The notes beneath the pieces were generated by a model. It saw only the letters and a program-made list of their open reading frames with translations, did no database searches and was not told the DNA's origin. A stretch of 64,000 bases of DNA from Apibacter adventoris. GTDB taxonomy: Bacteria; Bacteroidota; Bacteroidia; Flavobacteriales; Weeksellaceae. Location: the NCBI RefSeq assembly GCF_002964975.1, contig NZ_PSZM01000046.1, positions 372,001 through 436,000 on the forward strand, written 5' to 3'. How positions within the stretch are numbered: the stretch's first letter is position 1; the number at the start of each line of letters is the position of its first letter. Below are positions 1 through 64,000 of the stretch, one piece after another. A program made the translations under genes and the position numbers.

Positions 1-1
1 A

Positions 2-2779
2 AGTAAAATTGAAGATTTAAAATTAGAAGAAGCGGAATTTCATTATGAAACGTTTTTTAAACAAAAAATAAAAGAAGAAACTAATAATATAACCAATAAA
101 ATTATTTTACTAAATGGCTATTTAGCAAATAAACAGAATACAAAAGCCGATGAAATATTGGATGAGTTTGAAAAAGCATATCCTAAATCATCTTTTATAA
201 GAAATTTAAGGATTAAATATAATGTAAATATAAATGAAGATGAAAAAAATAAAGAAATAGTTAAAAATATTCAAGTAGATGATCCGGAATATTATGTATC
301 GTTATTCGATCGAATGGCAGACCAAAATTGGTCATCATCTGTCTCAATTCATGAATTAGAAGAATTAAAAAATAGGCTGGCCAAAACAAAATCTGAAATA
401 GGAGCACTAACTATGGATGTGTTGATATCGGGAAGAAAGCAGGATATGGTTAAAACCATAAATAAAGTAAAAGAAATTTTAGATGCATCTTATCAAAACA
501 GTTCTTTTTTAGTATTATTTGCAGATATTTTTGATTATTCAGGTTCTTCACAAGATAATTCCATCATAAGATTAGAAAATGCATTAAAAGAAAAAGATGA
601 TTTTGCTATTATTTCAGATTTATTAAAAAGATATGATAAGGCTAAAAAATATGAAGAATACGAAAAACTTCTACTTTCACTTATAGAAAAATATCCGGAT
701 GTTAATTTTTATAGAAAAGAATATATTCAAATTTATAATAAAGAACTAAAATATAATGAATCTTTAAAACAGGCAAAAGAAGCATTGGAAAACTTTCCAT
801 ATTCATCTTCGATCTTGGCAGATATAGGTTATATTTATACTAATTTAAATAATAAGGAAGAATCTGTAAAGTATCTTAAAAGTGCACTATTGCACAATTC
901 GGCTAATACGTATCTTAGAAATGTTTTAAAAGATATAAATAAAGAACAAGATGAGATAGATAATATTGCGGTGAAAGATCTTTATTCTTTAATTAAGGAA
1001 AGACGCAATACAAAACTGATAGGAGAAAGTGGTGCTACAAAACTTTTAGATGAATATATTGTTAATATTTTTCCAGAAGGTGGTTCGAAAGGAAAAGAAA
1101 CTATAATCTATGAAATTACTTCAGAACAAGGAGTAGAAGATTTTAAAGAGTATAATGTAAATTATTATAGTAACATCTTAAAATCTGAAATCATTAAGAA
1201 AAACGGAGTAATAGTTCCGGCAGAAAAAAATGCCGGCAATATAGTTTTTACTAATTTAGAAGTTGGAGATGTGATTCTTATTCAATATGATGAGATTGAA
1301 AAAAAATCAGGAAGATTTTTCAAAGATTTTAATGAAGTTTTTTACTTCAATGGCACTTATCCGGTAGTAGAATCAAGATTTACAATTATAGCCCCTGAAA
1401 ATATGAATTATTTTACATTTATAAATAATGGTAAAATAGAGAGTAAAACAAAAAATATAAAAAATAAAAAATATACTACTTGGGTTTTAAAAAATACACC
1501 TTCATTTGATTATAATGAATACTATGCAAAACCGTATTTAGATATTTGTACCTCTGTAGTAGTAGGAACTATAAAATCTTGGGGAGAAATTGCTAATTGG
1601 TATGCCGATGTAGTAAGTAAAGTAATGGTGGAAGATAAAAAATTAGAATTAGCATTTAATGAAATTTTTCCACAAGGGGTAACCTCTCTATCTCAAAATG
1701 AAATTTCAGAGAAAATTTATAACTATATACAAAAAAATATAAAGTATAGTTATATGGATTTTAGACAAAGTGGATATATTCCACAAAAACCGTCCAGAAC
1801 ATTACAAACTAAACTTGGAGATTGTAAAGACTTCTCTGCTTTATTTGTTACCTTAGCTCAAAAAGCAGGTCTTCAAGCAAATTTAGTTTTAGTACTTACC
1901 AATGATAATGAACAATCATCCTTATCATTACCTAATTTAGGATTCAATCATTGTATTGCAAAAGTAAAAATAGATGGTAAAGATGTATTTTTAGAATTGA
2001 CCAATAAATATTTACCATTTAGGGCAATTTCTTTGAGTAACTATAAAGCAAAAGCTCTGGTAATTAATCATAATAAAACAGAGAATGACAATGCTAAGCT
2101 TATTGAGCTAAACAATGCAAATAATTTAGAAAATAAAGTGAATATTTTTACAGAAGTTTTCATTGATACCGATTCAAAAAAAATTAAAATGCAATACAAC
2201 TCTTTCGGTACATCAAAATCTTTTTACAATCAATTATTCTCAGAAGCAAACTCAGAAAAAGAAAGGAAAAATAAGTTGGAAGAACAAATCGGTCATATGT
2301 TAAACAAATCAGTAATGATAAAATCATCAAAACTCATAAAAGGTAATGATTTAACATCCTTACCTTTGATTTTTGAAACTGAAATAGAAATTGCTGAAAA
2401 ATCTAAGAAAATAGGGAATATGAATCTTTTATCTGTCCCGTTTTTTTCTCAGGTATACAATAAAAATATTATCTTAAATGAACAAAGAGAAACAGATATA
2501 TATTACATTAGCTATGAAGGTGAAAATGATTATAAAGAAGAAATTGTATTAAATTTAACAGATGGAAAAAAGTTTATTGAAGTTCCTGAAAATAAAAAAT
2601 TTCAATATGGAAAAAGAAAATTTGAACTAACCTATGATCAGATTTCACCTACAAAACTTAGAATTATCAAAACAGCACAAACCTCTTGGGAAAACATCCC
2701 GGTAAATGAATATAAAAATTTCAAAGAATTTGTGGAAAATATTATAGAAGCTGAAAGTGAAGTTATAGGATATAAATAA
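2..2779 (+). CDS. TPR / DUF3857 / transglutaminase-like protein (5' partial)
   Basis: The open frame runs off the left edge of the window, so the true start is not seen; a TTG at 158 is internal. The first roughly 330 residues are helical and TPR-like (for example a block around 770-900 with alternating Y, A and L positions). A DUF3857-like beta region follows, then a transglutaminase-like core with the nucleophile motif GDCKD (Cys codon at 1823) and the FNHC histidine (codon at 1949). The third triad position lies in ELTNKYLPF, where I would expect an acidic residue after the Thr but see Asn. The family occurs in Bacteroidetes envelopes with unknown substrate. No signal peptide can be judged. 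It stands alone, followed by a 182-base AT-rich gap. Confidence 0.8.
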   Translation, partial: SKIEDLKLEEAEFHYETFFKQKIKEETNNITNKIILLNGYLANKQNTKADEILDEFEKAYPKSSFIRNLRIKYNVNINEDEKNKEIVKNIQVDDPEYYVSLFDRMADQNWSSSVSIHELEELKNRLAKTKSEIGALTMDVLISGRKQDMVKTINKVKEILDASYQNSSFLVLFADIFDYSGSSQDNSIIRLENALKEKDDFAIISDLLKRYDKAKKYEEYEKLLLSLIEKYPDVNFYRKEYIQIYNKELKYNESLKQAKEALENFPYSSSILADIGYIYTNLNNKEESVKYLKSALLHNSANTYLRNVLKDINKEQDEIDNIAVKDLYSLIKERRNTKLIGESGATKLLDEYIVNIFPEGGSKGKETIIYEITSEQGVEDFKEYNVNYYSNILKSEIIKKNGVIVPAEKNAGNIVFTNLEVGDVILIQYDEIEKKSGRFFKDFNEVFYFNGTYPVVESRFTIIAPENMNYFTFINNGKIESKTKNIKNKKYTTWVLKNTPSFDYNEYYAKPYLDICTSVVVGTIKSWGEIANWYADVVSKVMVEDKKLELAFNEIFPQGVTSLSQNEISEKIYNYIQKNIKYSYMDFRQSGYIPQKPSRTLQTKLGDCKDFSALFVTLAQKAGLQANLVLVLTNDNEQSSLSLPNLGFNHCIAKVKIDGKDVFLELTNKYLPFRAISLSNYKAKALVINHNKTENDNAKLIELNNANNLENKVNIFTEVFIDTDSKKIKMQYNSFGTSKSFYNQLFSEANSEKERKNKLEEQIGHMLNKSVMIKSSKLIKGNDLTSLPLIFETEIEIAEKSKKIGNMNLLSVPFFSQVYNKNIILNEQRETDIYYISYEGENDYKEEIVLNLTDGKKFIEVPENKKFQYGKRKFELTYDQISPTKLRIIKTAQTSWENIPVNEYKNFKEFVENIIEAESEVIGYK

Positions 2780-2961
2780 GATAATGAATAAAAAAAATAT
2801 TATCACTATTTATATATTGAAAAGGTATAAATTTTCAGTAAAAATATCGTTGTTATTGTATTTAATATTATTAATCAAATATTTTAAATAAAATAGAATA
2901 TAAAAAATAGTTTTAGCAATATAAAATTTTTTATTACTTTTCATAAACTTAATATTAGGAA

Positions 2962-4731
2962 ATGAAAATAAACCGATTATTTGATATACTATATTTTCAA
3001 TTGAAAAATAATCCATTAAAAAATGCTTTTAATATGAAAGTGGATGGTATATGGAAAAATTCATCTACAGAATGTATAGTAAATCAGGTAAATAAAGTGA
3101 GTCGAGGCTTAATAAAATATGGTATAAAACCAGGGGATAAAATATCTATTATTGTTTCAAATAATAGAACAGAATGGTTAATTATAAATTTTGCTGCACA
3201 GCAAATAGGGGCAATTACAGTACCTATATATCCAACATTAAGTGAAGTAGATACAGCTTTTGTTTTAAATGATAGTGGCAGTATTTTTTGTTTTGTTTCG
3301 GATAAAATCCTTAATGATAAAATATGCAATATAAAAAAAGAATGTCCATTATTAGTGAGCATTTTTTCATTTGAAGAAGTAGAGGGAACAACCCATTGGT
3401 CAGAAGTGATCGCAATGGGAGAAAATCCTGAAACTCAATATGAAGTAGAGAGTTTAAAGCAAATTGTGAAAACAGAAGATTTGGCTACAATAATATATAC
3501 TTCAGGAACAACTGGAAAACCTAAAGGAGTTATGCTTAGTCATAAAAATATTATATCTAATGTAATGAGTTGTCATGAGAGAGTTCCTTTGAAAATAGAA
3601 GGAGAATGCAGAACATTAAGCTTTCTTCCCATTAGTCATGTGCTGGAACTCATGATAAACTACATATTTATATACAGATCTTATTCTATATATTTTGCTG
3701 AAAGTATTGAAAAACTGGTAGAAAATTTAAATGAAGTAAAACCCCATGTAATGACAGTTGTTCCTCGTTTAATAGAAAAATTTTATTCAGCTATTTATCA
3801 AAAAGGAACTTCGGCTGGAATCCTTAAAACTAGAATTTTTTTATGGGCTATTAATTTGGCAGAAAAATATCAGCCATTTAAAACTAAAGGATTATTACAT
3901 AAAATAGCTGATTTTTTAGTATATAAAAAATGGAGAAAAGGTTTAGGGGGTGAATTAATATTTATGATTTGTGGAAGTGCTTCATTATCAGTCAGTTTAA
4001 ATAGAATTTTTTTTGCGGCAGGGCTTCCTATTTTAGAAGGATACGGGCTAACAGAAACTTCACCTGTCATAGCAGTTAATGGTCCTTCTGAAAATCATTT
4101 TAAATTAGGTACAGTGGGTCCAATAATAAAAAATAGCCTTGTCAAAATTGCTGAAGATGGTGAAATATTAACAAAAGGACCTAACGTATTCTTAGGGTAT
4201 TATAATAATGAGGAGATGACGAAAAATGCATTTACTGAAGATGGATGGCTGAAAACAGGAGATATAGGACATATGGATGATGGCTTTTTAGTTATTACAG
4301 ATAGAAAGAAAGAAATGTTTAAAACCTCAGGAGGAAAATATATAACCCCGCAAGTTATTGAGAATAATTTAAAAAAATCTAGGTTTATAGAACAAGCAAT
4401 GGTTGTTGGAGATGGAGAGAAAATGCCTTGTGCATTAATTCAACCGGATTTTGCTTTTTTGAAAGAATATATTAAATATAAAAATTTAAATATAGATACT
4501 AAGAGTTCAAAGAAAGAACTTATTAAAAACGAAATTTTAAAAAAAAGAATAGAACAAGATGTAGAGAGAGTAAATACCTCATTAGGACATTGGGAAAAGA
4601 TAAAAAAAATAGAATTAACCCCGACAATATGGTCTGTAGAAGGAGGAGAATTAACACCTACATTGAAACTGAAAAGAAAATTTATAAAACAAAAATATAT
4701 AGATTTATATAATAAAATGTATGGAAGATAG
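2962..4731 (+). CDS. Long-chain acyl-CoA synthetase (AMP-forming)
   Basis: A 589-residue ANL-superfamily enzyme that would activate fatty acids to acyl-AMP and then acyl-CoA. The ATP/AMP loop TSGTTGKPKG lies near residue 180, the adenine motif GYGLTETSP near residue 360, the hinge-type TGDIGHMDDGFLVITDRKKE near residue 430, and the C-terminal domain carries a late lysine in the TPTLKLKRK region. Length and the long insertion around residues 240-330 fit FadD15/FAA1-type long-chain ligases rather than acetyl-CoA synthetase. The ATG at 2962 follows an AGGA. It is probably cytosolic or peripheral on the inner membrane. Its direct neighbours do not fix the substrate. Confidence 0.88.
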   Translation: MKINRLFDILYFQLKNNPLKNAFNMKVDGIWKNSSTECIVNQVNKVSRGLIKYGIKPGDKISIIVSNNRTEWLIINFAAQQIGAITVPIYPTLSEVDTAFVLNDSGSIFCFVSDKILNDKICNIKKECPLLVSIFSFEEVEGTTHWSEVIAMGENPETQYEVESLKQIVKTEDLATIIYTSGTTGKPKGVMLSHKNIISNVMSCHERVPLKIEGECRTLSFLPISHVLELMINYIFIYRSYSIYFAESIEKLVENLNEVKPHVMTVVPRLIEKFYSAIYQKGTSAGILKTRIFLWAINLAEKYQPFKTKGLLHKIADFLVYKKWRKGLGGELIFMICGSASLSVSLNRIFFAAGLPILEGYGLTETSPVIAVNGPSENHFKLGTVGPIIKNSLVKIAEDGEILTKGPNVFLGYYNNEEMTKNAFTEDGWLKTGDIGHMDDGFLVITDRKKEMFKTSGGKYITPQVIENNLKKSRFIEQAMVVGDGEKMPCALIQPDFAFLKEYIKYKNLNIDTKSSKKELIKNEILKKRIEQDVERVNTSLGHWEKIKKIELTPTIWSVEGGELTPTLKLKRKFIKQKYIDLYNKMYGR

Positions 4732-4791
4732 CTAATTAGCCAAAATGACATAGCTTATCTGCTTGGCTTAAGTTTTGTTTAGAGATGTTAT

Positions 4792-5112
4792 ATGATAACT
4801 AATGATAAAATAAAAATTTTTGATAATCAAGATAAAAATCCGAATGATTTTTATGATAGATTTCGTAAACAACTCGATGAAAGACATGATTTCCCCGGTA
4901 ATTATATGTTTAAGTTTATTATTCCTACTGGAGATAAAAATATAGCGTTATTACACAAAATATTTGATCATGGGGAGGCTTCATTTGTTATGAGGGAAAG
5001 TAAAAACGGTAAATATACAAGTGTAACCGTTACATTATATGTTCCAGATTCAATTTCTGTAATTGAATATTACAAAGAAGCAGGAAAAATAAAAGACATT
5101 ATGATGCTATAA
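4792..5112 (+). CDS. DUF493 family protein
   Basis: A 106-residue protein. After a variable N-terminus of about 35 residues come the DUF493 (YbeD-type) elements: a FPGNYMFKFIIP strand, a T-V-T-V-T-L-type strand pattern and a C-terminal YKEAGKIKDIMML ending. The fold is ferredoxin-like and may be regulatory; no enzymatic role is established. The short spacing from the acyl-CoA ligase (60 bases) allows co-transcription, and a hairpin terminator follows directly. The family assignment is good, the function is unknown. Confidence 0.75.
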   Translation: MITNDKIKIFDNQDKNPNDFYDRFRKQLDERHDFPGNYMFKFIIPTGDKNIALLHKIFDHGEASFVMRESKNGKYTSVTVTLYVPDSISVIEYYKEAGKIKDIMML

Positions 5113-5122
5113 TAAAAATTAT

Positions 5123-5163
5123 AAAAAGGGAGTTATTTCGTAATAATGAAACTTCCTTTTTTT
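5123..5163 (+). terminator. Rho-independent terminator after the DUF493 gene
   Basis: An A-rich left arm with AAGGGAGTT pairs with AACTTCC and a following T tract (one G-U pair). It lies 10 bases after the stop codon at 5112. Because a run of T occurs on both strands it can also serve the convergent lolD-like gene. Confidence 0.75.
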
Positions 5164-5198
5164 ATAAAATTTATTTAATAACAAACAAAAAAGATTTT

Positions 5199-5867
5199 TT
5201 AACTAACAATTTTACCATCCTTCATTTCCATTCTACGATCTGCCATTTCAGCTAAATGAATATTATGTGTAACAATAATAAAAGTTTGATTAAATTCTTC
5301 TCTAAGCTGATAAAAGAGTCGATGCAGGTCTTCAGCATTTTTAGAATCCAAATTTCCAGAAGGTTCATCAGCTAAAATTATTTTAGGATCATTCATTAAA
5401 GCACGAGCTACAGCTACTCTTTGTTGTTCCCCACCGGAAAGTTCTCCTGGTTTATGTTCTAAACGATGAGATAGATTTAAATATTTTAATAAATCCTCTG
5501 CTTTTTTATATAATTCGTTCCTAGTTTTTCCTCCTATCATCCCAGGAAGCATTACATTTTCAATAGCAGTAAATTCTGGGAGTAATTGATGAAATTGAAA
5601 AATAAAACCTATATTTTTATTTCTGAAAAGAGAAAGTTCTTTATCTTTTAGTTGTATTATGGGTAAGCTGTCAATTTCTATAAGACTATGATTTTTTTCG
5701 GGAGAGGTAGGTTTATCTAATGTTCCGATAATTTGTAGCAAAGTAGACTTTCCTGCACCTGATTCTCCTACTATAGTAACAATTTCACCTCTTTTAATAA
5801 GTAAAGAAACTCCTTTCAATACTTCTAAATTTCCAAAAGATTTATATATATTTTTTATATGTACCAT
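5199..5867 (-). CDS. lolD: LolD-type ABC transporter ATPase
   Basis: A 222-residue ATPase with all the motifs: Walker A GESGAGKST (about residue 35), a Q-loop around QFHQLLPEF, signature LSGGEQQRVAVARAL (about 143), Walker B IILADEPSGNLD and the H-loop THN. The FQFHQLLPEFTAIENVMLP segment and the SGNLD ending are typical of the LolD/MacB-type lipoprotein-release or export family. In LolCDE it would power lipoprotein extraction from the inner membrane. No permease gene is adjacent, which is common for Bacteroidetes lolD; a MacB-type or other substrate cannot be excluded. Confidence 0.85.
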   Translation of the reverse strand: MVHIKNIYKSFGNLEVLKGVSLLIKRGEIVTIVGESGAGKSTLLQIIGTLDKPTSPEKNHSLIEIDSLPIIQLKDKELSLFRNKNIGFIFQFHQLLPEFTAIENVMLPGMIGGKTRNELYKKAEDLLKYLNLSHRLEHKPGELSGGEQQRVAVARALMNDPKIILADEPSGNLDSKNAEDLHRLFYQLREEFNQTFIIVTHNIHLAEMADRRMEMKDGKIVS

Positions 5868-5915
5868 GAGAAGAATTTATCAAAATTACTAAAAAATAAT
5901 CAAATGCAGTATATT

Positions 5916-7604
5916 CTATAAATTAGAAATATTAATGTTCATCCCTTCAGAAATGTTCTTTCCAGAAATTCCGCAAGGTTTAATTACAATATATATTCTA
6001 TATTGATTAGCAGCACACGAAGAGAGATCAAATAAAAAAAGTTTTTCGTCAGAATTTCCATGTAAGATTTGTATACTTTGCGCGAAGGGTAAGAAAATTT
6101 TAGGTTCTAAAGATTTTTTGTCAGTTAACATAATTCCACCTTCAAGAGCAGAATTATTTTCTAAGATAAAATTTTTTTCATAAGGATTTTGCCATTTCAA
6201 ATATAGATGTAATATTTTGGCAGAATCAAGATAAGATTTATTGAAATTTATTTGACAAGAAATATTAGAATAAGAATGAAAATTGGAAATATATTTATAA
6301 TATTCTTTTTTATTTGATTCATCTAAAATAAAATGATTAGAAGTATGTTCTAATCCAAAAAAAGTAATGTTTTTACCATTCAGATAATTTTCAGAATTCC
6401 ACAAATCATACTGAGATTTTCGATGAGTATAAATCTGTAAAGCTACAGAAGGTTTTTGTGTATAAAAATTAAACAAAGCAGCTTTTTGATATCTTTCAAA
6501 TACAGCTATACCTCGATTTACTTCCTCTGCATGTAATACAAATTTTTTTATTTTATACATTGGCGTATAAGAAATAATAATAGGAGATAAAAAAGAAATA
6601 CGAATTACTATAAATAGAAATAAAGAAAAATAACAAATTCGTAACAAATATTTAGATATTTTTTTTCTGTAAAATAGGAAACAAAGAGGTATTAGTGCCA
6701 TATAAACAACTAAGTTCCATTGAGGTTGTATTTTTCTGGAAAAAGAAAAAAATCCGAAAAAAATTATACTACCTATAGATACCCATTGTAATGATTTAAC
6801 CCAGAGTAAATCTTTAAAATTTGATTTTATAATTAAACTTTTAAAATAAAAATAAATTAATAAAGGATTTGATATTACAAGTATTCCTAAGAGCCATTCC
6901 CCAGGTAAGAAACCTTTTACTACTTTTTGTGTTCTTTCATAAATATGATATCTGACCGAAGGCCAATTTGAAATATATTGCCAATATAAATGTGGAGAAT
7001 ATAAGATAATTGAAAACAAAATACTTAAATAAAACCATTTGTTTTTAAATAAAATAGGTATACTAGGAAGTATAGCACATACAATTATAATTATACCTTG
7101 ATATTTTGAATACATGGTTAAAGCCATTGATAAGGCCAAAAGAAATGTTGTTTTAAAATTCTGTATGCATAAAAATTCTTTCCATCTCCATAGAAAAAAA
7201 GTTCCAAATAATAATAAAGGAGTATCAGGAGTAGAAATAAAACCTAAACCCTGAAATATTGCAGATGATCCTAATAATCCTAAAAGTAAATAATTTTCTT
7301 GTAAAGTTTTAGGTTTCAGTATGTAAATCCATAGAATATAAAATAAAACATTTGATAGAGCCGATACTATACGTACTCCCAACATATTAGGAAATAAAGC
7401 ATATCCTAATTTAATAAAGACAGCTACCATAGGAGGGTGATCGAAATATCCAAAATCTAAACGCTTAGACCAAACCCAATAATAAGCTTCATCATCAATT
7501 AAAGGAAGAGTTAAGGCTTGTGTCAGGTTTAATAAAAATAAAATGCTAATAAAAATAAATTGAACTTTTTGTATGGAATTTACACTACTCTTAAGTCTCA
7601 TCAT
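5916..7604 (-). CDS. GT39-family glycosyltransferase (ArnT/PMT_2-like), polytopic membrane protein
   Basis: A 562-residue protein with about ten hydrophobic segments in the first 340 residues and a soluble C-terminal part. The first external loop carries LIDDEAYYWVWSKRLDFGYF followed by DHPP, the acidic signature of lipid-phosphate-sugar dependent transferases of the PMT/ArnT type. It would move a sugar from a polyprenyl-phosphate donor onto lipid A, a protein or a glycan outside the inner membrane; the acceptor cannot be told. The gene starts at MMRL; either of the two adjacent ATGs could be used. It lies downstream of ilvE but a terminator separates the two. Confidence 0.82.
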   Translation of the reverse strand: MMRLKSSVNSIQKVQFIFISILFLLNLTQALTLPLIDDEAYYWVWSKRLDFGYFDHPPMVAVFIKLGYALFPNMLGVRIVSALSNVLFYILWIYILKPKTLQENYLLLGLLGSSAIFQGLGFISTPDTPLLLFGTFFLWRWKEFLCIQNFKTTFLLALSMALTMYSKYQGIIIIVCAILPSIPILFKNKWFYLSILFSIILYSPHLYWQYISNWPSVRYHIYERTQKVVKGFLPGEWLLGILVISNPLLIYFYFKSLIIKSNFKDLLWVKSLQWVSIGSIIFFGFFSFSRKIQPQWNLVVYMALIPLCFLFYRKKISKYLLRICYFSLFLFIVIRISFLSPIIISYTPMYKIKKFVLHAEEVNRGIAVFERYQKAALFNFYTQKPSVALQIYTHRKSQYDLWNSENYLNGKNITFFGLEHTSNHFILDESNKKEYYKYISNFHSYSNISCQINFNKSYLDSAKILHLYLKWQNPYEKNFILENNSALEGGIMLTDKKSLEPKIFLPFAQSIQILHGNSDEKLFLFDLSSCAANQYRIYIVIKPCGISGKNISEGMNINISNL

Positions 7605-7628
7605 ATCAAATTTATAAAAAATAACGTA

Positions 7629-7663
7629 AAAAAAACTTCTAATAACCTATACTAGAAGTTTTT
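7629..7663 (-). terminator. Terminator after ilvE
   Basis: Inverted arms AAAAACTTCTA and TAGAAGTTTTT with an 11-base loop. On the minus strand the hairpin is followed by a T run. It sits between the ilvE stop codon and the start of the GT39 gene. Confidence 0.65.
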
Positions 7664-7699
7664 AAAAAATTAGATAATCAAATATGCGTTTAATTTTTA

Positions 7700-8761
7700 T
7701 TATAATTTTTTTTCAACCTTATATCTCCATCCGAAAGGATCTTCAGATTTATTGGTTTGTAAATCTACAAGTTGTTTTTTTAGAAATATAGCAAAACTAT
7801 TTTTTTCATCAAGTTCGGGAAGTTCCATAATAAAATCTCTATAAGCCACATGAGAATATCTATTAATAACCACCGCTGTTCCGCAACCAAATATTTCTTT
7901 TAAATTTCCGGATTTATAGGCATTAAATATATCATCCACAGAAATTCTTTCTTCTTTCACTTCAATCTTATTATGCTTAGCAATAGTCACCAAACTATCT
8001 CGGGTAATACCGCTTAAAATAGTATTGGAAGTAGGAGGGGTATACAAAACATCTCCGATTCTTACCATTACATTCATTGTTCCAGATTCTTCAAAATATA
8101 GATGTTCTTTGCTGTCAGTCCATATAACTTGGTCGTAGCCTGCCTCATTTGCTAATTTTGTAGGATAGAAAGACGCTCCGTAATTTCCGGCACATTTTGT
8201 GAAACCCACACCGCCGTCCACAGCACGTGTATAATAATCTTCTATCTTTATTTTTAAAGGCTTATCATAGTAACTATTTGCCGGAGAAGTCATAATAGCA
8301 AAAGTATATTCATTGGAAATCCTAGCAGAAAACATCTCTTCAGAAGCAAACATAGTTGGACGTATATACAAGGAATTACCCTCTTTGGTAGGCACCCAGT
8401 TTCTATCTAAATCAATTAATGATAAAAGTCCGTCTAAAAATATTTCTTTAGTAATTTTAGGCATAGCCAATCTTTCTGCCGATTTATTAAATCGTTCAAA
8501 ATTTTTCTCAGGTCTGAATAGAAAAACATTATCATTACTATCTTTATATGCCTTCATTCCTTCAAAAATAGCTTGTCCATAATGAATTGCCATTAAAGCA
8601 GGAGAATAATTCATTCCACCATAAGGCATAATTACAGGCTCTCCCCATTTTCCGTCTTTAAATACACATATTAGCATGTGATCAGATATATTTACTCCAA
8701 AAGCAGAATTATTAGGATCTACTTTATCAAGCTTAGAATGTTGGATTTTATTTATTTCCAT
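7700..8761 (-). CDS. ilvE: Branched-chain amino acid aminotransferase
   Basis: A 353-residue fold-type IV PLP aminotransferase that interconverts Leu, Ile and Val with their 2-oxo acids. Visible signatures are YGQAIFEGMKAY near the N-terminus, RPEKNFERFNKSAERLAMP, IRPTMFA, the PLP lysine in GFTKCAGNYGAS (about residue 188), FEESGTMNVM and the phosphate loop TILSGITRDS. The length fits the long (eukaryote/Bacteroidetes-type) IlvE. It is transcribed from its own candidate promoter and divergent from mnmD. Confidence 0.95.
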   Translation of the reverse strand: MEINKIQHSKLDKVDPNNSAFGVNISDHMLICVFKDGKWGEPVIMPYGGMNYSPALMAIHYGQAIFEGMKAYKDSNDNVFLFRPEKNFERFNKSAERLAMPKITKEIFLDGLLSLIDLDRNWVPTKEGNSLYIRPTMFASEEMFSARISNEYTFAIMTSPANSYYDKPLKIKIEDYYTRAVDGGVGFTKCAGNYGASFYPTKLANEAGYDQVIWTDSKEHLYFEESGTMNVMVRIGDVLYTPPTSNTILSGITRDSLVTIAKHNKIEVKEERISVDDIFNAYKSGNLKEIFGCGTAVVINRYSHVAYRDFIMELPELDEKNSFAIFLKKQLVDLQTNKSEDPFGWRYKVEKKL

Positions 8762-8794
8762 TATTTATATTTAGATTTGCTTTCTTTATTACTT

Positions 8795-8802
8795 CAAATT
8801 TA
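8795..8802 (-). promoter_or_regulatory. Candidate Bacteroidetes -7 box of ilvE
   Basis: The minus strand reads TAAATTTG, matching TAnnTTTG. The implied start leaves a leader of about 28 bases before the ilvE ATG. Confidence 0.45.
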
Positions 8803-8838
8803 ATAAATAAAAACATCTTATTCATGAAAAAAGTATTG

Positions 8839-8846
8839 TAATTTTG
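8839..8846 (+). promoter_or_regulatory. Candidate -7 box of mnmD-nudix
   Basis: TAATTTTG fits TAnnTTTG, 20 bases before the mnmD ATG. Together with the ilvE box this forms a compact divergent promoter. Confidence 0.45.
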
Positions 8847-8866
8847 AAGATTACTTTATTGTTTTT

Positions 8867-9538
8867 ATGTTAGAAAGAGTAATTATTACCACAGAAGAAG
8901 GTACACATACTATTAAAATTCCAGAATGGAACGAGTGTTACCATTCACATCATGGAATTTTGCAGGAAGCCAATCATGTGTTTATTTCTAATGGGTTAAA
9001 TAAAATTCATTCAAAAGAAATTTCTATTTTGGAGATGGGTTTTGGAACAGGTTTAAATGCTTTCTTAACATTAAATAAAGCAATAGAGAAAAATATAAAA
9101 ATAAATTATTACACTTTAGAAAAATATCCTGTAAGTACAGAAGAGCTCGAAAAATTGAAATATTGGAAATTAACGGACGAAGAAGAAGCTGAAAAAAAAT
9201 TTTTTTTATTACATGAGGCAGGGTGGGAAAAAGAAATAGTAATTGAAAATAATTTTAAGTTAATAAAATATAACTTAGATTTTTTTGAATTAAAAAATAT
9301 TCCAATTCAAAATATAGACTTGGTTTATTATGACGCTTTTGGTGCTCGAGTACAACCGGAATTTTGGGATGAGCCTATGTTTAGACAAATATATAATTGT
9401 ATGTCCTATTCAGCATTGCTTACCACCTATTCTAGTAAAGGCAGTGCAAGGAGAGCAATGGAATCAGTCGGTTTTAAAGTAGAAAAATTACAAGGTCCTA
9501 AAGGTAAAAGAGAAATGGTAAACGCATGGAAAATTTAA
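8867..9538 (+). CDS. mnmD: MnmD-type tRNA 5-aminomethyl-2-thiouridine methyltransferase
   Basis: A 223-residue stand-alone version of the methyltransferase half of MnmC (DUF752). It uses SAM to complete mnm5s2U at the tRNA wobble position. The SAM-binding loop reads EMGFGTGLNAF (about residues 56-66) and the catalytic-region motif is VYYDAFGARVQPEFWDEPMF; the end TTYSSKGSARRAMESVGF is also typical. There is no FAD oxidase domain, as usual in Bacteroidetes. It overlaps the next gene by 13 bases, so the two are translationally coupled. Confidence 0.9.
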   Translation: MLERVIITTEEGTHTIKIPEWNECYHSHHGILQEANHVFISNGLNKIHSKEISILEMGFGTGLNAFLTLNKAIEKNIKINYYTLEKYPVSTEELEKLKYWKLTDEEEAEKKFFLLHEAGWEKEIVIENNFKLIKYNLDFFELKNIPIQNIDLVYYDAFGARVQPEFWDEPMFRQIYNCMSYSALLTTYSSKGSARRAMESVGFKVEKLQGPKGKREMVNAWKI

Positions 9539-9957
9539 AAACAGTAAATGTAAGGGTATATGCACTTTTAATAAAAGACAATGCACTTATGTTTTTGAGA
9601 GAAATGTATGCAGGTAATCAACTATTAAAATTACCGGGAGGAGGTTTAGAATTGGGAGAGGGAACAAGACAAACTCTGGAAAGAGAATTTATGGAGGAGT
9701 TAAATTTAAAAATAGAAGTAAAAGAACATTTTTATACACAAGATTTTTTTATAAAATCAGAGTTAACTCCCGAAAAACAATTATTGACAATTTATTACTG
9801 GGTTGGATGTAATGATTTTTCAACATTAAAAATTATGGATGCAGGAATTGAAGAAGTAGTTTGGATTCCATTATCTGATTTAAAAGTTGAAAATGTTCCT
9901 TTACCAGTAGATAAGGTGGTAATTAAAAAATTATTAAACCTAAAAAATATAAAATAA
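9526..9957 (+). CDS. Nudix hydrolase
   Basis: A 143-residue single-domain Nudix protein. The Nudix box is readable as G-x5-E-x7-REFMEELNL, with Asn where the consensus has the last Gly. It would hydrolyse a nucleoside diphosphate linked to another group; the substrate (for example oxidised NTPs) cannot be read. Its start lies inside the end of mnmD in another frame, indicating one operon. The 408 bases that follow have no gene. Confidence 0.85.
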   Translation: MENLKTVNVRVYALLIKDNALMFLREMYAGNQLLKLPGGGLELGEGTRQTLEREFMEELNLKIEVKEHFYTQDFFIKSELTPEKQLLTIYYWVGCNDFSTLKIMDAGIEEVVWIPLSDLKVENVPLPVDKVVIKKLLNLKNIK

Positions 9958-10365
9958 ATATTCTAATATCAGTTTTTTTGTTGAATAATATAAATAATAT
10001 ATTTTTATTTATAAAATCCTGAAAAGTTATCTGAAAAAATTAATCTAAAATCTTTGGCGATAATGAGTATTATTAGTTTTAGGCAGAAATTGACATGATA
10101 CAAATGTGCTCATTGAAAGCCATTACAACAAAATAACCCTAGTAAAAAATATGGTTAGAAATTCTTATGTGAAGAAATGTGAAAAAAATTCGTAATAAAT
10201 TTTAAAAATAAATGGTCTTTTTATGTAGAAAATATATAAGTAAAGCTATAAAATTTATTTTAATTTATTCTAATTATAAATATATGTAAATCAGTAATTT
10301 AGAATAATTCTTTGTTTGATTATCATTAACTTTATATCAATATTTAACAATAAAATAAAATAGTT
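9958..10365. other. Non-coding AT-rich spacer
   Basis: No convincing gene. Around 10098-10200 very short frames with two Cys codons recall the zinc-finger end of a transposase, but nothing can be joined without several assumed frameshifts. No tRNA or clear hairpin was seen. Confidence 0.4.
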
Positions 10366-10614
10366 ATGGAGTTAAAGTTAGCCGATTGTTGTGGAAACTG
10401 TGAACATTTTTTAAATGGTCAATTATGTACAATAAAAGAAATTGGAGTTAGTCAAAATCAAGTATGTAGTTCCTATGAATTTAAAGCTGTTCCACATAAA
10501 GAAGATGATTGTTTAAAATGTTCAAAATTTCAAACTTCAACATGTGCACACCCGAAAGTTGCAAGTGAAGGTATTATGTGTACTGTATGGTATCCTAGAG
10601 GAGTTGCTTCTTAA
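10366..10614 (+). CDS. Small protein with two four-cysteine modules
   Basis: An 82-residue soluble protein with nine Cys. Two similar halves are visible: C9-x2-C12-(H-F)-x6-C21-x12-C34 and C49-x2-C52-x2-F-x4-C60-x11-C72. Each CxxCxxF is followed by two single Cys at near-equal spacing, so each half could hold one zinc or one Fe-S centre. No signal peptide is present. I do not recognise a named family or function. It is monocistronic, with a strong hairpin just downstream; the ATG at 10366 follows an AT-rich leader. Confidence 0.75.
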   Translation: MELKLADCCGNCEHFLNGQLCTIKEIGVSQNQVCSSYEFKAVPHKEDDCLKCSKFQTSTCAHPKVASEGIMCTVWYPRGVAS

Positions 10615-10632
10615 AAAAATTATGGAAGTACT

Positions 10633-10680
10633 AATAATAAAAAACTAATCTATATCTGTAAAGATTAGTTTTTTATTATT
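10633..10680. terminator. Bidirectional terminator after the Cys-rich gene
   Basis: A perfect 19-base-pair stem (10633-10651 with 10662-10680) with a 10-base loop. The arms are T-rich at the 3' side on either strand, so it can stop the Cys-rich gene and the convergent ABM gene. Confidence 0.8.
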
Positions 10681-10824
10681 AAAAAAGATTTGTAATAATT
10701 AAAAAGTATATAACTTTTGCTATCTTTTTTTTATAAAATTAAAGTAAATATGGGATGTTTTATTGGGTTATGTTATACTTAATGTGATAATAAGTTACTT
10801 ATTATAAAAAAAGTAATTTTAAAT

Positions 10825-11115
10825 TTAATAAATTTTTTTAATAATATCTATTTGTAACATATCAATTTTATTTTTAATGCTGTCTGTAAATTTTTTAAAA
10901 TGCAAAGTAAGATTATGTTCATTTATTGCTTCTTGGGATTTCCATGTTTCTAAAATTAGAAACTTTAATGGGTTTTTTATATCTTGATGAATTTCGTAAG
11001 AAATATTTCCAGATTCCTTTCTTGATTCATCCGCTATAAAATGTAGTATTTCTTCAAATTCCCGATTATATCCATTTTTAATAATAAGGGTCGCAATAAT
11101 TTTTAATTCAGTCAT
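10825..11115 (-). CDS. ABM/YgiN-like putative monooxygenase
   Basis: A 96-residue one-domain protein of the antibiotic-biosynthesis-monooxygenase type: N-terminal IIATLIIKNGYNREFEEIL, middle ESGNISYEIHQDIKNP and LILETWKSQEAINEH, then HFKKF. YgiN-type proteins are dimeric ferredoxin-like folds that oxidise quinols or similar aromatic substrates without cofactor. The substrate here is unknown. It stands alone between two AT-rich spacers. Confidence 0.8.
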   Translation of the reverse strand: MTELKIIATLIIKNGYNREFEEILHFIADESRKESGNISYEIHQDIKNPLKFLILETWKSQEAINEHNLTLHFKKFTDSIKNKIDMLQIDIIKKIY

Positions 11116-11384
11116 AATTATTTTTTTTATAGTTTACATATGTAGCGTTAAATTATAAAAAATTAAAATAATATTTAGTATTTTTTATCTGTTTTTTTTG
11201 TGTGGTATAATATTTTAAAGGTAAATTAAATAATATATCCTCTAAATATTTTCGTATAGTTATATATTACTTTTAATAAATAGATTTATTATTAAAAATA
11301 TAGAAATAATAATTTAAACGGAGAATGTTTAATTAAAAAATATTAAGAAAATTCTATTTTTTAGTAATAGAAAAACTATAAATA
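11116..11384. other. AT-rich spacer without visible features
   Basis: Very low G+C with no frame of useful length, no tRNA and no hairpin before the terminator at 11385. Confidence 0.4.
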
Positions 11385-11415
11385 TAAAAAAGACTAAATA
11401 TTTTATATTTAGTCT
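11385..11415 (-). terminator. Terminator downstream of the HMA-domain gene
   Basis: Inverted arms AGACTAAATAT and ATATTTAGTCT around a 3-base loop (11391-11415). On the minus strand the hairpin is followed by six T. Confidence 0.65.
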
Positions 11416-11440
11416 CATTTTGATAAATTAATGTATTAAA

Positions 11441-11464
11441 TATGAGAATTTATTAATTCTCATA
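11441..11464 (-). terminator. Second hairpin close to the HMA-domain stop codon
   Basis: TATGAGAAT and ATTCTCATA pair perfectly over 9 bases, 12 bases beyond the stop codon at 11476. The T tract after it on the minus strand is short, so it may only back up the stronger hairpin at 11391. Confidence 0.45.
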
Positions 11465-11475
11465 AAAAAGAGCGC

Positions 11476-11823
11476 TTATTTTTTTCTTTCATACTGACAG
11501 CATATAGGCAATTGCCTATATACTCCATCTTTTGCTTTATATTTTTCATTATCATAGCCAACTAAAGCTATTCTCTTTAATATTTTGTCTATAGAGGTTT
11601 TATTGGAATCATAAGTAATTTCTGCTTGTTTTGTTTTTACATCCCACAATACTAAAGATTCATCAGGGATAGATCCTGCTTTTTCAATGGTTTGTTTACA
11701 CATTTCACAATTTCCATATATTTTTACTATTTCTGTTTTTTGATTTTTTATCTGAGCAGAAAAAAGTGTAATCGCAGATAGAAATATCAACAAAGAAAAA
11801 AATATTTTTTTTATTGAAACCAT
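11476..11823 (-). CDS. Secreted heavy-metal-associated (HMA) domain protein
   Basis: A 115-residue protein with an N-terminal signal peptide of about 22 residues (MVSIKKIFFSLLIFLSAITL, cut near FSAQ). A ferredoxin-like HMA domain follows with the metal site YGNCEMCKQTIE, and a short tail contains LPICCQYERKK. This fits a periplasmic metal (copper or mercury type) binding protein common in Bacteroidetes. No cation ATPase or efflux gene is next to it, so its partner is elsewhere. The start is the first ATG. Confidence 0.82.
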   Translation of the reverse strand: MVSIKKIFFSLLIFLSAITLFSAQIKNQKTEIVKIYGNCEMCKQTIEKAGSIPDESLVLWDVKTKQAEITYDSNKTSIDKILKRIALVGYDNEKYKAKDGVYRQLPICCQYERKK

Positions 11824-11928
11824 ATTTTATAAAAAATAAAATTAGTACAATTTAATTATAAGCATTTTTCATGCCTAAAAGTATAGTATGATATTTATCA
11901 AGTAATGAAAATAGTTTTGTAAATTATT

Positions 11929-13590
11929 TTATTGAGCAATTTCTAGAGACATATTCTTACCATTAAAACTAAGCTTGTTAAATTTTTTTAGTAATTGATC
12001 AGCATAACCTGAATCTACTTCAAAAAAAGAAAATCTATCTCGTATGTCAATATCTCCAATATCTGCCCTAGCTCCTTTAGTATTTTTATTTATAAGATCA
12101 ATAATCGTTACTTTATTTAAGTTATCCCGTTTTCCTAAATTAAAGAAAAATCTCGTAAAATTACCATTTTTCCTAGTTCTTCTGTTTTTTCCACCTCCTT
12201 TAGCAACTTTTCTGTCTCTATCTCTTCTATTTCTTCTTCCACTTTCTCTCTCAGAAAACCTTTCATTTTTATCAATAGGAGCTATATCTTTTTCTTTTTG
12301 ATAAAATTCCCAAGTGGACTTTAATTCAAGATACATAACTCTTTTATAAAGTTCTTCTTTTGATATGTCAGTCAAATCGGGAATCTGACTTAATTCAAAA
12401 TTATTTGTAGTAAAATCAGAGGTTAATAGCTTAGAAGAAAGGTAAATTTCTTTGGCTTTTAATATACTTTCTTTAGTAGGAATTTCCATTTCCTCTACTT
12501 TAATAGAAGTTTCTTTTTTTATCCTGTTAAATTTTACAACTTCACTAGGTCTGATGATAGCAATAGATTCACCATCTTTTCCGGCACGCCCGGTTCTTCC
12601 GCTTCTGTGTACAAAAACTTCAGGATCGTCAGGTAATGAATAATGAATTACGTGTGTAAGATTGTTCACATCTAAACCTCTGGCAGCAACATCAGTAGCG
12701 ACAAGAATTTGAATGTTTTTTAGCCGAAATTTTTTCATAACCGTATCACGCTGTGCTTGAGATAGATCTCCATGCAAGGCGTCAGCAGAATATCCTTGGT
12801 GCATTAAAAAATCTGCTACATTTTGAGTCTCCAAACGAGTTCTACAAAAAACAATAGAATAAATATCCGGATTGGCATCTAAAATTCTTCTGAGACCATT
12901 ATTTTTTTGTCTATCTCTGACTATAACAAATTTGTGAGTAATATTTTTCTTAACTTCATTAATACCCCCGGCTGAAATTTTATGGGCTCCTTTCATGTAA
13001 CCTTTGGCTATTTTCTCTACTTGTTTAGACATTGTAGCGGAAAATAGTAAAGTTTGGCGTTCTTTAGGAGTTTCTATTAATATTGTTTCTAGCTCATTCT
13101 TGAATCCCATAGAAAGCATCTCATCCGCTTCATCTAAAATAAGCCATTGAATATGATTAATTTTTAATACCCCTCTTTTCAGCATATCATTTACCCTGCC
13201 CGGAGTACCAATAACGATTTGAGGATTGCTTTTTAAACCTCGTATCTGCTCTGTAATACTTGAACCTCCATATACTGCCAAAGAGCGTATATTAGTCATA
13301 TGTTTTGAATAACTCGCTATATCTTTAGAAATTTGTAAACATAGTTCACGTGTTGGACACAAGACTAAAGCTTGTACATTTTTTTGTTCGCTATCTATCA
13401 TTTCCAGTATTGGTAATGAAAAAGCTGCTGTTTTTCCTGTACCTGTCTGTGCTAAAGCAATTATATCTTCTTCTTTAGATAATAAGTAAGGAATGGTTTG
13501 TTTTTGGATATCTGTGGGTTGAGTGTACCCTAGCTCTGTAATGGCCTTTAGTAGATCTTCAGATAGACCATACTCTTGAAATAAATTCAT
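11929..13590 (-). CDS. deaD: DEAD-box RNA helicase with DbpA-type RNA-binding domain
   Basis: A 553-residue ATP-dependent RNA helicase. Motifs in order: Q motif near residue 25, AQTGTGKTAAF, PTRELCLQ, TPGRV, DEAD, SAT, then ARGLDV and HRSGRTGRAG. A charged linker rich in Arg, Lys and Gly follows (about residues 435-475), and the C-terminal DbpA-like RNA recognition domain reads VTIIDLINKNTKGARADIGDI. It would act in ribosome assembly or cold-stress RNA remodelling. Transcription starts from a clear promoter upstream. Confidence 0.93.
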   Translation of the reverse strand: MNLFQEYGLSEDLLKAITELGYTQPTDIQKQTIPYLLSKEEDIIALAQTGTGKTAAFSLPILEMIDSEQKNVQALVLCPTRELCLQISKDIASYSKHMTNIRSLAVYGGSSITEQIRGLKSNPQIVIGTPGRVNDMLKRGVLKINHIQWLILDEADEMLSMGFKNELETILIETPKERQTLLFSATMSKQVEKIAKGYMKGAHKISAGGINEVKKNITHKFVIVRDRQKNNGLRRILDANPDIYSIVFCRTRLETQNVADFLMHQGYSADALHGDLSQAQRDTVMKKFRLKNIQILVATDVAARGLDVNNLTHVIHYSLPDDPEVFVHRSGRTGRAGKDGESIAIIRPSEVVKFNRIKKETSIKVEEMEIPTKESILKAKEIYLSSKLLTSDFTTNNFELSQIPDLTDISKEELYKRVMYLELKSTWEFYQKEKDIAPIDKNERFSERESGRRNRRDRDRKVAKGGGKNRRTRKNGNFTRFFFNLGKRDNLNKVTIIDLINKNTKGARADIGDIDIRDRFSFFEVDSGYADQLLKKFNKLSFNGKNMSLEIAQ

Positions 13591-13612
13591 TAACTATTTT
13601 TAATAATGCATG

Positions 13613-13643
13613 CAAAGGTAAGGATTTGTTTATTAATTAACAA
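13613..13643 (-). promoter_or_regulatory. Promoter of the DEAD-box helicase gene
   Basis: On the minus strand a TTG (13641-13643) lies 20 bases before TACCTTTG (13613-13620), matching the Bacteroidetes -33/-7 arrangement. The predicted start gives a leader of about 17 bases. Confidence 0.55.
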
Positions 13644-14076
13644 TTGTAATGTGAGATATTTAAGTTTTTATTAATGTATATAATTCATTAAATTTATTTT
13701 ATTATATCATTTCATTTTTTTTCAATTAGATTATATATATTATTTTAAACTAATTTATAAATAAAAATTAAAAAAAAGATCCTTAATTATATATTATTAA
13801 TAAATTATTTGTTAAATAATTAAATTACTTTTTACTATTAAACCTTTTTTTTGTTATAAGTCGATTTGAAAAATTAGTAAGAATAATTTTAAAATCAGAA
13901 TTTTCACAAATCTTATTGTTATAAATAAAATATAATAGAAAATTAAATCTGCATAAAAGCAATTATTATTGGCATGTTTATTGCAATTATTTTAAATAAT
14001 TATAATATGGTATTTTAATTAATAATTATTTTTAATAATTTATAACATTAAATAAATGCATTTATAAAAAAAATAT
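13644..14076. other. Long AT-rich spacer between divergent genes
   Basis: More than 400 bases with almost no G or C. It separates the divergent helicase and aspT genes and presumably holds the aspT promoter, but I see no clean TAnnTTTG box or stable hairpin in it. Confidence 0.4.
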
Positions 14077-15780
14077 ATGGAATGGATAATTAAGACTATG
14101 CAAAATTCACCTGAACTAGCAATATTTCTCACACTAGCTCTAGGTTTTGCAGTAGGAAAAATCAAAATTAAAGGATTTAGTTTAGGATCAGTTACAGGAG
14201 TTTTATTGATGGGGGTTTTAATAGGGCAATTAGGTATAACTATTTCTCCAACAGTAAAATCGACTTTTTTTCTGATCTTTTTATTTGCTGTGGGCTATAG
14301 TGTAGGTCCTCAGTTTGTACAGGGATTAAAAAAAGAAGGTTTACCTCAAATCGCTTTTGCAGCTTTAGTTTGTGTATCATGTTTACTAATAGGTTGGGTA
14401 GCAGCATTAATTGCTGGTTTCGATATAGGAAATGCAGCAGGATTATTGGCCGGAGCAAGTACAATTTCAGCGGTAATAGGAGTAGCCTCAGATACAATAA
14501 ATCAATTAAGTATAGATTCTTCTCAAAAACAGCAGATGATTAATCAAATTCCTGTTGCTTATGCGGTTACATATATTTTTGGTACAGCTGGAACTGCCTG
14601 GTTTTTAGCTTTTATCGGACCAAAACTTTTAGGAAAAGATGTAATTAAACAAACAAAAGATTATGAACAATCATTAGGTGGGTTAATACAGGATGATGAA
14701 CCTGGACTCGAAGAAGCTTATGATGGGACCACATTCAGGGTTATTCAGGCATCCAATGCATTTTTTGATCAATCAAGAACAGTTCATGAAGTCGAAGATT
14801 TCCTTATTAAAAAAGGCTGGCCCATCTACATAGAAAAAATTCGTGTCTCATCCAATAATAAAATCATTAATGATCCTACTCCTGATACCTCTATAAATAA
14901 AGGAGATAAATTGGTTTTGAACGGACCTATAGATACTATGTTAGCTGATGAAGATTGTATTGGAAAAGAAGTTGTTGATTTAAAACTTTTAGACTTTAAA
15001 GTAGAAAATTTAAAAGTAATTGTTGCTAATAAAGAAATTATCGGAGAAAGTCTTCAAAATCTTAAATTCAGTAAACAGAGACATGGAGTTGTTATACTTA
15101 AGATACATAGAGGAAAGGTAACCTTGCCTCTTTTAAAGAATGTAAAAATACAAAGAGGGGATATTATAGAAATAGAAGGAAGAAAAGGTGATGTTGACAA
15201 ATTTGCATCTTATGTAGGGTATCCAGAACGTCCAAGTAATATAACAGATATATTATATGTTGGCATAGGTATATTTTTAGGAGGGATTTTAGGTTCTATA
15301 TCATTTCGTGCAGGAAATGTTCCATTAAGTTTAAGTGCTAGTGGAGGAGTATTAATTATGGGTATTATTTTTGGTTGGGCTCGTTCACTACGTCCTACTT
15401 TTGGAAATATACCCGCACCCTCAGTTTGGTTAATGAACAATTTGGGGCTTAATATGTTTATAGCAGTAGTTGGAATAAATGCAGGACCCGATTTTATTTC
15501 TGGATTAAAAACTTCTGGAGTAAGTTTATTTATAGCAGGAATTTTTGTTAGCCTTGTCCCTATGTTGATAGGGATTTTGCTCGGACGTTATGTATTTAAA
15601 TTTAATCCGGCAATAACTTTAGGTGCTTGTGCAGGAGCAAGAACAACTACAGCAGCTTTAGGTGCCCTAGAAGACACTTTACAAAGTAAAGTACCAGCTT
15701 TATCATATACGACTACCTATGCAGTAGGAAATACTCTTCTTATAATTTGGGGAGTAGTTATAGTTTTAATGATGAGCTGA
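14077..15780 (+). CDS. aspT: Aspartate-alanine antiporter (AspT family)
   Basis: A 567-residue inner-membrane protein with two hydrophobic halves (about residues 1-190 and 390-567), each carrying the AspT/YidE repeat, and a central soluble part with two TrkA-C-like domains (about 205-385). Hallmarks are LLAGASTISAVIGVAS in half one and GACAGARTTTAALGALED in half two. AspT swaps external aspartate for internal alanine, a charge-moving exchange. The next gene, 47 bases on, encodes the aspartate 4-decarboxylase that makes this exchange energy-yielding, which strongly supports the call over a generic YidE transporter. Confidence 0.92.
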   Translation: MEWIIKTMQNSPELAIFLTLALGFAVGKIKIKGFSLGSVTGVLLMGVLIGQLGITISPTVKSTFFLIFLFAVGYSVGPQFVQGLKKEGLPQIAFAALVCVSCLLIGWVAALIAGFDIGNAAGLLAGASTISAVIGVASDTINQLSIDSSQKQQMINQIPVAYAVTYIFGTAGTAWFLAFIGPKLLGKDVIKQTKDYEQSLGGLIQDDEPGLEEAYDGTTFRVIQASNAFFDQSRTVHEVEDFLIKKGWPIYIEKIRVSSNNKIINDPTPDTSINKGDKLVLNGPIDTMLADEDCIGKEVVDLKLLDFKVENLKVIVANKEIIGESLQNLKFSKQRHGVVILKIHRGKVTLPLLKNVKIQRGDIIEIEGRKGDVDKFASYVGYPERPSNITDILYVGIGIFLGGILGSISFRAGNVPLSLSASGGVLIMGIIFGWARSLRPTFGNIPAPSVWLMNNLGLNMFIAVVGINAGPDFISGLKTSGVSLFIAGIFVSLVPMLIGILLGRYVFKFNPAITLGACAGARTTTAALGALEDTLQSKVPALSYTTTYAVGNTLLIIWGVVIVLMMS

Positions 15781-15827
15781 TATATAAAAAATAATAGTAT
15801 AAAAAAATTAAAAATTGAATAATAGTA

Positions 15828-17468
15828 ATGGACATTTCAAAACTTAAAACCTCTCGACATAAAGAGCAACAATTAGAACAATTGAGCCCTTTTGAATTAA
15901 AAAATAATCTTGTAAAATTAGCCACCGACCAACAAAAAAATTCAGTAAATACCATGTTGAATGCAGGTCGTGGAAATCCTAATTGGGTTGCAACTTTGCC
16001 AAGAGAAGCTTTTTTCACTTTAGGTCGATTTGCAATAGAAGAATGCAAAAGAGCAATGGATAAACATGTAGGATTAGCAGGTATTCCACTAAAAAAAGAC
16101 ATAGGTAAACGATTAGAATTATTTTTTAAAAATAATAAAAATCTTCCGGGTATAGGCCTCTTAAAAAATACATATAAATATGGAATTGAAAAACATGGAT
16201 ATGATCCGGATAGTTGGGCTCATGAATTAGCTGAAGGTGTCATTGGAGATCAGTACCCTAGTCCGGTAAGAATGTTACAACATGTAGAGCCTATAGTCCA
16301 TGACTATTTAATACAGGAAATGTGCAAAAATGAAGTGCCAAAAAATGCGAAATATGATATTTTTGCAGTAGAAGGTGGAACAGCAGCTATGTGCTACATA
16401 TTTAACTCATTGCTTGAAAATTTTTTATTAAAAAAAGGAGATCATATAGCTTTAGGAGTTCCTGTATTTACCCCTTATTTAGAAATTCCTGAACTGGCTC
16501 GATATAACTTTAAGGTAACCTATATACATGGAACAGCCAAGGATAAGAATGGAAATTCAAATTATCAATATCCGGAAGAAGAATTGGATAAATTAGGAGA
16601 TAAAACAATAAAAGCTTTTTTTATTGTAAACCCTAGTAATCCAACTTCAGTTGAAATCTCAGATAAAAGTAGGAAATATTTAATTAAAGTAGTTAAAAAT
16701 TTAAACCCGAATCTTATGATTTTAACGGATGACGTTTATGGTACCTTTGTACCCGGATTTAGATCTTTGATGAAAGAATTACCACAGAATACATTGTGTG
16801 TATATTCTTTTTCTAAATATTTTGGAGCCACAGGATGGAGATTAGGAGCTATAGCATTACATGAAGAGAATATATACGATAAAATGTTGTCAGCCCTACC
16901 AGAAAAAGAAAAACAAAAATTATCTAAATTATATTCCAGTTTAACCTTATATCCTGAAAAACTTAAGTTTATTGATCGGTTAGTTGCAGATAGTCGTCAA
17001 GTAGCGTTAAATCATACAGCCGGATTATCTTTACCACAGCAAATTCAGATGTTATTATTTGCTTCATTTGCTTTATTAGACAAAGAAGATAAATATAAAA
17101 AAGAATGTACAGGTTTAGTTAAACACAGATATAATCTTCTTTGGGAAGGTATGAATATGACTGTTATACCAGACCCGGAAAGAGCTGGTTACTATTGTGA
17201 AATCGATATTCATGAATGGGCATTAAAAAACTATGATAAAGAATTTGTATTATTTTTAGAAAAGAATTTTGAACCCGTAGACATTGTCTTTAGATTAGCA
17301 GAAAAATCTTCTATAGTTTTGTTAAATGGAGGAGGTTTTGCCGGACCGGAATGGTCAGTGCGAGTATCATTAGCTAACTTGGAAGAAAATGACTATCGTA
17401 TTATTGGAGAAAAATTGTCAGAAACTATGAATGAATATGTAGAAGCATGGAAGAAAACCAAAAAATAA
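15828..17468 (+). CDS. aspD: Aspartate 4-decarboxylase / aspartate transaminase
   Basis: A 546-residue PLP fold-type I enzyme that decarboxylates L-aspartate at C4 to alanine and CO2. The length (about 150 residues longer than normal aspartate aminotransferases), the N-terminal extension and NAGRGNPNWVATLPREAF fit the AsdA/AspD family. PLP-site features are NPSNPTSVE, LTDDVYGTF and YSFSKYFGATGWRLG (Schiff-base Lys). It forms an operon with aspT upstream and asparaginase downstream. Decarboxylation consumes a cytosolic proton. Confidence 0.93.
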   Translation: MDISKLKTSRHKEQQLEQLSPFELKNNLVKLATDQQKNSVNTMLNAGRGNPNWVATLPREAFFTLGRFAIEECKRAMDKHVGLAGIPLKKDIGKRLELFFKNNKNLPGIGLLKNTYKYGIEKHGYDPDSWAHELAEGVIGDQYPSPVRMLQHVEPIVHDYLIQEMCKNEVPKNAKYDIFAVEGGTAAMCYIFNSLLENFLLKKGDHIALGVPVFTPYLEIPELARYNFKVTYIHGTAKDKNGNSNYQYPEEELDKLGDKTIKAFFIVNPSNPTSVEISDKSRKYLIKVVKNLNPNLMILTDDVYGTFVPGFRSLMKELPQNTLCVYSFSKYFGATGWRLGAIALHEENIYDKMLSALPEKEKQKLSKLYSSLTLYPEKLKFIDRLVADSRQVALNHTAGLSLPQQIQMLLFASFALLDKEDKYKKECTGLVKHRYNLLWEGMNMTVIPDPERAGYYCEIDIHEWALKNYDKEFVLFLEKNFEPVDIVFRLAEKSSIVLLNGGGFAGPEWSVRVSLANLEENDYRIIGEKLSETMNEYVEAWKKTKK

Positions 17469-17485
17469 AGTATAATTATCAGAAT

Positions 17486-18547
17486 ATGAGAACAATGAAT
17501 TTTAAAAACTTTTTTAGCTTGCTTATGTTTGTACTAATTTTATCAGTACACGCACAAGTGAAACCCACAATCTATATATTGGCAACAGGTGGTACAATTG
17601 CGGGCCAAGGATCAACAGCAGTAGTTTCAGAATACAAAGCAGGTGCAATTACAGTAGATCAATTACTTAGTGCTGTTCCTTCTATTAAAGATATTGCCAA
17701 TATTAAAGCAGAGCAGGTAGCAAATATTGGAAGTCAGAATATGAATGATGAAGTATGGCTTAAATTATCTAAAAGAGTTAATGAACTACTTAAGCAATCA
17801 GATGTAGACGGGGTTGTGATAACACATGGAACAGATACACAAGAAGAAACAGCATATTTTTTAAATCTTACTGTTAAAAGTAATAAACCGGTTGTGTTGG
17901 TTGGATCTATGCGTCCTTCAACTGCTATTAGCTCAGACGGTCCTAGGAATATTTATAATGCTGTAGCCTGTGCATCATCAAAAAAATCTATTGGAAAAGG
18001 AGTAATGGTAGTTATGGATGATAAAATAATTGGGGCTGATGATATTGCAAAAACCAATACTTTAGCAGTAGGAACATTTCAAGATCCAAATTATGGACAA
18101 TTAGGAATTATGTATGATGGGAAACCGATTTTTACAAGAGAATCTTTAAAAAGACATACTATAAATTCAGAATTTGATATTAGTAAAATAACTAAATTGC
18201 CAAGGGTAGAAATTATTTTAAGTTATTCTAATGCGACCTCTTTATTTGTAGATGCTGCGGTTAAAGAAGGTGTAAAAGGTATTGTGACAGCAGGAGTAGG
18301 GAATGGAAATATAACAACTGAAATGCAAAATGCACTTGCAAATGCAGTTAAAAAAGGAATAGCAGTAGTACGTTCTTCCCGTATCTTAATGGGTCCCACA
18401 GCTCAATGGGATGAAATAGACGATGATAAATATGGTTTTTCGGCATCTTGGTATATTAATCCTTATAAATCCAGAGTTTTACTTATGTTAGCTTTAACAA
18501 AAACAAATGATTATAAAGAAATACAAAGAATGTTTACCGAATATTAA
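17486..18547 (+). CDS. ansB: Type II (periplasmic) L-asparaginase
   Basis: A 353-residue enzyme that hydrolyses asparagine to aspartate and ammonia. I chose the ATG at 17486 because it gives a signal peptide (MRTMNFKNFFSLLMFVLILS, cut near HAQ); an ATG at 17447 lies inside aspD and adds a charged stretch, and 17495 is also possible. Catalytic motifs are ATGGTIAG (first Thr) and VVITHGTDTQEETAYFL (second Thr with Asp and, later, Lys), with GSMRP between. Operon position behind aspT-aspD suggests it makes aspartate in the periplasm for AspT to import. Confidence 0.92.
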   Translation: MRTMNFKNFFSLLMFVLILSVHAQVKPTIYILATGGTIAGQGSTAVVSEYKAGAITVDQLLSAVPSIKDIANIKAEQVANIGSQNMNDEVWLKLSKRVNELLKQSDVDGVVITHGTDTQEETAYFLNLTVKSNKPVVLVGSMRPSTAISSDGPRNIYNAVACASSKKSIGKGVMVVMDDKIIGADDIAKTNTLAVGTFQDPNYGQLGIMYDGKPIFTRESLKRHTINSEFDISKITKLPRVEIILSYSNATSLFVDAAVKEGVKGIVTAGVGNGNITTEMQNALANAVKKGIAVVRSSRILMGPTAQWDEIDDDKYGFSASWYINPYKSRVLLMLALTKTNDYKEIQRMFTEY

Positions 18548-18681
18548 TAAAAAAAATTTAATCAAAATAGTGTAACAATTTAGACTTTCTCTATATTCAA
18601 ATATTTATCTGATAAAATAAATTTGGTTTGATAAACAAGTTAAAAAGTAAAATGATGAATAGAAATTTATATTTTTAATTT

Positions 18682-18689
18682 TATATTTG
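18682..18689 (+). promoter_or_regulatory. Candidate -7 box of purD
   Basis: TATATTTG matches TAnnTTTG and would give a leader of about 28 bases to the purD ATG. Confidence 0.4.
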
Positions 18690-18722
18690 TTATATTTTAA
18701 GCTAAACTAAACGATAATATTT

Positions 18723-19958
18723 ATGAATGTTTTAATTATTGGAAATGGAGGTCGTGAACATGCCATAGGCTGGAAAATAAAAAAGGATAATCCTGATGCA
18801 AAGCTTTATTTCTCTTCTGGAAACGGGGGAACAGCTAAAATAGGTAAAAATATCAATTTTGGAACTATTGAAGAGCTTGCAGATTTTTCTGAAAAAAAAC
18901 AAATGGATTTAACTATTGTAGGTTCTGAAGCGCTTCTAGTAGATGGAATTGTTAATGTATTTCAGGAAAAGGGACTTCGAATTTTAGGTCCGGATAAAAA
19001 ATCTGCACAACTGGAAGGGAGTAAAGAATTTGCTAAAAAATTTATGTCCAAATATGGTGTGAAAACAGCAAAATATAAAACTTTCAATAATTATACAGAT
19101 GCCAATAATTATGCGCAAAATCAAAAATATCCCTTAGTAATAAAAGCAGACGGTTTAGCTGCAGGGAAAGGTGTTTTTATATGTAAAGATGAATTTGAAG
19201 CAGAGAAGGCATTGGATGAAATATTAAATAAACAAATATTTGGTAGTGCCGGGAATCATGTTGTAATAGAAGAATACCTCGTAGGTTTTGAAGCATCTAT
19301 TCTTTCAATATTTAACGGAAATGAAATAATTCCATTTATTTCCGCTAAGGATCATAAGAAAATTGGGAATGGAGAGTTAGGTTTGAATACGGGAGGAATG
19401 GGAGTCGTTTCTCCTAATCCATTTTTTATGGACAAACATTGGGAAGCTTTTAATAAAGATATTTTACAACCAACATTAGAAGGGTTAAAAGCTGAAAACA
19501 TGAATTTTTCCGGGATCATTTTCTTTGGGCTTATGATTACACAAGATGGAGTTTATTTACTAGAATATAATATGAGAATGGGGGATCCGGAAACGCAAGC
19601 GATTCTTCCTTTATTAGAAAATAACTTATTAGATATATTCAATGATGCAATAGATAATAAACCTATTTATCTAAACTGGCAAAATAAACATTCCGTTTGT
19701 GTGGTCTTAGCTTCTGGTGGTTATCCTTTAAATTATGATTCAGGATTTGAAATAAATGGACTCCAAAAAGCAACATGTCTTTATTTTATAGCGGGTGCTT
19801 TTCTAAACAATAATATACTTTATACTTCAGGAGGAAGAGTTCTTAATGTTGTAGGAATAGGAAATAGTTTAGAAGAAGCTAGGAAAATAGCCTATCAGAA
19901 TATAGAAAAAATTCATTTTGATTATAATTATTATAGAACGGATATAGGGGAAATATAA
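18723..19958 (+). CDS. purD: Phosphoribosylamine-glycine ligase
   Basis: A 411-residue ATP-grasp enzyme for the second step of purine synthesis (phosphoribosylamine + glycine + ATP to GAR). Signatures are the N-terminal VLIIGNGGREHAIGWK, the ATP-grasp loop VIKADGLAAGKGVFIC, DHKKIGNGELGLNTGGMGVVSP, and EYNMRMGDPETQAILPLL. The length fits PurD a little short of the usual 420-430. It stands alone between its own promoter and a strong terminator; no other pur genes are in the window. Confidence 0.96.
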   Translation: MNVLIIGNGGREHAIGWKIKKDNPDAKLYFSSGNGGTAKIGKNINFGTIEELADFSEKKQMDLTIVGSEALLVDGIVNVFQEKGLRILGPDKKSAQLEGSKEFAKKFMSKYGVKTAKYKTFNNYTDANNYAQNQKYPLVIKADGLAAGKGVFICKDEFEAEKALDEILNKQIFGSAGNHVVIEEYLVGFEASILSIFNGNEIIPFISAKDHKKIGNGELGLNTGGMGVVSPNPFFMDKHWEAFNKDILQPTLEGLKAENMNFSGIIFFGLMITQDGVYLLEYNMRMGDPETQAILPLLENNLLDIFNDAIDNKPIYLNWQNKHSVCVVLASGGYPLNYDSGFEINGLQKATCLYFIAGAFLNNNILYTSGGRVLNVVGIGNSLEEARKIAYQNIEKIHFDYNYYRTDIGEI

Positions 19959-19999
19959 AAACTAAAAATCCGGGAAATTTTCCCGGATTTTTAGTTTTT
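19957..19999. terminator. Strong bidirectional terminator between purD and carbonic anhydrase
   Basis: A perfect 20-base-pair stem (19957-19976 with 19980-19999) with a GC core CCGGGAA/TTCCCGG, a 3-base loop and T-rich outer arms on both strands. It begins within the purD stop codon and lies 9 bases before the end of the convergent gene. Confidence 0.9.
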
Positions 20000-20008
20000 A
20001 TAAATAAA

Positions 20009-20659
20009 TTAGACTTTAGGAGAATTATAAATAATTTCATCAAAAAACTCAACTTCTCCTGTTTTAACATCATAAAATCCTCCTGTAATTCCAATTCTAC
20101 CCTGATCTATTAATTCCCTTAAAACTGAACTTTTGGCAAGTATTTCGTCAATACTATGAATGACATTTTCATGAGCTACTTTATTTACATAATCTTCATG
20201 TTCTTTATCATCATAAGGATTATCTTTACCAACTTTTTCCATAGCCGGATGAATTTTGTGTAATAACTCTGTTAAATGCCCTAATTCATAATGTTTACAA
20301 GCCCCATTTATAGCTCCACAATGTGTATGTCCTAAAACAAGTATAAGTTTGGAGCCTACAACTTTACATGCGTATTCTAAGGAACCCAATACGTCAGTAT
20401 TAATCACATTTCCGGCATTTCTGATACTGAAAATATCTCCGATTCCCTGGTCAAAAATATGTTCAGTGGAAGTTCTGCTATCCATACAACTAACAATAAC
20501 AGCAAAAGGATGTTGCTCTTCGTTTGTTTCCTCTACTTGTTGTAAAAGATTCCGATTGACTTTTAAGTTATTAACAAACCTATAATTTCCTTCTTTTAGA
20601 TATTGTAAAGCTTCATGAGGATCTATAGATTCTAAATTTTCTTTAGTATGAGCTTTCAT
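20009..20659 (-). CDS. Beta-class carbonic anhydrase
   Basis: A 216-residue zinc enzyme that interconverts CO2 and bicarbonate. The zinc and catalytic residues are visible in VSCMDSRTS (Cys, Asp, Arg) and LGHTHCGAI (His and Cys), with IRNAGNV between. No signal peptide, so it is cytosolic. It lies 31 bases downstream of the SulP transporter on the same strand, suggesting a bicarbonate uptake/hydration unit. Confidence 0.93.
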   Translation of the reverse strand: MKAHTKENLESIDPHEALQYLKEGNYRFVNNLKVNRNLLQQVEETNEEQHPFAVIVSCMDSRTSTEHIFDQGIGDIFSIRNAGNVINTDVLGSLEYACKVVGSKLILVLGHTHCGAINGACKHYELGHLTELLHKIHPAMEKVGKDNPYDDKEHEDYVNKVAHENVIHSIDEILAKSSVLRELIDQGRIGITGGFYDVKTGEVEFFDEIIYNSPKV

Positions 20660-20690
20660 TATTTTTAATTTTAAGGTATATACAAACTAA

Positions 20691-22298
20691 TTATATAATA
20701 GCATCAAAATTTTTAAAATTTTCATTGCTTAGTTTTATAGATTGAATGTTTTCCGAATTAAGGTTTACTCCATCTTTATTATTTTCTATCTTATATACAT
20801 CTTTAAAATTTATAAGTTTTACATTAATATTTTTCATTGGAGCCGTTTCTTTTTTAAATTCACGTATTAATTCTAATACATCAAAGTCTATATAAATGGT
20901 TTTTTCAGCATCTATAATAACATTAGAACCTTCCTTAATCCTTGATAAAGTTTTTATTATTGTAGCTTTTTTAAGAAAAGAAATTTCATCAGATAGAACA
21001 AGGTGAATATATTTTACTCCATCAATGGTTGTATTATAAATAGTATAACAAGATTTCATGTTTCCTCTTAAAATAAAATAGATAGCTACTAACATCCCTA
21101 TACCAACTCCTTTAAGCAAATCTGTAAATAAAATAGAAATTACAGTAATTATAAAAGGAATCCATTGATGCTTACTTAAACTGAAAACATGTTTAAATAA
21201 AGAAGGAGTACATAATTTATAGCCTGTCACTACTAAAATTGCAGATAATGAAGCTAAGGGAATCATATTTAAAAATTTAGCAAGAAATAGAACTCCCAAT
21301 AATAAAATAAATCCATGAACAATTGTAGTAGTCTTAGTTCTACCTCCTGCATCTAAACCGGCTTTAGACCTTACAATTACAGAAGTAATAGGTAGTCCTC
21401 CAATTAATCCACTTATAGAATTACCTATACCCTGAGCAAATAATTCCCTGTTTGTAGGCGTTATCCTTCTTAAAGGGTCAATTTTATCTGTAGCCTCTAT
21501 TGTTAATAATGTCTCAATAGAAGCAACTAAACCTATAGTTACTGCTAATATCCAGACATTTATATTAAAAATTAATTCGAATTTTGGAAAAGCAAAAAGA
21601 TGGGTAAAAGAAGCAAAACTGTCAATAATTGGTAATTGTACTAATTCTTTATTATTAAAAGGAAAATTTTGTTCTTTAAATATGAAGTAACATATAAATC
21701 CTATAAACACTGCTATCATAGCCCCGGGAAACGTTTTTAACTTGGTGGGTTTTAATTTATCCCAAAGTATCATACATATAAGAGCTAACAGTCCGGTAAT
21801 TAGTGCTATTATATTTACATATTGAGTTATATCAGATAATATTCTTTGGTAATATTCAATTCCTGATTCTTTAAAAATAGGTTCTGAAAACCCTAAGAGT
21901 GTAGGTAAATTTTTGAAAATAATAGTAATACCTATAGCAGCCAACATTCCTTCAATGACACTGGAAGGAAAAAAATATGCAATTCCACCAGCTCTAAGTA
22001 GAGAAAGACATATTTGGAATAATCCGGCAATAAAAATAGCTAATAAAACTCCATTAATTCCAATATCTATTATTCCGGTTGATATGATAGTGATTAAACC
22101 TGCTGCTGGTCCACTTACACTTAATTGAGCTCTACTAAGAGTCCCTATTACAATGCCTCCTATAATTCCGGAAATCATTCCTGCAAAGGGAGACATTCCT
22201 GATGAAAGAGCTATACCCAAGCATAATGGTATTGCTATTAATGAAACAACAATACCAGCAATTATATCTGATTTTAAGTTTGATTTTATTAATGACAT
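20691..22298 (-). CDS. SulP-family anion (probably bicarbonate) transporter
   Basis: A 535-residue inner-membrane protein. The N-terminal 400 residues are hydrophobic with the SulP signature region VVSLIAIPLCLGIALSSG and the QLSVSGPAAGL element; the C-terminal about 110 residues form a STAS-like domain (HLVLSDEISFLKKATI, VIIDAEKTIYIDFDVLELI). SulP proteins carry sulfate, bicarbonate or dicarboxylates. The carbonic anhydrase directly downstream argues for bicarbonate. A candidate minus-strand -7 box (TAACTTTG) is at 22613-22620, which would give a long leader of about 310 bases. Confidence 0.87.
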   Translation of the reverse strand: MSLIKSNLKSDIIAGIVVSLIAIPLCLGIALSSGMSPFAGMISGIIGGIVIGTLSRAQLSVSGPAAGLITIISTGIIDIGINGVLLAIFIAGLFQICLSLLRAGGIAYFFPSSVIEGMLAAIGITIIFKNLPTLLGFSEPIFKESGIEYYQRILSDITQYVNIIALITGLLALICMILWDKLKPTKLKTFPGAMIAVFIGFICYFIFKEQNFPFNNKELVQLPIIDSFASFTHLFAFPKFELIFNINVWILAVTIGLVASIETLLTIEATDKIDPLRRITPTNRELFAQGIGNSISGLIGGLPITSVIVRSKAGLDAGGRTKTTTIVHGFILLLGVLFLAKFLNMIPLASLSAILVVTGYKLCTPSLFKHVFSLSKHQWIPFIITVISILFTDLLKGVGIGMLVAIYFILRGNMKSCYTIYNTTIDGVKYIHLVLSDEISFLKKATIIKTLSRIKEGSNVIIDAEKTIYIDFDVLELIREFKKETAPMKNINVKLINFKDVYKIENNKDGVNLNSENIQSIKLSNENFKNFDAII

Positions 22299-22693
22299 AA
22301 TTATATTGAAAAATTAAATATCTGTTTCATATTTTAGAAAAATAAAAATAGGAGTTCATTTCTTTTAGGTACAATTTTATATAAAAAGTTATTATAAAAT
22401 ATTGTTATATAAAGTTTTATATTAAAAAGTTTTTTAAAATTATTTCTAAATCGAGCATAAATTATTTTTAATTCTAGTAGTATGTTTTTTCAAGAATTTG
22501 GAATTTAGATTTTTAAAAATAGTTATCATAATATATACAATCAATTGTGAATTATTACTGTTTATATATAAAAATTTGTATAATTTTTTGGCTAACAAAA
22601 ATCAAAGTTATGATTTATAAAACTATTTAAATAAAAGTGGATTGAAAATTTAATAATTTTAATATTTTCAAAACCAAGTTCATATTTATTTGA
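22299..22693. other. AT-rich spacer upstream of the SulP gene
   Basis: No coding frame. The only signal is a minus-strand TAACTTTG at 22613-22620, a possible -7 box for the SulP-carbonic anhydrase unit. I see no riboswitch-like fold. Confidence 0.35.
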
Positions 22694-23695
22694 TTAGTTA
22701 TATTTATTCTCTCGTATAATTTTTCCGGTAGGAGTTCTTTTAAATCTTTTAATATAAATTATTTCCCTTGGCTTTTCATATTTATTTTCGAAAGAGAAAT
22801 TTTCAATTTTATTCCTTAAAACAGATGATTCGTTTCCTTCAATGATTAAAATTACTTTATTTCCTAATATTTCATCAAATTTTTTTGAAATTATAAATTC
22901 CAGATCAATTATTGATTTTAATTGTTTTTCTACTTTTTCAGGGAAAATTTTAATTCCACCGGAATTAATTACATTATCCAGTCTTCCTAACCACTCAAAT
23001 TCATGATCAGAAATTAAATTTATTATATCATGAGTTATTACTTCTTCATTCAAAAACGAAGGTTTTATACAAAGACAACCTTTTTCATTTTTTCGAATTT
23101 TTGTACCCTTCATCAATTGGAAATAATGATTTTTATTTCCTGATATTTTTTTTAATGCAATATGAGAAATGGTTTCTGTCATTCCAAAAGACTCATAAAT
23201 CTCTGTATTGTATTTTTTTAAGATAGTTTGTAAATCGTAAGAAACCTGTCCACCACCTATTAATAGCTTTTCAATTAAATTAATTTTACCTAAAGAGTTC
23301 CTTACTTGCATGGGAGTCATAGCAGAAAAAGTAAACTTTTGATCTATTTTTTCTAGAGGATTAGAGGTAGGTTCTATGCAAAATAATTTTAATTTCCAAA
23401 CCCAAGCTCTTACTAACATCATTTTTCCGGCAATATATTGTGTAGGCATACAAACCAAAGCAGTGTCACCTGCTTTTAATTTAAGAAATTCACCGGTAAG
23501 TATAGCACTTTGTATCATCGATTTTTTAGTAAGTTCTATATTTTTAGGTAATCCGGTAGATCCGGAAGTTTTAGTGCAAATTATTTCAGAATCAGAAACC
23601 CATTCTTTTAAAAATTTTACTACATTTTTCTGCCATTCTTTTTTTTGAGGAATTTTTTCTAAATTTATTTCTTTTGAAAAATCTAAAAATATCAT
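22694..23695 (-). CDS. menE: o-Succinylbenzoate-CoA ligase (short AMP-binding form)
   Basis: A 333-residue ANL enzyme, shorter than typical 450-residue MenE but of the size usual in flavobacteria. The ATP loop reads TSGSTGLPKNIELT (about residue 43), MPTQYIAGKMM follows, then ESFGMTETISHIALK, the hinge region GRLDNVINSGGIKIFPEKVE, and the C-terminal TPTGKIIREN with the catalytic Lys. It makes OSB-CoA in menaquinone synthesis. It lies 88 bases behind menC on the same strand, which supports the substrate. Confidence 0.9.
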   Translation of the reverse strand: MIFLDFSKEINLEKIPQKKEWQKNVVKFLKEWVSDSEIICTKTSGSTGLPKNIELTKKSMIQSAILTGEFLKLKAGDTALVCMPTQYIAGKMMLVRAWVWKLKLFCIEPTSNPLEKIDQKFTFSAMTPMQVRNSLGKINLIEKLLIGGGQVSYDLQTILKKYNTEIYESFGMTETISHIALKKISGNKNHYFQLMKGTKIRKNEKGCLCIKPSFLNEEVITHDIINLISDHEFEWLGRLDNVINSGGIKIFPEKVEKQLKSIIDLEFIISKKFDEILGNKVILIIEGNESSVLRNKIENFSFENKYEKPREIIYIKRFKRTPTGKIIRENKYN

Positions 23696-23783
23696 AATGA
23701 GTAAGAGAATTATAAAAAATTATTTATATAAGGTTAGGTTTCATGTGGTTTTATTTAAATAAATCTTTGAGGGTATATAATAT

Positions 23784-24800
23784 TTATTTTTCTGGATTAT
23801 AAAATAATTTATCTCCTCTTATCTCTAATTTAGAAGGTAAATTATTCGAATATAAAAGCCCTGTACCCAATCCTTGAGGCATTTTATTATTTAAAATGGC
23901 AGTCCATTGAGCTAGAGCATTTAATCCAATATTTGATTCTAAAGCAGAAGTAATCCACCAACCAATATTTTGTTTTTCAGCTAATTTTATCCATTCTTTA
24001 GAACCGGACCAACCCCCGACTAAAGATGGTTTTAGAATAATATATTGAGGCTTTATTTTTTTTAAAAGAGCTTCTTTTTCATTTTTATAAAACTTGCCAA
24101 TCAGTTCTTCATCTAACGCAATAGGTATTGGGGAATTAGTGCATAATTCCGCCATTCTATCTACTTGACCTGCACTTATAGGTTGTTCAATAGAGTGTAT
24201 TTCAAGTTCTGCCAGTTGATTCAGTACTTTTTTTACTTCATCAAAAGAAAAACCACCGTTAGCATCTACTCTTAGTTCTAAATCGGAAGAAGAGAACTCC
24301 TTTCTAATATTTTTTAAAATTTTAAATTCTTCCTCCCAATTTATGCCGATTTTAAGTTTTATACATTTATATTTTTCAGCAATTTTTTTTTGAATTTGTT
24401 TTCTCATAAAATCAAGAGATCCCATCCAAATTAAACCATTGATTAAAATACCCTTTTGACCTTTTGTAAAATCAGATTCAAAAAATAATCCTTGTTTTTT
24501 AGTTTTAATTTGTTGAAACACCTGTTCTAAGCCAAATTGGATAGAAGGGAATTTCCTGCACGACTCTATTAATGTTTCTTCTTCCTCTTTTTCAATGTTT
24601 GTACAAATCCATTGTAATTTTTTTTCATATTCAGATTCCGGATCAGCACTTAGACCTTTGAAAAAACTGCACTCACCTATAAATTCATTTTCTTCAATAT
24701 TAATTTTTATAAAATAGGTGAGTTTTGTTTTTAATATTCCTCGGGATGTACCTGCCGGTTGTTTGAAAAGTAAGCTATATGGTAAAAAAGATGCTTTCAT
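23784..24800 (-). CDS. menC: o-Succinylbenzoate synthase
   Basis: A 338-residue enolase-superfamily enzyme that dehydrates SHCHC to o-succinylbenzoate. I start it at the ATG at 24800; the frame continues to a TTG at 24809 but that falls inside a likely -7 box. Metal-binding and catalytic elements are KLKIG (Lys), RVDANGGFSFDEV (Asp), IEQPI (Glu), ALDEEL (Asp/Glu) and ILKPSLVGG (Lys). First gene of a menC-menE unit. Confidence 0.92.
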   Translation of the reverse strand: MKASFLPYSLLFKQPAGTSRGILKTKLTYFIKINIEENEFIGECSFFKGLSADPESEYEKKLQWICTNIEKEEEETLIESCRKFPSIQFGLEQVFQQIKTKKQGLFFESDFTKGQKGILINGLIWMGSLDFMRKQIQKKIAEKYKCIKLKIGINWEEEFKILKNIRKEFSSSDLELRVDANGGFSFDEVKKVLNQLAELEIHSIEQPISAGQVDRMAELCTNSPIPIALDEELIGKFYKNEKEALLKKIKPQYIILKPSLVGGWSGSKEWIKLAEKQNIGWWITSALESNIGLNALAQWTAILNNKMPQGLGTGLLYSNNLPSKLEIRGDKLFYNPEK

Positions 24801-24806
24801 AATATA

Positions 24807-24814
24807 CAAAATTA
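24807..24814 (-). promoter_or_regulatory. Candidate -7 box of menC-menE
   Basis: The minus strand reads TAATTTTG, immediately upstream of the menC ATG. If used, the mRNA would be nearly leaderless; it also argues against the in-frame TTG start at 24809. Confidence 0.35.
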
Positions 24815-24861
24815 TGAAATATTATCTTTTATTTAAGATTTCAAAATTTAAAGGAAATTAC

Positions 24862-25980
24862 TCATTGATCTTTCTCATTATAATTTCTAACCACAATCCA
24901 ACCGGTTAATTTTCTACCATCTGTAAGATCAATTACATACCAGTAGCTGGCAGAAGGCACATTTCTTCCTAAATAAGTACCATCCCAAACAAATCCCCCT
25001 TTGTCAATTTTAGTATTGACTATTAATTTACCATATCGGTCAAAGATTTTCACGGAACTTCCCGGATATAATTCCAAACCTTTAAGATTCCAAACATCGT
25101 TCACCCCATCTTTATTAGGAGTAATTACATTAGGCAGATTTAAAATAGCAAAAGGAAATGGATTAGAGATACATTCCATAGCATTTTTTACATAAGCATT
25201 ATATACCTCGAATTTCAAATTATGAAAAACTGATGAATATTGCCAGTGAATTTTATCCAAACTATATTGTAATGGAGGATTTCCTACAGCAATAATTTCT
25301 GCAGTGTAATTATTGATCTTTACTTCTTTAATAAAAGGATTATGGAATGTAATATTGACAGAAGAAGAAATACTACAATTGTTTTTGTTGGTTACAGTAA
25401 CGGAATATTTACCCGAGGTGGAGACCTTAATGGATTGAGTAGTTTCCCCGGTACTCCAAAGATAAGTTGCTCCAGGGTTACCTGCATCCAGAGTAATAAT
25501 AGTTCCCTCACACACCGTTTGATCTTTGCCTAAGTTTAAATTAATTCTTTTAATTAAATTTGTTGTGAAATAGTTTTAGATTGGTTATTTCCATAATGGT
25601 AGCTTTGACAATAAAATTTCCTTTATACTGCTCGAGGTATTATCACCTAAAAAAGTATTCTTTTCCCAGGTATAATAATCACCATTTTTTTGTATAATCA
25701 AAAATTACAGCATCAGCGGTACTTATTAATTTTACTTTACTAATTCCATTTACTTTATGCCATATAGTTAGATTAGTGCTTCCATCTCCAAAAAGAGATG
25801 TTTCTTTACCTAATACATAAACATCTCCGAAGTTGGATAATAAAATAGTACAAGACTCACATAAGAGGCCTCAATTTTTTTTACATTGGTAGGGGAAATC
25901 CCTATAGGTAATTTTATTGATTGAAAATTTTGGGAAGCAACTAATAAAAGTCAGATTATTAATATCTTTTCCCATATACT
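24862..25980 (-). pseudogene. Frameshifted T9SS cargo gene with gliding-motility-type C-terminal domain
   Basis: The last about 230 codons are intact: a LGKDQTVCEGTIITLDAGNP Ig-like repeat, then NVITPNKDGVNDVWNL, VKIFDRYGKLI and WDGTYLGRNVPSASYWYVIDL, the type-B sorting domain of the type IX secretion system. Upstream the reading breaks several times: a stop near 25575, frame changes near 25610 and 25690, another after 25825, and a stop inside a signal-peptide-like stretch (KILII*LLLVASQNFQ) near 25950. The broken pieces read as RCC1-like repeats (FGDVYVLGKET, LFGDGSTNLTIWHKVNGI). This is a decaying secreted protein gene of about 370 codons. The intact tail alone has no proper start. Confidence 0.82.
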
Positions 25981-26197
25981 CAGATATTTATTAAGAAGAA
26001 AAATAATAAAAGGAAAAAAATCAGAAAAAAAATTATTATTTTTTGAAAAATTAATTTTTTCTTCTATTGTTTTTAAGATTATTATATTTGATTTGTATAG
26101 TTAATTACAAATTTATATTAAAATAAGATAAGATAAATATGGTTTTTAACCTGTTTTGTGTTATTTATTTTTAATTATCAATAATAAAAACTCCTTG

Positions 26198-26205
26198 TAT
26201 CTTTG
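26198..26205 (+). promoter_or_regulatory. Candidate -7 box of tilS
   Basis: TATCTTTG fits TAnnTTTG, 21 bases before the ATG at 26227. It overlaps an in-frame TTG at 26203, which makes that upstream start unlikely. Confidence 0.45.
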
Positions 26206-26226
26206 TTTTTTAATTATTATTCTTTT

Positions 26227-27531
26227 ATGAAAAGAAAAATTAATTTAATTGAGGTTTTAATGGAATTAAGTTCTAATAAAACTTATTTACTGGCAGTGAG
26301 CGGCGGGGTAGACAGTATGGTGCTTCTTTATCTGTTTTTGAATTCAAAATTATCTTTTAGTGTGGTGCATTGTAATTTTCAGTTAAGAGGAGAAGATTCG
26401 GATTTAGATGAAAAGTTAGTAGAAGATTTTTGTAAAAAAAATAAGCTCGAATTATTTTCTAAAAAATTTAATACCTTACAGTTGAAAAAAGGGGGGCAGT
26501 CTATAGAAATGTTGGCCAGATCTCTTAGGTATAATTATTTTAATGAGCTGATCAACCAGTTTGGTTTTGATTATTTAGTGACTGCACATCATTTGAATGA
26601 TAATGCGGAAACTTTTTTTATAAATTTATTAAGAGGAAGCGGGTTGAAAGGTCTATCGGGAATGTCTTTTCAAAAGAATAAAATATTAAGGCCTCTATTA
26701 AAAATATCGAGAAAAGAAATAGAAAAATTTGCTAATACACATGATATAATTTGGAGAGAAGATATTACCAATCAGTCTTTAAATTTTTTGAGAAATAAAA
26801 TCAGACATAAAGTAATTCCCGAATTGGAAAGTATAAAATTTGATTTTTTAGATCAATTAAATAAAAGTATGGAAATCATGCAAAGTTCATATGCTTTTAT
26901 AGAAAAAGAGATGCTTAGGCTGAAGAGTAAAGCTATTATTTCTGAAGAAGATGGAGTGTGTAAATATTCTAAAATAATATTAAGTAATGCTGATTTTATT
27001 TTAGTTTATTATTTCTTTAGTTCTCTAGGTTTTAGTAATGAGAAAGATGTAAATAATATACTTTTGGCAGGAACGGGCAGATTTTTCATTTCATCATCAC
27101 ATAAAATATGGATCAATAGGGAAGAATTAATTGTTGAAGAAATTGGAAGAGAAATTACCAATTACAATAAACCAATTTTAGTAAAAGAACTTCCTTTTAA
27201 TATAGAAAATCCTGTGAAAATAAAAATAACAAAAAGTGAAAATTTAGAAAAAGAAATAGGAAATGAAGTAGTTGATTTTAATAAAATTTCTTTTCCCTTA
27301 ATAATAAGAAAATGGAATGAAGGAGATTATTTTTATCCTATTAATGGAAATGGAAAGAAAAAAATAAGTAAACTATTAAAAGATAATAAAATCTCTATTT
27401 TAAGGAAAAATGAGGTTTTGGTTCTTTGTGATAATTCTGGAGCAATTATTTGGGTAATAGGAATTAGATTGGATGATCGTTTTAAAGTTACTTCTGAGAC
27501 TTTATCCTATATTAACCTTTCTTCTTCTTAA
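26227..27531 (+). CDS. tilS: tRNA(Ile)-lysidine synthase
   Basis: A 434-residue PP-loop ATPase that converts C34 of the AUA-decoding tRNA to lysidine, an essential step. The PP-loop SGGVDSM lies near residues 24-30, followed by VVHCNFQLRG, LVTAHHLNDNAETFFINLLRGSGLKGLSGM and RNKIRHKVIPEL; the C-terminal TilS substrate-binding domain has IRKWNEGDYFYP and KKISKLLKD. The start at 26227 is chosen from the candidate promoter; the frame is open further upstream to a TTG at 26203. An A6G6 run near 26485 lies in the coding region. Confidence 0.94.
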   Translation: MKRKINLIEVLMELSSNKTYLLAVSGGVDSMVLLYLFLNSKLSFSVVHCNFQLRGEDSDLDEKLVEDFCKKNKLELFSKKFNTLQLKKGGQSIEMLARSLRYNYFNELINQFGFDYLVTAHHLNDNAETFFINLLRGSGLKGLSGMSFQKNKILRPLLKISRKEIEKFANTHDIIWREDITNQSLNFLRNKIRHKVIPELESIKFDFLDQLNKSMEIMQSSYAFIEKEMLRLKSKAIISEEDGVCKYSKIILSNADFILVYYFFSSLGFSNEKDVNNILLAGTGRFFISSSHKIWINREELIVEEIGREITNYNKPILVKELPFNIENPVKIKITKSENLEKEIGNEVVDFNKISFPLIIRKWNEGDYFYPINGNGKKKISKLLKDNKISILRKNEVLVLCDNSGAIIWVIGIRLDDRFKVTSETLSYINLSSS

Positions 27532-28163
27532 AAAAAATTCTGTTTGTTGTTTTTTTATAATTATTTAAACACAAAAATATTACAAAAGATTTTAAAATTA
27601 ATTTTTTAACATATTTAAGATTATATCTCTAATTTTAAAAACTGTTGAATTATTTTTAAATAAATATAATTATATGTTATAATATAAAATAATATTTAAA
27701 TTGCTAATTTTATATTATATAAATATAATTATGGTTTTGTCTGTCTGAAGTTAGCTGTCTAGATTTAATGATATGAATAAAAATTTTTTACGAAAAAAAT
27801 AGTCTTTAAATGTGTTATTATTTATTTAAGAAAATACATACTTCTATTAACAGCAATAAAAAATTAATGATAAATAAGTTTGTTCAACTAAACAAATAAT
27901 TATTGAATATTAAAGAAGAAGAGGATGATAGAAAAGGTGAAATTTATTTAAAATATTGTATATGATTACTTAAAATATAAATCAACTTAGAACAAATTCA
28001 AAATTAAATATTAAAAAGATATAGTATAAATAATATATTCATTATATAATAATCAATTAAAAATATTCAATACTACTACGGAAAAGTAGTATATTAAAAA
28101 AGCACTATTGATTCATATAAAAAAGTAATTTCATTTATTTTCAAAATTTTTAAAAATACAGCA
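27532..28163. other. 632-base AT-rich spacer, possibly decayed sequence
   Basis: No frame longer than about 20 codons, no tRNA. A small inverted repeat ATACTAC/GTAGTAT with a 9-base loop lies at 28070-28092, without a T tract. Short peptide-like stretches near 27870-27965 could be gene debris but I cannot assign them. Confidence 0.4.
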
Positions 28164-29480
28164 ATGTTTGCTAAAATTAAACTACGTATAAGTAAAATTA
28201 TACACTTTCTTACATATGGTATTTGGCGCATAACTGAAGAAGAAAAAACATCTAAAAAAATAAGTTTTTTTAATATAGTTAAAGCTTTTATATTGTTATA
28301 TAAAAATATAAATAGTTCAAAGCTAAATACAAGAGCTGCGGCACTTACCTATAATACTTTATTATCTTTAGTTCCTCTTTTAGCAGTATTATTTGCTATA
28401 GCCAGAGGCTTTGGGCTTCAAAACATTGAAGAAAGTCAATTAATACAATATTTTTCCGGACAAAAAGAAGTGATTGAAAAATGTATGGGATTTATAGATA
28501 AATCTTTAGAATATGCTAAAGGAGGCTTGTTTCTCGGTATAGGAATAGTATTTTTATTATTTTCAGTTATCAGTTTAATATCCAATATAGAAGATAATTT
28601 TAATATAATATGGAGAATAAAAAAAGGAAGAACAGTTTTTAGACAATTTACAGATTATTTAGCTTTAATTATAATTGCTCCCATATTTTTGATTTGTAAT
28701 GCAGGTCTTTCTATAGTTTTAACTTCCGCATCAGATTTGCAGATTATTGAATGGGTTGCTAATCCACTAATAAAAATAGTTCCTTTTTTACTGACCATTT
28801 TATTATTTACACTTATTTATATATACCTACCCAATACTAAAGTAAAGTTCAGTGCTGCTTTCCTTGCAGGGTTTTTTAGTGGAATTTGTTTTCAAGTTTT
28901 TCAAGTTCTTTACATTTCCGGGCAAATATGGATTTCAAAATATAATGCTATTTATGGAAGTTTTGCTGTTTTGCCTTTACTATTATTGTGGCTTCAATTA
29001 AGTTGGTTTATATGTTTGTTAGGGGTAGAATTATCTTTTGCTTATCAAAATGTAAATAAATTTAGTTTTGAAAAAGAAATTACCAATATAAGTAAACGAT
29101 ATAAAGAATTTGTTCTATTATTAATTATGACTCTTATTGTTAAAAGATTTGAATCTGCCGAGAAACCCTATACAGCTGATGAATTATCAGAAAAATATAA
29201 AATTCCTACACAATTGACGAGCGATACATTATATTATTTACAACAAATAGGACTAATTGCAGAAACTCCTACTAAGGATCCAAGAGAAATAGCATACATT
29301 CCAGCAGTAGATATAAATCTTATTACCATTAGTTATTTTTATAATAAAATGGATTTATACGGTTCTGAAGACTTCAAAATTGATACGATGCAGGAATTTA
29401 ATAATATATGGAATAAAATTTTGGAAATCCGTAAAATAATAGATAGAAAAGAGAAATATACCCTTCTAAAAGATATTTGA
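28164..29480 (+). CDS. YihY/BrkB family membrane protein
   Basis: A 438-residue protein. About six membrane helices fill residues 60-310, with the family's RAAALTYNTLLSLVPLLAVLFAIARGFG at the first helix, the IEDNFNIIWRIKKGR loop and the YGSFAVLPLLLLWLQLSWFICLLGVEL helix near the end. The C-terminal about 120 residues are soluble with a winged-helix-like look (TADELSEKYKIPTQLTSDTLYYLQQIGLI). The family was once misnamed RNase BN; its role is probably in envelope transport but is unsettled. Monocistronic. Confidence 0.88.
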   Translation: MFAKIKLRISKIIHFLTYGIWRITEEEKTSKKISFFNIVKAFILLYKNINSSKLNTRAAALTYNTLLSLVPLLAVLFAIARGFGLQNIEESQLIQYFSGQKEVIEKCMGFIDKSLEYAKGGLFLGIGIVFLLFSVISLISNIEDNFNIIWRIKKGRTVFRQFTDYLALIIIAPIFLICNAGLSIVLTSASDLQIIEWVANPLIKIVPFLLTILLFTLIYIYLPNTKVKFSAAFLAGFFSGICFQVFQVLYISGQIWISKYNAIYGSFAVLPLLLLWLQLSWFICLLGVELSFAYQNVNKFSFEKEITNISKRYKEFVLLLIMTLIVKRFESAEKPYTADELSEKYKIPTQLTSDTLYYLQQIGLIAETPTKDPREIAYIPAVDINLITISYFYNKMDLYGSEDFKIDTMQEFNNIWNKILEIRKIIDRKEKYTLLKDI

Positions 29481-29585
29481 GAATTTCTTACTTTAATTAA
29501 AGTACCCATACATTGAAATTTACAACTTTCAATATTTACACAAATAAAAGTTTTAGTTACATAAAGATTTTTTTTATAAAAATAT

Positions 29586-29593
29586 TACTTTTG
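29586..29593 (+). promoter_or_regulatory. Candidate -7 box of dsbD
   Basis: TACTTTTG matches TAnnTTTG; the predicted leader is about 29 bases. Confidence 0.4.
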
Positions 29594-29628
29594 AAAACAT
29601 AATAAATTAAACTAGGAATTTTGTAAAT

Positions 29629-31674
29629 ATGAAGAAATTATTTTGTCTTTTTTTGTTGATCAATACATTTGTACAATCCCAAGTAAAAAATCCTATAAAA
29701 TGGGAATTTGAAATACACACTCTTCAACAGAATCAATACGAAGCTGTTTTTACTGCTTTTATAGAAAAGGGTTGGCATTTATATTCCAAAGACATAAAAG
29801 TAGAAAATGCAATTCCTACCACATTTACATATCCTAAAAATCCTAATGTTAAATTACTGGGAAATACTAAAGAAATAGGTAAAAAAATAGAAGAATATTC
29901 AGACGTATTTGAAGGAACATTAGTATATCTTTCAAATAAAGTTGAATACCGACAAAAATTTGAAGTTACAGGAAATAAACCTATAAAATTTGAAGCAGAA
30001 GTAGAATTTCAGATTTGCAATGATAAAGTTTGTTTAGCTCCAGATGGGGAATCCTTTTCTAGGACTGTAAAACCAGAAAATATTGATGAATTACGTTCAA
30101 GTGTTTCTTCTCAAGCTATTGATAATAAGGAAAATCATTCTCAGTTAAATGCTTCAGAAGTAGTTGATAAAGAAGATATAATAAACGTCAATAAAGACAA
30201 TATTGTTATACCCAGTTTAGATATTAATAATCCAATAAACAAAGCATGTGGAGAAAAAATAATTCAGGACGAAGGATTTTTATGGATTTTTATATTTGGC
30301 TTTATCAGTGGGCTAATAGCCTTATTGACCCCTTGTGTATATCCTATGATACCCCTTACAATATCTTATTTCACCAAACAAGCAAAAAATAAAAAACAAG
30401 GGAAAAAGGATGCATTAATTTATGCCTTTTTTATTCTTCTAATATTTTTATTATTTACATTACCTTTTCATTTAATTAATGGGATTAATCCGGATATATT
30501 TAATCAGCTTTCTACAAATATTGGTCTCAATTTAGTATTTTTTATAATTTTTATAATCTTTGCCTTTAGTTTTTTTGGATATTATGATATAACTTTACCA
30601 AGTTGGATGGTCAATAAATCTGATAAGGCTTCTGAAACTGGTGGAGTTATAGGATTATTTTTTATGGCTTTAACTTTGGTTATAGTATCTTTTTCCTGCA
30701 CAGGGCCTGTGTTAGGAAGTATATTAGCCAAAGCAATACAAAACCCTACCCAGCTTACAATGGCTTTTGGAGGGTGCGGTTTAGCTTGGGCTTTGATATT
30801 TGGAGGCTTTGCGCTATTTCCTCAATTTTTACATAACATGCCTAAATCCGGTGGATGGATGAATACTATTAAAGTTGTTTTAGGATTTTTAGAATTAGCC
30901 TTGGCATTTAAATTTCTTTCTAAAGCAGATTTAGTCGCAAAGACTTTTTTCCTAAAAAGAGAAATATTTGTCGGTATATGGATACTTATAGCCCTTGCAA
31001 TAGTACTATATTTATTAGGTGTAATAAAATTTCCTCATGATGATAAAAAAGCAAAAATAGGAAGTGGAAGAAAAGTATGGGCGGGTATTTTTACGATTAT
31101 TGGAATTTATATGATTCCTGGATTATTTCCTTCTGATAAACCAAATTTGAAGTTGATGAGTGGGTTAACTCCTCCATTAAATATTAGTATATACCACAAA
31201 GAAAATGAAAAAGGAGTTTTAGGATTAAATATTATTCATGATTATAATCAGGCGTTGGAGTTGGCAAAAAAAGAAAACAAACCCATATTAATAGATTTTA
31301 CAGGATATGGATGTGAAAATTGTAGGAAAATGGAAGAATATATATGGAGTAATCCTCAAATTTGGCAAATATTAAACACAGAATTCATAATAGCTTCATT
31401 ATACGTAGATGATTCTGAATTATTACCAAAAGAAGAGCAAAAAGTTGTTGATTTAAAAGAAGGTCGAAAGAGAAAGATCAAGACCATAGGAAAAAAATGG
31501 TCTACTTTTCAAAGAGAAAATTTTAATACAAACTCACTACCTTTCTATGTTCTGATAACCCCCGATAATAAAATTCTCAATTTTCCTGTTGCCGGCTATA
31601 AGAATAAAAATGATTTTCAAAACTTTTTACAATGTGGATTTAAAACTTTTAAAGAATTAAAAAATAAACAATAA
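29629..31674 (+). CDS. dsbD: Thiol:disulfide interchange protein DsbD
   Basis: A 681-residue three-domain reductase that passes electrons from cytosolic thioredoxin to periplasmic proteins. Order: signal peptide (first 17 residues, cut near VQSQ), an N-terminal DsbDalpha-like beta domain with the CNDKVC pair (about 130-135), a polytopic core with LTPCVYPMIPLTISYF (about 230) and SFSCTGPVLGS (second core Cys), and a C-terminal thioredoxin domain with TGYGCENCRKME (about 558-569). The start follows an AGGA element. A short 7-base tandem repeat covers the stop codon. Probably transcribed alone or with the Sir2 gene behind it. Confidence 0.94.
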   Translation: MKKLFCLFLLINTFVQSQVKNPIKWEFEIHTLQQNQYEAVFTAFIEKGWHLYSKDIKVENAIPTTFTYPKNPNVKLLGNTKEIGKKIEEYSDVFEGTLVYLSNKVEYRQKFEVTGNKPIKFEAEVEFQICNDKVCLAPDGESFSRTVKPENIDELRSSVSSQAIDNKENHSQLNASEVVDKEDIINVNKDNIVIPSLDINNPINKACGEKIIQDEGFLWIFIFGFISGLIALLTPCVYPMIPLTISYFTKQAKNKKQGKKDALIYAFFILLIFLLFTLPFHLINGINPDIFNQLSTNIGLNLVFFIIFIIFAFSFFGYYDITLPSWMVNKSDKASETGGVIGLFFMALTLVIVSFSCTGPVLGSILAKAIQNPTQLTMAFGGCGLAWALIFGGFALFPQFLHNMPKSGGWMNTIKVVLGFLELALAFKFLSKADLVAKTFFLKREIFVGIWILIALAIVLYLLGVIKFPHDDKKAKIGSGRKVWAGIFTIIGIYMIPGLFPSDKPNLKLMSGLTPPLNISIYHKENEKGVLGLNIIHDYNQALELAKKENKPILIDFTGYGCENCRKMEEYIWSNPQIWQILNTEFIIASLYVDDSELLPKEEQKVVDLKEGRKRKIKTIGKKWSTFQRENFNTNSLPFYVLITPDNKILNFPVAGYKNKNDFQNFLQCGFKTFKELKNKQ

Positions 31675-31690
31675 ACAATAAACAATAAAC
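31663..31690 (+). repeat. Four copies of the heptamer AATAAAC across the dsbD stop codon
   Basis: Four perfect head-to-tail copies (31663-31669, 31670-31676, 31677-31683, 31684-31690). The dsbD stop codon is inside the second copy. Copy-number change would leave the protein end nearly unchanged. Confidence 0.85.
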
Positions 31691-31780
31691 AAATTATAAA
31701 TGAATATACATTAGTTCTCATTATACTTATGTAATAAAATTTGAATTTAATATATAATCAAAAAACGAAGTCAAATTAAA

Positions 31781-32464
31781 ATGAAACAAAAATTAGTAGT
31801 CTTGACAGGAGCGGGGATGAGTGCCGAAAGTGGTTTAAGTACCTTTAGAGATTCGGGAGGGTTATGGGATCAGTATGATGTTAAAGATGTAGCTTCTATT
31901 GAAGGATGGATTAATAATCCGAAATTAGTACAAGATTTCTATAATAAAAGAAGAGCAGAATTAAAAGATCATAGTCCTAATGAAGGTCACTATTTAATTA
32001 AAGAATTAGAAAATATTTTTCAAGTAACCATAATTACACAAAATGTTGATAATTTCCATGAAAGAGCAGGTTCACAACATGTTATACATTTACATGGAGA
32101 ACTAAGCAAAGTAAGAAGTGTAAAAAATCCATCACTTATATATGAAACTTTAGAAGATGTTCATATGGGAGATTTAGCAGAAGATGGCAACCAACTTCGG
32201 CCTCATATTGTATGGTTTGGAGAAGAAGTCCCCAAAATGGAAGAAGCTGTTAAATACACTGCACAGGCAGAGATTTTTTTAGTTATAGGAACTTCCCTTC
32301 AAGTATATCCGGCAGCATCTTTATTAAATTTTGTACCTCATGAAGCAAAAATTTATATAATAGATCCTAATCCTTTAGAAATGTATCTGCCAGAAAATAT
32401 TGTATATATACAAAAAGGTGCAACAGAAGGTTTAAAGATATTTAAACAAAAAATTTCTAATTAA
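31781..32464 (+). CDS. cobB: Sir2-family NAD-dependent protein deacylase
   Basis: A 227-residue sirtuin. NAD-binding motifs are TGAGMSAESGLSTFRDSGGLW (the GAG and FRD elements), TQNVDNFHERAG and the catalytic His in HLHGEL; the end has GTSLQVYPAASL. The YNKR at about residue 53 places Tyr and Arg with the spacing found in Sirt5-type enzymes, so succinyl- or malonyl-lysine removal is likely. The four zinc Cys of classical sirtuins are absent, as in many bacterial members of this branch. Confidence 0.9.
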   Translation: MKQKLVVLTGAGMSAESGLSTFRDSGGLWDQYDVKDVASIEGWINNPKLVQDFYNKRRAELKDHSPNEGHYLIKELENIFQVTIITQNVDNFHERAGSQHVIHLHGELSKVRSVKNPSLIYETLEDVHMGDLAEDGNQLRPHIVWFGEEVPKMEEAVKYTAQAEIFLVIGTSLQVYPAASLLNFVPHEAKIYIIDPNPLEMYLPENIVYIQKGATEGLKIFKQKISN

Positions 32465-32674
32465 GTTTTTTATATCTATCTAAATTTTTTTAATTAAATA
32501 ATTCTGTTATTCGGTCTTAGTATTTTATGCTTACATATATCTTCTATTGTCAGAATCTAATTTCTATAAAATTAAAATTAGGCTAAAATTCTAAAAAATT
32601 TTCGCAAATAAAATGATAAATGAAATTAATCAAGAATATATAACGAATATATTAACTGGAATGACATAGTTTCT

Positions 32675-32682
32675 TACATTTG
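32675..32682 (+). promoter_or_regulatory. Candidate -7 box of the nucleotidyltransferase-like gene
   Basis: TACATTTG fits TAnnTTTG, 20 bases before the ATG at 32702. Confidence 0.45.
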
Positions 32683-32701
32683 AAAAATTAAAATATATGT
32701 A

Positions 32702-33865
32702 ATGAATATCATTTTATTTGATGCAGAAGAAAGAGGAGATCTTCTTCCATTAACATTTACACGACCCGTATCCGAACTTAGAATGGGAATTTTTACTTTT
32801 TCAGAAAGATGGAATAAAATTTTTCAGACAGAAAAAATCTCATTTTTAACCCAAAAATATCTTTCAAAAAAATACCCTGTACAGTATAAAGAAGAAAACA
32901 TATTTATTAATCCCTCATATTTTCCAAATCAGGATTTTATTCTAACAATTAAAAATCTGAAAAAAGGAGAGGCACTAGTATTTAAAAATAAAATAATAGC
33001 AGCAAGGAGTTCAGAAGGTGAATTTTTAGCTCAAAAATTCAATAAAAAAATAGAATATAATTTTAATGGAATCCATATAGCATATCCTTGGAATCTGTTT
33101 ACCTATAATAATCATGCTATTAATTATGATTTTACTCTCGTTTCAAAGCAAAATCAATCACAGACTTTATCTTCAACAGTAAATGTGATAGGGGACAGTT
33201 CAAAAATATTTATAGAAAACGGAGTAACTGCGGAATATGTTACTTTAAATACCCAAGAGGGGGTAATTTATCTGGGGGAAAATTCGGAAATAATGGAGGG
33301 AAGTCACATAAGAGGTAGTTTAGCTTTATGTGAAGGATCTAAAATACACATGGGCGCAAAGGTTTATGGGGGTACAACTATTGGTCCCTATTCTAAAATA
33401 GGAGGAGAAGTTAATAATAGTATTTTAACAGCATATTCTAATAAAGGGCATGATGGGTTTTTGGGAAATTCTGTTTTGGGAGAATGGTGTAATTTAGGGG
33501 CAGATACTAACTCTTCAAATATGAAAAATAATTATGATATTATTAAATGCTGGAACTATCCGCAATCAACATTTATAAGTACAGAATTACAATTTTCAGG
33601 ACTTATAATGGGAGATCACTCAAAATCTGCCATAAATACCCAATTTAATACGGGAACAGTTGTTGGGGTTTTTGCCAATATTTTTACTTCGGGTTTTCCA
33701 CCCAATATAATAAAGTCTTTTTCTTGGGGAGGTAAGTCTGAAAATCTTAAGTTTAATTTTTCAAAAGCTTTAGAAGTTGCAGAAAGAATGATGAAAAGAA
33801 GAAATAAAAAACTATCTGAAGATGAAAAAGATATTTTAGAATATCTATACCTACTTAATAAATAA
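32702..33865 (+). CDS. Putative sugar nucleotidyltransferase (GlmU-like, NTP_transf_4 plus left-handed beta helix)
   Basis: A 387-residue protein. The N-terminal domain begins MNIILFDAEERGDLLPLTFTRPV with the RMGIFTFSERW element of the NTP_transf_4 family; it lacks the classic GxGTRM loop of nucleotidyltransferases. From about residue 160 a left-handed beta helix is seen from hexapeptide-like turns (IGDSSKIFIENGV, SEIMEGSHI, IGPYSKIGG). It may make or modify a nucleotide sugar for the envelope, but substrate and even activity are not established for this Bacteroidetes family. Confidence 0.8.
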   Translation: MNIILFDAEERGDLLPLTFTRPVSELRMGIFTFSERWNKIFQTEKISFLTQKYLSKKYPVQYKEENIFINPSYFPNQDFILTIKNLKKGEALVFKNKIIAARSSEGEFLAQKFNKKIEYNFNGIHIAYPWNLFTYNNHAINYDFTLVSKQNQSQTLSSTVNVIGDSSKIFIENGVTAEYVTLNTQEGVIYLGENSEIMEGSHIRGSLALCEGSKIHMGAKVYGGTTIGPYSKIGGEVNNSILTAYSNKGHDGFLGNSVLGEWCNLGADTNSSNMKNNYDIIKCWNYPQSTFISTELQFSGLIMGDHSKSAINTQFNTGTVVGVFANIFTSGFPPNIIKSFSWGGKSENLKFNFSKALEVAERMMKRRNKKLSEDEKDILEYLYLLNK

Positions 33866-33972
33866 TTCTAAATAAATAGTTTTTTTAACCAAATTAAAGT
33901 AATGATTATAAAAGAGACAATATATTTTATTAAAAAAAGAGTTTTTAGTAAATTTCATTAGGTTAAGTTTTA

Positions 33973-33997
33973 TTGTAAAAAAAAAAGCTTAAATTTG
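33973..33997 (+). promoter_or_regulatory. Promoter of the capA-like/capB-like pair
   Basis: TTG at 33973-33975 and TAAATTTG at 33990-33997 match the Bacteroidetes -33 and -7 elements. The spacing between them (14 bases) is shorter than usual. The leader to the ATG at 34029 is about 25 bases. Confidence 0.45.
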
Positions 33998-34028
33998 CCC
34001 CTTAAAATTAAAAGAAATATATAACAGA

Positions 34029-35060
34029 ATGGCTGGAACTTACAACAATATTCTTGAGTTAATTAACAATACACCGTTGGTTCGCTTGAATAGAGTAACA
34101 GAAGGGATGAAAGGTGAGTTTTTTGCGAAACTGGAATGCTTTAATCCTGGACATTCAACTAAAGACAGAATAGCTCTTCATATCATTGAGAATGCTGAAA
34201 AAGAAGGAATTTTAAAACCGGGGGCAACAATTGTCGAAACTACCTCAGGAAATACCGGTTTTTCTATAGCAATGGTTAGCATTGTCAAAGGTTATAAGTG
34301 CATATTAGCCGTTAGTGATAAAACCAAACCAGAGAAAATAGCTTTTTTAAAAGCTATGGGAGCTAAAGTTTTTTTATGCCCTGCTAATGTACCCGCAGAT
34401 GATCCTAAATCTTACTATCAGGTAGCAAAAAGAATAGCAGAAGAAACTCCTAACTCATTATACATCAATCAATATTTCAATAAAGAAAATACACATTCAC
34501 ATTATCTAACTACAGGTCCCGAAATTTGGGAACAAACACAAGGTAAAATAACTCACTTAATAGGATGTACAGGTACAGGAGGAACTTTAACAGGAGCTGC
34601 TGAATTTTTAAAAGAAAAAAATCCTCAAATTAAAATTATAGGAGTAGATGCTGTAGGATCTGTTTTAAAGAAATATTTTGATACAGGAGAATTAGACCCA
34701 AATGAAATTAAACCTTATCAAATTGAAGGTTTAGGGAAGAATTTAATCCCTGGAGCATTAGATTTTTCTGTAGTAGATCAATATATAAAAGTATCAGATG
34801 AGCCTAGTGCATACGCTACACGTGAACTTGCATTAAAAGAAGCAATGATGGTAGGGTATACCAGTGGTGCCTGTTTAGTAGCTGCACGGAAAATAGAAGA
34901 TACTTTTAATGAAAATTCAGTAGTAGTACTTTTATTTCCAGATCATGGATCACGGTATATGACAAAAGTATTTAGTGATGATTGGATGAAATCTCAAGGG
35001 TTTACAAAAAGTAAACTTAACGGTTTAGAATCTAACGCTACTATAGAAAGAGTTAAATAA
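34029..35060 (+). CDS. capA: CysK-like PLP enzyme, probable cysteate synthase (CapA-like)
   Basis: A 343-residue fold-type II PLP enzyme. The Schiff-base Lys is in NPGHSTKDRIALH (about residue 42), the substrate loop is TTSGNTGFSIA, and the phosphate loop is GCTGTGGTLTGAA; FPDHGSRYMTKVFSDDW closes the protein. By sequence alone it is an O-acetylserine sulfhydrylase/cystathionine beta-synthase relative. Because the next gene, 20 bases on, is an alpha-oxoamine synthase, I infer the sulfonolipid pathway, in which CapA makes L-cysteate from O-phosphoserine and sulfite. An ordinary cysteine synthase remains the alternative. Confidence 0.72.
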   Translation: MAGTYNNILELINNTPLVRLNRVTEGMKGEFFAKLECFNPGHSTKDRIALHIIENAEKEGILKPGATIVETTSGNTGFSIAMVSIVKGYKCILAVSDKTKPEKIAFLKAMGAKVFLCPANVPADDPKSYYQVAKRIAEETPNSLYINQYFNKENTHSHYLTTGPEIWEQTQGKITHLIGCTGTGGTLTGAAEFLKEKNPQIKIIGVDAVGSVLKKYFDTGELDPNEIKPYQIEGLGKNLIPGALDFSVVDQYIKVSDEPSAYATRELALKEAMMVGYTSGACLVAARKIEDTFNENSVVVLLFPDHGSRYMTKVFSDDWMKSQGFTKSKLNGLESNATIERVK

Positions 35061-35080
35061 AATAAAGCAAAACTATATTA

Positions 35081-36334
35081 ATGGATATTTTTGAAAGAAT
35101 AAAAAGCCATGAAGGACCTTTAGAAAAGTATGCAGAATATGCAGAAGGAGAATACATGTTTCCCGTTTTAGAAGGAGAAATAGGTTCTAGGATGATATTT
35201 AAAGGCAAAGAAATGGTAATATGGAGTATAAATGATTACCTAGGATTAGCCAATCACCCAGAAGTAAGAAAAACAGATGCCGAAGCGGCAAAAAAATATG
35301 GAATGGCCTACCCAATGGGAGCAAGAGCCATGTCGGGGCAAACCCCATATCATGCTGAATTAGAAAAACAATTAGCTGAATTTGTTAATAAAGAAGCTGC
35401 TTATTTACTAAATTTCGGTTATCAGGGTATGGTTTCTATTATAGATACCATGGTTTCAAAAAATGATGTAATTGTTTATGATGTAGATAGTCATGCTTGT
35501 ATAGTAGATGGAGTAAGATTACATTTTGGAAAAAGGTTTACCTATCAACATAATGATATAGAAAGTTTAGAAAAAAATCTAAAAAGAGCAGAAAAAAACG
35601 CAGCAGAATCTGGTGGGGGAATATTTGTAATTACTGAAGGTGTTTTTGGAATGCGAGGAGAGCAAGGGAAATTAAAAGAAATTATAGAACTTAAAAAGAA
35701 ATATAATTTCCGATTATTAGTAGATGATGCACACGGTTTTGGTACTTTAGGTAAAAGAGGAGCAGGAACAGGTGAAGAACAAAATTGTCAGGATGGAATA
35801 GATTTATATTTTTCAACCTTTGCAAAATCTATGGCAGGCTTTGGGGCTTTTATTGCCGCAGATAAAAAAATTATTAAATTCCTAAAATATAATCTACGTT
35901 CTCAAATTTTTGCAAAGTCTTTACCAATGCCTATGGTTTTAGGAGCACTTAAAAGATTAGAATTACTCAGAAGTAGTTCAGAATTAAAAGACAAACTTTG
36001 GCATAACGTTATAAAACTTCAAAATGGATTAAAAGAAAGAGGTTTTAATATAGGCAATACCAACACTTGTGTTACTCCTGTTTATTTAGAAGGCTCTCCT
36101 GTAGAAGCTTCTTTACTTATTAAAGATATCAGAGAACATTATGGTATTTTTACGAGTGTAGTAGTATATCCTGTAATTCCAAAGGGAATGATTCTTTTAA
36201 GATTAATACCTACAGCAGCTCATACAGACAAAGATATAGATGAAACACTACATGCTTTTGAATCCGTAAGAGAAAAACTTATAAATGGAATATATAAAGC
36301 AGAAGAAGATAAATTACATTTAGATATTAAATAG
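35081..36334 (+). CDS. capB: Alpha-oxoamine synthase, probable cysteate C-fatty-acyltransferase (CapB-like)
   Basis: A 417-residue PLP fold-type I enzyme of the KBL/SPT/BioF family. Visible elements are WSINDYLGLANHPEV, ARAMSGQTPYHAELE, NFGYQGMVS, DVDSHACIVDG, LLVDDAHGFGTLG and the PLP Lys in YFSTFAKSMAGFGAFIA. Family members join an amino acid to an acyl thioester with loss of CO2. Coupling to the CysK-like gene suggests condensation of cysteate with a fatty acyl-CoA or ACP to 3-oxo-capnine, the precursor of sulfobacin-type lipids. Serine palmitoyltransferase or 2-amino-3-ketobutyrate ligase are alternatives; no threonine dehydrogenase is adjacent. Confidence 0.72.
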   Translation: MDIFERIKSHEGPLEKYAEYAEGEYMFPVLEGEIGSRMIFKGKEMVIWSINDYLGLANHPEVRKTDAEAAKKYGMAYPMGARAMSGQTPYHAELEKQLAEFVNKEAAYLLNFGYQGMVSIIDTMVSKNDVIVYDVDSHACIVDGVRLHFGKRFTYQHNDIESLEKNLKRAEKNAAESGGGIFVITEGVFGMRGEQGKLKEIIELKKKYNFRLLVDDAHGFGTLGKRGAGTGEEQNCQDGIDLYFSTFAKSMAGFGAFIAADKKIIKFLKYNLRSQIFAKSLPMPMVLGALKRLELLRSSSELKDKLWHNVIKLQNGLKERGFNIGNTNTCVTPVYLEGSPVEASLLIKDIREHYGIFTSVVVYPVIPKGMILLRLIPTAAHTDKDIDETLHAFESVREKLINGIYKAEEDKLHLDIK

Positions 36335-36350
36335 TAGATAAAATATAATT

Positions 36351-36384
36351 AAAAAAACTCCTTTTATATATAAGGAGTTTTTTT
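36351..36384. terminator. Bidirectional terminator after the capB-like gene
   Basis: Perfect 13-base arms AAAAAAACTCCTT (36351-36363) and its complement (36372-36384) with an 8-base loop; T tracts on both strands serve the convergent aminotransferase gene as well. Confidence 0.85.
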
Positions 36385-36412
36385 ATTATAAAAATTAATA
36401 AATTAAAATAAA

Positions 36413-37609
36413 TTAATCTTTTCGTCCGGGATATACTTCAAGAGCATTTTTAAGAACAATTAATGCTTGTTTTAAATCTTCTTTATCTAAGACATAAGCA
36501 ATACGTACTTCATTCTTTCTTGCACCGTTAGTATAAAAACCCGAAGCTGGTGCCATCATTACCGTTTTGCCTTCATATTCATATTCGGATAGCAACCATG
36601 CACAGAATTTATCTGCATCATCAATAGGAAGTTTTGCTACAGTATAAAAAGCACCCATTGGAATTGGAGAATATACGCCAGGTATTTTATTTAATCCGTC
36701 AATTAAAAAATTGCGTCGTTCTAAATATTTATTATATACTTCTCGCATATAATCTTCTGGAGTATCAATAGAAGCTTCTGCAACAATTTGTCCTAATAAA
36801 GGAGGGCTTAAACGAGCCTGGCAAAATTTCATCACATTATTCTTAAGCTCTTTATTTTTAGTGACTAAAGTCCCAATACGTATTCCACATTCACTGTATC
36901 GTTTAGATACGGAATCAATGAGTACTACATTTTCCTCAATTCCCTTTAAATGAAAAGCAGATATATAAGGAGTATTGTTGTAACAAAACTCACGGTATAC
37001 TTCATCTGAAAATAAATATAAATCATATTTTTTCACCAAATCTTTTATTTGATTCATCTCAGATTGGGTATAGAGATAACCTGTAGGATTATTAGGATTA
37101 CAAATCATAATACCTTTAGTGCGTGGCGTTATAAGATCCTCAAACCTTTCGATAGATGGTAACGCAAAACCCTCTTCAATAGTTGAAACAACAGATTTAA
37201 TTGTAGCTCCAGCAGCAATTGCAAAAGCTGTATAATTAGCATAAGCAGGCTCAGGTACTATAATTTCATCACCAGGATCTAAACAGCTCATAAATGCAAA
37301 ATTCACAGCTTCAGAGCCACCAGTAGTTACAATAATATCATTTTCATCAACATCGATATTAAATCTGTGATAATAATCTGCCAATTTAGATTTAAGACTT
37401 TTTATACCGTCACTCGGACTATATTCTAATATTTTTCTATCGATAGTATGTAAAGCATTCAGTGCAACCTTTGGTGTCTGTATATCTGGTTGGCCTATAT
37501 TAAGATGATATACTTTTATGCCTTTAGATTTAGCCTTATCAGCAAGAGGTACTAATTTTCTTATAGGGGATTCAGGCATTAATTGGCCTCTTTGAGAAGT
37601 TTTTGGCAT
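36413..37609 (-). CDS. Class I PLP aminotransferase (AspC/AlaA-like)
   Basis: A 398-residue fold-type I aminotransferase. Signatures are YHLNIGQPDIQTP, TTGGSEAVNFAF, NPNNPTGYLYT, LFSDEVYREFCY and the PLP Lys in SVSKRYSECGIRIG followed by the conserved Arg. It uses 2-oxoglutarate or pyruvate with an amino acid such as aspartate or alanine; the exact donor cannot be read. Ser-Val-Ser-Lys-Arg-Tyr-Ser is a little unusual. It is convergent with the capB-like gene and has its own candidate promoter. Confidence 0.87.
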   Translation of the reverse strand: MPKTSQRGQLMPESPIRKLVPLADKAKSKGIKVYHLNIGQPDIQTPKVALNALHTIDRKILEYSPSDGIKSLKSKLADYYHRFNIDVDENDIIVTTGGSEAVNFAFMSCLDPGDEIIVPEPAYANYTAFAIAAGATIKSVVSTIEEGFALPSIERFEDLITPRTKGIMICNPNNPTGYLYTQSEMNQIKDLVKKYDLYLFSDEVYREFCYNNTPYISAFHLKGIEENVVLIDSVSKRYSECGIRIGTLVTKNKELKNNVMKFCQARLSPPLLGQIVAEASIDTPEDYMREVYNKYLERRNFLIDGLNKIPGVYSPIPMGAFYTVAKLPIDDADKFCAWLLSEYEYEGKTVMMAPASGFYTNGARKNEVRIAYVLDKEDLKQALIVLKNALEVYPGRKD

Positions 37610-37657
37610 TATTATAAATTATAATGTTTTTTTTGACTGTTAAGATTTTACGCACAG

Positions 37658-37665
37658 CAAAAATA
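37658..37665 (-). promoter_or_regulatory. Candidate -7 box of the class I aminotransferase
   Basis: The minus strand reads TATTTTTG, fitting TAnnTTTG, with a leader of about 44 bases. Confidence 0.35.
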
Positions 37666-37973
37666 ATAAAAATAAATAATCTAATTTTTTTAATTAAGTG
37701 ATTTTATTTATAGCCTGACATATAAAAGTGCTATCTATATAAATTCTATTTTATTTTTTATTACTATAAATATAATTGTGTGTGTAATTATTGAGATTTT
37801 TAATCAATAAGAATATTATAAATATATGTATAATAGGTTATTAAATCGAAAGAAATAATTTTAAATTTCGAAAAAGCAACCATGATATTTAACATAAAAA
37901 TACTATTATAAGAACCAAATATTCAATAATTTATATGTATAAAAAACATATTTTTTTATTAAAAAATAGTTTA
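37666..37973. other. AT-rich spacer between divergent genes
   Basis: No frame of useful length. Apart from the divergent -7 boxes on either side I see no hairpin or RNA gene. Confidence 0.35.
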
Positions 37974-37981
37974 TACATTTG
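37974..37981 (+). promoter_or_regulatory. Candidate -7 box of the glpD-kinase operon
   Basis: TACATTTG fits TAnnTTTG; the leader to the ATG at 38010 is about 24 bases. Confidence 0.45.
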
Positions 37982-38009
37982 AAATAAATCGATTAAAAAT
38001 AACAAAAAA

Positions 38010-39644
38010 ATGGAAGATAATAATTTGCACTTATCTCTTAAGAGAAAAAATAGATTTGAAAGTACTAAATCTGGTTATGATGTAGTTATAGTCGGAGGTG
38101 GAGTTAATGGTCTCGGTACAGCCTGGGATGCTGCTTTACGTGGTTTCAAAGTACTATTAGTTGAAAAGGGAGATATAGGTTCTGGTACCTCCTCTTGGTC
38201 TAGTCGTATGATTCATGGAGGGTTAAAATATTTGGAAAAATATGATGTACCTTTAGTACGTGAGTCTTTAAAAGAAAGGGAATGGTTGGTAAAGTCTGCA
38301 CCACACTTAGTTCGCGAACTCCGTTTTATTATACCTTTTTATAAAAACAATCAAAATTCTGCAATGATTTTACGTTTAGGGATGATTGCTTATGATATTC
38401 TTTCATTTGATAAATCATTGAAAAGTTTTGAGTTTTTCTCCCGAAAAAAAATATTAGAAAAAGAACCAGGGTTAAATCCCAAAGACCTTAAAGGGGGATG
38501 TGCTTATTCCGATGCGCAAGTTGATTATTCTGAAAGATTATGTTATGAAATAGCTTTAGCAGCTAAAGAAGCAGGAGCAGAGATTTTAACACATGTAAAA
38601 GCTATAGATTTAAATGTTTCAAATGGTAAAGTAAATTCAATTAAAATAAAAGATGAATTGAGTGGAGAAGAAGTAGATGTGCCAACTAAAATAGTTATTA
38701 ATGATGCAGGTCCATGGATAGATGATGTATGGCCTAAAGAACATATTTCTTTACCAAGAATGAATGGAGGAACTAAAGGAACACACTTAGTATTACACTC
38801 TTTTCCGGGTGCTCCTAGCGATGCTTTTTATTATGAATCTGATGATGCGCGTCCTATGATGGTCATTCCTTGGAAAGATCGATATTTAATAGGTTCTACA
38901 GACATTCCTTTTGTGGGAGATTTAGACACTGCTTCAGCTACACAAGATGAATATGATTATATACTTTATGAAACCAATAAGGTATTACCCGAGGCAAAAT
39001 TAACTAAAAAAGATGTAATCTATGCTTATACAGGTGTACGTCCATTACCTTATAGTGAAGGCTCTAAAGTTTCTGATATTACGCGAAGACATAAAATTGT
39101 AGATCATAAAGATAAATATGATGGCTTATATACTTTAGTTGGAGGGAAGCTAACCACATTTAGACAAGTAGGAGAAGATTTTGGTGATATTTTATCCAAA
39201 CGTTTAGGTAAGAATGTTAAATGTAAAACCCGAAAAATGAAATTGCCCGGAGGTAATATAACTTCTATGGAAGAACTACGAAATCAGATTAAAAACACTG
39301 GTATTAATGAAACTTTAATAAGACGTTTGGCAGATCAATATGGAACTATTGGAGTAAAGTTATCAAAATTCATTATGGAAAAACCAGAGAGACAAGAGGT
39401 TATTGATGAAGCTTTTGGTTTGACGGTAGGTGAAGTTGAATGGGCAGTAACATTTGAAGAAGCATATAGACTATCCGATGTAATAGCACGAAGAATTATG
39501 ACCGGTTTAGAAGATGACTTAGGATTAGGTTCAATAGAGCCAGTTTCAAAAATTTGTGCAAAAATTTTAGATTGGAATGAAGAAAGAAGATTACAAGAAA
39601 TCGAGCTTTATAAAAACTATATTAAAAGATTAGAAGTAAAATAA
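38010..39644 (+). CDS. glpD: GlpD-family FAD-dependent glycerol-3-phosphate (or polyol-phosphate) dehydrogenase
   Basis: A 544-residue flavoprotein. The FAD-binding loop is VVIVGGGVNGLGTAWDAALRG (about residues 26-46), then SSWSSRMIHGGLKYLE, the substrate domain with STDIPF and GVRPL, and a C-terminal helical domain with the GGKLTTFR motif ahead of it. GlpD oxidises sn-glycerol-3-phosphate to DHAP and feeds electrons to menaquinone. The gene 47 bases downstream is an FGGY kinase that looks closer to LyxK/EryA than to GlpK, so a related polyol phosphate (as in EryB) is possible. First gene of that operon. Confidence 0.87.
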   Translation: MEDNNLHLSLKRKNRFESTKSGYDVVIVGGGVNGLGTAWDAALRGFKVLLVEKGDIGSGTSSWSSRMIHGGLKYLEKYDVPLVRESLKEREWLVKSAPHLVRELRFIIPFYKNNQNSAMILRLGMIAYDILSFDKSLKSFEFFSRKKILEKEPGLNPKDLKGGCAYSDAQVDYSERLCYEIALAAKEAGAEILTHVKAIDLNVSNGKVNSIKIKDELSGEEVDVPTKIVINDAGPWIDDVWPKEHISLPRMNGGTKGTHLVLHSFPGAPSDAFYYESDDARPMMVIPWKDRYLIGSTDIPFVGDLDTASATQDEYDYILYETNKVLPEAKLTKKDVIYAYTGVRPLPYSEGSKVSDITRRHKIVDHKDKYDGLYTLVGGKLTTFRQVGEDFGDILSKRLGKNVKCKTRKMKLPGGNITSMEELRNQIKNTGINETLIRRLADQYGTIGVKLSKFIMEKPERQEVIDEAFGLTVGEVEWAVTFEEAYRLSDVIARRIMTGLEDDLGLGSIEPVSKICAKILDWNEERRLQEIELYKNYIKRLEVK

Positions 39645-39691
39645 AAACAAATTAAAAATATAAATAAACAAAAAATCACAAAAAATTAATT

Positions 39692-41185
39692 ATGAAAACA
39701 AAAGTTGTTATTGGTATAGACATAGGTCTAACCGGAATGAAAGCAATTGCTTTTGATTTGAAAGGAAATATTACTGCATCACAATCAGCTACGTCTCCTC
39801 ATGATATGCCTAAACCACACTGGTCAGAAAGAGAAGGGGAAGATTTTTGGGCTGCCGTGTGTAAAATGTTACGGCACTTAATGGGAAAACTTGAAAATTA
39901 TGAAATTATAGGAGTAGGATGTAGTGCACATGGAGATGGGATATGGATTTTAGATGAGAATAATAGACCTTTAAGACCGGGAATTTTATCTTTAGATACA
40001 AGAGCTTTTGAAACATCTTTGAAATACTCTAAAAAATTAGAAGAATTGCTTTTAACTACTGGTCAGGGAGCTTCTCCATCTTCACCCGCTACATTATTAG
40101 CCTGGTTAAAAGAAAATGAGCCTGAAACCTTAGCTAAAGCTAAATCATTTATGTGGGCAAAAGACTTTATTCGATATAGATTGTCTAGAACCGTAGGAAC
40201 AGATTTAACAGAGGCGAGTACTTCGTTTTTTAACTATAAAAAACAAGAATGGGATCCTAAAGCATTTGAACTATATGATTTGAGTGAATTAGAAAAGATA
40301 GCACCTATAGTAAATAATCCCACAGATATAGTTGGATCTATCGGGTATGATACCCATATTCATACAGGACTGCCGGAAGGTATTCCAGTAGTTGCCGGGT
40401 TACATGATGTGGACGCAGGAGCTATCGGAGCAGGGGCAACACATCCGGGACAACTAGCGGTTATGGCAGGCACATATAGCATTAATGAAGTTATTTCTGC
40501 TCAGCCCAAAGTTTCCAAAGACTGGTTTTGTAGAAGCTTTATAAGAAAAGGTCTATGGATGAATATGGCTATATCTCCCGCTTCTTCTTCAAACTTAGAA
40601 TGGTTTGTTCAGACTTTATGCCAACAAGAGTTGGACATAGCTAAAAGAGCTGGTATAGATCCTTATGGTTTTGTAGATAAAGAAATTTCTGAGGTAGCTG
40701 ATGATCCTTCCGATATTGTATTTTTCCCTTTCTTATATGGAAATCCTTTAGATGTAGATGCAGATTCTTGTTTTATGGGAATGAGGGCTTGGCATAATAG
40801 AGGGCATTTACTTAAAGCAATCTATGAAGGTATAGCGTTTAACCATAAATATCACATTGATCCTTTGATTGAAAATTTCCAAGTAGATGAAATTCGGGTA
40901 GTTGGTGGCGTTACGAGAAGTAGTATTTGGCCTAAAATGTTAGCCAGTGTTTTAGATCGCCAAATATTAATACCGGAAGTTTCCGAAGGAGGAGCATTAG
41001 GTACAGCTATGATCGTAGCCGTAGGAATTGGGCAATTCAAAGATCTAGATGAAGCTGCTAAAACCATGGGGTCAAAATCTATAGCTATAGATCCGGATCC
41101 GAAAATTAAAGAGATGATTATTCCTGCTTATGAAAAGTATAAGGAATATATGAAACAAATATATCCTTTATGGAAAAACAAATAA
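39692..41185 (+). CDS. FGGY-family carbohydrate kinase (LyxK/EryA-like)
   Basis: A 497-residue two-domain kinase. N-terminal VIGIDIGLTGMKAIAFDLKG is the ATP/phosphate-1 loop; IGVGCSAHGDGIWILDENNRP and ILSLDTRAFE match L-xylulose/erythritol-kinase-like members; VAGLHDVDAGAIGAGA holds the catalytic Asp region; VVGGVTRSSIWPKMLA is the FGGY second signature. It would phosphorylate a sugar or polyol of three to five carbons for the GlpD-like enzyme. A true glycerol kinase would show different substrate motifs (for example WLL.N near the N-terminus), so I leave the substrate open. Confidence 0.85.
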   Translation: MKTKVVIGIDIGLTGMKAIAFDLKGNITASQSATSPHDMPKPHWSEREGEDFWAAVCKMLRHLMGKLENYEIIGVGCSAHGDGIWILDENNRPLRPGILSLDTRAFETSLKYSKKLEELLLTTGQGASPSSPATLLAWLKENEPETLAKAKSFMWAKDFIRYRLSRTVGTDLTEASTSFFNYKKQEWDPKAFELYDLSELEKIAPIVNNPTDIVGSIGYDTHIHTGLPEGIPVVAGLHDVDAGAIGAGATHPGQLAVMAGTYSINEVISAQPKVSKDWFCRSFIRKGLWMNMAISPASSSNLEWFVQTLCQQELDIAKRAGIDPYGFVDKEISEVADDPSDIVFFPFLYGNPLDVDADSCFMGMRAWHNRGHLLKAIYEGIAFNHKYHIDPLIENFQVDEIRVVGGVTRSSIWPKMLASVLDRQILIPEVSEGGALGTAMIVAVGIGQFKDLDEAAKTMGSKSIAIDPDPKIKEMIIPAYEKYKEYMKQIYPLWKNK

Positions 41186-41214
41186 ACTAAAAAATCACTG
41201 CTTAATCTATGACT

Positions 41215-41242
41215 AAAAAACTCCCGAATTTCGGGAGTTTTT
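41215..41242. terminator. Bidirectional terminator between the kinase and fba
   Basis: Arms AAAAACTCCCGA (41216-41227) and TCGGGAGTTTTT (41231-41242) with a 3-base loop; T tracts on both strands. It lies between convergent stop codons. Confidence 0.88.
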
Positions 41243-41251
41243 GGTTGTAAA

Positions 41252-42247
41252 CTATAGTTTATTGGCAGATCCGAGAACATTGCTAATTAGATGTTTATAC
41301 ACTTCTTTCATATCATCTCTTGCTATAGCCAGGTAAATCCTGGGGTCATATTCGTAGGGAATTTCAGCAAAAAACTTACGAATTGAAGCTGTCATAGTTA
41401 GTCGACTGTCCGAATCAATATTGATTTTGCAGACAGCTTGCTTTGCTGCTTTAGCAAGCTGAGATTCAGGAATTCCTATTGCATCTTTTAATTTTCCACC
41501 ATATAGATTGATAGTTTTTACTTTATCTTGAGGTACTGTGGAAGAACCATGAAGGACAATAGGGAAATCTGATAATTTTCTTTCGATTTCCTCAAGAACA
41601 TTAAAGGCTAAAGGGGGGGGGACTAATACTCCTCTTTCATCTTTTTCACATTGTTCCGCAGTAAATTTATAAGACCCATGAGCTGTACCTATGGATATGG
41701 CTAATGAATCACAACCTGTATGGGAAACAAAATTTATAACATCTTCAGGTTCTGTATACGTAGATATTTTTGAATATTTATATCCTTCAGCGCCAGCAAT
41801 TACACCTAACTCACCTTCAACGGTTACATTAAATTTATGTGCATAATCTACTACAGATTTTGTGAGTTTTATATTTTCCTCAAATGGAAGATGAGAACCA
41901 TCAATCATAACAGAAGAAAAACCATCATCTATACAATTTTTACAAAGTTCCAAAGTATCTCCATGATCCAGATGTAGAGCTATTTGTGGTTTTTCTAACC
42001 CTAAATCTTTAGCATATTCTACTAATCCTTTAACTATATTAGGAATTAATTTAGGTCCAATATATTCTCTGTCACTTTTTAATATTTGTAGGATTACCGG
42101 AGATTTTGTTTCCACTATAGCCTGTATTATTGCCTGTACTTGTTCCAGATGGCAAAAATTAAACCCAGGAACAGCATATCTTTCTTTAAGAGCTCTAGAT
42201 AACATTTGTTTAGTGTTAACTACTCCTAATTCGTTATAATTAATCAT
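41252..42247 (-). CDS. fba: Class II fructose-bisphosphate aldolase
   Basis: A 331-residue zinc-dependent aldolase. Metal and substrate elements are LHLDHGDTLELCKN (zinc His and Asp), SVMIDGSHLPFEEN, VEGELGVIAGAEG, AISIGTAHGSYKF (zinc His), VLHGSSTVPQD (zinc His) and KINIDSDSRLTMTASIRKF. It cleaves or forms fructose-1,6-bisphosphate; a tagatose- or other ketose-bisphosphate activity is the usual alternative. The coding strand holds an unusual run of nine C in GVLVPPPLAF. It is convergent with the GlpD-kinase operon. Confidence 0.93.
   Translation of the reverse strand: MINYNELGVVNTKQMLSRALKERYAVPGFNFCHLEQVQAIIQAIVETKSPVILQILKSDREYIGPKLIPNIVKGLVEYAKDLGLEKPQIALHLDHGDTLELCKNCIDDGFSSVMIDGSHLPFEENIKLTKSVVDYAHKFNVTVEGELGVIAGAEGYKYSKISTYTEPEDVINFVSHTGCDSLAISIGTAHGSYKFTAEQCEKDERGVLVPPPLAFNVLEEIERKLSDFPIVLHGSSTVPQDKVKTINLYGGKLKDAIGIPESQLAKAAKQAVCKINIDSDSRLTMTASIRKFFAEIPYEYDPRIYLAIARDDMKEVYKHLISNVLGSANKL
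41613..41621 (+). repeat. G9 homopolymer inside fba
   Basis: Nine G on the plus strand (nine C in the gene) encode the middle of V-P-P-P-L. No other G or C run of this length is seen in the window, which is about 70% A+T. Confidence 0.9.
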
Positions 42248-42504
42248 ATTTTATAGGTTTTAATTTGTTTCTTATGTATAAAACATCTCATTTTACAGAG
42301 TTTTAAAAAAGTATGAGTGAATGTAGTTTTTCTATTTAATTATTTTTAATAAATAATTTTGTAATGAAATAATGTATATTTCATTTTTAATTTTGAAAGA
42401 TAAAGTAAATAAGTTTAATTGTAGTAATGAAAAATATCATATAGTATAAATACTAATTTAAAAATAGGGAATTTTTGTTTTTTTAACAATGGTATATAAA
42501 AATG

Positions 42505-42534
42505 AAAACTGATAAATATTCATTTATCAGTTTT
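42505..42534. terminator. Hairpin downstream of dtd
   Basis: Thirteen-base arms AAAACTGATAAAT and ATTTATCAGTTTT with a 4-base loop. It lies 5 bases past the dtd stop codon; a broken T run follows it on the minus strand. The rest of 42248-42504 is AT-rich with no other signal. Confidence 0.7.
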
Positions 42535-42539
42535 TCGTT

Positions 42540-42992
42540 TTATTCTTTATTTTTAGAATCTATTATAATAGTAACCGGACCATCATTAATAGAATAAATT
42601 TTCATATCAGCTCCGAATATCCCGGATTGTATAGGTTTACCTAATGAAAATGTTAATTCTTCTTTAAATTTTTCATATAAAGGAAAAGCGAAATCGGGTT
42701 TAGAAGCTTTTATGTAACTAGGTCTATGACCTTTTTTAGTGGAAGCATAAAGAGTAAACTGACTTATTACTAAAATATTTCCGTCAACATCCAGAACGGA
42801 TTTATTCATTACTTCATTTTCATCATTAAAAATGCGCAGATTTATAATTTTATTGACAAGCCATTGTATGTCTTCATGATTATCTGAGTTTTCAATACCT
42901 AAAAATAATAAGAGTCCATTAGAAATTATTCCATTGATTTGTCCATCAATTTTTACAGATGCTTCTATAACTCTTTGTATGACAACTCTCAT
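42540..42992 (-). CDS. dtd: D-aminoacyl-tRNA deacylase
   Basis: A 150-residue editing enzyme that removes D-amino acids (and glycine from tRNA-Ala) from tRNA. The start MRVVIQRVIEASVKI, the active-site SQFTLYASTKKGHRPSY and the second site NDGPVTIIID (Gly-Pro motif, here as D-GPVT) are all present. Length is as usual. Immediately upstream of its ATG, on the same strand, ends the gcvT relic. Confidence 0.95.
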   Translation of the reverse strand: MRVVIQRVIEASVKIDGQINGIISNGLLLFLGIENSDNHEDIQWLVNKIINLRIFNDENEVMNKSVLDVDGNILVISQFTLYASTKKGHRPSYIKASKPDFAFPLYEKFKEELTFSLGKPIQSGIFGADMKIYSINDGPVTIIIDSKNKE

Positions 42993-43000
42993 AAGTATTT

Positions 43001-43200
43001 TTAAATAAAAGGAAGTTTGGTTATTTTATATTTTAATTTTTTATCTCTGACTTCAATAAAAATATCAGTATTAATTTGCGAATATCCCCTGACTGCTAAA
43101 TGTTCATTATTGATTCCTGAATATTGTATAGGTATTTCAAAACCCGCAAAGTTTACCATTTTAGATGGTTACTAAATAATGCAATTTTCTTTATGATTTA
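43001..43200 (-). pseudogene. gcvT: gcvT relic: first and last parts of aminomethyltransferase joined by a large internal deletion
   Basis: An ATG at 43159 opens a 52-codon frame whose start, MVNFAGFEIPIQYSGINNEH, is the N-terminus of glycine-cleavage T protein and whose end, TDIFIEVRDKKLKYKITKLP, is the C-terminus of the same protein. About 300 codons between them are missing; the joint is near AVR-GY. Upstream, in another frame, KKIALFSNHL (about 43191-43162) continues the N-terminus, so a frameshift has also occurred. The remnant touches the end of the OmpA gene and stops 8 bases before the dtd start. No gcvT function can remain here. Confidence 0.82.
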
Positions 43201-44118
43201 TAATTCATTTAATAGTTTAGTAATTTCATCTAGGTTTGGCGCTATAATTATATCTACTCGTCTGTTCATAGCTTTACCGGTGGCTGTAGAATTATCTGCA
43301 ATCGGTAAATATTCTCCTCTACCAGAAGCTGTCATCTGAGTGGGAGACACTCCTTCATTTTGTAGTGCTCTGGTTATAGAAGTAGCACGCATTACAGATA
43401 AGTCCCAATTATCTTTTATATTCCCATTTCCCAAATACTTATCAGAGTCTGTATGACCTTGTATGATTATGTTAAGATCTTTATCATTTGCTAAAACAGC
43501 TGCTAATTCATGTAAAGCATTAAGCCCTTCTGATTCTACACTCCAACTAGCTGAAGGAAACAGCAATTTATTTTCCATAGAAACATACACATTTCCTCCT
43601 TTTTCTTCTACTGTTATTCCTTTGCCTTCATAATTTTTTAGAGCGTTTTGTAATTTTTCTTTCAATCCTGATACAGCTTCTTTTTGCTGGCTGATAAGAC
43701 CTTCTAGCTCGTTAATTCTTTTGATTTTTTCTTTTAGTTGGGTTTGGGTTTGTTCCAGATCTCCTAAAAGTTTTTCTTTATCTTCTAAGTTGGATTTTAC
43801 TTCATTCGAAATTTCAGCATTTTTTTTCTGTAAATCATCTAGATCTTTCAATTTGGCAGTGTATTCTAATTGTAGATTTTCATATTCTTTATCCAAATCT
43901 TCTTTTTTCTTAGTTAATGCTTCCTCTTGTTCTTTAAGTGAGGTATATTGTAATCTTAATATATTTAATTCTGCTTCTTTTTCTTCTATTTCTTTTTTGT
44001 TTTTGCTTTCTCCTTGTAAAGCTGCATAATATTTTTGTTCCAGCTCTTTATATTTTGTTTGAGGAACGCAAGAAATAATGGTAATTGATAAGGGAATAGC
44101 TATTAGTGTTTTTTTCAT
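43198..44118 (-). CDS. OmpA-family lipoprotein with long coiled coil
   Basis: A 306-residue outer-membrane or periplasmic protein. A short signal peptide ends in a lipobox-like IISC, giving a lipidated Cys at about residue 17. Residues 25-170 are a charged coiled coil (heptads of E, K and L). The C-terminal OmpA domain (about 190-295) has NIIIQGHTDSDKY, the LSVMRATSITRALQ helix and GRGEYLPIADN with NRRVDI, which binds peptidoglycan. It thus probably links the outer membrane to the wall. It is followed 32 bases upstream by exonuclease III in the same direction. Confidence 0.9.
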   Translation of the reverse strand: MKKTLIAIPLSITIISCVPQTKYKELEQKYYAALQGESKNKKEIEEKEAELNILRLQYTSLKEQEEALTKKKEDLDKEYENLQLEYTAKLKDLDDLQKKNAEISNEVKSNLEDKEKLLGDLEQTQTQLKEKIKRINELEGLISQQKEAVSGLKEKLQNALKNYEGKGITVEEKGGNVYVSMENKLLFPSASWSVESEGLNALHELAAVLANDKDLNIIIQGHTDSDKYLGNGNIKDNWDLSVMRATSITRALQNEGVSPTQMTASGRGEYLPIADNSTATGKAMNRRVDIIIAPNLDEITKLLNEL

Positions 44119-44150
44119 GGAATTAAAATATTATAAATATTATTATTTGT

Positions 44151-44918
44151 TTACATTTTCAGTTCTATTCCTACCGGAGCATGGTCTGAGTGTATTGCTT
44201 GAGTAAGAATATATGCTCTTTCTAATTTGTTTTCAAGGTTACGGGTAATTAAATTATAATCAATTCTCCAACCTTTATTATTTTGTCTGGCTGTCTTAAC
44301 TCTATATGTCCACCACGAATATTGAAAAGGTTCATGATTAAAAACTCTAAAAGTGTCAATTAAATTGCATTGCGTGAAAAAATTGTCTAACCATGCACGT
44401 TCTTGAGGCAAAAAACCGGAAACTTTTGCATTTCTTACAGGATCGTTTATATCAATAGCCTGATGACAGATATTTAAATCTCCACTAATTATTAAATTAG
44501 AATTTTCTTTTTCTCTATTTTTTATGTAATTCAGAAAATATTCGCAGAAATCTAATTTAAAGCCCAATCTATCCATATTGGTAGCAGAAGGAACATATAC
44601 ACTAATAGCCGAAAAATCTTTAAAATCAGCTTGTATTACTCTACCTTCTTTATCATACGTCTCGTTATCACATCCAAATTTTACAGATATAGGTTTTTCT
44701 TTAGATAATATAGCAACCCCACTATAGCCTTTTTTTTCTGCAGGAAACCAATAGGTATAATATCCCAAATCTTCAAATTGGGAAATATTAAATTGGTCTG
44801 TATGAGCTTTTATTTCCTGTAAACTTAGTATATCTGGATTTGCGGATTGCAACCATTTTATGAAATCCTTATTTAAAGCAGCACGTATACCATTTACATT
44901 ATAACTTAATAATTTCAT
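44151..44918 (-). CDS. xth: Exodeoxyribonuclease III
   Basis: A 255-residue AP endonuclease/3'-5' exonuclease for base-excision repair. Family motifs are MKLLSYNVNGIRAALNKDF, LSLQEIKA (metal Glu), SGDLNICHQAIDI (Asp, Asn), RIDYNLITRNLE and SDHAPVGIEL (catalytic Asp-His). Length and order match XthA. First gene before the OmpA lipoprotein and with its own promoter candidate. Confidence 0.95.
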   Translation of the reverse strand: MKLLSYNVNGIRAALNKDFIKWLQSANPDILSLQEIKAHTDQFNISQFEDLGYYTYWFPAEKKGYSGVAILSKEKPISVKFGCDNETYDKEGRVIQADFKDFSAISVYVPSATNMDRLGFKLDFCEYFLNYIKNREKENSNLIISGDLNICHQAIDINDPVRNAKVSGFLPQERAWLDNFFTQCNLIDTFRVFNHEPFQYSWWTYRVKTARQNNKGWRIDYNLITRNLENKLERAYILTQAIHSDHAPVGIELKM

Positions 44919-44932
44919 TTAGCAAAAATACT

Positions 44933-44940
44933 GTTTTTTT
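44933..44940 (-). promoter_or_regulatory. Candidate -7 box of xth
   Basis: The minus strand reads TATTTTTG, 15 bases before the xth ATG. Confidence 0.4.
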
Positions 44941-45129
44941 ATCTTTTTAGTTTATTTTGGAAATTCTTTGTTAAGAAAAAATATATTATAAATTCGAGAA
45001 TACATTTAATTTTTTTTTCTCATATGTGTATGATCGAGAAATGTGCCGAATTTTAATTTATCTTTCGCAAAAAATAAAAACTCATCAGATATAAATAATT
45101 ATAGCGTTCTGGTAAATGGTACATCCATT

Positions 45130-45137
45130 TAAATTTG
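45130..45137 (+). promoter_or_regulatory. Orphan -7 box in front of a small frame
   Basis: TAAATTTG matches TAnnTTTG on the plus strand in an otherwise minus-strand region, 12 bases before the ATG of a 37-codon frame. Confidence 0.35.
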
Positions 45138-45148
45138 TACATAACAAA

Positions 45149-45262
45149 ATGTCATTTCCTAAAATAAAAAGTGACCTAATTAGCTTTATATTTAAAAGTG
45201 AAATATCAGATTTAAATTTATCTAAAAGTAATTCAAGATATTATGATCTCATTAAAAACTAA
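45149..45262 (+). CDS. Possible 37-residue protein (uncertain)
   Basis: A short frame beginning MSFPKIKSDLISFIFKSEI and ending with YYDLIKN. It has no family resemblance that I recognise, no signal peptide and no membrane segment. Its only support is the well-placed TAAATTTG box just upstream and its position in a 371-base gap between convergent sets of genes (44919-45289), which otherwise holds nothing. It may be a gene fragment. Confidence 0.25.
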   Translation: MSFPKIKSDLISFIFKSEISDLNLSKSNSRYYDLIKN

Positions 45263-45289
45263 ATGAAGTTAGAGGTTTAAGAAAGAGGG

Positions 45290-45847
45290 TTATGTTAAAC
45301 TTTCTAAAAATTTAATAACAGGAGTAAATGAGATATTTTCAATAGTTTTAAAAAAATCAATATTTTCTTGATGAGGTAAAAAATCTGAAATAATACGAAG
45401 GATAAAATCCTGAGGTCTTTTTAAACACATAAAGGTATAATCTTCCATATTTATGAGTGTACCTACTGGAAGATCAGTCGTTGTTACAAATTTATCTGAA
45501 GTGAGTGAGTGGAGAGAAGGGAATTTTGTTTTAGAGGTTGTTAACTGCAACTTTCCATTTTCAAAAATTTCTCCTGTATAACCTATAAGGGAAGAAGCAA
45601 CTACTTCAACTAACTTACCTTTTTTTAATTCTTCAGGCATAGTATTTTCAATCCCTGTAATTGCTGTAAAACCAACTAATATATCTAAATCAGATTCAGG
45701 TTTTGCTAAAAGAGCCTTAGCTATTTTTTCACGACCTATACCGGAAATTATAACTTCATAAGAATGTTTCAATGAAGTAAATTCTCTGAAACCATTCATA
45801 ATTTTTTCTTTTTCTTCTTTCATAGGGGTAAACAAAGTAATTTTCAT
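45290..45847 (-). CDS. Nucleoside phosphorylase (MTAN)-like protein
   Basis: A 185-residue protein that looks like a small, divergent member of the PNP/MTAN fold: start MKITLFTPMKEEKEKI, the phosphate/ribose element VIISGIGREKIAKAL, and near the end NMEDYTFMCLKRPQDFILRIISDFL, which parallels the usual M-E-x-x-A ... ISD region. The catalytic acid after ISD is Phe rather than Asn/Gly-Ala, so activity is uncertain. It starts 3 bases after menD ends and so is in its operon. A futalosine-hydrolase role is unlikely given that classical men genes are present. Confidence 0.6.
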   Translation of the reverse strand: MKITLFTPMKEEKEKIMNGFREFTSLKHSYEVIISGIGREKIAKALLAKPESDLDILVGFTAITGIENTMPEELKKGKLVEVVASSLIGYTGEIFENGKLQLTTSKTKFPSLHSLTSDKFVTTTDLPVGTLINMEDYTFMCLKRPQDFILRIISDFLPHQENIDFFKTIENISFTPVIKFLESLT

Positions 45848-45850
45848 AAT

Positions 45851-47518
45851 TTATTCCTGATTTAAAAAATTAAAATATTCTCGTAATATAGTTGAATTAG
45901 GTTTTCCTTTTGTGTTTATTTCTAATAATTTAGGATTATTGGATAAATTGAAAAAAGAATCTAAATTTTTTAGTAATTCTTCTGTATGGTGAACTTCAAT
46001 ATATTCAAAGTTATATTCTTTAGCAAATGTATGACCAGTCCGATTATGTTGAGTTACAAAAAATTCATTCAGAGATTCCGTAGTATCAGGTCCGGGTATA
46101 ATCTTAAAAATGTCTCCCCCACCATTATTGATAAGAATAACTCTAAAATTACTTGGAATATATTTATTCCAGAAAGCATTAGAATCATAGAAAAAGCCCA
46201 TATCTCCAGTTATTAATAGAGTAGGATTTTTATCAGCAACAGCAAAACCAACAGCTGTAGAACTGGACCCGTCAATACCACTTGCTCCACGGTTGCAAAA
46301 TATTTTATGCTTAGAATTAAAATTAAATAATTGTGTGTATCGGATCATAGAGCTATTAGATATTTGAAGATTATAATGATCAGGAATTTTTTCATTTAAA
46401 ATTTTTATAACTTTTAAATCACAAAATGGAAGATTTTTAACGAATACTTCATGTTTTTTTTCTTTTTCATTTTTCAATTTTTCCCAAATTAAAGAATAAT
46501 TAGAATCTTTGTGAGGTTGATTAACAAGTTTTTGGAGAAAATTAACAGGAGAATCTATAATTTTTTCAGTTAAGGAAAAGAATGTATCAGGATGCCAAAA
46601 TTCGTCTAAATGCCAATGACCTTTTAATTTTGAATTACGTAAAAAAACTTTTATTTTTTTTGAAACCACATTTTGACCGATAGTTAAAAGAAGATCAGGT
46701 TTGTATTCTTCCATGGTATCCTTTCCAAAAGGAGATATATAACGGTCAATATTTGAGTATAAGTTAGAAGAATTGATATTTGAAGTTATTTCAGTAAGAA
46801 TAATCGTATCTTTCCTCTTAGCAATTTTATCAAGTAATATTTTTAATTCAGAATTGGGTTGTTGCATTCCTACCAGAATCATTTTTTTATCATATCGATT
46901 CCAAAATGGAAGTAAATAATCATAATTTTCTAAAGAATAGCCTCTTTCAGGTAAAGTAAGTTTCTCTATATTAATTTCTATTTTTTCCGTTTGCTCATAT
47001 AACGGTTCGGAAAAAGGTATATTAATATGTACCGGTCCAGATTTTAATATACAAGTTTGTAAGGCTTTTTTTATAATTAAAAAATTATCAGCGATAGAAT
47101 GATCTTCTTCTGATTCTGAAAGTTGGAAGGATCCATATATATGATTTTTATATATTTCTTTTTGACGAATAGTTTGTCCATCGAAAATATCTACATAATT
47201 TTCAGGTCTGTCCGCAGTTAGTACTAACATGGGAACATTTTGGTAAAAGGCTTCTATAATTGCCGGATAGTAATTGGCAGAAGCTGTTCCGCTAGTACAG
47301 CAAATAGCAACAGGCTTTTGCTTAGATTGTGCCATTCCTAAAGAAAAAAAGGCAGCTGAACGTTCATCTACAATACTATAACATGTATATTTTTTATGAT
47401 GGGTAAAATGAATGGTTAGGGGAGCATTTCTAGATCCGGGAGAAATTATTATATCGGTAATTCCGTATCTGTAAAGAACTTCTCCTAATAATTGTACGGA
47501 TAATTTTTTGCTATACAT
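45851..47518 (-). CDS. menD: 2-Succinyl-5-enolpyruvyl-6-hydroxy-3-cyclohexene-1-carboxylate synthase
   Basis: A 555-residue ThDP enzyme of menaquinone synthesis (isochorismate + 2-oxoglutarate). The N-terminal domain has ITDIIISPGSRNAPLTI and DERSAAFFSLGMAQ (cofactor-activating Glu/Arg region), the middle CTSGTASANYYPAIIEAF, and the C-terminal ThDP site NRGASGIDGSSSTAVG and LLITGDMGFFYDSNAF with VILINNGGGDIFKIIPG. It is separate from menC-menE. A terminator of fabG lies just upstream; no clean promoter is seen. Confidence 0.94.
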   Translation of the reverse strand: MYSKKLSVQLLGEVLYRYGITDIIISPGSRNAPLTIHFTHHKKYTCYSIVDERSAAFFSLGMAQSKQKPVAICCTSGTASANYYPAIIEAFYQNVPMLVLTADRPENYVDIFDGQTIRQKEIYKNHIYGSFQLSESEEDHSIADNFLIIKKALQTCILKSGPVHINIPFSEPLYEQTEKIEINIEKLTLPERGYSLENYDYLLPFWNRYDKKMILVGMQQPNSELKILLDKIAKRKDTIILTEITSNINSSNLYSNIDRYISPFGKDTMEEYKPDLLLTIGQNVVSKKIKVFLRNSKLKGHWHLDEFWHPDTFFSLTEKIIDSPVNFLQKLVNQPHKDSNYSLIWEKLKNEKEKKHEVFVKNLPFCDLKVIKILNEKIPDHYNLQISNSSMIRYTQLFNFNSKHKIFCNRGASGIDGSSSTAVGFAVADKNPTLLITGDMGFFYDSNAFWNKYIPSNFRVILINNGGGDIFKIIPGPDTTESLNEFFVTQHNRTGHTFAKEYNFEYIEVHHTEELLKNLDSFFNLSNNPKLLEINTKGKPNSTILREYFNFLNQE

Positions 47519-47530
47519 TTTCTTATAATT

Positions 47531-47575
47531 TAAAAAAAGAAAGAGATTAAAAAATATTTAATCTCTTATAATTTT
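47531..47575 (-). terminator. Terminator after fabG
   Basis: Arms AAGAGATTAAA and TTTAATCTCTT around a 5-base loop (about 47541-47567); on the minus strand a T-rich tract follows. Confidence 0.7.
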
Positions 47576-47592
47576 ATTTATTATGTTTTTAT

Positions 47593-48339
47593 TTAATAGG
47601 TCAACATTCCACCATTAACATTAAGCACATGTCCGGTTACATAACTTGACAGATCACTAGCAAGATATAAACAAGCATTAGCTATATCTTCAGGAGTACC
47701 TCCACGCTTTAATGGAATATTATCTCTCCATTGTTGCACTGTTTTTTGATCTAAAACCTGAGTCATTTCAGTTTCAATAAAACCGGGAGCAACAACATTG
47801 CATCTAATGTTTCGAGAACCTAATTCTAAGGCTACAGACTTTGAAAAACCTATAATTCCAGCTTTAGAAGCAGCATAATTAGATTGTCCTGCATTTCCTT
47901 TTATACCAACTACAGAACTCATATTTATAATGGAACCGCTTTTTTGTTTCATCATGGGTTTGGTTACAGCTTTGGTAATATTGAATACAGAATTTAAATT
48001 TATTTTTAAAATTTCCTCCCAATCTTCTTTATTCATTCTTAAGAGAAGGTTATCTTTAGTAATTCCGGCATTATTAACGACTATATCTATTTGGCCAAAT
48101 TCTTTTAAGACTTCATCAACTAAAGTTTGAGCATCATCATAATCAGAAGCATCAGATTTATATCCTTTGATTTTTGTTATGGAAAATAATTCTTTAATTA
48201 GAGAATCAGCTTTTGCAACAGAAGAAACATAGGTAAAAGCTATGTTAGCTCCATGTTGTGCAAACATTTCTACAATTCCTTTTCCTATACCTCGGGTTGC
48301 TCCTGTGATAATCGCTGTTTTTCCTTCAAGCAATTTCAT
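47593..48339 (-). CDS. fabG: 3-Oxoacyl-ACP reductase
   Basis: A 248-residue short-chain dehydrogenase. The NADP loop is TGATRGIGKGI (about residues 12-22), then NNAGITKDNLLLRM, catalytic Ser in NMSSVVGIKGNAGQSNY with YAASK (Tyr and Lys), and NVVAPGFIETEM. It reduces 3-oxoacyl-ACP in fatty-acid elongation. The NNAGITKDNLLLRM and GNAGQSNYAASKAG strings are classic FabG. A role as the reductase of sulfonolipid synthesis is thinkable but position does not support it. Confidence 0.93.
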   Translation of the reverse strand: MKLLEGKTAIITGATRGIGKGIVEMFAQHGANIAFTYVSSVAKADSLIKELFSITKIKGYKSDASDYDDAQTLVDEVLKEFGQIDIVVNNAGITKDNLLLRMNKEDWEEILKINLNSVFNITKAVTKPMMKQKSGSIINMSSVVGIKGNAGQSNYAASKAGIIGFSKSVALELGSRNIRCNVVAPGFIETEMTQVLDQKTVQQWRDNIPLKRGGTPEDIANACLYLASDLSSYVTGHVLNVNGGMLTY

Positions 48340-48364
48340 AATACAATGTTATTTAATTTCATGT

Positions 48365-48372
48365 CAAAGATA
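48365..48372 (-). promoter_or_regulatory. Candidate -7 box of fabG
   Basis: The minus strand reads TATCTTTG, 26 bases before the fabG ATG. Confidence 0.4.
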
Positions 48373-48493
48373 ATAACTTTTGTCTAAATCTAGATAACTT
48401 ATAAAGGAATACGTGAATTATTTCATTAGGTTTTAAAACATTTTTTAGAGTTAGGAATAATGAATGTAAGGAATAGATTTATCAAATTAGATT

Positions 48494-49096
48494 TTATATA
48501 TTAAATTTCTCTTTTATAAAAGATAGAATGTAATTCGTGGTTTTCTCTAATCCTAAAACAGATGAATTTATACATAAATGGTAAGAGCTAGCTCTCCCCC
48601 AACCTCTGTTGCTATAAAAATTATAATATTCTTTTCTTTGTCTATCTGTTTTTTTATTATATTCTAAAGCTTCTGCTTCTGATATGTTTTTTCTTTCTGC
48701 GGTTCTTTTTGCTCTGTCCTCAATATCGGCAGTTATAAAAATATTTAAAGTAAGAGGTTGTTCCCTCAAAATATAATCTGCACATCTTCCCACAAAAACT
48801 GAAGATTTTAAATTTGCTAAATCCTTAATAATATCACTTTGTATTTTAAAAAGAGTATCATTTCCTAAATAATTTTTTGAAAATTGCAACCCTAAAAAAT
48901 TTTTAAAGAAATTAAAATTATTTTTTTCATCAGCTTTTTCAAAAAATTCTTTGTTTAAACCACTTTCTTGGGAGGCTAAACTAATCAGTTCTTTATCATA
49001 ATAAGCAAAATTTAAATCTTTGGCTAATTGTCTACCTATTAATCTTCCACCACTTCCTAATTGTCTTCCGATATTTATAATATATTTATCATTCAT
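48494..49096 (-). CDS. Cytidylate kinase-like family protein
   Basis: A 200-residue P-loop protein. The start IINIGRQLGSGGRLIGRQLA is the family's modified nucleotide loop, SVFVGRCADYILRE follows the position of the Walker B strand, and AERKNISEAEALEYNKKTDRQRKEYYNFY is the lid region. Members resemble CMP kinase but their substrate is not firmly known. It lies 24 bases behind the MATE exporter on the same strand, so the pair is probably co-expressed. Confidence 0.85.
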   Translation of the reverse strand: MNDKYIINIGRQLGSGGRLIGRQLAKDLNFAYYDKELISLASQESGLNKEFFEKADEKNNFNFFKNFLGLQFSKNYLGNDTLFKIQSDIIKDLANLKSSVFVGRCADYILREQPLTLNIFITADIEDRAKRTAERKNISEAEALEYNKKTDRQRKEYYNFYSNRGWGRASSYHLCINSSVLGLEKTTNYILSFIKEKFNI

Positions 49097-49120
49097 AGCT
49101 TTTTTTATGTTTTTAAGGGA

Positions 49121-50467
49121 TTATTTATTTTTTATTTTAGCAAATTGAAAATACAGCATAATAGCTGCTACAGTACAGGCAACAAAGTCTGCTATGGGCA
49201 TACTAGCCCATATTCCTGTAATTCCAAAAAAATGTGGGAGAATAAGTAAACAAGGGATTAAAAAAAGTACTTGTCGGGTAAGGGATAAAAATATTGCTTT
49301 GTTTGGCATTCCTATACTTTGAAAAAAAGTAGAAGTAACCATTTGAAATCCTACTATAGGATAAAATATAAATACTATACGTAATCCTGTGGTAGATAAA
49401 TCAATAAGTTTTTGATCTGAGGTGAAGATAGAAGCTACAGTGTGAGGCGTAAGCTGAACAATAATAAACCCAATAGACATAATTATAGTGGCATAGGTTA
49501 TAGCTTTTTTTAATACTTTTCTCACTCTGGAATAATGAGCGGCTCCGTAATTGTATCCAGCAATAGGTTGCATTCCTTGATTTAATCCTATAGTAATCAT
49601 AACAAAAAGAAAAGCAATACGATTTATAATTCCATAAGCACCCACAGCAAGATCTCCTCCATATTTTAACAAACCTTTATTAATTAAAATAACAATAATA
49701 CATGAGGCGGTATTCATAAGAAAAGGAGACATACCTATAGATAAAGAATCTATAACAATTCGGCGTTTTAATTTGAATGTTCCTTTTTGAAAATGTAAAA
49801 AATTATTTTTATTATTAAATAAATATATTTGCCAACTTAGTACGGTGATTTGAGAAATTACTGTTGCAAGAGCACTACCTCTAATTCCCCAATGAAAAAC
49901 AAATATAAATAAAGGGTTTAGAATTAAATTTATAATTACCGTGAATATAGTAGCAAACATTGCCTTTTCAGGGCTACCGGCAGATCTTAGCAATGCATTT
50001 AGTCCTAAATACATATGGGTTACCACATTTCCCAATAATATGATGACCATGAAATCGTGTGCATAGGGTAAAGTAATATTACTTGCGCCAAAAAAATAAA
50101 GTATGGGATTTAAAAAGAGTAGCATAACTATACTGTATGCAATTCCCATAATAAGATTCATTGTTACAACATTTCCGAGAATGTTGTTAGCTGTGCTATA
50201 GTCTTTTTGTCCTAATTTTACGGAAAGTAGAGTGGAAGCTCCTACACCTACTAAAGAACCAAAGGCAGAAGCTAAGTTCATTAATGGGAAGGTTATTGCT
50301 AAGCCAGCTATGGCAAGTGGACCTATCCCATGTCCAATAAAAATACTATCAGTAATATTATAGAGAGAGGAAGCAGTCATTGCTATAATTGCTGGTAATG
50401 AATATTGTAAAAGTAATTTTCCAATATCTTTGGTTCCTAACTCTAGAGGGAGTCCCTTATTTTCCAT
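49121..50467 (-). CDS. MATE family efflux transporter
   Basis: A 448-residue inner-membrane protein with twelve hydrophobic helices and the MATE repeat structure: first half PAIIAMTASSLYNITDSIFIGHGIGPLAIAG, second half beginning near residue 235 with GMSPFLMNTASCIIVILINKG and GLNQGMQPIAGYNYGAAHYSRV. It would export cationic drugs or metabolites using Na+ or H+. The sequence is closest to the DinF/MepA-like branch. First of two genes with the cytidylate kinase-like one. Confidence 0.92.
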   Translation of the reverse strand: MENKGLPLELGTKDIGKLLLQYSLPAIIAMTASSLYNITDSIFIGHGIGPLAIAGLAITFPLMNLASAFGSLVGVGASTLLSVKLGQKDYSTANNILGNVVTMNLIMGIAYSIVMLLFLNPILYFFGASNITLPYAHDFMVIILLGNVVTHMYLGLNALLRSAGSPEKAMFATIFTVIINLILNPLFIFVFHWGIRGSALATVISQITVLSWQIYLFNNKNNFLHFQKGTFKLKRRIVIDSLSIGMSPFLMNTASCIIVILINKGLLKYGGDLAVGAYGIINRIAFLFVMITIGLNQGMQPIAGYNYGAAHYSRVRKVLKKAITYATIIMSIGFIIVQLTPHTVASIFTSDQKLIDLSTTGLRIVFIFYPIVGFQMVTSTFFQSIGMPNKAIFLSLTRQVLFLIPCLLILPHFFGITGIWASMPIADFVACTVAAIMLYFQFAKIKNK

Positions 50468-50530
50468 TTTTGAACAGTATATTTTTTAATTTGTAAAATT
50501 ACTAAAAGATAGATTTTTGAAAACTATATT

Positions 50531-50568
50531 AAATAAAAGAACAGCTATAATAAGCTGTTCTTTTATTT
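50531..50568 (-). terminator. Terminator downstream of the YtxH-like gene
   Basis: A perfect 16-base-pair stem (50531-50546 with 50553-50568) and a 6-base loop with the core ACAGCT/AGCTGT. T-rich arms on either strand. It ends 29 bases before the YtxH-like stop codon. Confidence 0.85.
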
Positions 50569-50597
50569 AAATATGTTATTTACGTCTAAATATCATC

Positions 50598-50807
50598 TTA
50601 TTCTTGAAATTCATTTTGAATATTTTCTTTTAAATTTTCCGCTTCATATTTCGTTTTATTAAAAGCTTTGTTAAAATTTTTTTTAGCTTTGTTTGCAATA
50701 TTATCCATATTATTAGATAATTCGTCTAAAAACCCTTCTTCTTGAAGTTTTCTTACTATATAAACCATACCAGCTCCAATAGCAGCTCCAATTATTAATT
50801 TTTTCAT
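50598..50807 (-). CDS. Small YtxH-like membrane protein
   Basis: A 69-residue protein with an N-terminal glycine-rich hydrophobic segment (LIIGAAIGAGMVYIVRKL) followed by a charged helical tail with many Asn, Lys and Glu. This is the pattern of YtxH/DUF883-like envelope stress proteins, but the assignment rests on composition only. It stands alone, between the MATE and antiporter genes. Confidence 0.6.
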   Translation of the reverse strand: MKKLIIGAAIGAGMVYIVRKLQEEGFLDELSNNMDNIANKAKKNFNKAFNKTKYEAENLKENIQNEFQE

Positions 50808-50982
50808 ATTTGATTGTTATTTAATTAAATATATTTATTTAAAGAATTTTTTAGTGTATAAAGTCCTAATTATATATTTTTTAAAAAACCAATAAATATG
50901 CCAAAGAAGGTTAATATATTAATTTTATTTTAATTTGTTATATAATTTTAATAATTACTTGTGTTTACTAATAATATTCAAA

Positions 50983-52245
50983 CTATTGAATTTTTTTTGC
51001 TAATTTACCTACAGTCATACCCTGTACAAAAATTGAAAAAACTACAACAAAGTAGGTGGCAGCTATAATTACGTTTTTATAATGACTTTCGGGTACGGAT
51101 AAAGCAAGAGCTATAGATACACCTCCTCGCAAGCCTCCCCATACCAGAACAGCAATGGTTCCTTTAGAAAATTTTTCTTCAAATGGTATAATTATGGTAG
51201 GAATTTTTATAGATAAGTATCTTGCTATAATAACGGTAATGATAGAAATAGCTCCCATAAGCCAATAATCTTGCAAATTTTCGATAAGAAGAAGTTCTAG
51301 CCCTATGAATAAAAATAAAATAGCATTCATGATATCATCTATAAGTTCCCAAAAATTGCCTACGTTACTTTTTTTGTTGGAGCTAATTTTTCTTTTAGAA
51401 TCACCTATAATAAGTCCTGAAGCTACCATAGCTAATGGGGCAGATGTGTGTAAAGAGTGAGCAATAAGGTATCCGCCCATAACTACTGCAAGAGTAATGA
51501 GTACTGAGACTTTATAATCATGAGCTGTTTTAATGGCATAAGCAGCAATATAACCAAAAAGTGCTCCTAATATTAAACCACCTACCCCTTCATGTAAAAA
51601 TAAAGCAAAAATGTGTGAAAAAGATAAGTCCATATGTCCGGTTTGAACAACCTTTTCATCAGCAGCAAGATTTGCTAATATAGCAAATACAACAACGGCC
51701 ACCCCATCATTAAATAAAGACTCTCCTGCAATTTTGGTTTCTAATGATTTAGAAACATTAGCCTGTTTGAGTATACTAATAACAGCAATAGGATCAGTTG
51801 GAGAAATGAGTGCGCCAAAAAGTAAACAATAAATTAATGGCATTTCTATATGTATGTTTATTATGGGAAGCAGGTAATCTAAAATATAATATAGACTAAA
51901 ACCAACAACAAAAGTCGAAATTAGCACTCCAAGAGTGGAAAAAACTATAATGGGTAATCTTTGTTCTTTTAGATCTGCTAAATTAATATGTATGGCACCT
52001 GCAAATAAAAGAAAGTTAAGCATTGCCCCCATCAAAATTTCAGTAAAATCAAGATTTTTTATCAGTTCAGCTAAATCATGAAGAGGTTTAGACGTGAAAT
52101 TTCCTAATAATACTAATATTATAGATATTATTATAGCGATAACCATAATTCCTATTGTAGAAGGGAATTTTAGAAATCGAACATTGATATATGAAAAAAT
52201 AGCTGCTAATACAATAAGGATAGAAAAAGAATAGTATAACTCCAT
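50983..52245 (-). CDS. CPA1-family Na+(K+)/H+ antiporter
   Basis: A 420-residue inner-membrane protein with about twelve helices. The ion-binding and exchange elements are visible: ALISPTDPIAVISILK (Pro-Thr-Asp-Pro), GESLFNDGVAVVVFAILA (the Asn-Asp pair) and a late VWGGLRGGVSIALALSVP. No large C-terminal regulatory domain. It exchanges cytosolic Na+ or K+ for H+. It stands alone with a promoter candidate at 52265-52272. Confidence 0.92.
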   Translation of the reverse strand: MELYYSFSILIVLAAIFSYINVRFLKFPSTIGIMVIAIIISIILVLLGNFTSKPLHDLAELIKNLDFTEILMGAMLNFLLFAGAIHINLADLKEQRLPIIVFSTLGVLISTFVVGFSLYYILDYLLPIINIHIEMPLIYCLLFGALISPTDPIAVISILKQANVSKSLETKIAGESLFNDGVAVVVFAILANLAADEKVVQTGHMDLSFSHIFALFLHEGVGGLILGALFGYIAAYAIKTAHDYKVSVLITLAVVMGGYLIAHSLHTSAPLAMVASGLIIGDSKRKISSNKKSNVGNFWELIDDIMNAILFLFIGLELLLIENLQDYWLMGAISIITVIIARYLSIKIPTIIIPFEEKFSKGTIAVLVWGGLRGGVSIALALSVPESHYKNVIIAATYFVVVFSIFVQGMTVGKLAKKIQ

Positions 52246-52264
52246 ATTTTTGTGATATTTTATA

Positions 52265-52272
52265 CAAAAATA
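52265..52272 (-). promoter_or_regulatory. Candidate -7 box of the CPA1 antiporter
   Basis: The minus strand reads TATTTTTG, 20 bases before the ATG. Confidence 0.4.
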
Positions 52273-52385
52273 TTAAATTATCTTTCTTTATTCCAAATTA
52301 CGGCTTTGATTTTTGGGGGATTTTAATTTTTTACATTTTTTCATTAATTTTTTATAAAAAAATAATATTTAATAAATTTTTATTT

Positions 52386-53339
52386 TTAATATTTACTTGC
52401 TTCTGTAAGTGTTTGTATTGCTTCTTTACTTAATTTTAAATCTACGGCTTTTAAAATATCTAATTGTCCTAACTTTGAAGCACTAGCTATGGGAGCTGTA
52501 ATAGTAGGTTGTTGTATTAACCAAGCTAGTGCAACTTGGGCAGCAGTGGCTGTGTTTTCAGCAGCAATTTTTTCCAAGGCATGTACAATACGTTTTCCTC
52601 TTTCATTCAAATATTGTTTAATTGTTTCCCCTCTCTTGCTTTTATTAAGATCTTCGTTTGATTTGTATTTTCCGGTTAAAAAACCACTTGCTAAGGAATA
52701 ATATGACATTACCCCTAAGCCATATTTTTTAGCTATAGGTTCATATTCTTTTTCATACTTTTTACGGTCATATAGATTATATTCAGGTTGTAGTACAGTA
52801 TAAACAGGAAGATGATTGCTTTTACTTGTTTCTAAAGATTTTATTATTCTTTCAGGAGACATATTTGAAGCGCCTATACATCGAATTTTACCTTCTTTTA
52901 TTAATTGTTGATAGGCTTCTAATACTTCTTCTATGGGTGTTTCCAGGTCATCGAAATGAGTGAAATATAAATCGATATAGTCTGTTTGTAGGCGTTTCAA
53001 TGATTCTTCGACTTCTGAAAGTATATATGTTTTTTTTAGTCCTTTATGTTTAGCATCAATTTCTCCGCCAACCTTAGTGGAAATAACTAATTTATCTCTA
53101 TTTTTTTTTTGATGAATCCATTTACCAATGATAGTTTCAGATTCTCCACCTTTATTTCCTGGAACCCAGGCAGAATACACATCAGCAGTATCTATCAAAT
53201 TAAAACCTAATTCAGTATATTGATCAAGTAATTCAAATGAAGTATTTTCATTAGCTGTCCAGCCAAAAACATTACCTCCAAAAGCAAAAGGATAAACTTC
53301 TAAATCCGAATTCCCTAATTTTCTTTTATTAACTTTCAT
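52386..53339 (-). CDS. Aldo/keto reductase
   Basis: A 317-residue NADPH-dependent reductase of the AKR11-12-like (YhdN/Tas) type. Features are LGNSDLEVYPFAFGGNVFG, the catalytic Asp-Tyr in LIDTADVYSAW, KVGGE with the catalytic Lys (VISTKVGG), YIDLYFTHFDD with the His, CIGASNMSPE and the C-terminal SKLGQLDILKAV. It reduces aldehydes or ketones; the substrate is unknown. Its last 85 bases occur again, decayed, at 53953-54036, as part of a tandem duplication. Confidence 0.92.
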   Translation of the reverse strand: MKVNKRKLGNSDLEVYPFAFGGNVFGWTANENTSFELLDQYTELGFNLIDTADVYSAWVPGNKGGESETIIGKWIHQKKNRDKLVISTKVGGEIDAKHKGLKKTYILSEVEESLKRLQTDYIDLYFTHFDDLETPIEEVLEAYQQLIKEGKIRCIGASNMSPERIIKSLETSKSNHLPVYTVLQPEYNLYDRKKYEKEYEPIAKKYGLGVMSYYSLASGFLTGKYKSNEDLNKSKRGETIKQYLNERGKRIVHALEKIAAENTATAAQVALAWLIQQPTITAPIASASKLGQLDILKAVDLKLSKEAIQTLTEASKY

Positions 53340-53391
53340 TTTTGTATATTTATGTCTTTATTATAATATTAATTAAAATTATTTCAATATA

Positions 53392-53399
53392 CAAATATA
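53392..53399 (-). promoter_or_regulatory. Candidate -7 box of the aldo/keto reductase
   Basis: The minus strand reads TATATTTG, with a leader of about 48 bases. Confidence 0.35.
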
Positions 53400-53432
53400 G
53401 TATAAATTTACTATATTTATATAAAATTATTT

Positions 53433-53950
53433 TATTGGTTGTTTTATTTGTTAAGAAATTTTAAAAATATAAATTTCTAATCGATTTATAAGTAATTCGT
53501 GCAATTGTTTTTTCATGGGTAAGATTAGGAAATAAATATTTTTGTCATTTTACTATAGGCAGTTATTCTTCCTTTATAATACCGTGAAGAATCTGAAATG
53601 GATGTGATTTTTTTAGATATGGATCCGTTGCTTAAGCTTTAGGATGCAGAAATAGTTAAATTATTTTTTATTAAAAAATTACCAATAATTTTTTCTAGTA
53701 TAGTAATTTTAGAAATTATAAGATTTTTCCCAAAAAGACTATTTAATTTATTTTTATGCTATTTTGTAAATAAATTAATTTTTTACTATAGCTGTTAACC
53801 TAAGTTTAATTTTGGAGCCTTATGGGGAAAATAAGCTAATGAAATAAATTCAGGTAAGTTATTTTCCCAATTTTCCAGTTTTATGGCGAGTTCACTTTCA
53901 ATGATATCAATAAAAATAACTGATTCTCTAGTAATAAAATCTAACTGAAA
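53433..53950 (-). pseudogene. Decayed second copy of the 3' half of cinA
   Basis: The stretch aligns by eye with 54732 to about 55470, the 3' part of the intact cinA. Shared blocks include the one ending in TTAGGAAATAAATATTTTT, one around TTTATAATACCGTGAAGAA, and TTTTATGGCGAGTTCACTTTCA near 53880. About 225 bases corresponding to 54840-55065 are missing, further small gaps change frame, and no open frame survives. The AT-rich spacer before it (53358-53432) also matches the spacer before cinA (54654-54731). Confidence 0.85.
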
Positions 53951-53952
53951 TA

Positions 53953-54036
53953 GCTTTTGTAAGGGGTTTTTACTGCTTCTTTACTTAATTTTAAATCTAC
54001 CGTTTTTAAAAAATCTAATGGTCCTATTTTTGAAGT
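53953..54036 (-). pseudogene. Fragment of the aldo/keto reductase 3' end
   Basis: About 84 bases match the last part of the aldo/keto reductase gene at about 52397-52480, including an exact block TGCTTCTTTACTTAATTTTA followed by AATCTAC. It joins the cinA copy directly. This is the joint expected from a tandem duplication whose ends lay in the reductase 3' end and in cinA. Confidence 0.8.
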
Positions 54037-54102
54037 TCCCGAAATGAATACTAATACTTATCTAACATCTATATTTATAGATTTTTTTTGGGATATTGAT
54101 TT

Positions 54103-54651
54103 TTAATAAATAATATCGGAAGTGTAACTGAAGTCGATCGGCCGATTGATTCCGGGAAATATGTTGTAACCTCCGTAACCAGTTTTTATATGTTTTTCAT
54201 TTGTGTACGACCAAGGTTGCCCCTTTTCGTTATATGTTATTTTACCCATAGCATATGTGCCTGAATTTGTAATAAAAAACAAGCGAAACGATACAAGCGG
54301 TTTTTTCTTGTCTTTACCTTTTATCTGTTTGTATATTTTTTTACACATTGATGTAAATTCCTTTCTTTGCGAGTAAGTATTGTTCTCAACGCTTTCTTCC
54401 ATATAGTAAAAGCCTATTTGTAACTCCTCGTTTCCTTTTGTGTTGTTTTTAAACCCAAACAGGTATTTTCCGTTATCACTACAATAAAGTCTTTTTTCCA
54501 TATCTGTTTCTTTAATTGCATTGTAAGCTTGTTGAGCTAATTTGCTTTTTAAAACGCCATCAATTAAAGCGCAATTTGTTTTCTGGGCATGTAAAGAATG
54601 AGCTTCAGCAAATACAAGTAAAAGTGTTGATATGATAAATAATTTTTTCAT
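54103..54651 (-). CDS. Small secreted protein of unknown function
   Basis: A 182-residue protein with a signal peptide (MKKLFIISTLLLVFAEAHSL, cut near HAQ). The mature part has three Cys (TNCAL, LYCSDNG, SMCKKI), a YLFGFKNNTKG/IGFYYMEE beta pattern and a C-terminal FPGINRPIDFSYTSDIIY. I do not recognise the family. It occupies the place where a second aldo/keto reductase body would be in the duplicated unit, and its upstream 23 bases equal those upstream of the reductase spacer. A TATATTTG box lies at 54705-54712 on its strand. Confidence 0.7.
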   Translation of the reverse strand: MKKLFIISTLLLVFAEAHSLHAQKTNCALIDGVLKSKLAQQAYNAIKETDMEKRLYCSDNGKYLFGFKNNTKGNEELQIGFYYMEESVENNTYSQRKEFTSMCKKIYKQIKGKDKKKPLVSFRLFFITNSGTYAMGKITYNEKGQPWSYTNEKHIKTGYGGYNIFPGINRPIDFSYTSDIIY

Positions 54652-54704
54652 TTTTATTATAATATTAATTAAAATTTTTCTAATATTAAAACATGTATAA
54701 ATTT

Positions 54705-54712
54705 CAAATATA
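54705..54712 (-). promoter_or_regulatory. Candidate -7 box of the small secreted protein gene
   Basis: The minus strand reads TATATTTG with a leader of about 49 bases. It is in the duplicated spacer but not at the position aligned to the reductase box. Confidence 0.35.
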
Positions 54713-54731
54713 ATGTCATAAAATTATTTTA

Positions 54732-55988
54732 TTAGCTATTTTCTTCGTCAATAAATTTAAAATATAAACTTTCAAGCGATTTATAAGTAATTCTTGCAAT
54801 CATTTCTTCACGGGTAAGATTAGGAAATAAATATTTTTTTATTACAATATCTCCTTTATAATAAATACCTACAAAAGCTAACCCAACAGGGTTATTAAAT
54901 TCATCAGAGTTAGGACCAGCAACCCCTGTAGTAGATATTGAAATATCAGAGTTAAAAAGTGAAGAGCAATGGATAGCCATCTCTTTTGCTATAGTTTCAC
55001 TTACTATATTGTTTTCTTTTAGTATTTCTTCTTTAATCATTAGTACATTTTTTTTTGCCTCTTTACTATAGGCTGTTACCCCTCCTTTATAATACCGTGA
55101 AGAACCTGATATGGATGTGATTTTTTTAGAGATGGATCCGCCGGTTAGGCTTTCCGCTACAGAAATAGTTAAATTATTTTTTATCAGAAAATTACCAATA
55201 ATTTCTTCTATTCTAGTAGTTTGAGAAATTATAAGATTTTTCCCCAAAAGACTATTTAATTTATTTATTTCATTTTGTATACTATTTTGTAAATAAATTT
55301 TATTTTTTCCTATAGCTGTTAACCGAAGTTCAATTTTCGAGCCAGATGGGAGATAAGCTAATGAAATAAATTCAGGTAAATTATTTTCCCAATTTTCTAG
55401 TTTTATGGCGAGTTCACTTTCAGGAATATCAATAACAATAGCTGATTCTCTGATAATATAATCTAATTGGAAATCATTTTTTATTTTAGGAATAATAACC
55501 TCTTTAAGCATTCCGCAGGTTTCATAAGGAACACCAGGTAAATTGATTAATAACTTAGAATCTTTTAAAGTCCAAAGAATTGGAGCAGTACCATATTTGT
55601 TAATAATTACTTCGGATTTAGAAGGAACCATAGCCTGATTATAAGTTAAAGGATTCATTACCCTGTTATTTTTATAATATATTTGCTTAATGTAATCCAA
55701 ACTGGGCCGATGTAAAACTAAAGTGTCATTTAAAAAATCAGTAATTACTTGTTTTGTTTTGTCATCTTTAGTGGGACCTAGTCCTCCAGTAGTAAAAATA
55801 AAATTAGCTTCAGATGCAAAAGCATCTTTAATTTGATTTTTAATTTGGAAAACTTGATCAGGAATAGTCACAATTTTAAATGTAGATATTCCTATTTTGT
55901 CTAATTCTGAAGCAATAAAATTTGAATTTGTATCTAAAGTTCTACCTGAAAGAATCTCATCTCCAATGATTATAATGTAAGCTTTCAT
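54732..55988 (-). CDS. cinA: CinA-family protein (MoCF-type plus amidase-type domain)
   Basis: A 418-residue two-domain protein. The N-terminal MoaB/MogA-like domain has YIIIIGDEILSGRTLDTNS and FTTGGLGPTKDDKTK; the C-terminal PncC-like nicotinamide-mononucleotide amidase domain (from about residue 255) has SVAESLTGGSISKKITSISGSSRYYKGGV and STTGVAGPN. It probably takes part in pyridine-nucleotide repair (ADP-ribose pyrophosphatase and NMN deamidase activities known in the family). Intact copy next to its own decayed duplicate. Confidence 0.93.
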   Translation of the reverse strand: MKAYIIIIGDEILSGRTLDTNSNFIASELDKIGISTFKIVTIPDQVFQIKNQIKDAFASEANFIFTTGGLGPTKDDKTKQVITDFLNDTLVLHRPSLDYIKQIYYKNNRVMNPLTYNQAMVPSKSEVIINKYGTAPILWTLKDSKLLINLPGVPYETCGMLKEVIIPKIKNDFQLDYIIRESAIVIDIPESELAIKLENWENNLPEFISLAYLPSGSKIELRLTAIGKNKIYLQNSIQNEINKLNSLLGKNLIISQTTRIEEIIGNFLIKNNLTISVAESLTGGSISKKITSISGSSRYYKGGVTAYSKEAKKNVLMIKEEILKENNIVSETIAKEMAIHCSSLFNSDISISTTGVAGPNSDEFNNPVGLAFVGIYYKGDIVIKKYLFPNLTREEMIARITYKSLESLYFKFIDEENS

Positions 55989-56351
55989 ATATAAATCTAT
56001 ATTTATAGTCTAAATATAAGAGAAAATCATGTTTACAAAAAATAATTTGTAATAAAAATTGGGTAGAAGGTACAAAGAGGATTTTCTTAAAAGTATGTAA
56101 AAATGCGTTAATATGCAACAAACGAATAGAGATTTAAAATAACATACTATATTCTAAAATTATATTTTGTCCGTTTTTTAACTGATAAATTAAATTGTAT
56201 AAGATTTGTGAAAAATTAATATTTTTGAACAGATTTTGATATGGAAATATAAATATATTTTAAAATTAATATGTTTAATAAAATCTAAAGTTTCTATATA
56301 TTGTTAAAATATAGGTTAGATTAATAAAAATAATAAATAAAAAAACAATTA
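55989..56351. other. AT-rich spacer between divergent genes
   Basis: No frame longer than about 20 codons, no clear hairpin, no clean promoter box on either strand. Confidence 0.35.
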
Positions 56352-57017
56352 ATGATAAATACGGTTATTTTTGATATGGATGGTGTTATTGTTGATACTG
56401 AACCTGTACATAAATATGCTTTTTTTAAACATTTTAAACAGATAGGATTAGAAATTTCAAATAAAGAATATGATACCTTTCGTGGGTTATCAACTAAAAA
56501 TTTATATCAGAAAATAAAAGATAAGTATAATCTTAAACAAGGAGTAGAAGAGCTGGTTCAACAAAAAAGAAATATTTTTAATCAGGCATTTGAAGAAAAA
56601 AAAGATTTAGATTTACTTCCTGGAATGAGAAATCTTATAGAAAATCTATATAAAGAAAAATTTCAATTAATATTAGCAACCTCTTCAGCAAGAGTTACTT
56701 TAACTAAAGTATTTAACAGATTTAAATTGTTTCCATATTTTAGCCATATAGTTAGTGGAGAAGATTTCCCAAAATCTAAGCCAGATCCTGCAATTTTTCT
56801 AAAAGCAGTAGAGCTTTCAAAAAAAACTAAACAAAATTGTATTATTATAGAAGATTCTACAAACGGTGTTTTAGCAGCTAATGCAGCAGGTGTGTTTTGT
56901 ATAGGATACTCAAATGAAAGATCAGGAGACCAAGATTTAAAAAATGCTAATATGATAATTCACCACTTTAATGAACTTACACCTCAAATTATAAAAGACT
57001 TACAAGGAATAAATTAA
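56352..57017 (+). CDS. HAD-family hydrolase (beta-phosphoglucomutase/phosphatase-like)
   Basis: A 221-residue class I HAD enzyme. Motif I is VIFDMDGVIVDTEP (nucleophile and acid Asp), motif II is in LATSSARVT, motif III is KSKPDP with Lys, and motif IV is IIEDSTNGVLAANAAG. The four-helix cap follows motif I. It acts on a sugar phosphate or small phosphoester; mutase versus phosphatase cannot be decided from the motifs. It is followed 40 bases on by the DinB gene, which has its own promoter box. Confidence 0.9.
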   Translation: MINTVIFDMDGVIVDTEPVHKYAFFKHFKQIGLEISNKEYDTFRGLSTKNLYQKIKDKYNLKQGVEELVQQKRNIFNQAFEEKKDLDLLPGMRNLIENLYKEKFQLILATSSARVTLTKVFNRFKLFPYFSHIVSGEDFPKSKPDPAIFLKAVELSKKTKQNCIIIEDSTNGVLAANAAGVFCIGYSNERSGDQDLKNANMIIHHFNELTPQIIKDLQGIN

Positions 57018-57026
57018 TCTTTTTTG

Positions 57027-57034
57027 TAAGTTTG
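57027..57034 (+). promoter_or_regulatory. Candidate -7 box of the DinB-like gene
   Basis: TAAGTTTG matches TAnnTTTG, 23 bases before the ATG. Confidence 0.4.
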
Positions 57035-57057
57035 TATAAACCATTTTCAATGTCCTT

Positions 57058-57522
57058 ATGAAAAAGCAATTCGAAATATTGAAAGCGTGTAGGGAAGCAA
57101 TTATTGAAACAATAGATGATTTAAGTTTGGATCAATTGCAGGTAGTCCCAAAAGGCTTTAAATGTAATATATTTTGGCATATGGCTCATTGTTTAATAGG
57201 ACAACAAATATTACATTATAAATTTTCAAATTTAGATTTATTAATTACAAATGATTGGGTAGAGAATTATAAGAAAGGAACCCAAACCAGATTTCTTATA
57301 AATGAAGATGAAGTGGAATTTGTAAAACAAAAATTAATAATACTTGTAGACCAATTGGAGCAAGACTATGAAGATAAGAAATTTGAAACATATAATGAAT
57401 TTACTACAAGTATGGGGATCATTTTAAATAATATTGAAGATGCCATAAATTTTAATAATCTTCATGAAGGTATACATTGTGGAATTATTAAAGCAATGAA
57501 AAACCTTATTGTTAATTTTTAG
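57058..57522 (+). CDS. DinB-superfamily protein
   Basis: A 154-residue four-helix protein. The metal-binding His triad of DinB/YfiT-like proteins is visible: IFWHMAHCLIGQQ in the second helix and LHEGIHCGIIKAM in the last. Members include thiol S-transferases and many of unknown role. Cytosolic, no signal peptide. The call as a superfamily is good, the reaction unknown. Confidence 0.8.
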   Translation: MKKQFEILKACREAIIETIDDLSLDQLQVVPKGFKCNIFWHMAHCLIGQQILHYKFSNLDLLITNDWVENYKKGTQTRFLINEDEVEFVKQKLIILVDQLEQDYEDKKFETYNEFTTSMGIILNNIEDAINFNNLHEGIHCGIIKAMKNLIVNF

Positions 57523-57934
57523 ATATTTATCTATTATTAAAATTTTAACCATAATAAAAAATTAGGGTTAAAGATTACTTTCTATTTATATTTAATTAAT
57601 GTAATCATACATTTTTTTTTATTTTATTAATTTCTATATTTAAATATGTAATTATCTATTTTATATAGAAATTATTCTTAAATATTATTATTTTATTAGG
57701 ATTATATTCCTTTATCATTTATGGGTGTAATAATTTGATTTTTAATTAATTACTCATTAAATTTAAATATCTTACATATATAAATAGTTATTTTTTTATA
57801 ATAGTTTGTGTTTTATTTATAATTAATTATTTTAAAAAAAACAAAAAATATAAGTATTTTTTGTTTTTTTAAAATAATATGTATATTAGCGCGAAAATTA
57901 TTAGAAATTATAATTTTTGATAATAAGTTTAAAA
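57523..57934. other. AT-rich spacer upstream of the T6SS genes
   Basis: About 410 bases with extremely low G+C before the first T6SS gene. It must hold the promoter, but I see no clean TAnnTTTG; the closest is a TAATTTTTG with one extra base near 57911. No tRNA or hairpin. Confidence 0.4.
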
Positions 57935-57956
57935 ATGGATTATAAATGGATTATAA
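57935..57956 (+). repeat. 11-base tandem duplication over the start codon
   Basis: ATGGATTATAA occurs twice in a row (57935-57945, 57946-57956). The second copy starts the PKD-domain gene; the first gives a decoy ATG in another frame that ends after 11 codons, within the start of the gene. Confidence 0.85.
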
Positions 57957-59031
57957 GAGCAGATCTTTAAGATTTTTTTCTAAATTAGATATTAGAGTAC
58001 TTTTAGTATTCATTATTATAATTATTTTTGGGATATTTATTTTTATTTATCAATTCAATAGGCATGTAGACTGCAGTAAAGTGAGTTTTATAATAGAAGC
58101 TCAAAAAAAGCAGGTTGGTGAAGTAATAGAATTCTATGATAAAACGCCAAATGCTAAAAGTTGGAAGTGGGATTTTGGTGATAACAGCCCTAAAGAATTT
58201 GAAAAAAGTGTATTACATAAATATACGAAAGCAGGAATATATACGATATCATTACAGGTAAATGGAAGTTGTACCTATGAAAAAATTATTGAAATTCGTG
58301 ATTTAGGAAAAATAATTGATACACTTAAAATTCCTAAAATTATAACCCCCACAGTTGTGGTAGTAGGTCAGCCCGTAGAATTTTACTATAGTTATAGGAG
58401 TGAAGCATTTGCTTGGGAGTGGAGTTTTGGAGAAACAGGACAAATGGATAATACTTCAGAATTTCCGGTATACAGTTATAGTACTCCAGGAGTAAAAACA
58501 ATTACATTAGTAATAAATGGGGATATGCCTCATATTGCAAGTAAAAATATTTATGTAAAACCTAGACAACTTATAAAAACAAAGAAAGATACTATAAAAT
58601 CTTATGTATATGAGAAAGCTCCTAAATTGTTTGAGTTGCCACCTGGTAATCCACAAAAAGATCCGTTAGAAGATTTATTAAGAAATATTCATGGTGTTCC
58701 GGTCTTAAATCCTTTAGAGAAAAAAATAAAACAGGCAGAAGAAAGTAAGGCTCCCGATATTTCAGAAAATCAATTTCAAATATTGTTATTAGAGGTAGCA
58801 AAACAAAGTAAAACCAAAGAAGATTTTATTCAATATACTTGTGGTAGCTACGATTTTCCGGTAATTAAAAACAATAATAAAATAATGACATTCGCAGAGT
58901 TTTGTAATCAATTACAAAATAAAAAAATAAAAATAGAAGCTCTAAGATTGACTAAAGATAATAAAAATTGTATTGCAGGCCTTACAATAACATATAAAGT
59001 TAAAAAAGCTTTTATATGGACTTATGATTAG
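57946..59031 (+). CDS. PKD-domain membrane protein of the T6SS locus
   Basis: A 361-residue protein with a short cytosolic start, one transmembrane helix (LLVFIIIIIFGIFIFIYQF, residues about 19-37) and a periplasmic part. Two PKD-like beta domains are seen: one with SWKWDFGDNSP and HKYTKAGIYTISLQV (about 55-115), one with AWEWSFGETG and YSYSTPGVKTITLVI (about 125-200). A disordered basic/acidic stretch and a C-terminal alpha-beta domain follow. The gene 18 bases downstream is clpV. By context it is one of the Bacteroidetes-specific T6SS membrane components (TssN to TssR set), but I cannot say which. Confidence 0.72.
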   Translation: MDYKSRSLRFFSKLDIRVLLVFIIIIIFGIFIFIYQFNRHVDCSKVSFIIEAQKKQVGEVIEFYDKTPNAKSWKWDFGDNSPKEFEKSVLHKYTKAGIYTISLQVNGSCTYEKIIEIRDLGKIIDTLKIPKIITPTVVVVGQPVEFYYSYRSEAFAWEWSFGETGQMDNTSEFPVYSYSTPGVKTITLVINGDMPHIASKNIYVKPRQLIKTKKDTIKSYVYEKAPKLFELPPGNPQKDPLEDLLRNIHGVPVLNPLEKKIKQAEESKAPDISENQFQILLLEVAKQSKTKEDFIQYTCGSYDFPVIKNNNKIMTFAEFCNQLQNKKIKIEALRLTKDNKNCIAGLTITYKVKKAFIWTYD

Positions 59032-59049
59032 ATAAAATCAATTATCATT

Positions 59050-61500
59050 ATGCAAAAAGATATAGTTTTTCATGAAGAATTATATATGGCGTTAGAAATT
59101 GCAAAAAAATATGCTATTGAAAGCCATAACATAGAATATGGAGCACCACATCTGCTTAAAGCTATTCTTCATAGGGATTTATCTCTATTAAAAGAATTAG
59201 AGGCTATGAAAAAAGATGTATTTTTTATTGAAGAATGGGCTGAAGTGAGAATAGATGATATTCCAAAAGCAAATAAAGTGTTTCAATCAAATCCCGACAG
59301 AACTATTGATAATATTATACAAGAAGCAGATGAAGTAAGAGATATTCTTGGTAGAGAAGAGGTAGATTTATATTGTATCATGGTGGCATTGTCTACACCA
59401 GGTGTAGGTTTCAATTTTGATCAAATGAAAAGTTTCCCTATAACTCGTACTGAATTACTAATTGAAGAAGGTGAAATAAAACCCAATCAAGTTCAAGAAA
59501 TGGATGATGGAAATACTAATTTTTCTAGAAAATATTTATATAAATATTGTAAGGATAAGTTAGTACAAGCTAAAAAGAATCCTAAAAATATTGTTGCACG
59601 AGAAAAAGAAATTCAGGAAATAGTAGAAGTGATATGTAGGTTTTCCAAACCTAATGTTTTATTACAAGGTTATCCTGGAGTAGGAAAATCTGAAATAATA
59701 GAAGGATTTATTAATTTAATAGTAAAGAAACAAGTTCCGGATAAATTAGTTAAAACTAAAGTTTTTGAATTGGATTTAGGAACATTAATTGCCGGAGCTT
59801 CATACAAAGGAGAGATAGAAGATAGATTAAAAAAAATATTACAAGAACTAAAAACATATCCTCAAGTAATCCTATTGATAGATGGTATTCATGTTCTTTT
59901 AGATAAAAATAGTGACAATGCAGGATTATCAAGTATACTTAAAAGTGAACTTTCCGGTAATACAGGACTAACATTAATAGTTACTACTACAGTAGACGAA
60001 TATACAAAAAAGATAGAGAAAGATGAAAGTCTTTCAGGAATGTTTGAAGTCATTAAAGTCGAAGAACCTAATGAGGAACAGGCATTTAGAATAATAAAGT
60101 CTGCATTGTTTTCATACTTAAAACATCATGAAATTAAAGTGACAGATGATTCTATAACTGAATCAATAAGACTTTCTAAAAGATATCTTAAAGAAAAATG
60201 TTTGCCAGAATCTGCTTTAAATCTATTAGATAGGACGATGTCAGTAATAAAAACTGCAGGTATTTCATTTTTAAAAGAAAAAGAATCTCTTAAAAAAAAG
60301 TTAGAAGAAATCAAAGAAAGTCCAGGGAATAAAAAATTAGAATTAAAATGGTTTTTAGAAGATTTAAAGAAAAAAGCCCAATATTTAATTGTACAAGAAA
60401 ATAATTTAGAAGAAGAAAATTTAGAAAATAACACAGAAGAAGAAATATTTGAATATTTAGGCAATCTATTGGAAAGGCTTTCGAAAATTGCAAATTCTAA
60501 AAAAGAACACATAGAACCGATTGACCTAACGGCAGTTGTTGCTCAAAAAACGGGAATTCCTGTAGGCAAATTACATTCAGAAGAAAAAGATAGACTGCAG
60601 AATATGGAAGATATTTTAAAAGAAAGAGTCGTAGGGCAAGATTATGCAATACAAGTGATTACAGAGGCCGTGTTAGAATCTCGATCAGGATTGAGTAAAG
60701 CAGGACAGCCTATAGGGTCTTTCTTTTTTTTAGGACCTACCGGAACAGGGAAAACAGAATTAGCAAAAGCTCTAGCAGATTTTTTATTTCAAGATGAGCA
60801 AGCAATCATACGGTTTGATATGTCTGAGTTTAAAGAAGAACATTCAGCAGCCTTACTATATGGAGCTCCCCCGGGATATGTAGGATACGAAGAAGGTGGG
60901 TTATTAGTTAATAAAATAAGACAAAAACCATATTCAATAGTATTATTTGATGAAATAGAAAAAGCACATTCCTCTGTATTTGATGTATTCCTTCAAATTA
61001 TGGATGAAGGAAAATTACATGACAGACTTGGAAAAGAAGGAGATTTTTCTAATGCATTAATTTTATTTACATCTAATATAGGATCTCAGTTTATTGTAGA
61101 TTCTGTTAATAATGAAAACAAACTGCCATCCTCTAACCAGTTAATGGAAATTATGGCTCGTAACTTTAGACCAGAGTTCTTAGGCCGACTTACAGAGATA
61201 GTTCCATTTAGTCCTATAAGTAAAAGCAACGCTATGGGCATATTTGAAATACATCTGAAAAAAGAATTATTAGACTTAGTAAAAAGTCTTAATATTTCAT
61301 TAAAAATATCTGAAGATGCAAAGTCATTTTTAGTAGATAATGGATTTAATGCTACTTATGGAGCAAGACCATTAAAAGGAATAATACGCTCAGAATTGAG
61401 ACGCCCTATGGCTAAAAAAATAATATCAGGAGAGATAAAAGAAGGGGATATCATAAAAGTAGATTTAGAATCAAATAGTTTAAAATGGAAGATAAATTAA
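59050..61500 (+). CDS. clpV: T6SS sheath-recycling AAA+ ATPase ClpV (TssH), first module degenerate
   Basis: An 816-residue ClpB-like protein that disassembles contracted TssB-TssC sheath. Order: Clp-N double repeat (about 1-150), NBD1 with Walker A GYPGVGKS (207-214), a middle helical domain (about 400-500), NBD2 with Walker A GPTGTGKT (562-569), Walker B LFDEIEKAH (Asp634, Glu635) and a C-terminal D2 small domain. NBD1 departs from the family: Walker B is ID-G-IH (Asp278, Gly279 in place of Glu) and the arginine-finger pair is Ser-Gly-Met (329-331). NBD2 keeps all residues. Position next to tssB and tssC identifies it. Confidence 0.93.
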   Translation: MQKDIVFHEELYMALEIAKKYAIESHNIEYGAPHLLKAILHRDLSLLKELEAMKKDVFFIEEWAEVRIDDIPKANKVFQSNPDRTIDNIIQEADEVRDILGREEVDLYCIMVALSTPGVGFNFDQMKSFPITRTELLIEEGEIKPNQVQEMDDGNTNFSRKYLYKYCKDKLVQAKKNPKNIVAREKEIQEIVEVICRFSKPNVLLQGYPGVGKSEIIEGFINLIVKKQVPDKLVKTKVFELDLGTLIAGASYKGEIEDRLKKILQELKTYPQVILLIDGIHVLLDKNSDNAGLSSILKSELSGNTGLTLIVTTTVDEYTKKIEKDESLSGMFEVIKVEEPNEEQAFRIIKSALFSYLKHHEIKVTDDSITESIRLSKRYLKEKCLPESALNLLDRTMSVIKTAGISFLKEKESLKKKLEEIKESPGNKKLELKWFLEDLKKKAQYLIVQENNLEEENLENNTEEEIFEYLGNLLERLSKIANSKKEHIEPIDLTAVVAQKTGIPVGKLHSEEKDRLQNMEDILKERVVGQDYAIQVITEAVLESRSGLSKAGQPIGSFFFLGPTGTGKTELAKALADFLFQDEQAIIRFDMSEFKEEHSAALLYGAPPGYVGYEEGGLLVNKIRQKPYSIVLFDEIEKAHSSVFDVFLQIMDEGKLHDRLGKEGDFSNALILFTSNIGSQFIVDSVNNENKLPSSNQLMEIMARNFRPEFLGRLTEIVPFSPISKSNAMGIFEIHLKKELLDLVKSLNISLKISEDAKSFLVDNGFNATYGARPLKGIIRSELRRPMAKKIISGEIKEGDIIKVDLESNSLKWKIN

Positions 61501-61527
61501 CAATCATAATATAAAAAAAGAAAATCT

Positions 61528-61974
61528 ATGTTATCAAATTTTGGAATTGGAGGTAATGAAGTGCCTCTAGATGCAAATGAAGCAATTATTGAAATAGCAC
61601 AAAACAGAACTTTAATTGCTCAAAAACTAACAGGACAGACTCCTATTAGACCTGAAATTGTAGAAGGTTTAAATACCGTAGAACAAGTGTTTGAACATTT
61701 CAAACCCGAAGTTAAAGTGAATTTTGAAGATGCAGAAGGAGCCACAAAATTTGAAGAATTAAAATTTAAAAATTTAGGAGACTTTGGCATTAAAGGAGTT
61801 ACAGCTCAAAGTAAATTTCTGACAGATTTACAAATGGAGAAAGAACAGTATCAAAAAATAATAAAACAACTTAAATCCAATAAAATTTTAAAAGCAGCTC
61901 TAGAAGATCCCGATGCTAAAGGAGCTCTTATGGAAACTATTGAAGGATTAATTAATGAATTAAATCAAAAATAA
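61528..61974 (+). CDS. tssB: T6SS sheath small subunit TssB
   Basis: A 148-residue protein of the Bacteroidetes TssB type. After a variable N-terminus come IRPEIVEGLNTVEQVFEHFKP, VKVNFEDAEGATKFEELKFKNLGDF and the helical end LMETIEGLINELNQK. It pairs with TssC to build the contractile sheath. It lies 27 bases behind clpV and 2 bases before tssC, so translation is likely coupled. Confidence 0.9.
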   Translation: MLSNFGIGGNEVPLDANEAIIEIAQNRTLIAQKLTGQTPIRPEIVEGLNTVEQVFEHFKPEVKVNFEDAEGATKFEELKFKNLGDFGIKGVTAQSKFLTDLQMEKEQYQKIIKQLKSNKILKAALEDPDAKGALMETIEGLINELNQK

Positions 61975-61976
61975 TT

Positions 61977-63353
61977 ATGGCTAAAGAAGATATAAAAGCA
62001 CAAGTTCAGGTAAAAGGAGTGGCTGTAGCTGAACCCACAGGAAAAGTTAGTATTCAGAAAGGACTAGATAAACTAGCTAAATTTGGTGGTTTTGATTTAT
62101 TAGAAGCCTCTATAGAAAATGTTCAAAATTTGAATCCCGAACGTAAAGCCAGACGTCAAATTTTCTTAGGAGATGCTAATAAAAAAGAAGAGAGAAATTC
62201 GTTAAAAAAAACATTAGAACTATGGTTAGGAATATTAAAAAACAATTCAAACCTAACCGATATGGTAGCTCAAAGTGAAGATAAAAGTAAAGTTGCAGAA
62301 AAAACACTTACTAAAAATTTAGCAACAGCGATTAGAGAAACAGAAGAATTAGAAAAAGCATATAGAACTATAGCTTTATTTTATAAAAATACTGAACAAG
62401 ATAAAGTGAAAAATGTTTCTATAATCAATGCAGAATTAGAACAATTAACAGATTTAGATAATACCAGATTTATAGAAGCCATTCATCAAGAACTAGTAAA
62501 TAATTATGATCGTTTAGATCTTAAAAACAACTATGGCTTGGTTGTTATCCCAGGATACCTAGGAAGTAATAAAGTAGTAGAAAAATGGGCTAAAATTGCA
62601 CATGAAAATAAAGTTATGCTCGTGACGGATTTTGCTCATTTAGATGAACCAGATGATGTAATGGAAATGTTTGACGAGGCATATTTAACAGGTGGAGATA
62701 TTTACCGTTCTAATGTATTAATGACTTGTAATTGGTTAGTAGGACGAGGTAAATTTGATGAAGTAGAAGAGGCTGATGATTTATATATCCCTCCATCTGC
62801 GGCATTAGCTGGGAAAATCTATGGAACATTAATGTCCCAAGTAACAGCAGGTAAAAAATTTGGAGGTATTAATGAAGTAGATGGAGTAAAATTTGACCTT
62901 AAAAAAAGTGAAATTGCCAGTTTAGAAAATATGGGCTTAATTCCTATGGTTAATGAATATGGAAAAGTTATGGCATTTTCAGGGAAAACATTATTTAATG
63001 GAGATAATTTAGGTCTTCAGACTTATTCCGTAGTCCGAGTTTTCGATTATGTAACTAAAGTTTTAATGGATTTCTTAAACCGTAGAGCTTTTGAAAACTT
63101 TACAGCTAAAACACGTAAAGAAATCATGGCACAAATTGTTCGTTTCTTGGATGGAATTACTGGTCCCGATAAACTTATTGAAAATTTTGAAGTAAGAAGA
63201 TTTGAACAAGACCCTATTCAAAAAGATCGTATTTATTTAGATATTCATATGAAACCTTATTTTCCTGCCAAAAATTTCCTAATAAAAATGGATGGACATA
63301 AAGGTGACGATGGTAATTCTAATGAATGGGATACAGAATACGAACAAAAGTAA
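61977..63353 (+). CDS. tssC: T6SS sheath large subunit TssC
   Basis: A 458-residue protein of the Bacteroidetes TssC type (DUF5458). Recognisable parts are the IQKGLDKLAKFGGFDLLEAS start, NNYGLVVIPGYLGSNKVVEKWAK, VLMTCNWLVGRGKFDEVEEADD, PPSAALAGKIYGTLMSQ and the C-terminal VRRFEQDPIQKDRIYLDIHMKPYFPAKNF. Together with TssB it forms the tail sheath. A stable hairpin lies just downstream. Confidence 0.93.
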   Translation: MAKEDIKAQVQVKGVAVAEPTGKVSIQKGLDKLAKFGGFDLLEASIENVQNLNPERKARRQIFLGDANKKEERNSLKKTLELWLGILKNNSNLTDMVAQSEDKSKVAEKTLTKNLATAIRETEELEKAYRTIALFYKNTEQDKVKNVSIINAELEQLTDLDNTRFIEAIHQELVNNYDRLDLKNNYGLVVIPGYLGSNKVVEKWAKIAHENKVMLVTDFAHLDEPDDVMEMFDEAYLTGGDIYRSNVLMTCNWLVGRGKFDEVEEADDLYIPPSAALAGKIYGTLMSQVTAGKKFGGINEVDGVKFDLKKSEIASLENMGLIPMVNEYGKVMAFSGKTLFNGDNLGLQTYSVVRVFDYVTKVLMDFLNRRAFENFTAKTRKEIMAQIVRFLDGITGPDKLIENFEVRRFEQDPIQKDRIYLDIHMKPYFPAKNFLIKMDGHKGDDGNSNEWDTEYEQK

Positions 63354-63370
63354 AAGTCTAACCATAACCT

Positions 63371-63401
63371 AAGAAAGGAGAAAAATTAATTCTCCTTTCT
63401 T
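63371..63401 (+). terminator. Stable hairpin between tssC and the next gene (terminator or mRNA 3' stabiliser)
   Basis: A perfect 12-base-pair stem AAGAAAGGAGAA (63371-63382) with TTCTCCTTTCTT (63390-63401) and a 7-base loop. The plus strand continues with A, not T, so classical termination is doubtful; the last arm itself is T-rich. Confidence 0.6.
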
Positions 63402-63412
63402 AAAAAAAATAT

Positions 63413-64000
63413 ATGAGCTATAAAAGTAAAATATTCATATTGCTGCTTATAAGTATTTCCTCTAGTTTTTTATCATCTCAAGATAAAAACAAACAGGGAA
63501 CGAATATTAATAAAATAACAGAAGATACCATACTTACAAGAATGGTAGACTGTAATGCTTTATTTACATTAAACAATAGGAAGATAGATTATTTGGGAAA
63601 AAAATCATACGTATATTCTGAACCTTATTATTTAAGAGCTTACAACAGTAAAAAAGATTATTCGGTATTCCAGATAGGAAAAAGAAAAAACACAAAACCT
63701 TTTTTATACGTACGTGTTTTTACTTTTAATACCTGTATAAAAAAAGATGAAGTATTAGAATTTATTTTAGAAAATGAATTTAGATACAGAATAAATAATA
63801 TATTCGACCCTAATTGTGACGGATATGTTGTAAGTAGAGTTAAAAATAAAGATATCAAAGCTCTTACTGAGTCAAATATAAAAAGCATTAAAGTGTTAAC
63901 TTTTGAAAAAGACTTTGAATTTCATTTGAACGAAGATGAAGCTGAAAGAATGAAAGATGAATTACAATGTCTTAAGTATAATAAATTTAAATTTAAATAA
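63413..64000 (+). CDS. Secreted protein of unknown function at the T6SS locus
   Basis: A 195-residue protein; the stop codon is the last three bases of the window. The signal peptide is MSYKSKIFILLLISISSSFL, cut near SSQ. The mature part has DCNALFTLNN, YLRAYNSKKDYSVFQIGKRK, FNTCIKKDE and FDPNCDGYV (three conserved-looking Cys) and a charged helical end. I do not recognise it. Position 59 bases after tssC suggests a periplasmic partner of the T6SS or an unrelated neighbour. Confidence 0.7.
   Translation: MSYKSKIFILLLISISSSFLSSQDKNKQGTNINKITEDTILTRMVDCNALFTLNNRKIDYLGKKSYVYSEPYYLRAYNSKKDYSVFQIGKRKNTKPFLYVRVFTFNTCIKKDEVLEFILENEFRYRINNIFDPNCDGYVVSRVKNKDIKALTESNIKSIKVLTFEKDFEFHLNEDEAERMKDELQCLKYNKFKFK

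Follow-up and report, generated by a model that had tools for sequence, protein, structure and literature searches.

Are two neighbouring genes of Apibacter adventoris, one encoding a CysK-like protein and the other an alpha-oxoamine synthase, the start of a route to sulfonolipids, or are they housekeeping genes that adjoin by chance? Sulfonolipids act on hosts and protists and play a part in gliding, and Apibacter are gut symbionts of bees. A first-pass annotation had matched the pair to the logic of capnine synthesis by CapA and CapB. We examined this proposal in a 64,000-nucleotide stretch of DNA (the window; positions 372001-436000 of contig C46, in a 2.75 Mb genome of 47 contigs) and by comparison with related genomes. 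Phylogenetic trees of both proteins, discriminating residues, and scores against solved enzymes all support the match, and we are highly confident, on this sequence evidence, that the pair represents capA and capB of the sulfonolipid (capnine) pathway.

Organization of the capA-capB locus

The predicted cysteate synthase gene capA (34029-35060, + strand) and the predicted cysteate fatty acyltransferase gene capB (35081-36334, + strand) are intact open reading frames with ATG starts, encoding 343 and 417 amino acids, respectively. They are co-directional and separated by exactly 20 bases (35061-35080), as initially described. This gap contains no terminator-like structure, which fits a single transcript; folding 61 bases across the junction likewise gave no structure comparable to that found downstream of capB (z +0.17).

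The first-pass annotation had further placed the pair under one promoter and one terminator; our analysis lends plausibility to the terminator but does not establish the promoter. A box of the form TAnnTTTG, which we take to be the Bacteroidota -7 consensus, begins 39 bases 5′ of capA (TAAATTTG, 33990-33997, + strand). However, the window contains 18 copies of the motif TANNTTTGC, compared with 19.9 expected from shuffled sequence, a frequency not above chance, leaving a weak, possible -7 box chosen by position alone. Downstream, a 14-pair hairpin (36350-36385) lies between capB and a convergent aminotransferase gene (36413-37609). Our terminator scan, which found 2 terminator-like sites in the region against 1.4 expected, calls this hairpin on the - strand only, i.e. 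for the convergent gene. On the + strand it folds strongly (-17.3 kcal/mol, z -5.5, equalled by 0 of 200 shuffles), the U run falling within the stem. Given this fold and the position of the U run, bidirectional use is plausible, and the hairpin probably terminates capB and the convergent gene alike. Scanning the window for Rfam families and tRNAs returned no matches.

Other features of the window include a GlmU-like gene directly upstream of capA (32702-33865; TIGR03991, 416 bits), which by eye also lies 5′ of capA in another Apibacter genome and in two genomes of genus g18 (loci L131, L132, and L133); a functional connection with capA is not apparent. A T9SS type B sorting domain (TIGR04131, 90.7 bits) in the protein encoded at 24862-25515 (- strand) fits type IX secretion in the genus. 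At 59050-63353, a gene for a ClpB/ClpV-type AAA ATPase precedes two others, whose products look by eye like TssB and TssC of the type VI secretion sheath but have no NCBIfam match at E 1e-8; a type VI secretion system has been reported in Apibacter in the text available to us (PMC5913662).

CapA groups with cysteate synthases

The 343-residue product of capA consists of a single Pfam domain, PALP (PF00291, residues 9-305, E 1.2e-76), with no CBS regulatory domain. Its best NCBIfam model is that of CapA itself (NF053679, CysteaSynCapA; 560.3 bits, cut-off 600), which leads the next-best model by 170 bits; the cystathionine beta-synthase (CBS) model scores 389.9 bits and the models for CysK (cysteine synthase A) score 282-312 bits. 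In a survey of 80 genomes from 33 genera of the family, the 600-bit cut-off is reached in a single genome among the matches listed. We therefore set aside the sub-cut-off score as an argument against CapA, as the other 79 genomes also fall below 600. Automatic annotation may overlook the enzyme across the family, with a CapA-tier match in 78 of 80 genomes and one past the cut-off.

Among the matches listed in these genomes, NF053679 scores form three tiers, at ~535-604, 436-480, and ~204 bits or less, which we take to be CapA, a CBS-like second tier, and CysK-like proteins, respectively. The closest solved chain to the window protein is 9k2p_A (466.8 bits). Phylogeny had been suggested as a check on the original reading, and a maximum-likelihood tree of 36 proteins places the window protein, a putative fold-type II PLP enzyme, inside a capA clade of 20 rows plus 9k2p (support 100/99). 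The second-tier group (98/95) is sister to this clade, the two joining at 100/99, and a separate CysK group (96/98) holds the genome's own PALP protein from contig C40. On this topology we reject CysK identity. The 20 capA rows are a chosen subset of the fetched loci, two of them shortened (L129 to 314 and L130 to 292 amino acids), and most were labelled by position beside capB or by NF053679 score rather than by assay; the CBS rows do not form one clade. As for the CapB and reductase trees below, the tool flags long branches.

At fourteen positions, 19 or more of the 20 CapA rows share a residue found in none of the eight CBS or second-tier rows. These include T71 and F78 around the TSGNTG loop, K237-N238 (E-D in CBS and the second tier), and T278. 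Should the pocket be more basic as a result, it would be well matched to phosphoserine and sulfite, both of them anionic. Together with the tree, these residues lead us to reject CBS identity.

CapB carries the lysine that marks cysteate acyltransferases

The product of capB matches Aminotran_1_2 over residues 44-392 (E 1.4e-36). Scores against solved relatives favor cysteate enzymes, with 671 bits for 28eh_A, which is named cysteate-C-fatty acyltransferase, and 568.6 for SulA (7u7h), compared with 228.7 for serine palmitoyltransferase (SPT; 3a2b) and 209.9 for KBL. The best NCBIfam model is that of SPT (293.5 bits, cut-off 640), there being no CapB model among the matches. In a tree of 38 proteins, including 22 capB rows chosen from the fetched loci, the window protein falls within a fully supported clade of 24 rows (100/100) that holds both 28eh and 7u7h, with SPT 3a2b and three annotated KBLs falling outside it. 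SPT is placed next to this clade with weak support (82/34). The suggested phylogeny check thus came out for CapB as it had for CapA.

K279 of the window protein corresponds to K281 of SulA, and is a lysine in all 24 rows of the clade and in none of the 14 others, where the residue is N in seven (KBL or KBL-like), A in five (including SPT), and T in two (BioF and ALAS). According to the portion of the SulA study available to us, Lys281 may serve to tell SulA from SPT, which has Ala there (PMC9304779). Residues N51, H138, D215, H218, K249, and R374 likewise correspond to SulA N53, H140, D217, H220, K251, and R376, a PLP-binding and catalytic set that is common to other alpha-oxoamine synthases too. 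On tree placement and K279 we reject both KBL, whose rows carry N, and SPT, with its Ala, as the identity of this protein. Querying the genome, rated 100% complete, with CapB gave no match at E 0.001 or better besides CapB itself, and accordingly we found no KBL, BioF, or SPT to compete for the role.

A second CapB-like protein, 63-64% identical and with K279 retained, is encoded away from capA in two genomes of genus g9 (G078 C3:461400-462593 and G008 C1:3763251-3764441).

The gene pair is a family trait

Among the matches listed, CapA (534 bits or more) is present in 78 of the 80 family genomes, counting one copy cut by a contig end (G047), and 79 have CapB; the genomes behind the three misses are 76-80% complete. 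Both genes occur in 77 genomes, where they are adjacent in 62, separated by one SDR gene in seven, and unlinked in eight. The pair is thus an ordinary trait of the family, not special to this host-associated strain.

Within the genus, the window CapB is 83-86% identical to CapB of the four other Apibacter genomes drawn; in Apibacter muscae it is encoded at NZ_SELG01000032.1:121310-122557 (locus L009). More broadly, a capA of at least 55% identity lies directly upstream of capB in 39 of the best 80 of 178 named Bacteroidota loci, 75 of these 80 having at least 1.3 kb of upstream sequence. Loci with no capA directly upstream in the flank examined include many from Flavobacterium, some from Capnocytophaga (two loci), and others from families outside the Flavobacteriales.

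A CapC-type reductase in related operons

Capnine synthesis requires a third, reductive step, and the first-pass annotation had noted that its reductase is not adjacent to the pair. This is borne out: the 20-base gap leaves no CapC-type SDR between capA and capB, and the one SDR family match in the window (47593-48339) is FabG, scoring above the cut-off of the FabG-type model TIGR01830, on which ground we set it aside as the missing reductase.

Related operons differ in this respect. In all seven family genomes with a one-gene gap, which belong to genera g18 and g29 (the latter perhaps Ornithobacterium), an SDR gene sits between capA and capB, as read directly in four genomes and from match coordinates in the other three. 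In Joostella (L051), a relative adjoins capB on the upstream side, and a single other gene separates it from capA. Across 196 genomes of the order, a CapC-level match (E 1e-60 or better) occurs in seven. At all six CapC-level loci outside the family, which represent four further families, the SDR directly adjoins capB. On its far side, capA follows directly in four of the six and ~0.9 kb away in L179; in L183 there is no capA in the 3.8 kb examined. This operon SDR is most likely CapC; the characterised CapC comes from Ornithobacterium rhinotracheale, as stated in the text consulted (PMC12927429).

The Apibacter genome has no CapC orthologue, its best match scoring 110.4 bits compared with 517-551 bits for the operon proteins, among the matches listed. 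Four of the seven one-gene-gap genomes (G076, G029, G042, and G059) supplied rows of the CapC profile and match it by construction, and the other three (G018, G050, and G065) did not. The genome's own SDRs align to this profile at 24-36% identity over parts of their length.

A KdsR-like candidate for the third step

The genome contains 15 SDR family matches, eight of which were taken into a reductase tree. One of them, L097 (C45:157604-158401, 266 amino acids, outside the window), retains the S-Y-K residues and has as its best model the 3-ketodihydrosphingosine reductase KdsR (199.2 bits, cut-off 400). In the tree, the L097 group and CapC fall together against the seven other own SDRs (93/90, with the long-branch warning). 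The SDRs L095 and L096, which had appeared 3-KDSR-like by eye, lie on the opposite side of this branch from CapC and were dropped as candidates.

The distribution of L097 is complementary to that of the operon SDR. Among the matches listed, an orthologue (233 bits or more) is found in 72 of the 80 family genomes, and the eight without one are the seven with an operon SDR and one that is 56% complete (G031). This pattern rests on two of 33 genera, with their CapC proteins in a single clade, and may reflect one event. Across the order, none of the seven CapC genomes is among the 76 of 196 with a KdsR-like match (E 1e-40). All 76 come from two families, f1 and f3, with 38 in each; outside f1, the six CapC genomes fall in f4, f6, f8, and f9, where the drawn genomes have no KdsR-like match; being confounded by family in this way, the order-wide exclusivity adds little. 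The remaining 113 of the 196 genomes have neither a CapC-level nor a KdsR-like match.

Because no serine palmitoyltransferase was detected in the genome, a KdsR-like enzyme there would need another substrate, and 3-ketocapnine fits. Inspection by eye of five regions around the KdsR-like gene revealed no neighbour common to all and no evident acyltransferase; the flank is common to the two Apibacter regions, and two of the others (G022 and G037) have an AroA-like gene upstream. We regard as evenly balanced the proposal that the KdsR-like enzyme acts as 3-ketocapnine reductase in Apibacter and most of the family, that it was displaced and lost where capA-SDR-capB operons occur, and that Apibacter would thereby make sulfonolipids. 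What had been a reductase that is "not adjacent" becomes, through its distribution relative to the operon reductase, one named candidate gene.

Two other loci outside the window were observed alongside these SDRs. A short-chain dehydrogenase match at C24:113710-114081 (L098) has two internal TAG stops and is apparently a decayed gene. L100 (C46:67468-67815) lies within an open frame of 2377 codons; the 697 residues of it that were scanned match PfaA, a polyunsaturated fatty acid synthase (314 bits, cut-off 1010), and carrier-like repeats can be made out by eye.

Alternative readings of the pair and of the third step

Chance adjacency of a housekeeping CysK and the KBL of threonine breakdown would draw on the fold families they have in common with CapA and CapB, and the KBL and CysK models do score significantly. 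We consider this reading close to negligible. Another PALP protein of the genome, on C40, takes the place among the CysKs; the clades are fully separated, with K279 in CapB against N in 7 of 7 KBL or KBL-like rows; the genes adjoin in 62 of the 77 family genomes that have both; and, except for the second g9 CapB, the other alpha-oxoamine synthases listed in the family are 31-35% identical and encoded elsewhere. The first-pass annotation had itself named the grouping of its CapA-like protein with housekeeping CysK and of its CapB-like protein with KBL as evidence against it; in our sequence comparisons, this grouping did not occur. Were CapB instead a serine palmitoyltransferase, the pathway would lead to sphingolipids rather than sulfonolipids. 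The SPT model is its best NCBIfam match, SPT is its weak neighbour in the tree, and a KdsR-like reductase is present, but this is very improbable given less than half the score against SPT 3a2b that it has against either cysteate enzyme, the Ala that SPT carries at the Lys281 position in the SulA study (PMC9304779), and the linkage of capB to a cysteate synthase-like gene. CapA could also be the genome's cystathionine beta-synthase, as the CBS-like second tier is absent here. Among the matches listed, 57 of the 80 family genomes have this tier, the sister group of CapA, and none of the Apibacter genomes drawn does; besides CapA and the CysK-like protein, searching the genome gave just three remote PALP proteins. 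We nevertheless judge it highly unlikely, in light of the 14 CapA-constant positions, the coexistence of CapA and second tier in 56 of 80 genomes (among the matches listed), and the linkage of capA to capB.

The identity of the third enzyme is more finely poised. Any of several other SDRs, such as the YdfG-like L092 or FabG, could carry out the reduction, alone or in combination, a possibility that we hold tentatively and as somewhat doubtful. L092 slightly outscores L097 on the CapC profile (111.5 versus 105.2 bits), the genome offers 15 SDR family matches to choose from, and in Chryseobacterium gleum, 3 of 12 tested unlinked SDRs were active in the data available to us (PMC11211663). Against this, the alignment of L092 covers the Rossmann core only, whereas that of L097 runs nearly end to end; L097 groups with CapC against the seven other own SDRs in the long-branch-flagged tree; and it is for L097 that the complementary distribution is seen. 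Redundancy is also possible, as C. gleum and Alistipes finegoldii are each described in the same text as having three active, unlinked reductases (PMC11211663).

A proposed sulfonolipid pathway in Apibacter

Returning to the pair as capA and capB, we infer the enzyme activities, the assignment of the third step, and the lipid product from sequence. CapA, a CBS-like PLP enzyme lacking the regulatory domain, would convert O-phospho-L-serine and sulfite to L-cysteate. CapB would condense cysteate with an acyl-ACP or acyl-CoA to form 3-ketocapnine and CO2, acyl-ACP being the suggested thioester by analogy with SulA. The KdsR-like SDR, in place of a CapC-type SDR, would probably reduce 3-ketocapnine to capnine, and an N-acyltransferase would last convert capnine to a sulfonolipid. 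We did not find this N-acyltransferase, and the passages of the sulfonolipid papers available to us name no gene for it. Upstream, two strong PAPS-reductase-family matches, a sulfite reductase on contig C3, and a SerC-like protein scoring just below its cut-off (440.5 against 443.6 bits) suggest that sulfite and phosphoserine are plausibly available; C46 carries a weak further PAPS-family match.

The pathway itself is not new, having been described in relatives, and the pair clearly adds a case of it in Apibacter; our literature search found no report linking Apibacter with sulfonolipids. The pair would place sulfonolipid synthesis in a genus of bee-gut symbionts, and if the proposal is true, Apibacter sulfonolipids could bear on gliding and on contact with the bee gut. 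Beyond this, our analysis adds the family-wide conservation of the pair, the occurrence across several families of an operon that includes an SDR gene, and a named reductase candidate to test.

Comparison with known systems

CapA and CapB are known from Capnocytophaga ochracea (Liu et al. 2022, as cited in the portions of PMC10191378 and PMC12927429 available to us). Apibacter resembles Capnocytophaga in having two equivalent enzymes, and the window CapB, two Capnocytophaga CapBs, and 28eh share one clade. The window CapB is, however, 70% identical to these two proteins, and neither of their loci has a full CapA within the flank examined. The window CapB and SulA of Alistipes finegoldii (PDB 7u7h; PMC9304779) have the same active-site residues (N, H, D, H, K, K, and R), Lys281 included. 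Alistipes differs upstream, being described in the available passages as making cysteate with an archaeal-type synthase and not with CapA (PMC10191378), whereas the Apibacter genome has CapA.

The Cys/CFAT/KCR system of Chryseobacterium gleum, as presented in the text available to us (PMC11211663), comes from a member of the Weeksellaceae, like Apibacter, and in both the reductases are unclustered; in a Chryseobacterium MAG (L011), capA and capB also lie side by side, as in the window. For C. gleum, 33 reductase homologues are reported, with activity in 3 of the 12 tested (PMC11211663), compared with 15 SDR matches and one best fit here. Finally, CapC of Ornithobacterium rhinotracheale probably corresponds to the SDR that separates capA from capB in genera g18 and g29. 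This SDR has no orthologue in the Apibacter genome, where the KdsR-like reductase may take its place.
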